From positions 1-24,635 of the IMG/VR virus record IMGVR_UViG_3300031825_000067: DNA of 24,635 nt; one strand, given 5' to 3'. Below are positions 1 to 24,635 of this stretch, one piece after another. Source of the DNA: a virus. The stretch's first letter is position 1; each line of letters begins with the position of its first letter. The notes beneath the pieces are model-generated. The model did no database searches, was not told where the DNA came from, and saw only the letters and a list, made by a program, of their open reading frames with translations. Made by a program: the position numbers and the translations under genes.

Positions 1-27
1 TGGGGCGGTAAACCATCTGGTAGAGCG

Positions 28-93
28 GCCCAACTTTCGAGTTAACCGGACCGGGCGCTTGCGCACGGGTCCGGGTTGAACGAGCGGTTAGGA
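28..93 (+). repeat. attC-like recombination site A
   Basis: Imperfect palindrome with integron attC layout. R'' is GCCCAAC (28-34), a 5-nt spacer follows, L'' is AGTTAACC (40-47), L' is GTTGAAC (75-81), then a 5-nt spacer and R' GTTAGGA (87-93). AACCGGACC (45-53 region) pairs with GGTCCGGGTT. L' carries one extra G relative to L'' (GTTGAAC against GTTAAC), the position of an extrahelical base in known attC sites. The site closes an upstream cassette whose gene is cut by the window edge; a TAG lies at 21-23. R' departs from GTTRRRY only in its last base. The attC assignment rests on this structure and on three similar sites downstream. Confidence 0.8.
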
Positions 94-112
94 CGCCCTG
101 GAGCGAACCAAA

Positions 113-388
113 ATGGCCAAGACAAGAACGAAAAAAGAAGAACCGAGAGAGCCCCCGCCGCCCCCGGCGAAGCTGCCATTCATTCTTTGCGAACTCCAGG
201 AACGGCTGCTGGACGCATGGAACGCCTACACCAAGGACGAGCCCAGGGCGACCGTGATCGGCCTGCTGCGCGACTGCATCAACATGGCCAACGATCTCCA
301 GCATTGGGCTGATGAGCAGGCCGCCGAGCGCCACCAATTCAGGAAAGATCTTCTCGCCTTCGCTGAACGCATCAGGAGGATGCCTTGA
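113..388 (+). CDS. hypothetical cassette protein, 91 aa
   Basis: First gene of a two-gene cassette lying between attC-like sites A and B. ATG at 113 is preceded by GGAG (100-103), 9 nt upstream; a longer reading from 76 would begin inside the attC site and was not chosen. The product has a charged, proline-rich N-terminus (five prolines in a row near residue 17) followed by a helical, acidic/basic body (roughly residues 25-90) with no membrane segment, signal peptide or recognised motif. Its stop codon overlaps the TTG start of the next gene, so the two are probably translationally coupled. Function unknown; cassette genes are often orphans. Confidence 0.75.
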   Translation: MAKTRTKKEEPREPPPPPAKLPFILCELQERLLDAWNAYTKDEPRATVIGLLRDCINMANDLQHWADEQAAERHQFRKDLLAFAERIRRMP

Positions 389-582
389 AGCACTATCCTT
401 TTCACGACTACACCTCGACCAAGGCAATCCGGAAGGCCGCCACCGCTGGGGATGTTGACGCCGCCTTTCGCCACGGGCAGGCCGTCGCCATCGCCCGGTG
501 CCTGACGCAACTGCTGCGGCCCAATAGCGCCGAGCAGATCCGCACCCTGCCCATTCTCGGCATCAAGGAATGGGCGCCCTAA
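385..582 (+). CDS. hypothetical cassette protein, 65 aa
   Basis: Second gene of the same cassette. It starts at TTG (385), which overlaps the TGA of the previous gene, and an AGGAGG lies just upstream (about 374-379), supporting the rare start codon. The stop TAA (580-582) lies inside the R'' box of attC-like site B, a common arrangement in integron cassettes. The small soluble protein has an aromatic N-terminus (HYPFHDY) and a helical centre with AATAGDVDAAFRHGQA. No family recognised. Two coupled genes in one cassette suggest their products act together, which is inference. Confidence 0.65.
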   Translation: MKHYPFHDYTSTKAIRKAATAGDVDAAFRHGQAVAIARCLTQLLRPNSAEQIRTLPILGIKEWAP

Positions 583-651
583 CGCCCCGAGCTAACCCGG
601 GCCGCGCTTGCGCGGGTCCGAGCGAAGCGGGGTTGAGCGAGATGGTTAGGG
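577..651 (+). repeat. attC-like recombination site B
   Basis: R'' CCCTAAC (577-583) and R' GTTAGGG (645-651) are perfectly complementary, and the pairing extends one base outward to GCCCTAAC/GTTAGGGC. L'' is AGCTAACC (590-597) and L' is GTTGAGC (632-638), again with one extra G in L' compared with the complement of L''. The centre contains the short GC-rich inverted repeat CCGCGC-TT-GCGCGG. A purine-rich RBS and the next start codon follow R' within 20 nt. Confidence 0.85.
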
Positions 652-668
652 CGATCAATGGAGGAACC

Positions 669-866
669 ATGGAAATCACACTGAAAGATGGTGGAACGCT
701 GGGTATCGGGTCGATGCCTGGAAGGAAGAAAAAGGCACTCTACCGGATGCATGGATGCCGGGTTGACCCCATCGCCTACTTCTCTACAGACGAAGACGCC
801 GAATGGGTCGAGCGGTTCCTTTCGCAAATCTGCGACCTGGCCAACAAGGCACCGCGGAAGCCCTAA
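669..866 (+). CDS. hypothetical cassette protein, 65 aa
   Basis: Single gene of the cassette between attC-like sites B and C. ATG at 669 follows GGAGG (660-664); the frame stays open upstream to 570 but that would run through the attC palindrome. The product begins MEITLKDGGTLGIG, has a basic GRKKK segment, and ends in a helical region with DEDAEWVERFLSQICDLA. This suggests a small beta-strand plus helix fold. Its TAA stop (864-866) is part of the R'' box of site C. No homologous family recognised and no membrane segment. Confidence 0.75.
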   Translation: MEITLKDGGTLGIGSMPGRKKKALYRMHGCRVDPIAYFSTDEDAEWVERFLSQICDLANKAPRKP

Positions 867-958
867 CGCCCGCCCTTAACCGGCCCCAGCGCAGGCCGGA
901 CCTATCAGAAACCGAATCGCACCCGCGCTGGGGTCCGAGTTGAAGGGCCTGGTTGAGC
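861..958 (+). repeat. attC-like recombination site C
   Basis: R'' CCCTAAC (861-867), L'' around CCTTAACC (874-881), L' GTTGAAG (939-945), R' GTTGAGC (952-958), which fits GTTRRRY exactly. L' has the extra G relative to L'' (GTTGAAGG against GTTAAGG). A 9-bp inner stem CCCCAGCGC/GCGCTGGGG encloses a roughly 30-nt variable terminal segment, making this the longest site here. Variable length in the centre with conserved ends is typical of attC sites. Confidence 0.85.
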
Positions 959-977
959 GCGACCAATGGAGGAACCA

Positions 978-1184
978 ATGAAGTGCCAGAACTGCGGGCA
1001 AGAAGTGAACCCGAAACTCTCGCTGAAGGAATACGAGGCGCGGGCCGTTCCGCGCCTTGAGAGCATTGATCATCTCGCCGGCAAGATCAATTTCGCTACC
1101 GACTGGAAACACACTCCCGAGGGCGAGCGGTACGAACGGCTGATGAGAGAGCAGATGGCCGACGAGGTTGCCGCTGGGTTGTAG
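978..1184 (+). CDS. small CxxC (zinc-ribbon-like) cassette protein, 68 aa
   Basis: Single gene of the cassette between sites C and D. GGAGG (968-972) precedes ATG at 978; an in-frame ATG at 966 is part of the leader and has no RBS of its own. The protein opens with MKCQNCGQEVNP, a CxxC knuckle like half of a zinc ribbon, followed by a charged helical region (KEYEARAVPRLESIDHLAGKI) and a basic/acidic C-terminal helix ending DEVAAGL. No second CxxC is present, so metal binding would need a dimer or other ligands. The stop lies one base before the R'' box of site D. Function unknown. Confidence 0.75.
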   Translation: MKCQNCGQEVNPKLSLKEYEARAVPRLESIDHLAGKINFATDWKHTPEGERYERLMREQMADEVAAGL

Positions 1185-1185
1185 C

Positions 1186-1280
1186 GCCCAACGCCAAGCT
1201 AACCAGCCCCGGCGCTGGATTAGCGACGAAGAAACCACAACCATCAGGCGCCGGGGTCTGAGTTGAGCGCTCGGTTGAGC
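1186..1280 (+). repeat. attC-like recombination site D
   Basis: R'' GCCCAAC (1186-1192, exact RYYYAAC), 5-nt spacer, L'' GCTAACC (1198-1204), inner stem CCCCGGCGC/GCGCCGGGG, L' GTTGAGC (1262-1268), 5-nt spacer, R' GTTGAGC (1274-1280, exact GTTRRRY). L' again has one extra G compared with the complement of L''. It is the most canonical of the four complete sites. L' and R' are the same heptamer here. Confidence 0.87.
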
Positions 1281-1294
1281 GCGTGGAGTGAACA

Positions 1295-1453
1295 ATGAGT
1301 GACAGCAATTCAACGGTTTCGGCGGGCATTGGTTTCGGGAGCGCCCTCGCCATTACTATCTCTTGGAGTGTGAACCACGGGATTTTGTGGGCTATCTTGC
1401 ATGGCATTTTTGGATGGTTGTATGTCGTCTACTACGCGATCTGGGGGCGGTAG
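1295..1453 (+). CDS. small membrane protein, 52 aa, last cassette
   Basis: ATG at 1295 follows GGAG (1285-1288). The product starts MSDSNSTVSAGIGFGSALAI and continues with a hydrophobic, aromatic C-terminal half (ISWSVNHGILWAILHGIFGWLYVVYYAIW), consistent with one or two short membrane-spanning helices. The reading frame is visibly richer in A/T than its neighbours. The TAG stop (1451-1453) is one base before an R'' box, exactly as for the preceding gene. Small hydrophobic proteins of this kind are common in mobile DNA. Inhibition of infection or modulation of the membrane would be speculation. Confidence 0.75.
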   Translation: MSDSNSTVSAGIGFGSALAITISWSVNHGILWAILHGIFGWLYVVYYAIWGR

Positions 1454-1454
1454 C

Positions 1455-1464
1455 GCCCAACTTT
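1455..1464 (+). repeat. truncated attC site (R'' box only)
   Basis: GCCCAAC (1455-1461) sits one base after the stop of the preceding gene, as R'' does in site D. The next three bases TTT also match site A, then similarity stops: no L'', L' or R' is found in the next 140 bases. I read this as the remnant of the last attC of the array, whose remainder was lost at a junction near 1464. The rest of 1465-1603 shows no gene and only a weak CCGG/CCGG inverted repeat near 1566-1580. Confidence 0.6.
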
Positions 1465-1603
1465 GTATTGGACGAGATCACCGCATTCCCCGCCAGTTCG
1501 CCTAATCAGCCCACCCCACCCGTAACTGCTGACGCTACCGTGGGCATCCGAATCGAATAGGCAGACCGGAAAACACCGGATCACCCAACCCCCCAGAGGA
1601 GCC

Positions 1604-1810
1604 ATGAGGACCCGAGAGAAGAACTTCGTTGATGTCGAAAAGCTGCGGACTATTTACAGCTTTCAGATCAAGTGGAAAGGCAAGTGGGTTTTCCCTGGGA
1701 AGAACGGGGAGATCCAGAAGTTTGAAACCCGCGAAGCCTGCGACCAAGCCCGGCAGCTTTACCGCCAGCGCAAAGACCTCTTACCCGGAACCACCCAGGA
1801 GCCCCAATGA
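1604..1810 (+). CDS. hypothetical phage protein, 68 aa
   Basis: First gene of the integrase-proximal group. ATG at 1604 follows AGAGGAG (about 1594-1600). The protein is rich in charged and aromatic residues; the segment SFQIKWKGKWVFPGKNGEIQKFETREA reads as several beta strands followed by a helix (residues about 18-58). This resembles small DNA- or RNA-binding folds, but no family is recognised. Its end overlaps the ATG of the next gene (ATGA), placing it in the same transcript as the downstream genes. It has no attC-type site and is not part of the cassette array. Confidence 0.65.
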   Translation: MRTREKNFVDVEKLRTIYSFQIKWKGKWVFPGKNGEIQKFETREACDQARQLYRQRKDLLPGTTQEPQ

Positions 1811-2172
1811 CCGACGACCCGAAAGCCCTGGTGCCGCCCATGCCGGGTGATCCCGAAGCCATCGACAAAGACCTGACGATCACAGCCCTCAAGGCCCGTG
1901 TCGCAACCCTGGAGGATGGGTCGTTCTTCAAGCGGCAAGGCGCTATCTTGGTGGCCCACCGGACGGAACGCAACGAAGCCCGTGCCGCCCTCGCCTCCAC
2001 CGCCCAGGCCGCAGACGAGGCGGAGCGGAGGATCCGGGAGGATGAGCGGAGACGATACCGCCCGTATCTACATCACCTCGGCAATTGCCACGCAAAACGC
2101 TGGCCCGCTGGTGAATGTAATTGCGGGCTCAAAGCCGCCACCCTCGGCACGGAGAGCGGGGAGGCCGCGTGA
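1807..2172 (+). CDS. hypothetical phage protein with C-terminal His/Cys cluster, 121 aa
   Basis: The start overlaps the previous stop and the end overlaps the next start (GTGA), indicating translational coupling. Residues about 20-85 are a charged alanine/arginine-rich helix likely to form a coiled coil. The C-terminal part has HHLGNC followed by CNCGL, a His/Cys arrangement that could bind zinc; short C-terminal HxxxC...CxCGL patterns are frequent in phage early proteins of unknown role. No enzymatic motif is visible. Confidence 0.65.
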   Translation: MTDDPKALVPPMPGDPEAIDKDLTITALKARVATLEDGSFFKRQGAILVAHRTERNEARAALASTAQAADEAERRIREDERRRYRPYLHHLGNCHAKRWPAGECNCGLKAATLGTESGEAA

Positions 2173-2366
2173 TTCCTGTCAAGTGGCAGGCCCTGTCTGA
2201 CTTCTTCAAGCAGAAGAGGGGCGAGGGCATGTCCTACCACACCATCCAGGCGTGGATGGCCCTTGGGATGCCCCACCAGCGCCCCAGCAAGCACCGCCTC
2301 TGGTTCGACCCGGAGGCCTGCTGGGGGTGGTATCTTGAGCGGTTCACCGTGGAGCGGGCGGGATGA
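2169..2366 (+). CDS. putative excisionase / small HTH protein, 65 aa
   Basis: GTG at 2169 is chosen because it overlaps the preceding TGA and because the upstream part of the frame (from 2121) lies inside the previous gene. The region SYHTIQAWMALGMPHQRPSKHRLWFDPEACWGWY looks like the winged-helix/MerR-type helix-turn-helix of recombination directionality factors and related small DNA-binding proteins: a T-I--W recognition helix, a G-M-P turn, a basic wing, then FDP. The stop overlaps the integrase ATG (ATGA). Position immediately before the integrase supports a role in directing excision; this is inferred from context. Confidence 0.6.
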   Translation: MIPVKWQALSDFFKQKRGEGMSYHTIQAWMALGMPHQRPSKHRLWFDPEACWGWYLERFTVERAG

Positions 2367-3505
2367 AGTTCTGGCGAGGCAAGGACGGCATCTGGAGGGT
2401 GCGGGACACCATCCCATGCCTGCCAGCCCAGTGCGATGCCTGCAAGGCCGGGAAGTCGCACAAGAAGCACTCCAGGCGGTTCCAGAAAAGCCTGGGCAAG
2501 GTGAAGGGTGAAGCCGAGGCCCTGGCCCTGGAGGTGGTCCAGAAAGAGAAGGACCGGGGCAGGGGGGTCGAGCCGATCCCGACCCTCGGCAAGGCCGTGC
2601 TGCGCTGGCTGGCGTCCCACAAGGTGGGCACGAACCGAGACAACAGCGAGGTGAGCTGGGGGCACTGGCGGAACATCGAGGAATTCGGGCGCTGCTACCT
2701 CTACGGCATGGAGGACATGCCGATGGACCGGATCACCAACGAGGTAGTGCAGTTGGCCCGCGGTCGGCACCTCAATGGGCGCACCGGGGCCAGCGCGGAC
2801 CTCTGGCTCCGGAACCTCAACCTAGTCGGGAACTGGGCCGTGGGCGCCAAACTCGTCCCGGCCCGGCCCTGGAAGGTGAAATTCATCGACCCGCCCAAGG
2901 CCCGGAGGCCGACCCTACCCATGTCCATGGTCGCCGCCTACGTTAACGCAGCCCTGGAGGTCAGCTACGTCACCAAGCGGTGGAAGGCTGAGGGCGCCGA
3001 GGTCCGCTATGCTCGGAACGAGCAGGTGAAAACGGCCCTCTACCTGATGTTCGGCCTGCTGCTGCGCGAGGGCGAGGTCCTGGGTTTCCGCTGGGAGTGG
3101 CTGGACCTGGAGAACGAAACCTACTGGCCCGGCTTTGCCAAGGGGAAGGATCTGAAGCCCGTCCCGATGCCCCAGTGGCTGGTGGCCTTCCTGAAGGTCC
3201 TGAAGGGCGATCAGCCACGCTTGGGGCTCATCATCCCCAACGATGACGGCGGACGCCATGGTCCCGGATTCACGCGCAAGGCAATGGCCGCTGCCAACCG
3301 GAAGCTCGGGGTCAAGGGGATCAGCCCCCACCGGATCCGCGGGACTCTGATGACCCAGCTCTTCCGCCAGGGCGCCCCGCCCAAGGAGGTCCAGACCATC
3401 GGTCGGCATGAGGAACTGGAGACAACGATGATCTACTACGAGGAGGACCTAGAGATCGCCCGCCGCCACATGAACGAACTCGGTGATACGATGGGACTGG
3501 CCTGA
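2363..3505 (+). CDS. int: phage tyrosine integrase
   Basis: Tyrosine recombinase, 380 aa, catalysing site-specific recombination between attP and the chromosomal site. The C-terminal catalytic domain (about residues 195-375) has the full set of active-site residues: Arg235 in LLLREGEVLG, a likely catalytic Lys near 260, HRIR at 323-326, His349 in GRHEE, and the nucleophile Tyr358 or Tyr359 in TMIYYEE. The middle (about 75-180) is the helical core-binding domain. The N-terminus holds three cysteines (19, 24, 27) and a basic stretch, suggesting a small arm-binding or zinc-stabilised domain. It ends 60 bp from the attachment core and overlaps the xis-like gene. It is not a recognisable IntI. Confidence 0.93.
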   Translation: MKFWRGKDGIWRVRDTIPCLPAQCDACKAGKSHKKHSRRFQKSLGKVKGEAEALALEVVQKEKDRGRGVEPIPTLGKAVLRWLASHKVGTNRDNSEVSWGHWRNIEEFGRCYLYGMEDMPMDRITNEVVQLARGRHLNGRTGASADLWLRNLNLVGNWAVGAKLVPARPWKVKFIDPPKARRPTLPMSMVAAYVNAALEVSYVTKRWKAEGAEVRYARNEQVKTALYLMFGLLLREGEVLGFRWEWLDLENETYWPGFAKGKDLKPVPMPQWLVAFLKVLKGDQPRLGLIIPNDDGGRHGPGFTRKAMAAANRKLGVKGISPHRIRGTLMTQLFRQGAPPKEVQTIGRHEELETTMIYYEEDLEIARRHMNELGDTMGLA

Positions 3506-3511
3506 AAACAC

Positions 3512-3528
3512 TGGCGCAGAATCGGCAC
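3512..3528 (+). repeat. candidate integrase arm site, left copy
   Basis: TGGCGCAGAATCGGCAC matches 3730-3746 at 15 of 17 positions in the same orientation. It lies between the integrase stop and the tRNA-derived core, 39 bases left of the core. Paired direct repeats flanking the core are the usual form of integrase arm-type binding sites. A weaker third relative, GCGCAAACCCGCAC, occurs at about 3536-3549. Confidence 0.5.
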
Positions 3529-3567
3529 ACCATCTGCGCAAACCCGCACCACCCCTGGATTTTTACA

Positions 3568-3615
3568 AGACTACGAATCTGAGGGTCGGGCGTTCGAATC
3601 GCTCCGGGACCACCA
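3568..3615 (+). other. attP: attachment core: 3' fragment of tRNA-Arg(ACG)
   Basis: The stretch reads as the 3' portion of a tRNA: partial anticodon stem AGA/TCT, loop CTACGAA with anticodon ACG at 3573-3575, variable region, T arm GGGCG-TTCGAAT-CGCTC, acceptor strand CGGGACC, discriminator A and CCA (3613-3615). The 5' half (acceptor strand GGTCCCG and D arm) is absent upstream, so this is not a functional tRNA gene. Such fragments are the identity segments by which phages regenerate a tRNA after integration. Phage genes lie on both sides, favouring attP (or a tandem prophage junction) over a single attL or attR. Confidence 0.8.
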
Positions 3616-3618
3616 AAG

Positions 3619-3643
3619 AAAAGCCCCATTCTACGGGGCTTTT
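3619..3643. terminator. symmetric Rho-independent terminator
   Basis: AAAAGCCCC (3619-3627), loop ATTCTAC, GGGGCTTTT (3635-3643): a perfect 9-bp stem with an A tract before and a T tract after, so it can act on both strands. It sits directly after the tRNA CCA, so it may have been picked up with the tRNA. It also separates the converging integrase (+) and tail-fibre (-) transcripts. Confidence 0.85.
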
Positions 3644-3729
3644 CGCATATTTGGACTTGGTGACACTGCGCGATTCTATTGCTATCCGTTGCCCGTAAGT
3701 GTTGACCGTAGCGCACTGATTTTTTGAAG

Positions 3730-3746
3730 TGGCGCAAAATTGGCAC
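3730..3746 (+). repeat. candidate integrase arm site, right copy
   Basis: TGGCGCAAAATTGGCAC, a direct repeat of 3512-3528 with two mismatches, 114 bases to the right of the tRNA-derived core and before the end of the tail-fibre gene. The pair brackets the core, as expected for P and P' arms of attP. Confidence 0.5.
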
Positions 3747-3805
3747 GATTGTTCTACGCCATGTTCCACGGTTTTCACACTCGCTTGCACACCGGCTGCA
3801 CAGGG

Positions 3806-5764
3806 TTAATCCACTGGGTAACTGATGGTCCCCCGGATCTCCATCCCATTCGATAGGTTACCCACGGGAAGTTCGGTCTCCGTGGTGGGGTGGGCCTGCC
3901 GGATGAAGATCACAGTCGGGTCAACGGCGCCGGAAACCTCACCGTAAAGGTTGGTGCAGGATGCGGATAGGGAAATACCAGTCTTCTTTCCGATCACCCC
4001 TGTGTGGAATTTTCCATTGATCGACAGGGGCGCATTGGGTGGCAGGGTGATGCAAGTTGCTCCCGCCATGGTGCCCCCAACAGTGGCTACAACCAACCGG
4101 AAGGCATAGGTGCAGATCTTCCCACTGATGGTGTAGCTGCCCTCCTGGGTGGTGTAGGTATGAGTCCCGGCCGTGCCCGAGCCCTTCATTGTTGGTGTGC
4201 AACTACGCCAAGGCGAAGGGGCTGCCATGCGGACGGCATTGGTCCCAGCGGTGACCATGTTGGGCTGGAGGTAGCGTTTGATCTGCGCCTGGATGGCGGT
4301 AGCGATCTTCGCGTGCCCGATGTCGGAGGGATGGATGTTATCTGTGGCTACGTCGCTGGTGTTGGGGTCGTAGTAGCTGGTGGCGTCGATATACATCACC
4401 TGGAGCCCGTCTGCCGCGAGATCTGAGGCAACACCCTCAGCCATCTTGCAGAAAGCCGCTGTAACGGGGTCAGAGGCGTGATTGTAGGGAGCGCCACCAG
4501 CCGCGCCCGTGGCATTCATGCGGAGGGTATTGGTGAGGAAGACCCTGGCAGAGGTATTCCCAACGGGCCCTGACCCAGCTACCCAATCAAGGTAGGTTGA
4601 AGTTGAACCCGAGGTCGCGTCCTTGCCCACGTTCTTGACCACCACATTGTGAGCACCATCCCCGAGACCGGGGATGCGGATGAGCATGGGGGTGTAGGTG
4701 ATCGAACTGACGGAACCACCGTTCTGAACCGGCTGGTTCAGGTCGTAGGTTCCTTGGTCAACCCCGTCCACGACCACATTCAACAGGCCGCCCTGCCCAG
4801 CCTGCTGGATGGTGCAGATGTAGAGCACAGACCCCGAGATTTGGAAGCTGGCCGTGTCATTGAGCGTAATCGTGTATTTCCCGTAGCTCGTGACAGGGTT
4901 AGCCGACCAGGATCCTACATAAGTGATCCGTGCATCGTTGCCCTTGATCTTCTTGGAATCAGGAATGGCGAGATAGGCGCAGGCAGCGTAGAGCGCGTTT
5001 TGATAGGCGGCATAGTAGGACTTCGTTGTTCCGATGAATCGCAGGTCGTTGAACCCCGGCATGATGAAGGCGATCCCATCATCCGCCACGGGCTGGTTGT
5101 GGCACGGCACAATCCAGTCAGGGATTGATCCCCCTGAGATGGCGTTGTTTGAGAGTGTCCAGCCCATAGCTGTAGACAATAGATTAGCATAAGAATTCGC
5201 CGGGACACTAGTGCCCACACCGGCTGTAATACTATCTCCGTAGGCATAGACATTGGTTGTAGTTTTGCCGGTAGGAAGCCACGCGGTATCAATGGTCCCA
5301 TCAGCTTTGGACTTGACGACACGGGAGGCCGCTGGGGTCACAGATCCACTATCGAGCGCCGCATTGTCTGCGAGGACCTTCCCCACGGACCCCGCTGGAT
5401 AGGTCACGGCAGGGTTGTAGGCCACCAGCGCCGAGCCCTTGCCGGATGCCGTGGAGGCGAGATCGGTGAGCATCACCGCAAAGCTGGCGAGGTCCTGGAC
5501 GTTGTCCTCCGGCCACCCCACCTGGTGCACATCGTTGACGTCGAACAAGTCGATCTTGTAGGCCAACCCCGCACCCAGCCGGAAGCTCGTGGCTCCGTTG
5601 GCGTCCAGGATGATCTCGGACCCGATGGGGGTCGCACCGTCCGCTGCGTAGACGGTCTGTGACGTGGTGGTCCCAGCCTCGTAGAACTTCACCTTCCCGC
5701 CCGGAAGCGGCACGCCCCCCACGAGGGGCTGGAATTTGATGGCAGGCGGCAGGGTCGCGGTCAT
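3806..5764 (-). CDS. tail fibre/tailspike with SGNH esterase domain
   Basis: 652-aa receptor-binding protein, last gene of the late block. ATG at 5764 has GGAG just upstream. Residues about 1-95 form the N-terminal virion-attachment type domain typical of phage fibres (KVKFYEAGTTTSQTVYAADGATP, then a DANG segment). Residues about 170-500 are an SGNH/GDSL hydrolase: block I GDSITAG with Ser178, block III GFND, and block V DNIHPSDIGH with the Asp/His pair. Such domains deacetylate surface polysaccharides. Residues about 310-400 look like an inserted beta-sandwich. The C-terminal part (about 520-652) is beta-rich, possibly for receptor contact or trimerisation. The SGNH call is strong; the substrate is unknown. 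Confidence 0.88.
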   Translation of the reverse strand: MTATLPPAIKFQPLVGGVPLPGGKVKFYEAGTTTSQTVYAADGATPIGSEIILDANGATSFRLGAGLAYKIDLFDVNDVHQVGWPEDNVQDLASFAVMLTDLASTASGKGSALVAYNPAVTYPAGSVGKVLADNAALDSGSVTPAASRVVKSKADGTIDTAWLPTGKTTTNVYAYGDSITAGVGTSVPANSYANLLSTAMGWTLSNNAISGGSIPDWIVPCHNQPVADDGIAFIMPGFNDLRFIGTTKSYYAAYQNALYAACAYLAIPDSKKIKGNDARITYVGSWSANPVTSYGKYTITLNDTASFQISGSVLYICTIQQAGQGGLLNVVVDGVDQGTYDLNQPVQNGGSVSSITYTPMLIRIPGLGDGAHNVVVKNVGKDATSGSTSTYLDWVAGSGPVGNTSARVFLTNTLRMNATGAAGGAPYNHASDPVTAAFCKMAEGVASDLAADGLQVMYIDATSYYDPNTSDVATDNIHPSDIGHAKIATAIQAQIKRYLQPNMVTAGTNAVRMAAPSPWRSCTPTMKGSGTAGTHTYTTQEGSYTISGKICTYAFRLVVATVGGTMAGATCITLPPNAPLSINGKFHTGVIGKKTGISLSASCTNLYGEVSGAVDPTVIFIRQAHPTTETELPVGNLSNGMEIRGTISYPVD

Positions 5765-5810
5765 GAGGATCTCCGTGGGGCCGGGGAAGCCGGCAAAGGA
5801 GTGGCTGGGG

Positions 5811-8132
5811 TCAGTCCTGGGGCTGGTCGAACTGGTAGGCGTTGGCGATGGGATCAGGGGTGGCGGCGCGGCTGAGCACTTTGGGCAGCTGGTTGTTCAC
5901 CAGGTCCTGCATGACCTTGGAGCCCACGGGCAGCTCGGAGGCGGCCAGGAGGAGGCGTTTGCCGGCGGGGGTGGTGAGGAGGACCTTGGAAAACTTGGCC
6001 ACACTCCATGCACCCGCCGCAGAGACGGGGCTGAATCGCCCCAACTCCAGGAGGCCCACACCTGTTCCCATCTGGGCCAGGCGGTTGCCGGTGGGCGGGT
6101 TCTCAGCAAACTGGCCGGCGCGTTCGACATGGCGCATCAGCTTGGCCAGGCCGTTAATCTCCCACTTGTCTTGTCCCTTGAAGGCAACACCAGTGGCCTC
6201 ACCCATCTTCTCAAGGTAACCTGCGAACTTTGCCGGGCTGAAGACTGCGGACTGGTCACCACGCCCTGGATTTGTGGCCTGCTCCAGGGCGTTCTGCACC
6301 AGGCCGTAGCGCACGGCCGCCTGGCCCTTGGGGTCGAGCGTGTTGTAGAAGTTCTCCGCGCGATCCCCGCGGCCTACCTTCATGAACTGCCCGAAGATCT
6401 CGTCGGGAGTGGCAGACTTCAGCGCCGTGGCCAGGGCGCGGTCCTTGTAGGGCACCACCTGGGTCTTGTAGATCCGGTCGGCTTCACGCCAGGCCGTGGC
6501 AAGCTCCGGGCCGTTGGTCTTTGCAAAGGTCCCCATGTCCTGCTCCACGGCGTCCTTGATACGCTGGAGCATGGCCGCCCCCTCCTTGCCCACCACGGCG
6601 TTCTTGCCATTGTAGTAGTCGGCGATTCGGTTGCCCAGCGTGGAACGGAGCTGGCGCATGCCGGCGAAGCTGGTGTCCACGGCGGACTGAGGCGGGAGGG
6701 CCGCACCCACGCCACCGGGAGCACCCACAGCCTGCGCTACTACACCCTCCGCCCCTTGGGCCGGCTGGCGGTTCAGGTTGGTGGAGAGCTTGTTCACGAT
6801 GCCCAGCGTGGCCTCGTCAGGCAGGCCCGAGGCCGCCAGTTCGCGCTTGGCTTCCTCCAGGGCGCGCATGGTGTTGGTCAGGGGGACCTCGCCGTAATTG
6901 GCCGATAGCGCTTCCACCTTGTTGTAGGCGCTATCAGCCGAGAGCTTCCCCTGGAATACCTTCAGGTTGCCACTGGTCTGCATGATGCGGTTCCAGTCGG
7001 AACCCGCTGCGTCGATCTCGTTCAGTAGGGCCTGGGCACCCTTGCGGCCCGCCTTCGCGGCCTTCTGCACCTGGTCCAGGTTTGTCCAGCCCTGCGTGGT
7101 CATCTCCTTCAGGAGGTCCTTGGCGGTGTTGGTAGCTGCCGCCGCGGCTTTCGCGTCCTGTCCCTGGCGGAACGTGCCCATGCCAACGAGGGGCACATTT
7201 TCCAGGGCCACCTCGAGTTTCTTGGTGCCAGGCCCCCCGGTGGCGTCCCCCACGGTCGTGGGTACGCCGAACCTCTGGCCCAGTTGCTCGATCTCGGCGG
7301 CACCGGGCTTCATCACCCCCGCGGCCCAGTTGTAGGCCTTGCCCAGGGCGGGGAATACCACCTTCTCGGCGGCACCCTGCATCAGAGGCGCGGCAACAGC
7401 GGCTGCCGTGCCTGCCTTCGCTCGGTCCATGGGCGTGCCCGGGGTCGTGAGGTAGGTCGAAGCTCCGCCCACCACGGCGTTGGCCGCGGCCCGCTGGGCG
7501 AAGGGCGCGATGGTGGGTGCCATGGCCGAAGCGTCTGCAAAGACCGTGGGTGCCGCCTGGGGAGCCATGGCGGTCATGGCGGCGGCAGGCAGCATTTCGC
7601 CCGTGACCTGCGTGAACCCGGCGCCGGTCCCAGAGGTGTTCTTCACGGCTTGGCGGTAGCGTTCGCGGTCCTCCAGGGTCTTGATGAAGCTCAGGTACAC
7701 CTTGTCGTTCAGCAGCCCCGTGGCGTTGCCCGCATCGGCGGCCAGCCCTGCCACGGCCTCACCGGGCCGCTGGAGGCCCGCCAGCAGGTTCCGGGTCCAG
7801 GACTTCAGCGCAGGGCCCCCGAGGCGTCCGCGGACGGCGCCGTAGGCCGAAGCGTCCTCGTCGCTGGCCGGGGCCCACACGCCAGTCTTCGGGTCGAAGG
7901 CGTGCCAGCCTTCCTGCCCCTTGAACCGCGAATCGTTGGCCTCCTTGATGTAGACAGCGCCATCAGGGCGCTGAACCGTCTGGCTACCGTTGGGCAGGGT
8001 GAAGGGCTTCAGGCTGTCTTGCCAGTTGGTAGGCTTCACTGCCTCCACAGGCTTTCCCTGCATCCATGCGGGCTGGTCCGCCGTGGCGTCCTGTGAAACC
8101 GGCTTTCCCTGCATCCAAAGAGGATCGGCCAT
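5811..8132 (-). CDS. large internal virion / DNA-ejection protein
   Basis: 773 aa from ATG at 8132, which overlaps the upstream stop (TGATG); a GTG one codon earlier is an alternative. The N-terminus carries two copies of WMQGKPV (residues about 6-30). Long Ala/Gly-rich, weakly hydrophobic stretches (about 180-270 and 690-740) alternate with charged helices, consistent with a protein that leaves the capsid and inserts in the envelope during DNA delivery. Position matches gp16 of P22, the last ejection protein before the tailspike. No lytic transglycosylase motif was recognised. Assigned by context and composition rather than by a diagnostic motif. Confidence 0.65.
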   Translation of the reverse strand: MADPLWMQGKPVSQDATADQPAWMQGKPVEAVKPTNWQDSLKPFTLPNGSQTVQRPDGAVYIKEANDSRFKGQEGWHAFDPKTGVWAPASDEDASAYGAVRGRLGGPALKSWTRNLLAGLQRPGEAVAGLAADAGNATGLLNDKVYLSFIKTLEDRERYRQAVKNTSGTGAGFTQVTGEMLPAAAMTAMAPQAAPTVFADASAMAPTIAPFAQRAAANAVVGGASTYLTTPGTPMDRAKAGTAAAVAAPLMQGAAEKVVFPALGKAYNWAAGVMKPGAAEIEQLGQRFGVPTTVGDATGGPGTKKLEVALENVPLVGMGTFRQGQDAKAAAAATNTAKDLLKEMTTQGWTNLDQVQKAAKAGRKGAQALLNEIDAAGSDWNRIMQTSGNLKVFQGKLSADSAYNKVEALSANYGEVPLTNTMRALEEAKRELAASGLPDEATLGIVNKLSTNLNRQPAQGAEGVVAQAVGAPGGVGAALPPQSAVDTSFAGMRQLRSTLGNRIADYYNGKNAVVGKEGAAMLQRIKDAVEQDMGTFAKTNGPELATAWREADRIYKTQVVPYKDRALATALKSATPDEIFGQFMKVGRGDRAENFYNTLDPKGQAAVRYGLVQNALEQATNPGRGDQSAVFSPAKFAGYLEKMGEATGVAFKGQDKWEINGLAKLMRHVERAGQFAENPPTGNRLAQMGTGVGLLELGRFSPVSAAGAWSVAKFSKVLLTTPAGKRLLLAASELPVGSKVMQDLVNNQLPKVLSRAATPDPIANAYQFDQPQD

Positions 8133-9613
8133 CACTTCACCCTTTCAATCCCATCGGGGCCCTTGTAGTGCGCCCCGGGAGGGAGCGCGGTGAAGTCGCT
8201 GTCATCCTTCACGGTCCAGACCTTGCCGCTCTGGAGGCGGGGAGGCTGCGGCTTCGCCCCACCTCGAACCAGCACCTTTTCCTGGGCGGCCTTGGCCTCA
8301 GGGCTCAGCACCTCCAGGGGGGCACCGAAACGTCCCATGCCACGCTGGTACTGGTGCACCATCTCACCCTGCTTCCCCTGAAGAAGGGCTGTCACCTGTG
8401 CGAGGTTCGCCCGGCGGGCTTCCAGTGGCAGGTTGGGGTCCAGCAGCAGACGCATCTGGCGGATGCCTTCCTCTGTGCCTCCGCCTGACCGGTAGGCGGC
8501 CTCCAGCTCGTTCGCCAGGGTGGTCTGGGTGGTGTTCGCCCGGGCGATGTCCACGTTCCCAGCCGCCCCGCGGGCTTTGTTGATCACGGTGTTCAAGGGG
8601 CCCAGGCCCACATCCGGCACGCGCTCCAGAATGTCGCTGTACTCCGACAGGTGGCTCAGGGCCGTGCCGATCTTGTTCAGCGTCTGCGCCTCGGGCCCCG
8701 TGGTGAAGCGCTGGAAGGTGGTGGCTCGTTGCTTGTGGGTGTTGGCGTTGAAGGTGGGATCTTCCGCCAGCGCCAGTTTGTAACCTTGGGCCCGCGTTGG
8801 GTCCATCAGGTCCCGCCCCGATGGGTAGGGCACCTGCCCACCAAGGAGCGCGTTTTTGTAATTCTCAACGTCTCCTGTGCCGCCCCCGCCCATGCCCGCC
8901 ATGACGGTCATCATGTTCGGCTGGATGGTGGTGGCCTTCTTGCGGGCGGCCGCCGCGTCGGAGGGGCTGATCAGCTTGTTCTGCTCGTCCTGGTTGATCT
9001 TGGCTAGGGCGTCCTGCGCCTTGAATCCCACGGGCGCACCCACAGTCTGCTGGCCGGTGATGTCCGTGGTGACGGGCACCATGGCACCGCTGCGCTCCAC
9101 CACTTCGGGCTTGAGTGTCTTCAGCGCGGCGTCCACCGTGGCTGCCTTGGTGAGCACGGCCTTCCGGTTGTCCTGATTGAACTGGATGAACGGCTGGAGG
9201 CCCTGGGCGATGATCGGGTGATCGCGCATGACCACCTGCATGCCCTGGGCCCACTTCTCGGGCGTGTCCGCCCAGGCGGCCATCTTGCCGACATCCTCGT
9301 TGGCCGCCTGGATGGCCTCCCGGCGCTGCTTGTCCACCTTCCCCAGGGTCTCCTGGATGGTGGCGATCTCCTTCTGGGTGTCCATCTGCTGCTTCCGGAT
9401 GCCCTGGGCCTGCTTGTAGAGCCCCTTCCCCTGCGCGAGGTCCGCCAGCTGGCCCAGGTCACCCCCGGCCTGCTGGGAGAGCGCACGCATGGCGTCGTCA
9501 TCCTTCCGCGCCTGGGCCATGTCGCGCAGCTGGTAGCCCTTGGCCATGGAGCCCGCCACATCGATCTGCGGCACACGGTTCAAGATCGAGAAATCCATTC
9601 CCTCAAAAGCCAT
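8132..9613 (-). CDS. internal virion / DNA-ejection protein
   Basis: 493 aa, ATG at 9613 with AAGGGG upstream, three bases after the preceding gene. The protein is largely helical: Gln/Ala-rich coiled-coil-like segments at about 20-110, a Gly/Met patch near 240 (VMAGMGGGGTG), and a C-terminal tail FTALPPGAHYKGPDGIERVK. A tail of the form LPPGA-Y--PDG--R-K recurs at the end of phage ejection proteins. Length and place correspond to gp20 of P22 (471 aa). It probably forms part of the trans-envelope channel with the two neighbouring gene products; that role is inferred from synteny. Confidence 0.65.
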   Translation of the reverse strand: MAFEGMDFSILNRVPQIDVAGSMAKGYQLRDMAQARKDDDAMRALSQQAGGDLGQLADLAQGKGLYKQAQGIRKQQMDTQKEIATIQETLGKVDKQRREAIQAANEDVGKMAAWADTPEKWAQGMQVVMRDHPIIAQGLQPFIQFNQDNRKAVLTKAATVDAALKTLKPEVVERSGAMVPVTTDITGQQTVGAPVGFKAQDALAKINQDEQNKLISPSDAAAARKKATTIQPNMMTVMAGMGGGGTGDVENYKNALLGGQVPYPSGRDLMDPTRAQGYKLALAEDPTFNANTHKQRATTFQRFTTGPEAQTLNKIGTALSHLSEYSDILERVPDVGLGPLNTVINKARGAAGNVDIARANTTQTTLANELEAAYRSGGGTEEGIRQMRLLLDPNLPLEARRANLAQVTALLQGKQGEMVHQYQRGMGRFGAPLEVLSPEAKAAQEKVLVRGGAKPQPPRLQSGKVWTVKDDSDFTALPPGAHYKGPDGIERVK

Positions 9614-9616
9614 GCG

Positions 9617-10558
9617 TCACCCCTTGTATCCCTTGTAGGTCAGCCAGTTGTTGACGCCGCTGTTAAGCGCGGAGTTCCACCCTGCCGCGCCCGCCATGGC
9701 GGCGTTCCCGCCCACGGTGGCGGCGCCCATGAGGTTGTTGCCTTGGGTCGTGGCGTTCTGCTGGCCCAGCTGCGCCAGCTGGCCGTTGGCGGTCTGCCCG
9801 ATGCCGGCCACGGCGGCCAGCTGGTTGAAGCGGGTGTTCCGGTTGGTCTGGAACCGGTTGAAGGCGTTGCCGTACTCCTGGGAGCCGAAGTCCTGCCCGT
9901 AGCGGGTGAGGGCCTTGAGCGTCCCCCCGCCCAGGAACCGGCCTCCCGCCGCTGCGCTGCGCTCCAAGGCCTTCTGGCCCTGCTGCATGCGGAAGTCGTA
10001 GCCCGGGTCGGCCTGGAAGTCGGCCATGCCGAAGTCCCGGCTCAGAGATCCGAAGTCGCCCATCTGGGTGTTGTAGGTGTTGCCCGGTGGAATGACACTG
10101 GCACCGCCGAGCGTCACTCCGTCGGCCCAGCTACCACCACTCGGCCCGGGGGCGCCCCCGTTCGAACTTGGCTCATCCATGGATTTCTGCAATGCCAAGC
10201 CAGGCATGCGCCGGCCGCCAATGTCCTCGAACCCCACCGCCCCACTGGGGGACCACTGGCCCGGCGTGGGGGCCGTGGCCCCGCCCGTCTGGCCCAGGGT
10301 CCGCAGCTGCCCCGTGGCTGGCGCGGTGGGGCCATAGCCGGGCAGGCCCAGCAGGTAGGACAGCTGGCCGATGGCGGAGCCCCCGGCGTTTCGCCAGGGC
10401 GCCATGTCCGTGCGGGTCTGCTGGAATTGAGAATCGCTGATGGCGTTGGCCGAGTTGGCAGCGTCCCGGGCCCCGGAAGCCGCGGTGCTGGCGGCCTTGT
10501 TGCTGAAATAGCCGCCGACGACGGCGCCGCCGACAATAGCAGTTGCTACGGCACTCAT
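9617..10558 (-). CDS. gp7-like ejection / DNA-transfer protein
   Basis: 313 aa, starting at ATG 10558, which overlaps the previous stop (ATGA). The N-terminus AVATAIVGGAVVGGYF is a Gly-rich hydrophobic segment, followed by an Ala-rich helix and QTRTDMAPWRNAGGSAIGQL, a pattern common to phage DNA-transfer proteins (a Q--R-D--P-RNAG--A--QL motif before a glycine-rich body). The remainder is rich in Gly, Asn and Gln. Place in the operon matches P22 gp7, the first of three ejection proteins. Presumed to sit inside the virion and enter the host envelope with the DNA. Confidence 0.65.
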   Translation of the reverse strand: MSAVATAIVGGAVVGGYFSNKAASTAASGARDAANSANAISDSQFQQTRTDMAPWRNAGGSAIGQLSYLLGLPGYGPTAPATGQLRTLGQTGGATAPTPGQWSPSGAVGFEDIGGRRMPGLALQKSMDEPSSNGGAPGPSGGSWADGVTLGGASVIPPGNTYNTQMGDFGSLSRDFGMADFQADPGYDFRMQQGQKALERSAAAGGRFLGGGTLKALTRYGQDFGSQEYGNAFNRFQTNRNTRFNQLAAVAGIGQTANGQLAQLGQQNATTQGNNLMGAATVGGNAAMAGAAGWNSALNSGVNNWLTYKGYKG

Positions 10559-11373
10559 GCAAGCCTCCTTGCGACGGCGATGGATTGGCGATAATTCACG
10601 GTGATCTCCGCCCCTGGAGGGATTTCCCTCAGCGTCCTGAGGCAGATGCCTTCAGGGGCCTCGGCCATCTCCGCGTTGGGACAGGGGTCGTGGTTGGTGA
10701 AGCGCCCTAGCTGGGTACGCAGGATCCCAAGCCGGGCCGGGCCGAGCACCTCCCCGGCGGACCGCGGGCACAGGGTGAAGACGCCCAGCCCATGAATTCC
10801 CGAGGGCCGCACCTCCAAGCCCTGAAGGTCAACATCGACCCGGTCTTCCTCGCAGGTGACCTGCGCCTGCACCTGCTCCTCGGTCATGCCGAGTTCGGCC
10901 ACCACGCATTCATAGTCCAGGTGAGCCTTGAGCTTACCCGTGGCAAAGTTGTGCGGGCTCCACGGGCTGGGCACAAGAATCTCATCTTCCAGCGTCTCCA
11001 GGTCGCGGTTGCATGTGGCATGCACCGTGATCCAGAGGGTGTCGGTGATGGCGCGGCCGATCTGCTTGGCTCCAGCCTTCCCGGGGAACCAGCATGGCCC
11101 CGTGACCCGTTTGAAGTCCCCACGCTCGGTGAGCACCTCGATCTCGCCGTAGAGCACGAAATTCAGGTCCGCATGCCGATGCACCTTCCCGGTGAGGCAC
11201 GTCCCGGCCGGGATGAGGATCTCGCGCCCGTAGAGCCCGTCCGCGAAGTCATGCCGAATCGGGATCTCCACCTGTGGTAACTGCAACATCACGGACTCGG
11301 CCCCGTCGATCGCCTGGCGGATGGCCAGGACCGGCGGCGGCGTCAAGGGCCGGAAGGCGACGCGAGCTTCCAT
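10555..11373 (-). CDS. cupin-SET domain fusion protein
   Basis: 272 aa, ATG at 11373 overlapping the upstream TGA; the frame is open further upstream but reads through two other genes. Residues about 45-120 look like a cupin barrel (IPAGTCLTGKVHRH with metal-ligand-like His65/His67, then FVLYGEIEVLTERGDF). Residues about 186-264 have SET-domain hallmarks in order: SGIHGLGVF (191-199), GRFTNHDPCPN (223-233, matching NHS-x-x-PN), and EITVNY (256-261). SET domains transfer methyl groups from S-adenosylmethionine to protein lysines. The gene is embedded and coupled within the virion module, so a capsid, tail or host protein may be the target. No pre- or post-SET cysteine cluster is visible. Confidence 0.75.
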   Translation of the reverse strand: MEARVAFRPLTPPPVLAIRQAIDGAESVMLQLPQVEIPIRHDFADGLYGREILIPAGTCLTGKVHRHADLNFVLYGEIEVLTERGDFKRVTGPCWFPGKAGAKQIGRAITDTLWITVHATCNRDLETLEDEILVPSPWSPHNFATGKLKAHLDYECVVAELGMTEEQVQAQVTCEEDRVDVDLQGLEVRPSGIHGLGVFTLCPRSAGEVLGPARLGILRTQLGRFTNHDPCPNAEMAEAPEGICLRTLREIPPGAEITVNYRQSIAVARRLA

Positions 11374-11717
11374 CAGAGGCTCACCCCCGACCCGTGGCAG
11401 GTGACCTTGGCGGCCACGTCCGAGAAGGCCGTGATGAAGTCTCCGGCCTGGAGAATGTGGCCTTCGGCCTCGAAAGCTTCGTAGGTGCTGCTCGCTGGGA
11501 TGCTGACGGCCTTGGTGACCAGGTTCGAAGCGCTGGCGGATCCTCCACTGGCCACCAGGTGGATGGTCACCAGGCGGGTGCTGGAATCGTCGTTCGTGAA
11601 GGTGAGTTTCTTGATCAGCACCTTCTCGTTGGCCGGGCATGCGTAGAGCCCCGGCGTCGCCGCGGCGGCGTTGGGGAGCTGGGTGCCCTGGATGATCTTG
11701 CGAGGCTGGACGGCCAT
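11373..11717 (-). CDS. small beta-rich virion-associated protein
   Basis: 114 aa from ATG 11717; upstream codons of the open frame belong to the preceding gene. The sequence alternates hydrophobic strands (LYACPANEKVLIKKLTFTN, TRLVTIHLVA, then TYEAFEAEGHILQAGDFITAF) and lacks charged helices, indicating a compact beta-sandwich. Similar small proteins with AYEAEGH-L-AGD occur in tail or decoration modules of many phages; I recall the pattern but cannot name the family. It ends one base into the SET gene. Role probably structural. Confidence 0.6.
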   Translation of the reverse strand: MAVQPRKIIQGTQLPNAAAATPGLYACPANEKVLIKKLTFTNDDSSTRLVTIHLVASGGSASASNLVTKAVSIPASSTYEAFEAEGHILQAGDFITAFSDVAAKVTCHGSGVSL

Positions 11718-11725
11718 GGGTGCTC

Positions 11726-12355
11726 CTACAGGATTCGAACTGCCTTGAGGGCGTTCTCCACCTCGCCGAGGCGGGTGCGGAGGTTGTTGATCGTGGCGAT
11801 GGCCGCGTCTCGGTTCGCGGCGGTGTCCCAGCCGCCGGCAGCGGTGCCGGTGCCTCCGGATGGCGCGGCAGCGGCTGGGGTGGTCAGTGCAACCTGGGGG
11901 TTCCAACCGCGGTCCTGGAGGCTCAGCACCAGACCGGTGAGGGCGTCCACCTGTTGGGCCAGCAGGGCCACACGGGCGTCAGGTTCCAGGCTCTGCATCC
12001 AGTCCGGGATTGAGTCCACGGGCCGGGGGGGTTGCGGAAGATCATCAAACTCGGTGAGGACGTCCATGTCACCGGCAGGCGTTGAGATCGCCCCGCCATT
12101 TCGCGCGTAGAGCCGGGTGATCCAGGCCATCCAGGTCTGGGAGACCCTGAACCCTGGGACGAAATCGACACCGAATGGCGGCGGCGGGAGCTGTGAAACC
12201 GCCGCAGCGGCACGAGCGGATTCATTGGCCGCCTGCGTCACTTGGGTGGCGACTGCAGCTGCAGAGCTCGTGGGCGTGGCCGCCACAGCCGGGTCCAGCG
12301 CCGGGGCGCCCCAGCCTCCACCGGGGTCTTCGTCACTGCGAACGAGGGGCCGCAT
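11726..12355 (-). CDS. putative tail/neck structural protein, 209 aa
   Basis: Starts at ATG 12355, overlapping the TGA of the gp10-like gene. The N-terminal region is Ala/Thr/Ser-rich and helical (about 25-60), followed by PPPPFGVDFVPGFRVSQTWMAWITRLYARNGG, a W--W---LY pattern seen in phage structural proteins that end with a short coiled coil. The C-terminus (AANRDAAIATINNLRTRLGEVENALKAV) is heptad-like and could trimerise. In P22 this slot holds the tail needle gp26, but no sequence match to gp26 is evident; the needle role is only a positional guess. Confidence 0.5.
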   Translation of the reverse strand: MRPLVRSDEDPGGGWGAPALDPAVAATPTSSAAAVATQVTQAANESARAAAAVSQLPPPPFGVDFVPGFRVSQTWMAWITRLYARNGGAISTPAGDMDVLTEFDDLPQPPRPVDSIPDWMQSLEPDARVALLAQQVDALTGLVLSLQDRGWNPQVALTTPAAAAPSGGTGTAAGGWDTAANRDAAIATINNLRTRLGEVENALKAVRIL

Positions 12356-13776
12356 CAGTACCTCCCGGCTTCGACATCGAGGTTGGCGCCCAGCAGAATG
12401 GTCTTCACGGGGTCCGTGCCCCGCACCTTGAACACCAGGTCCCTGCCAAACCCGAGGCGGCGCCAGGTGGCACGGTGGCGATACTGGCCGAGCCGCCCGG
12501 CAGAGACCCACATTTCAGGGCCCCAGGTGGCCCCGCCGTCCCTGGAAATCTGGAGCATGACCTGGGGATCCACGCCCTGGCCTACGCCATCTAGCCCCAC
12601 GCCGGTCTCCATCTCCAACTCGAACTTGGATGGGAAGAGGTTCACGCCCTCCTTATTCAGGCGGGGCGCGGTGCGCTCCCACGCCAGGGGATCGCCGTCG
12701 TTGGAATAGGTCTCAGCATCCAGTTGGTAAATCCGGCCATCCGTAGCGTCCCCAGCCACCCACACGCCGTAGGCGTAGGTGCAGCAGGCCACCCGGGACG
12801 GGGTGTAGGCGCCGCTCACCAGCTCGGCCCGCTCGTGCCATTGGCTGGTGTTCAGGTCGTAGCACCAGGTGGTCTCCGCACCGGGTAGGGACAGGCAGTA
12901 GAAGGCATGCCCCCCCTCGACATGGGTCCAGGCGTAGGCTGCGGAGGTGTCCCCGGCCTCTTTGATCGCCCTCTCCACCGCGTGGTTCGAGATGCGCTGA
13001 GGCTGGAATCCGTTGGCCATGAGCACCTGGCCCTTGTCGCTCAGCCAGGCCACCGTGCCGGCGAACTTCTGCGCGGTGAAGGCCGCCGCGCAGCCGTGCT
13101 CGATAAAGCTCCCGTCGATGCGGCTGAAAGGGAAGTCGGCGTCGCCGGAGTTCCAGTAGACCTCCACGCTGCGGGTCCCGAAGACCCAGGCCTGTCGGTT
13201 GTTGGCCAGAACGCCCATGACGGGATCAGGAAGACCTTCTGCCACCCCGAAGTCCTGGCCATCCCAGGTGACGCCATCGTAGAGGCTGCTGATCTGGAAC
13301 TGCCCCGTACCGGGGTTGTTCACCAGGGAATAGCCGTCGATGAAGCAGACCCGACTGGCCCCCATGAAGAACTCACTGGTGATCTTCTGGAAGGTGCCGG
13401 TGATGAGACTCACCACATAACCCGAGGTCCCGTCCACCACCATCAGCTGGCTGCCGTTGTCCGCCATGTCCACGGGGCCGGCGCTGGTGCTCAGCGTCCC
13501 GGATTCGTGGGGGACCCAGTCCGGGGTCACGCTGTAGAGCTTGTTGCCACTCACCACGGCCAGGCGGCCCGTGCTGAGGGTGAAGGCCCCCCGGATGGGG
13601 CCCGCCACGATGGTGGCGAGGCGCTTGAGGCCGGGAACCATCGGAAGATAGCCGATCTCCGCATTGGGCGAGTTTCGCGACTCGATGATCTCCGGGTACA
13701 GGTTCACGCACCGCTCGTTCGCGGCCTTGAGGGACCGGAGGCGGTAGGTGGGACCGATGAACCCGGGGAAGCGCAC
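12355..13776 (-). CDS. gp10-like packaged-DNA stabilisation / tail protein
   Basis: 473 aa from GTG 13776, chosen because the upstream gene ends at 13779 and GGGAG lies just before; earlier in-frame codons fall inside that gene. P22 gp10 is 472 aa. The opening RFPGFIGPTYRLRS followed by ANERCVNLYPEI is the characteristic start of this family, and the rest shows repeated beta-strand blades (GYVVSLITGTF, QAWVFGTRSVEVY, AYGVWVAGDATDGRIYQL) compatible with a propeller-like fold. It closes the connector after DNA packaging and provides the tail hub to which fibre proteins bind. Family assignment is good; detailed contacts are inferred. Confidence 0.8.
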   Translation of the reverse strand: MRFPGFIGPTYRLRSLKAANERCVNLYPEIIESRNSPNAEIGYLPMVPGLKRLATIVAGPIRGAFTLSTGRLAVVSGNKLYSVTPDWVPHESGTLSTSAGPVDMADNGSQLMVVDGTSGYVVSLITGTFQKITSEFFMGASRVCFIDGYSLVNNPGTGQFQISSLYDGVTWDGQDFGVAEGLPDPVMGVLANNRQAWVFGTRSVEVYWNSGDADFPFSRIDGSFIEHGCAAAFTAQKFAGTVAWLSDKGQVLMANGFQPQRISNHAVERAIKEAGDTSAAYAWTHVEGGHAFYCLSLPGAETTWCYDLNTSQWHERAELVSGAYTPSRVACCTYAYGVWVAGDATDGRIYQLDAETYSNDGDPLAWERTAPRLNKEGVNLFPSKFELEMETGVGLDGVGQGVDPQVMLQISRDGGATWGPEMWVSAGRLGQYRHRATWRRLGFGRDLVFKVRGTDPVKTILLGANLDVEAGRY

Positions 13777-13778
13777 CG

Positions 13779-14495
13779 TCAGCTCCCGCTCAGAAATCGA
13801 GCCAGATTGGTGCTGGAGTGCCCGCCACTCAGGGGCACGCCGTCCACTTCCATCAGGGGCGTGGTCTGGTTGGCCCGCTTGACGGCGGCCTTGGATTCGA
13901 TGGCGATGTTCACGACCGCGGCCGAGGGCTCCCTGCCGTATTCCGGGGCCAGTTCCAACGCGAGGTTGTATCGGTACATCCGGGCGTACCCCGGGGGCAG
14001 GACCAGCTGCTGGTTGAGCTGCGCCATGGTGTAGGTCGGCAGGCTGTCCCAGACCCAGAGGGCCATGGCGTAGTTCTGCGCCGGGCGGGGCCAGAGGAAC
14101 ACCTTCCCGAGCGGGTTCTCCGGCTCGTAGTAGAGCTGCAGGGGGATGGCCGAAACGCCCTTGACGGGGATGTCGGCCCACACATCGTCCCCAATCACCT
14201 CAACCGGGTATTCCCCGGAGCCGATGAGCATGTAGGCCTTGTCGATGGCCACCGGCCGGGGGAGATCGAAGTCCCCCCCGGGTCCGATGGTGTGGAATGC
14301 CTTACCTACCGTGCAGGTGACGTCCACGCGGCTCACGCCGGTGGGGTTGGTGAGGTGCTCCAGGTTCAGCGTCTCGATGAGGCCGTTGAGGGCCTGGAGC
14401 GCGTCCCGGGCGGCCACGGCATCCAGGGCTTCGCCCGGGTTCGCCACGCCGATGAGGCGGGCGGCGCCGGTGATGAGGTCCAGGAGCGTGGCCAT
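13779..14495 (-). CDS. gp4-like head-completion / tail-accessory protein
   Basis: 238 aa, ATG 14495. The N-terminal part (ATLLDLITGAARLIGVANPGEALDA, then ARDALQALNGLIETLN) is the helical head-to-tail adaptor motif found in gp4-type accessory factors; the middle contains beta strands and the run PLGKVFLWPRPAQNYAM, and the C-terminal helices include LALELAPEYGREPS. These proteins bind under the portal after packaging and recruit the gp10-type protein, whose gene follows two bases later. Longer than P22 gp4 (166 aa) but close to related proteins in other short-tailed phages. Confidence 0.78.
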   Translation of the reverse strand: MATLLDLITGAARLIGVANPGEALDAVAARDALQALNGLIETLNLEHLTNPTGVSRVDVTCTVGKAFHTIGPGGDFDLPRPVAIDKAYMLIGSGEYPVEVIGDDVWADIPVKGVSAIPLQLYYEPENPLGKVFLWPRPAQNYAMALWVWDSLPTYTMAQLNQQLVLPPGYARMYRYNLALELAPEYGREPSAAVVNIAIESKAAVKRANQTTPLMEVDGVPLSGGHSSTNLARFLSGS

Positions 14496-14498
14496 GGG

Positions 14499-14786
14499 CT
14501 AGGCCTTCGCCGGGCGGCCGCGCTTGGTGGGCGCGGAGATCTCGCCGGTCATGGGCTGCCGGGCCTCGGCCAGGGCCGCCGCCAGGCGTTCCACCTCGGC
14601 CTGAAGCTCCGCGCACTTCGCGCAGGAGGCGGACTCCTTGGCCTGCTCGGGAGCGGGGGCCCCTTCCGGCGCGGGGGTGGCGCTCCAGCCTTCCTCGGTC
14701 TTGGCGGCCTCTTCGTCCTCGGTGTGGACGATGTGGTGCTGCTTGCCCTTGTAGAGCATCTTGGGGTATTCGGTGAATTCAGGCAT
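14499..14786 (-). CDS. small hypothetical protein with coiled coil, 95 aa
   Basis: ATG at 14786; the frame extends upstream but into the coat gene. Residues 1-20 look like a short folded start (PEFTEYPKMLYKGKQHHIVHTEDEE), then a Pro/Ala/Glu linker, a CAKC pair, a coiled-coil helix (CAELQAEVERLAAALAEA) and a basic tail KRGRPAKA. Small acidic/basic proteins with a KMLYKG start and a basic end are often found after coat genes of phages, but their role is not known. It lies between the coat gene and the gp4-like gene. Confidence 0.6.
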   Translation of the reverse strand: MPEFTEYPKMLYKGKQHHIVHTEDEEAAKTEEGWSATPAPEGAPAPEQAKESASCAKCAELQAEVERLAAALAEARQPMTGEISAPTKRGRPAKA

Positions 14787-14835
14787 GTCAGCCTCGAAAG
14801 GGGGCGGGGAGCCGGAGCCCCCCGCCGTGGTTGGA

Positions 14836-16047
14836 CTACTCGGTGATGCGGACGGCGTGGTCCTTGTAGACCAGCTGGGGATCCGCATAGAGGACGTCGA
14901 TGCGGGTGTTCTCCGCGTCGTTGGTGAAGTCGCCGCCGGTCATCACGCGGAGGCTGATGCCGTCCGCGTCGAAGGTGTACCCCTCGGTCCCGGCGATCAC
15001 ACCCAGGGGGGCGAAGGCGGTCACGATGGCGTCACGGTGGAAGGCCAGGTTCTGCCGGTAGGAGGTGGAGGCAGCGCCCACGATGGTGATGGCCGCGCCG
15101 TTGGCGGGCAGGGCGGAGACCGTGGCGCCCGGGGCCGTGGCGTTCAGCGCGGGGCTGATGGCCAGGGTCGTGGTGGCGCCGGCGGCGGTGACGTCCGCGG
15201 TGACCACGAAGTCCCGCAGCTTGGGCAGGATCGCGCCCGTGAGCGGGTGCACCGCGTAGACGCCAGCGATCTGGAAGCTGGTGCCCGCCTTGAAGGTGTC
15301 CGCCGCGAGCGTGCCCGCGATGAGCAGGTTGGAGCCCGTCTGGCCGGCGCCGGAGACCGTCAGCCCCGCCACCTTGTTGCCATTGGTGTGGATGGGTAGG
15401 CTCTGGTTCTCGAACCAGTTGAAGCCGTGGCCGGAGTTGATGTACCCCTGCATGAACATGTCCGAGATGGCCTTGTTCGGGTTCAGGAGCACCTTGGAGG
15501 CGTCCACCAGCTCGGTGTTGGCGTCGGAGCTGATGAGCAGCGTCCGGGGGTCGGCAGGGGCCAGGAACCGCTCCAGGTAGGACCGGGCCTGGCTGTAGGT
15601 CTTCATGGTGGTGGGCACGGTGCCGGCAGTGCCGACCACGCCCGCGATCTGCTTGTAGATCTTGGAGAGCTGGTCCGCCTGGACCACGGCGGCGAGGGTG
15701 CTGATGGCGGGGCGGATGAACCGCTCGTCGTACTCGTCGATGCTCAGCGCCTTCTCGATGCTCGTGAACCGGAGGGCCACGTGCTTCTGGGTGCTGAGGG
15801 TGGAGGTGACGTAGGTCTCCACCTGGTCCGGGGCGGCGCCGCCACCGGCGAAGACCGCGCCGTCGTAGACCTTGTTGGCGGGCGGGATCTTGATCTTGAC
15901 CGTGCCGCCCTTGCGGTAGCCGTTGACCTTGGCGGTCATGTCGTCTTCGCGCTCGCGGCTGATGTTGGTGATGAAGTTCATCGCCTCCTGGAGGCGCTTC
16001 GCGGAGCGCCGGGCGACCATCTGGTGGGTGAGAATCGTGTTGCTCAT
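14836..16047 (-). CDS. major capsid protein, P22 coat (gp5) family
   Basis: 403 aa, ATG 16047. The N-terminus SNTILTHQMVARRSAKRLQEAMNF is typical of this coat family, followed by KGGTVKIKIPP, FTSIEKALSIDEYDERFIRPA and a C-terminal DVLYADPQLVYKDHAVRITE, all characteristic of the HK97-fold P22-type coat. Slightly shorter than P22 gp5 (430 aa). A Thr/Ala/Gly-rich stretch (about 290-335) probably corresponds to the surface insertion domain, which is compact here. Scaffold and portal genes lie just upstream, as expected for procapsid assembly. Confidence 0.88.
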   Translation of the reverse strand: MSNTILTHQMVARRSAKRLQEAMNFITNISREREDDMTAKVNGYRKGGTVKIKIPPANKVYDGAVFAGGGAAPDQVETYVTSTLSTQKHVALRFTSIEKALSIDEYDERFIRPAISTLAAVVQADQLSKIYKQIAGVVGTAGTVPTTMKTYSQARSYLERFLAPADPRTLLISSDANTELVDASKVLLNPNKAISDMFMQGYINSGHGFNWFENQSLPIHTNGNKVAGLTVSGAGQTGSNLLIAGTLAADTFKAGTSFQIAGVYAVHPLTGAILPKLRDFVVTADVTAAGATTTLAISPALNATAPGATVSALPANGAAITIVGAASTSYRQNLAFHRDAIVTAFAPLGVIAGTEGYTFDADGISLRVMTGGDFTNDAENTRIDVLYADPQLVYKDHAVRITE

Positions 16048-16100
16048 TGCTGTTCTCCGGGGGGCCGGTTCGATCCGGCAAAGGAGGGGTTAGGGGAGGT

Positions 16101-16940
16101 TCAGCGCTTCACAGCACGCTCCTGGCGGAGCCACTCGGCGTCCGAGAGCTTGCTGGGGTCCCTGCTGACCGTCCCCGTCCCCTTGAGGGGCTGGAGCGGC
16201 GCAGGGGCGCTGGTGGTTCGCTTCTGGGGGGTGGCGCTGGGCGTCTTCGCCGAGATCTCGTCCTCGATGCGGGCCAGGGCGATCTCGGCCCCGCGAGGGG
16301 TGAGACCGGCGATCCGGCGGCACTCGGCCGGGTGGGAGGCGAGGTGGTGGAGCATTTCCCCGCCGTGCACCGAGGCCATGAGGAATTCCTGCATGGTGGG
16401 CGTGGTGGGGAGGTCTTCCTCGAGCAGGTCTTCCAGGTCGGGGTGAGCCTCGTGCGCGGCCTCCAGTCGCTTGGACCAGGTGGCCTGCACTTCGGTCTGC
16501 TTCTCCCGCGCCTTGGCGGCTTCAGCCTCGGTGGCCTTGGCCTTGTCGCGGGCCTGGATCTTCATCTCAGCCTTGTATTCCGCCAGGTCGGCGAAGAACT
16601 TCAGTTCCGCGGCCTTGAATTCGGCGTAGCTGCTGAACTTCGACTCGTCCGGGGGCTGAGGCTCGGTCAGAGCCGGGGCCTCCTGGGCGGGCGCGGCGGA
16701 GCTACCGGCGCGGAGGCGGGCGATCTCTTCTTCCTGGACGGCCAGCCGCGTGGTGAGCTTCTGGATCCGCTTCTGGAAGCCGCCCATCTTCTTCTTGGGC
16801 TCGCCGTTCTCGTCCAGTTCTTCGCCGGCCGGGGGCTCGCCATTGGGGTTCGCGGGCGGGGTCTTGGGTTCTCCGTCACCCTGGACGCCAAGGGCGCCAG
16901 TCAGGGAGTCAGGAGTGGGGTCGAGGGGTTCGGTGCTCAT
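16101..16940 (-). CDS. scaffolding protein
   Basis: 279 aa; its ATG at 16940 overlaps the portal stop (ATGA). Composition is typical of a scaffold: Pro/Glu/Asp-rich disordered N-terminus (1-60), a coiled-coil-like helix (QKRIQKLTTRLAVQEEEIARLRAG, about 55-80), long charged helices (105-170), and a basic C-terminus LSDAEWLRQERAVKR suited to coat binding. P22 gp8 is 303 aa and likewise binds coat through a basic C-terminal helix-turn-helix. It would guide procapsid assembly and then leave. No protease is visible. Confidence 0.8.
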   Translation of the reverse strand: MSTEPLDPTPDSLTGALGVQGDGEPKTPPANPNGEPPAGEELDENGEPKKKMGGFQKRIQKLTTRLAVQEEEIARLRAGSSAAPAQEAPALTEPQPPDESKFSSYAEFKAAELKFFADLAEYKAEMKIQARDKAKATEAEAAKAREKQTEVQATWSKRLEAAHEAHPDLEDLLEEDLPTTPTMQEFLMASVHGGEMLHHLASHPAECRRIAGLTPRGAEIALARIEDEISAKTPSATPQKRTTSAPAPLQPLKGTGTVSRDPSKLSDAEWLRQERAVKR

Positions 16941-19201
16941 GGAGTCTCCATGGGTGAGCCCGGCGCGGAGGCCGCCGGTAGGCCTTGGGACATGTCACCG
17001 GGCATCCGGCCCGGCTCGGGGGTACCCGGCGCGATTCCGCCACCGGTGGCGGTGTCCATTCCCTGGGCCATGGGCATGCCGCCAGCCATCGGGGGCTCAG
17101 CAGGCGTGTCCTGGTCGTCCAGGGCGGAGGGTTGAAGGGCGGGCTGGGCCAGACGCGCAAGCGCCTGCTGGATCTGCTCCAGTTCGGCCTGCATGGCGAG
17201 GGCGGAGTCCTTCTGGTCGAGCGTGGCCCAGGTCTTCAGCAGGTCGGCCTGGGTCTGCATGGCCGCGATGCGCTCCTTGGAGGCGATCTCCAGGGCCTTG
17301 CTGTCCAGCTTCTCCTGGGCGTCTTCCAGGGCCTTGGTGAGCTGGTCGATGAGCTGGCTCTGCTGGTCCATGGCGCCCTTGAGCTGCTGCATCTGGGCCT
17401 GGACCTGGGGCGGGATCTGGCCGCCGCCCTTGTCCTCGTCCTGCGCCTGGGGCGGGAGGAATTTCTTGAGCCGGTCCGCGATCTCCTGGGCGCCGGGCCA
17501 GTCCATGTTCTTGACGATCAGGTCACCGGCTTTCTGGCTCAGGCTGGGGTCCGCCTGGGCCAGCTGCATCATCGAGGCCGCGGCCTCCTGGCGCTTGGTG
17601 GCGTAGCTGGGGCCTGCGGTGACCCGCACGTCGTACTTGCCGATGCTGAGGTCGTAGAGCAGTTCCTCGCCCGTGTTGGGGTCCTTGAACTTCTGGTTCA
17701 GCCAGACCGTCTTCTCGGTGCCGTCCTCGCCGATGATCCTCGCCACACGCGGGGCGTCGTAGACCTTCGGGATGAGGTCCACCAGGACCCGGCCCAGATG
17801 GCGGATCGTGCGGGTGAGGTTGTCCACCAGGTGGTAGTTCGCCGTCCCGGACTGGTTCTGTCGGGCCCGGATGGCGATGCCGGAGGTCTCGTTCGAGTGC
17901 TGCCCCAGGGCTGAGTCGAAGATCCCCACCAGGGCCTTCATGTCGTCCTGCACCAGCAGCCGGGCGTTGGTGATGGCCTGGGTGTTCGCCTCGGCGAAGT
18001 TCCGCTGCGGGGGCGGCACGGGCTGGCCGTTCAGGCTTGTGGGCTTGTAGGTGAGGAAGGCCTGGGTCTCGGAGTTGGACGCCTTCCACTCCTTCTCCCG
18101 GCCCTCCAGCTGGCCCTCGGCCACGATCCAGGGCGCCTTCGGGGTCAGGCCAATGGCCTCGGTCTCCGTGCTCACAAAGACGTTCAGCATCCGCTGCTGG
18201 TCCTTAGCGTGCCGGATGACCCCCTCGAGGATCACCTGGCCGTCCACCTCCAGCTCGTCGCCCAGGACGGGGAAGATGGGGATCCAGCGGCCCGGCCAGA
18301 GGGTGTCTTCCAGGATCTCGGTGCCGATGATCTTGCACCACCGCACAGCGGGAATCTCGGTGTCACGTTGCTTCAGGACCACCGGGGGCACGGCCTCGGG
18401 GTTGATCTCCAGCGCCCGCTTCAGCTGGTCTTCCAGCAGCACCGTGCCGTCCGCCAGCATGAGCAGCGTGGCCTTGGTGGTGGTCATGCAGAAGTACTCC
18501 GCCACGCGGACCTGTTTCCCCTCCATCCAAGAGGGCGCTACCTGCCGGGCGGTCTCCCAGGTGCTCTTGTCCTTGCACACCTCGGCGTCCGGGTGGCGGG
18601 CCTCGAACTCCTCCTCGCTGAAGTCGTCCACAATGAAGGCCCAGCGCATGTCGCTGCGGTCGGCTTCCTTGGCGTCGGGGTCGATGTAGACGCTGAACTG
18701 GTTCCGGATGCGCTTGATCTTGATGTCCAGGTCGAAGGACATGGGGTCGGCGTACTCGGTGATCACCCGGAAGTAGCCCAGGCCAGTGTTGGCCGCGCCA
18801 TTGAATGCGGTGTCGTAGGCTGCGTCAGCCCCGGAGTCGTATTCGATGTGGCGGATGAGCCCCTGTAACACCTCGGCAGTCTTTGGGTCGCCCTGGTCGT
18901 CCACCGGGGAAACCTGGATGGCCGGCCGGTTCTGCCGCTGGTCGTTGGAGACCTGCCGCACGAACTGAGGCAGGCGGTTCACCGTGAGGCAGGGCCGCTT
19001 CTGCTTCAAGCGCTTGGCCTTCATGTCGGGGTCCCACTGGTCCCCAGCGCGCATCTTCAGATCGTCCAGGCCGCGCTCCCGGATCAGGGACTCGGCCTTC
19101 TCCGCCAGCTCGAACCGCTCACGGGCCTCCTCGAGGAATTCAGCGTCCCGCGCGGCCTTGGCTTGGGCATCGTCCTTCTCGTCCACAGCAGGGGGCTTCA
19201 T
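16937..19201 (-). CDS. portal protein, P22 gp1 family
   Basis: 754 aa (P22 portal 725 aa). ATG at 19201 overlaps the preceding stop. Family features include the early block CLTVNRLPQFVRQVSNDQRQ, AAYDTAFNGAANTGLGYFRV, the core FSVYIDPDAKEADRSDMRWAF, and TSGIAIRARQNQSGTANY, followed by a long Gln/Leu-rich helical C-terminus (about 590-690) corresponding to the barrel region, then a Pro/Gly-rich tail. It forms the dodecameric ring at the capsid vertex through which the terminase drives DNA. It is preceded by lysis-type genes rather than directly by the terminase. Confidence 0.9.
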   Translation of the reverse strand: MKPPAVDEKDDAQAKAARDAEFLEEARERFELAEKAESLIRERGLDDLKMRAGDQWDPDMKAKRLKQKRPCLTVNRLPQFVRQVSNDQRQNRPAIQVSPVDDQGDPKTAEVLQGLIRHIEYDSGADAAYDTAFNGAANTGLGYFRVITEYADPMSFDLDIKIKRIRNQFSVYIDPDAKEADRSDMRWAFIVDDFSEEEFEARHPDAEVCKDKSTWETARQVAPSWMEGKQVRVAEYFCMTTTKATLLMLADGTVLLEDQLKRALEINPEAVPPVVLKQRDTEIPAVRWCKIIGTEILEDTLWPGRWIPIFPVLGDELEVDGQVILEGVIRHAKDQQRMLNVFVSTETEAIGLTPKAPWIVAEGQLEGREKEWKASNSETQAFLTYKPTSLNGQPVPPPQRNFAEANTQAITNARLLVQDDMKALVGIFDSALGQHSNETSGIAIRARQNQSGTANYHLVDNLTRTIRHLGRVLVDLIPKVYDAPRVARIIGEDGTEKTVWLNQKFKDPNTGEELLYDLSIGKYDVRVTAGPSYATKRQEAAASMMQLAQADPSLSQKAGDLIVKNMDWPGAQEIADRLKKFLPPQAQDEDKGGGQIPPQVQAQMQQLKGAMDQQSQLIDQLTKALEDAQEKLDSKALEIASKERIAAMQTQADLLKTWATLDQKDSALAMQAELEQIQQALARLAQPALQPSALDDQDTPAEPPMAGGMPMAQGMDTATGGGIAPGTPEPGRMPGDMSQGLPAASAPGSPMETP

Positions 19202-19452
19202 CGGCCCACCTCATGCGGACAATCCGGCATAGGGCAGTGGTCTTGAGCGCGGCGGCCCAGGGGCCCGAGGGGCAGGTTCGCCCTCCACTCCTCGATGCGG
19301 ATCAATCGCCCGTCATGGTTCGCCAGCTGGTCGGACTGCTTATCGAGCTTCTTGTCGATCTTGTCCAAGCGGCCCAGCACCATCGTTTTGATGAGACCCG
19401 CCATGCCGCCCAGCAACACCAGTGCAAAACCAAGAATTTCAGCGACCGTCAT
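19198..19452 (-). CDS. small membrane protein with coiled coil, 84 aa
   Basis: ATG 19452 overlaps the stop of the spanin-like gene (ATGA) and its own stop overlaps the portal start. One N-terminal transmembrane helix (about residues 4-26, ILGFALVLLGGMAGLIKTMVL) is followed by a heptad helix (DKIDKKLDKQSDQLANHDGRLIRIEEW) and a Cys/His-containing tail HCPMPDCPHE. This organisation resembles small holin-associated or hemolysin XhlA-like membrane proteins found in phage lysis regions. The tail could bind a metal. Exact role unknown. Confidence 0.6.
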   Translation of the reverse strand: MTVAEILGFALVLLGGMAGLIKTMVLGRLDKIDKKLDKQSDQLANHDGRLIRIEEWRANLPLGPLGRRAQDHCPMPDCPHEVGR

Positions 19453-20033
19453 CGCCGCCCCCCCACGTAGCCGAGGGCAACACCTGCGGCGAACCCCTCG
19501 ATGCGGCCGCGCCACCGGGAGGTGGTCACGGCCTCTTTCCACGACTTCGTGGCCGCGGCCTGGGCAGCGGTAGCCTTGCGCTCCGCCTCGTAGGCCTCTC
19601 GGAATTCCGCAGAGCGGCGCTGTTCATCGGTCAGGGCCAGGGTCAGCGCCTGGATCTGCCGGTCCTGCGCGTCGATCAGTTCCCGGTCAGCGGCCAGCAG
19701 CTGCTGGGTGCGAAGATCAACAGCAGGGTCCCCACCGGCTTGAGGGGGAACGGCTGAATCAGGAAGTGCGGGTAACGGGGTGCCCACGATCTTGCGAAGG
19801 CGGCGAACTTCGGCCCACGCCCGAGCAGAGTCCGCCGCGGCTGACGCCAGCGCCTGCGAATGGTCCGGGACGGATTCAGCTGCCTGGGCATGGGTCTGGG
19901 CCTCCCCCTGGTGGATTGCGGATTGGATCTCGGATCCGTGGCCTTGGGACCGCCTGCACGAATCCACGCCAGACAGCCCCGCCAGGATCGCCAGCAGGGC
20001 ACACAGGCCATAGATGGCATAGCGCGGGGTCAT
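19449..20033 (-). CDS. Rz-like inner-membrane spanin candidate
   Basis: 194 aa; ATG 20033 overlaps the holin-like stop (ATGA). The N-terminal hydrophobic segment (about 5-24, AIYGLCALLAILAGLSGV) leads into a long periplasmic-type helical region with Ala/Gln/Glu/Arg heptads (45-170), like Rz spanins, which link inner and outer membranes after endolysin action. The cysteine after VDS (residue 26) could alternatively be a lipid-modification site, although Asp at -2 is unusual. The C-terminus GFAAGVALGYVGGRR is also weakly hydrophobic. No convincing nested Rz1-type lipoprotein gene was found. Assignment rests on topology and position. Confidence 0.5.
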   Translation of the reverse strand: MTPRYAIYGLCALLAILAGLSGVDSCRRSQGHGSEIQSAIHQGEAQTHAQAAESVPDHSQALASAAADSARAWAEVRRLRKIVGTPLPALPDSAVPPQAGGDPAVDLRTQQLLAADRELIDAQDRQIQALTLALTDEQRRSAEFREAYEAERKATAAQAAATKSWKEAVTTSRWRGRIEGFAAGVALGYVGGRR

Positions 20034-20281
20034 GGGTTGGCTCCGTCCGTGCCCGACGCACCGGAGGCGGAAGGGGCCGCGACCCCGACCTTCTTGCCGC
20101 CCACGTAGCCCGTGGTCGCGGCGGTCAACAGGAGGCCCAGGGCCACGTTCCACTCAGCAGTGAATGGCCGCCAGATGCCGATGGTGAGCCAAATCGTGGC
20201 GCAGAGGATGACCCAGAGGTAGGCGAGCTTCTTGGTCTGAGGCCCGCCACGGCCAAGCAGGGATGAGAGCCAGCTACCCAC
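20030..20281 (-). CDS. holin-like protein, 83 aa
   Basis: GTG start at 20281, inside the last codons of the endolysin gene. Two membrane helices are visible: AYLWVILCATIWLTIGIW (about 20-37) and NVALGLLLTAATTGYVGG (about 45-62), with a basic turn KK after the second and a Ser/Gly/Ala-rich tail. Size, two helices and adjacency to a peptidase-type endolysin fit a class II holin. A lysis role by membrane permeabilisation is inferred; sequence alone cannot distinguish it from an antiholin. Confidence 0.6.
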   Translation of the reverse strand: MGSWLSSLLGRGGPQTKKLAYLWVILCATIWLTIGIWRPFTAEWNVALGLLLTAATTGYVGGKKVGVAAPSASGASGTDGANP

Positions 20282-20744
20282 GGCGCACCTCCGGGAGCAG
20301 CGATGCGGGCAGGGCCGCCGGCCACACGGCCAGCAGCGGGTAGGTCGGAAGGTCGCCCCGGCCTTCTTGGCGGCGGCGTGGGCCCAGGCCCAGGTGGATG
20401 CAGCCGCGCTCGAAGATCAGCTGGTCCACGCCGCTCATGAACATCGGGTGGATCCACAGCTTCCGGAACGCCGTCTCGCGCCCCAGGCCCACGGGATTGA
20501 AGTCCACAGCCCTGGCATACATGTGGTCGCTGGTGAGACTTCCGCCGCAGGCTTGGTTCAGGGCGGGGCACCGGTACCCGTAGGAGACCCGCAGCGGGAC
20601 ACCCAGGATGGCGCGGGCCTCTTCGAGCTTCTCCGCGAGGATCTGAAGACGGTTGTCCCACCCCTTCGGCGGCTCGTTCTGGATGCCGGGGTGGTTGCCG
20701 CTGGAGATCAACTCCTCTCGGGTGAAGTGCTCCGTGAGGTCCAT
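20274..20744 (-). CDS. endolysin, M15-type peptidase
   Basis: 156 aa, ATG 20744. The zinc-peptidase M15A signature is present: SYGYRCPALNQACGG, then SDHMYARAVDF with His74 and Asp81, and CIHLGL with His117 as third metal ligand, preceded by Glu112 as likely catalytic base. The family (L-alanyl-D-glutamate or D-Ala-D-Ala-type peptidases) cleaves peptide bridges in peptidoglycan. There is no signal peptide, so release depends on a holin, consistent with the overlapping holin-like gene. It begins FTREELI-S, as usual for these phage enzymes. The lysis genes lie between terminase and portal. Confidence 0.85.
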   Translation of the reverse strand: MDLTEHFTREELISSGNHPGIQNEPPKGWDNRLQILAEKLEEARAILGVPLRVSYGYRCPALNQACGGSLTSDHMYARAVDFNPVGLGRETAFRKLWIHPMFMSGVDQLIFERGCIHLGLGPRRRQEGRGDLPTYPLLAVWPAALPASLLPEVRRG

Positions 20745-20788
20745 ACCCCACGCTCACGCATACGCGAGGCTGGGGCCACGATTGGCCC

Positions 20789-20824
20789 ACGGATAAAACG
20801 GATTACACGGAAAAGACGGAATTA
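20789..20824. repeat. four 9-bp tandem repeats (ACGGAnnnn)
   Basis: ACGG recurs at 20789, 20798, 20807 and 20816 with an exact 9-bp period: ACGGATAAA, ACGGATTAC, ACGGAAAAG, ACGGAATTA. The block fills the AT-rich gap between the HTH gene and the endolysin gene. It may be a protein-binding array, a leader element for the lysis genes, or an inserted simple repeat. Confidence 0.6.
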
Positions 20825-20825
20825 T

Positions 20826-21017
20826 TTATCCCGTCGCGGGCAGATTCTCAGGCCCCGCACCCAGCTCATGCACCGCCGAAGCCAGCCAGCGACGATGCCC
20901 GCCCAATGTCCGGCGCATAGGGATGACGCCCTCGAACTTCCGCGCGAACCAGTCCGGGTCATAGCCCAGGATCCTGGCCGCCTTGCCCGTGCTGATCCAG
21001 CCCTGGTCCACCCTCAC
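20826..21017 (-). CDS. small HTH DNA-binding protein, 63-66 aa
   Basis: The start is either GTG at 21017, overlapping the terminase TGA (GTGA), or ATG at 21026. The sequence WISTGKAARILGYDPDWFARKFEG is a MerR/excisionase-type helix-turn-helix (ISTGKAARILG recognition unit), followed by a basic wing RRTLGGHRRWL and a short helix. Proteins of this type bind DNA as regulators, recombination directionality factors or terminase-like adaptors. Located between the large terminase and the lysis genes, it might regulate late transcription, but the only visible candidate target is the adjacent 9-bp repeat block. Function not established. Confidence 0.6.
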   Translation of the reverse strand: MRVDQGWISTGKAARILGYDPDWFARKFEGVIPMRRTLGGHRRWLASAVHELGAGPENLPATG

Positions 21018-22531
21018 CCCATCCATGCGTTCTCCCCCCCGCCCGCGGGGGCATCTTCGTCGTCCTCGACTGGCTTCGGCACCACCACCTCCACCGAGGC
21101 GGCCATGATCACCGCGTCGCCCTTGTCAGGGCTGCGTCCAATGCGCTTCTTGATGTCATCCTTGCTCTCCACCTGGATCCCCCTGGGCGTAGGCTTCCAC
21201 CGGGGGGCGCAGAGGTCCGCCTTCAACTCCGGATCCGGCGGCAGGGCCAGGAACTGCCCCGAGGTGGGGTCCAGGGCCTCGCGGAGCTTCCAGTGGTCCT
21301 CGGCGCGCTTGTTCACGAACTTCAGCTGGCCAGACTTGTCCATGCCGTAGCTGGCGGCGGCGCCGTTGTAAGCCACGCGCTGCACCATGGCATTGTCCTC
21401 CAGGGCGTCAAAGGCAGACGCCCCGACGCCCACCACATCGACCACCGCCTGCGCTCGGTCCTTGACCAGCAGCAGCACCTGGACCGCCGTGGTCTGACCG
21501 TCCGGCGTGTCCTTGCCGGGGAAGACCTTCACCGCGTCATACCAGTGCCCGAATCGCGGCGCCAGGCAGGTCTTGTCCGCGCCACCCCGGGCGACGTCCA
21601 CTCCCAGCGAGGTCATGGGCACCGCAGGCTTCGCGGTGGCCTTCCAGCGGGCCTGCGCCGCCTCGACCCAGGCGCTGGGGATCACCTGGTAGGCGTTGTC
21701 CTCCCGTCCGGCCTTGAAGTCTCCGTAGAGCATTTTGGACCGCAGGGGCTCTGGCAGGGCCTGGAGCCGGGCGACGTAGCCCGAGGCCATCAGCGCCGGG
21801 TTGTCCTGGACCTTGGCAGGGATGAACGTGCGGCTGAGCGGCTTGACCCACTCGCCGTGGACCAGCACGGGCTCACCACTGGGGCACTCCACGTCCTTGC
21901 CGTCGATGGTGGTGAACCAGCGGAGCTCGCCGGGCAGGGCTGGGTTCGGGTGGTTCTCGTCCAGCCAGGGGGCCCAGAAGTTCAGCACCCATTCGCCGTC
22001 GCTGTCCGTAGGCGGGTTGCCCGTGGCGATGGTACGGCAGCGCTGGCCTTCTTTGGTGGTGCGGTTCCAGCCCGTGACGAAACGGAACTGCGCCTCGCTG
22101 AACTCGGTGATTTCATCGAAGCCGTAGAGGTCGTAGGGCACGCCCTGGTGGTCGGTCACATCGGCGTCGTACTGCATAGACCCGAACCGGATCATGCAGC
22201 CCGGCAGGTTCCAGCGGCTCTTGCTTTCGTTGTAATCGGACAGCGTGCCGTCACCCGCCTGGGTGTAAATCTCCTTGGAGCGGTCCACGATGCCCTGCAG
22301 TGAGGGCGACACGCGGCGGAAGATGATGGCCCGGCTGTGCTGGTAGCGGGCCACACCCAGCAGCAGGTCCGTCTTGCCGCCGCCAGCCGATCCGCCATAG
22401 AACAAGATGTCGGCCTCGCTCTGGAGCGCCAGCGCCTGGGGGCCAGGGTAGGGCTTCCACCGCTTGGCGCGCAGCGCGAGCTCCAGGGCCGCCAGGGCAG
22501 CCAGCTCCAGGTCTTCCCGCATCAAGATCAC
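21014..22531 (-). CDS. terL: terminase large subunit
   Basis: 505 aa packaging motor. GTG 22531 overlaps the small-terminase stop (GTGA); ATG 22522 is an alternative. The ATPase domain has Walker A GGSAGGGKT (46-54) and Walker B LYGFDE (135-140, Asp139/Glu140), with ATGNP (169-173) as coupling motif. The nuclease domain begins near 305 with GVDVARGGADKT (Asp312), VVDVVGVGASAFD (Asp365) and a final acidic residue in DKGDAVIMA. It cuts concatemeric DNA and pumps it into the procapsid through the portal. Complete; no inactivating change is visible. Confidence 0.93.
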   Translation of the reverse strand: MILMREDLELAALAALELALRAKRWKPYPGPQALALQSEADILFYGGSAGGGKTDLLLGVARYQHSRAIIFRRVSPSLQGIVDRSKEIYTQAGDGTLSDYNESKSRWNLPGCMIRFGSMQYDADVTDHQGVPYDLYGFDEITEFSEAQFRFVTGWNRTTKEGQRCRTIATGNPPTDSDGEWVLNFWAPWLDENHPNPALPGELRWFTTIDGKDVECPSGEPVLVHGEWVKPLSRTFIPAKVQDNPALMASGYVARLQALPEPLRSKMLYGDFKAGREDNAYQVIPSAWVEAAQARWKATAKPAVPMTSLGVDVARGGADKTCLAPRFGHWYDAVKVFPGKDTPDGQTTAVQVLLLVKDRAQAVVDVVGVGASAFDALEDNAMVQRVAYNGAAASYGMDKSGQLKFVNKRAEDHWKLREALDPTSGQFLALPPDPELKADLCAPRWKPTPRGIQVESKDDIKKRIGRSPDKGDAVIMAASVEVVVPKPVEDDEDAPAGGGENAWMG

Positions 22532-22863
22532 TTGCTGGCCTCCACGACCCTTGCCACCAACGCCTTGAGCTGCTCGTCCGTCATTCCCTTGATGTGCTGG
22601 ACCTGCAGCGGCCCGCCATCCTCACCCGTCACCTGCATGGGCAGAACCTTCGCCAGCAGGGCCATGAACGGCGCGTTGTTCTTCTTTCGTGCCTGGCGCA
22701 GGAGGAAGTCCTCCCCTCCGGCGCGCTCGGTGGCGCCCAGGATCATGTCCTTCAGAGCCTTGGTGGTCTTGTTGGGGGTGCCCTTCTTGCGGCCCTTGCC
22801 CGCGTTGGGTGGCTTGGGCTTTGCCTGTCCAGTATTTGACACTACTTTGCTGGGCTTGGTCAT
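22528..22863 (-). CDS. terS: putative terminase small subunit
   Basis: 111 aa from ATG 22863, which overlaps the nuclease stop; an in-frame start 10 codons earlier lies within that gene. The N-terminal basic region GKGRKKGTPNKTTKALKDMIL is characteristic of a phage protein family that precedes large terminases, followed by GGEDFLLRQA and ALLAKVLPMQVTGED, and a C-terminal helix. Small subunits recognise the packaging site and activate the large subunit. The call is based on this pattern plus direct coupling to terL; the DNA-binding mode is unverified. Confidence 0.72.
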   Translation of the reverse strand: MTKPSKVVSNTGQAKPKPPNAGKGRKKGTPNKTTKALKDMILGATERAGGEDFLLRQARKKNNAPFMALLAKVLPMQVTGEDGGPLQVQHIKGMTDEQLKALVARVVEASK

Positions 22864-23261
22864 CACGCCACCGCCTTCTGCCGGAACTGCCACAGCGCGG
22901 ACTCCACCGAGCAGGCCCAGAAGGCGATGGCCCCCTTGGCGACGAGGGTGGCCAGCATCTGCTCCTGGGCTGCCGTGGGCTTGTTGCCTGGCGCCTTGAC
23001 CTCGATGTAGATGGCCCTGCCCGAGGGCGGCACCACGCCCACCAGGTCGGGGAAGCCGGCTGGGGTGGACGAGTAGCCCCCCTGGCCCCTTGCTTGGCCC
23101 TGGCGCATCCCTGCGGCCCCGGAATCCACATGGACGAGGGCGATGCCGTATTGGAGGCGGAAGGCCTGCTGGATGGCCTTCTGGACCCCCTTCTCGGGAG
23201 TGGCCCGGGGCCGCTTCTTGATGGGGGCACAGAAGCCGCCGAGTGGGGGGCCGTAGCTCAT
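22863..23261 (-). CDS. VRR-NUC domain nuclease
   Basis: 132 aa from ATG 23261, preceded by GAGG; a start at 23321, also with GAGG upstream, would add 20 residues of low complexity. The core is a PD-(D/E)xK fold of VRR-NUC type: PEKGVQKAIQQAF with a likely catalytic Glu23, FPDLVGV with Asp72, IYIEVKAPG with Glu87 and Lys89, and the typical following Gln in AAQEQMLATL and GAIAFWACSVESAL. Such stand-alone domains act on branched DNA in phage replication or recombination. Coupled to the small terminase gene, it may also process DNA before packaging (inference). Confidence 0.82.
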   Translation of the reverse strand: MSYGPPLGGFCAPIKKRPRATPEKGVQKAIQQAFRLQYGIALVHVDSGAAGMRQGQARGQGGYSSTPAGFPDLVGVVPPSGRAIYIEVKAPGNKPTAAQEQMLATLVAKGAIAFWACSVESALWQFRQKAVA

Positions 23262-23555
23262 GAAAACCTCGAATCTATGGATGTCCGGGCTAGAACCCGC
23301 ACCATTGCTGGAAACAGACATGACCAAAACCTCATGTCCGGAAGTGTGTCCAGGCAAAAGCCCTTACAATAAAAGGCAACGGACACCCGGTCATCTTTGA
23401 GAGGGGGGTGGGGGGTGGTGTTTTTAATAGGTGAATGACCGAGGGGGTATGCCCTACATATATGTATGCGCGCGCGCGAGATGTCCGCGGTGTCCGGGTG
23501 TCCGTTTGCTTTCGGCATAAGGCGATTTGCTCGGACATCGTCCCAGACACGGACA
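23262..23555. promoter_or_regulatory. non-coding region with TGTCCG motif cluster
   Basis: This 294-bp gap between the helicase and nuclease genes holds eight exact copies of TGTCCG or its complement: + at 23282, 23335, 23482, 23491, 23499; complement at 23380, 23532, 23550. A near copy, TGTCCA, lies at 23347. The 23482-23504 copies are tandem with 9- and 8-bp spacing. A 13-bp inverted repeat, AACGGACACCCGG (23378-23390) and CCGGGTGTCCGTT (23494-23506), brackets a G-rich run and an alternating purine-pyrimidine tract. Likely an operator array or replication origin; no confident -10/-35 pair was found. Confidence 0.5.
23455..23478. repeat. alternating pyrimidine-purine tract with palindrome
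   Basis: A perfect 12-bp palindrome, TACATATATGTA (23455-23466), runs directly into TG and five CG steps, giving 24 bases of uninterrupted pyrimidine-purine alternation. Such tracts can adopt left-handed DNA or melt easily. It lies inside the TGTCCG-rich control region. Confidence 0.6.
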
Positions 23556-24635
23556 TTAGGAAACATCGGCATGGGCCAGCCTCCGGAACCGCACCAGGGT
23601 GTTCGCGGCCGTCGAGTGGAACGGTGGCAAGTCCACGGAATACCCACAGATAGACAGCGATCCGCCATGCTCGCGGGCCGAGGATCGAAAAGATTCTAGG
23701 TAGCGGCGGAGCTTCTTCTTGGAACTCTCGTCATCGAGACGGACGGACCAGATGTCATGGGCCTTGGCGCTGAACTCGTCAGCGCCGTTCAGCTCGTACT
23801 GGGCGTAGTCGGACAGGGCCTGGAACCAGGGCGCCCCCCGGAGGATGGCGGCCTCCTTGTTTGCTTCGCCGGGGCTCATGATGGCCGCGGCGTCCAGGTC
23901 CAGCACCTTGCAGACATGGAGCATGGCCGCGTCGAAGACCGCCGAGCGGGTGAACTTCACGTCGCCCACAGGCAGCTTGCGGAACGCGGAGTAGAGGTAG
24001 ACCGCCACCCGGTGGAGCCGCAGCGCCCCGCCCTCGGCCATCCATGCGTGGAACCGCTCGAAGGCGTTGTTTCGCTGGAATTTCGAGGCCAGGGGGTTCG
24101 GCTGCAGCTCCACCAGGACGATGCGCTCCTTGGTGGCCTCGTCCTCCGGGTTGATCTTGATCTCGTTGGTGCTGAAGACCACCGGCCGGGGGTAGAGGGT
24201 CATGTCCATGCCGTAGGCTTTGCGCCGCTGGAGCGCCTCACCCCCCAGGAAGGCCTTGAGGTCCTCTGAGGCTGAGCGGTCCAGGTACTGGTCCAGTTCG
24301 TCCTTGAACACGATGGGCAGGTGCAGGGCCGACTCGGTAAGCCACCCGGTTTCTTTCTCGCCGCCGAACCGCTGGGAACCGTAGGTCCGGGTCTCCCCGC
24401 TCACGGCAGCCGCAGTGATCTTCGCGGCGGTGCCCTTGCCGGTGGCTGGCCCCCCATAGAACCAGGTCCCGGGGTTGAAGCCGGCCGGGGTGCCCGTCTG
24501 GCCCAACTCCTGGGCACGCAGTCCGCAGAGCGCGGTGGCGAAGGCCACAGCCATCACGCGAACGCCGGTCTCAGAGGGTGGGGCGCCGGGGATGATCACA
24601 TAGTGGTAGGCGTTCCCGATGGCCTCCTGGACCTC
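23556..24635 (-). CDS. D5/SF3-like replicative primase-helicase, C-terminal part (partial)
   Basis: The frame is open to the right window edge (359 residues visible), so the true start and any primase domain lie outside; an internal GTG at 24599 is not the real start. The ATPase core has Walker A YGGPATGKGTA, Walker B IVFKDELDQYL with the Asp-Glu pair, and the sensor region VVFSTNEIKINPEDEATKERIVLVEL, which carries the conserved STNE and arginine typical of phage/plasmid P4/D5-like helicases. The C-terminal about 130 residues look like a DNA-binding or winged-helix extension. It unwinds DNA at the phage origin. The TAA stop (23556-23558) lies beside the TGTCCG cluster, a plausible origin. Confidence 0.8.
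   Translation of the reverse strand, partial: EVQEAIGNAYHYVIIPGAPPSETGVRVMAVAFATALCGLRAQELGQTGTPAGFNPGTWFYGGPATGKGTAAKITAAAVSGETRTYGSQRFGGEKETGWLTESALHLPIVFKDELDQYLDRSASEDLKAFLGGEALQRRKAYGMDMTLYPRPVVFSTNEIKINPEDEATKERIVLVELQPNPLASKFQRNNAFERFHAWMAEGGALRLHRVAVYLYSAFRKLPVGDVKFTRSAVFDAAMLHVCKVLDLDAAAIMSPGEANKEAAILRGAPWFQALSDYAQYELNGADEFSAKAHDIWSVRLDDESSKKKLRRYLESFRSSAREHGGSLSICGYSVDLPPFHSTAANTLVRFRRLAHADVS

Follow-up and report, generated by a model that had tools for sequence, protein, structure and literature searches.

An attC array with reversed genes and an attI-like site in a P22-like phage that probably infects Holophagae

The window, by which we mean the whole stretch of DNA analysed here, is the 24,635-base linear IMG/VR record IMGVR_UViG_3300031825_000067 (positions 1 to 24,635), and at its left end lies an array of four attC sites. 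Integrons are bacterial gene-capture devices. We located the sites with a covariance model built from 15 diverse Holophagae chromosomal attC adjoining intI, none of them from the window; in the stem of these 15 training sites, 12 of the 26 pairs show changes on both sides. All four sites match on the minus strand: S1 at 27-94 (R boxes 28-34 and 87-93; E = 2.2e-10), S2 at 576-652 (E = 3.9e-7), S3 at 860-959 (E = 1.4e-10) and S4, the closest to the attI-like site, at 1185-1281 (E = 2.9e-13). The best remaining match in the whole window had an E-value of 0.24. The same model recovers the aadA1 attC of plasmid R100 (E = 3.9e-9), so it is valid as an attC detector. An independent two-arm weight matrix, trained on 110 host sites, scored S1 to S4 at 52.8, 33.5, 44.6 and 42.4, against a top score of 27.6 in 40 sequences simulated with a Markov model at the length of the window. 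An Rfam scan of the window gave no match; to our knowledge, Rfam holds no attC family. In each site, the R''-L''...L'-R' boxes are inverted and one L arm contains unpaired bases; judged by their sequence, the four sites are genuine attC. A sequence-only reading of this DNA had placed four attC at these positions and ascribed them to a single lineage. Both methods bear out the positions, and the lineage holds as one taxonomic type, that of Holophagae chromosomal integrons.

All genes of the array lie on the plus strand, with stops inside or adjoining an R box, just as that reading had described. One cassette holds two ORFs: the first (113-388, 91 aa) has no assigned function and matched no Pfam or PHROG family, while the second (385-582, 65 aa) ends in a TAA within the R box of S2. 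The next ORF (669-866, 65 aa) has a weak match to phrog_28431 (E = 3.3e-5), a family of unassigned function. It is followed by an ORF with a zinc-ribbon-like start (979-1184), which has an in-frame upstream ATG at 966, and by one for a hydrophobic protein of 52 aa (1295-1453), the stop of which abuts the R box of the attI-like site. Searches of these five proteins against Pfam and PHROG returned no match of known function, and no convincing relatives of the genes were found in the host and phage arrays.

The array ends precisely at a putative attI of Holophagae type (1455-1507, minus strand), which reads TTAGGCGAAC(N22)GTCCAATACAAA/GTTGGGC and points into the array. In most of the Holophagae genomes examined, the stretch from intI to the first cassette terminates in a motif like CGTCCAATNCAAA/GTTRGGC, often with TAGGCGAAC about 21 nt before it. 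The candidate site resembles these in motif, in its position beside the first cassette and in direction. Across IMG/VR, the core motif occurs in only four records, each with an attC array starting right beside it. The final three bases of both arms vary among genomes, so the motif is better seen as a family resemblance than as an established IntI site. An R box does end at 1464, where a half-site had been proposed, but it is not a lone R'': it belongs to the attI-like site. With four attC in 1.3 kb and no intI nearby, the array resembles a CALIN, defined by at least two attC close together without intI. In the strict sense, however, a CALIN is an attC cluster alone, and the attI-like site means that the element in the window exceeds one.

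Comparable sites were seen elsewhere. Phage G098 (L203/L230/L228) has two attC clusters, of seven and eight sites, and each cluster is flanked at the expected end by an attI-like site. In two phages, a DUF3850 gene (PF12961) lies directly past attI and before replication-like genes (L228, 920-1354; G125, 39254-39688), which suggests that attI fronts an early operon in those two phages.

Past the attI-like site of the window, the plus strand carries two small phage genes (1604-1810 and 1807-2172), and a homologue of the second lies next to the G098 array (tblastn, 45.6% over 68 aa). These are followed by an excisionase-like gene (2169-2366), 81% identical in a prophage of the Holophagae genome G041, and by a gene for a phage tyrosine integrase rather than an IntI (2363-3505; PF00589, phrog_1). 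The array thus ends about 700 bp before xis-int, the distance given in the sequence-only reading. Right downstream of the integrase gene, the 3' half of a tRNA-Arg(ACG) gene on the plus strand (3568-3616) forms the attP core. This piece matches tRNA genes of two Holophagaceae MAGs over 49 nt, acceptor stem included. Over 48 nt, it matches an Acidobacteria MAG and a further MAG belonging to the same class; the remaining matches, mostly in Alphaproteobacteria, extend to at most 41 nt. A 30-nt tRNA pattern was too frequent, and hosts were ranked by match length instead. Relatives of the phage integrase, at 34-42% identity, are found in the class of one of the tRNA-matching MAGs. Together, the tRNA match lengths and the integrase relatives indicate that the host is most likely a member of Holophagae (Acidobacteriota). 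From the relatives of its portal protein, the window is predicted to be part of a temperate P22-like podovirus, and a search of the phage collection gave no DNA match to it. The attC array leaves the contig at the left end, so that its left part is absent from the record. A VapE/primase-helicase-like gene (23556-24635, minus strand; weak match to PF05272) is cut by the right end, and the record is therefore fragmentary at both ends.

We found no IntI above the cut-off in the window record, itself a fragment: the tyrosine integrase, its best match, reached 19.3 bits against an IntI cut-off of 265, in line with the earlier description of an array without integron integrase. Nor was one found in any of eight phage records, 36-60 kb long, that carry attC. 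Among the 93 genomes of the likely host class (that of genome G002), 46 have an IntI above the cut-off, about half of the class carrying a full-length integron integrase. Several of these genomes also contain long arrays of near-identical attC, with 20 or more in 15 kb, and together this marks the class as integron-rich. Genome G041 encodes its own IntI and carries a prophage in which two attC lie upstream of xis-int and the att region is 75% identical to that of the window. Platform and integrase therefore do co-occur in one genome.

Similar arrays occur in other phages. A strict attC pattern gave no match over viral contigs. A looser motif scan selected 18, 15 of which had covariance-model matches, with up to 15 attC per record; three further attC records were reached through the attI motif. 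At least 15 other phage contigs bear such sites; three of these phages, G098, G101 and G111, are P22-like and related to that of the window (portal identity 34-43%). No covariance-model matches to attC were found in the terminase relatives or in the nearest integrase relative, records that may be fragments. This distribution suggests that the platform is gained and lost among related phages. Few of the 71 cassette proteins that we scanned have known domains. They include a Tad2-like Thoeris anti-defence protein (L233, record G104, position 2107-2343 of the oriented array; PF11195, E = 2.3e-24), two Lar restriction-alleviation proteins, two C5 DNA methylases and one protein resembling phosphoadenosine phosphosulfate reductase. 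Record G096 (L201) contains two attC clusters about 7 kb apart, and a 374-bp repeat within it shows 78% identity.

The orientation of the genes sets these arrays apart. In a canonical cassette, the extrahelical G lies in L'' of the bottom, recombining strand and the gene lies on the opposite strand (Bouvier 2009, PMC2727003). This choice of strand is said to ensure that captured genes are expressed (PMC2727003). The aadA1 cassette of R100 follows this rule: its model strand is the gene strand, on which the extra base is a C in L''. For the window, the covariance model matches the minus strand, every gene is on the plus strand and the extrahelical G is on the coding strand; at S1, for example, minus corresponds to the canonical top strand and plus to the recombinogenic strand with the extrahelical G. 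The sequence-only reading rightly noticed an extra G, which lies in the 3' arm on the gene strand, but this G reflects the mirror image of a canonical cassette and not the canonical attC pattern. Whereas integron genes run in the sense set by their attC and away from attI, those of the window do not, and the direction of the attI-like site, an independent marker, agrees with the reversed orientation.

Codon bias gives the same picture. All three scorable cassettes of the window are reversed, as are all confident calls over the phage arrays (27 reversed, none canonical) and in three further phages (nine reversed, none canonical). Because the phage codon table gave no information on cassettes of hosts, we used ORF length for the comparison with hosts. 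By this measure, 25 phage cassettes are reversed and seven canonical, compared with two reversed and 105 canonical in hosts (Fisher p = 4e-19, with cassettes taken as independent). The measure is noisy owing to GC-rich antisense frames, and 7 of the 32 phage cassettes were called canonical by it. We conclude that the genes of the window array are reversed relative to attC and attI, as are most of those in related phage arrays. An inverted intI in Holophagae integrons was also considered, a reading that arose from a finder requiring the extra base in the 3' arm; we rejected it, as the ORFs and R100 show that hosts are canonical and phages reversed.

These orientations weigh against the view that the array is passive cargo, captured as a fragment of the host's chromosomal integron by illegitimate recombination and merely carried. 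The sequence-only reading had pointed to such an origin, and there are reasons to consider it: the attC and attI types match those of Holophagae integrons, one attC of G098 shows up to about 92% identity with the attC repeated in chromosomal integrons of hosts, and captured host integron pieces have been described in Vibrio prophages, according to the main text of Qi et al. (2023, PMC9892861). The 92% identity suggests that phage cassettes likely exchange to some extent with hosts. From its mechanism, however, recombination between attC by IntI should be unable to flip a gene relative to its own attC. Given that the phage genes are reversed, the phage cassettes would then form a pool apart from the bulk of the host's. 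The phage-array cassettes also match 37 phage protein families, anti-defence among them, and such sites recur in other phage records. We therefore regard passive cargo as unlikely, and derivation of the array as cargo from a single chromosomal integron lineage is not supported.

Signs of cassette mobility come from the R boxes. When a cassette is free and circular, the two R boxes on either side of its gene become partners. Over six variable R-box positions, right boxes in the phage arrays agree with the left box of the following site at 5.26 positions and with that of their own site at 4.03. The next site is favoured at 27 phage sites and the own site at four, with eight ties, and host arrays show the same pattern (95 to 8). 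Within the window, this circular relation is favoured at two of three sites, most clearly at S3 (5/6 to the next left box, 1/6 to its own), while the third is slightly opposite.

Comparisons between phages also reveal turnover. G098 and G125, which come from different metagenomes, have 1,496 bp in common at 98.9% identity; this stretch ends at the attI crossover, beyond which their cassettes differ. Identical or near-identical attC or cassettes recur across phages amid unrelated neighbours. S1 shares 93% identity with a G125 attC over 71 nt, the interior of S2 (about 69 nt) is identical to a G098 attC located behind a different gene, and a 274-bp block is common to G098 and G106/G108 at 93%. 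One gene common to G098 and G123 is accompanied by its upstream attC (93% identity), compared with 58% for the downstream attC; of four shared genes compared, this is the only pair in which the upstream attC was clearly carried along. We prefer to read the array as drawn from a cassette pool among phages, and not as part of a host array moved by transduction.

Some of this turnover could be mimicked by homologous recombination between attC repeats, which are 60-130 nt long and similar within and between phages that are themselves mosaic. If this were the main route of cassette swapping, without IntI, the attI and attC would be relics. The better fit of the boxes flanking a gene to each other than of those within a site is the mark of a circular cassette, the divergence of G098 and G125 falls at the attI crossover, and attI is conserved together with its flank. 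All three speak against homologous recombination as the main route, which we consider improbable, slightly more so than passive cargo.

We give little weight to the idea that the palindromes are RNA elements of a phage operon, terminators or translation controls that resemble attC. The phage sites do lie 5' of each gene, and several of their loops contain a ribosome site and an ATG in the frame of the gene; an additional RNA role is possible, though not as the main one. The same covariance model nevertheless fits both the R100 aadA1 attC and host integron attC beside intI, the attI-like site lies at the right end of the array in the right direction, and the R boxes carry the circular-cassette signature. 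A chimeric assembly, in which a bacterial integron fragment was misjoined to a phage contig, can be practically dismissed: the contig is metagenomic and the array lies at its edge, but the same order of array, small gene, and xis-int or phage operon recurs in phage contigs independent of this one and in a prophage of Holophagae, and the gene orientation is unlike that of bacterial arrays.

In our view, then, the window probably contains the integrase-less integron platform of a temperate P22-like Holophagae phage, comprising an attI-like site and at least four attC cassettes on the minus strand. IntI made by the host would act in trans on the phage attI and on the folded attC strand, so that cassettes could be inserted at attI, excised, and swapped between co-infecting phages or prophages. 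The divergence of G098 and G125 beyond attI, the reversed genes, the attI itself and the presence of intI in hosts together suggest that these phages use the host integrase to swap small genes, counter-defence genes among them. The mobile unit would consist of attC, ribosome site and gene, in the order opposite to that of a normal cassette. Because the cassette genes point the opposite way, a Pc promoter at attI would be antisense; transcription from a putative phage promoter may instead cross the array in the direction of attI and continue into the xis-int operon. Counter-defence would be the main benefit to the phage. With somewhat less confidence, we favour the broader proposal that phages of Acidobacteria rich in integrons keep their own pool of reversed cassettes at a phage-borne attI, from which host IntI shuffles counter-defence genes into a phage operon.

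If this is true, phages parasitise the host integron to assemble accessory genes, cassettes can form in reverse orientation, and integron activity feeds the arms race between phage and host. It also bears on the origin of cassettes, as the phage-type genes in phage cassettes make phages a candidate source of them.

That phages carry integron cassettes is not in itself new. Among 10,705 phages, the main text of Qi et al. (2023, PMC9892861) lists 17 CALINs, which like the window are attC clusters in phage genomes lacking intI, and it states that IntI1 recombined some of the phage attC. It also describes an inactive Shewanella prophage, M16-3, with attI at a CALIN, but there intI is also present. 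The main text mentions neither reversed genes nor attI in intact phages without intI, and does not cover host phylum, cassette sharing or attI turnover. One member of the published set, the spring-water phage MW202573 (L002), is a P22-like portal relative of the window phage (46% identity). In its array at 2068-3739, covariance-model matches lie on the minus strand and genes on the plus strand, so that it looks reversed like the window. Chromosomal integrons of Holophagae have the same attC family and attI motif as the window phage, but differ from the phage arrays in having intI in cis and canonical genes. The class 1 integron of R100, whose aadA1 cassette shares the attC architecture of the window, likewise differs in its intI1 in cis and in its gene strand. 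We found no report in the open literature of reversed cassettes, of attI-bearing arrays of Acidobacteria phages or of counter-defence cassettes in phage integron arrays, nor any of a pool of reversed cassettes that has an attI of its own.

A further observation concerns gene starts. We rejected the notion that cassette genes generally start within the preceding attC: a frame starting there was found in 14 of 39 phage cassettes, only three of which have no start of their own. In several phages, the frame that opens at the ribosome site and ATG of the attC loop crosses the R box into the gene and yields an attC-encoded N-terminus, as at 40306-40433 and 4864-4963 of the G098 record and at 50496-50631 of G106. 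One such N-terminus, MQDESNEPKGPVERGVR, is common to two phages.
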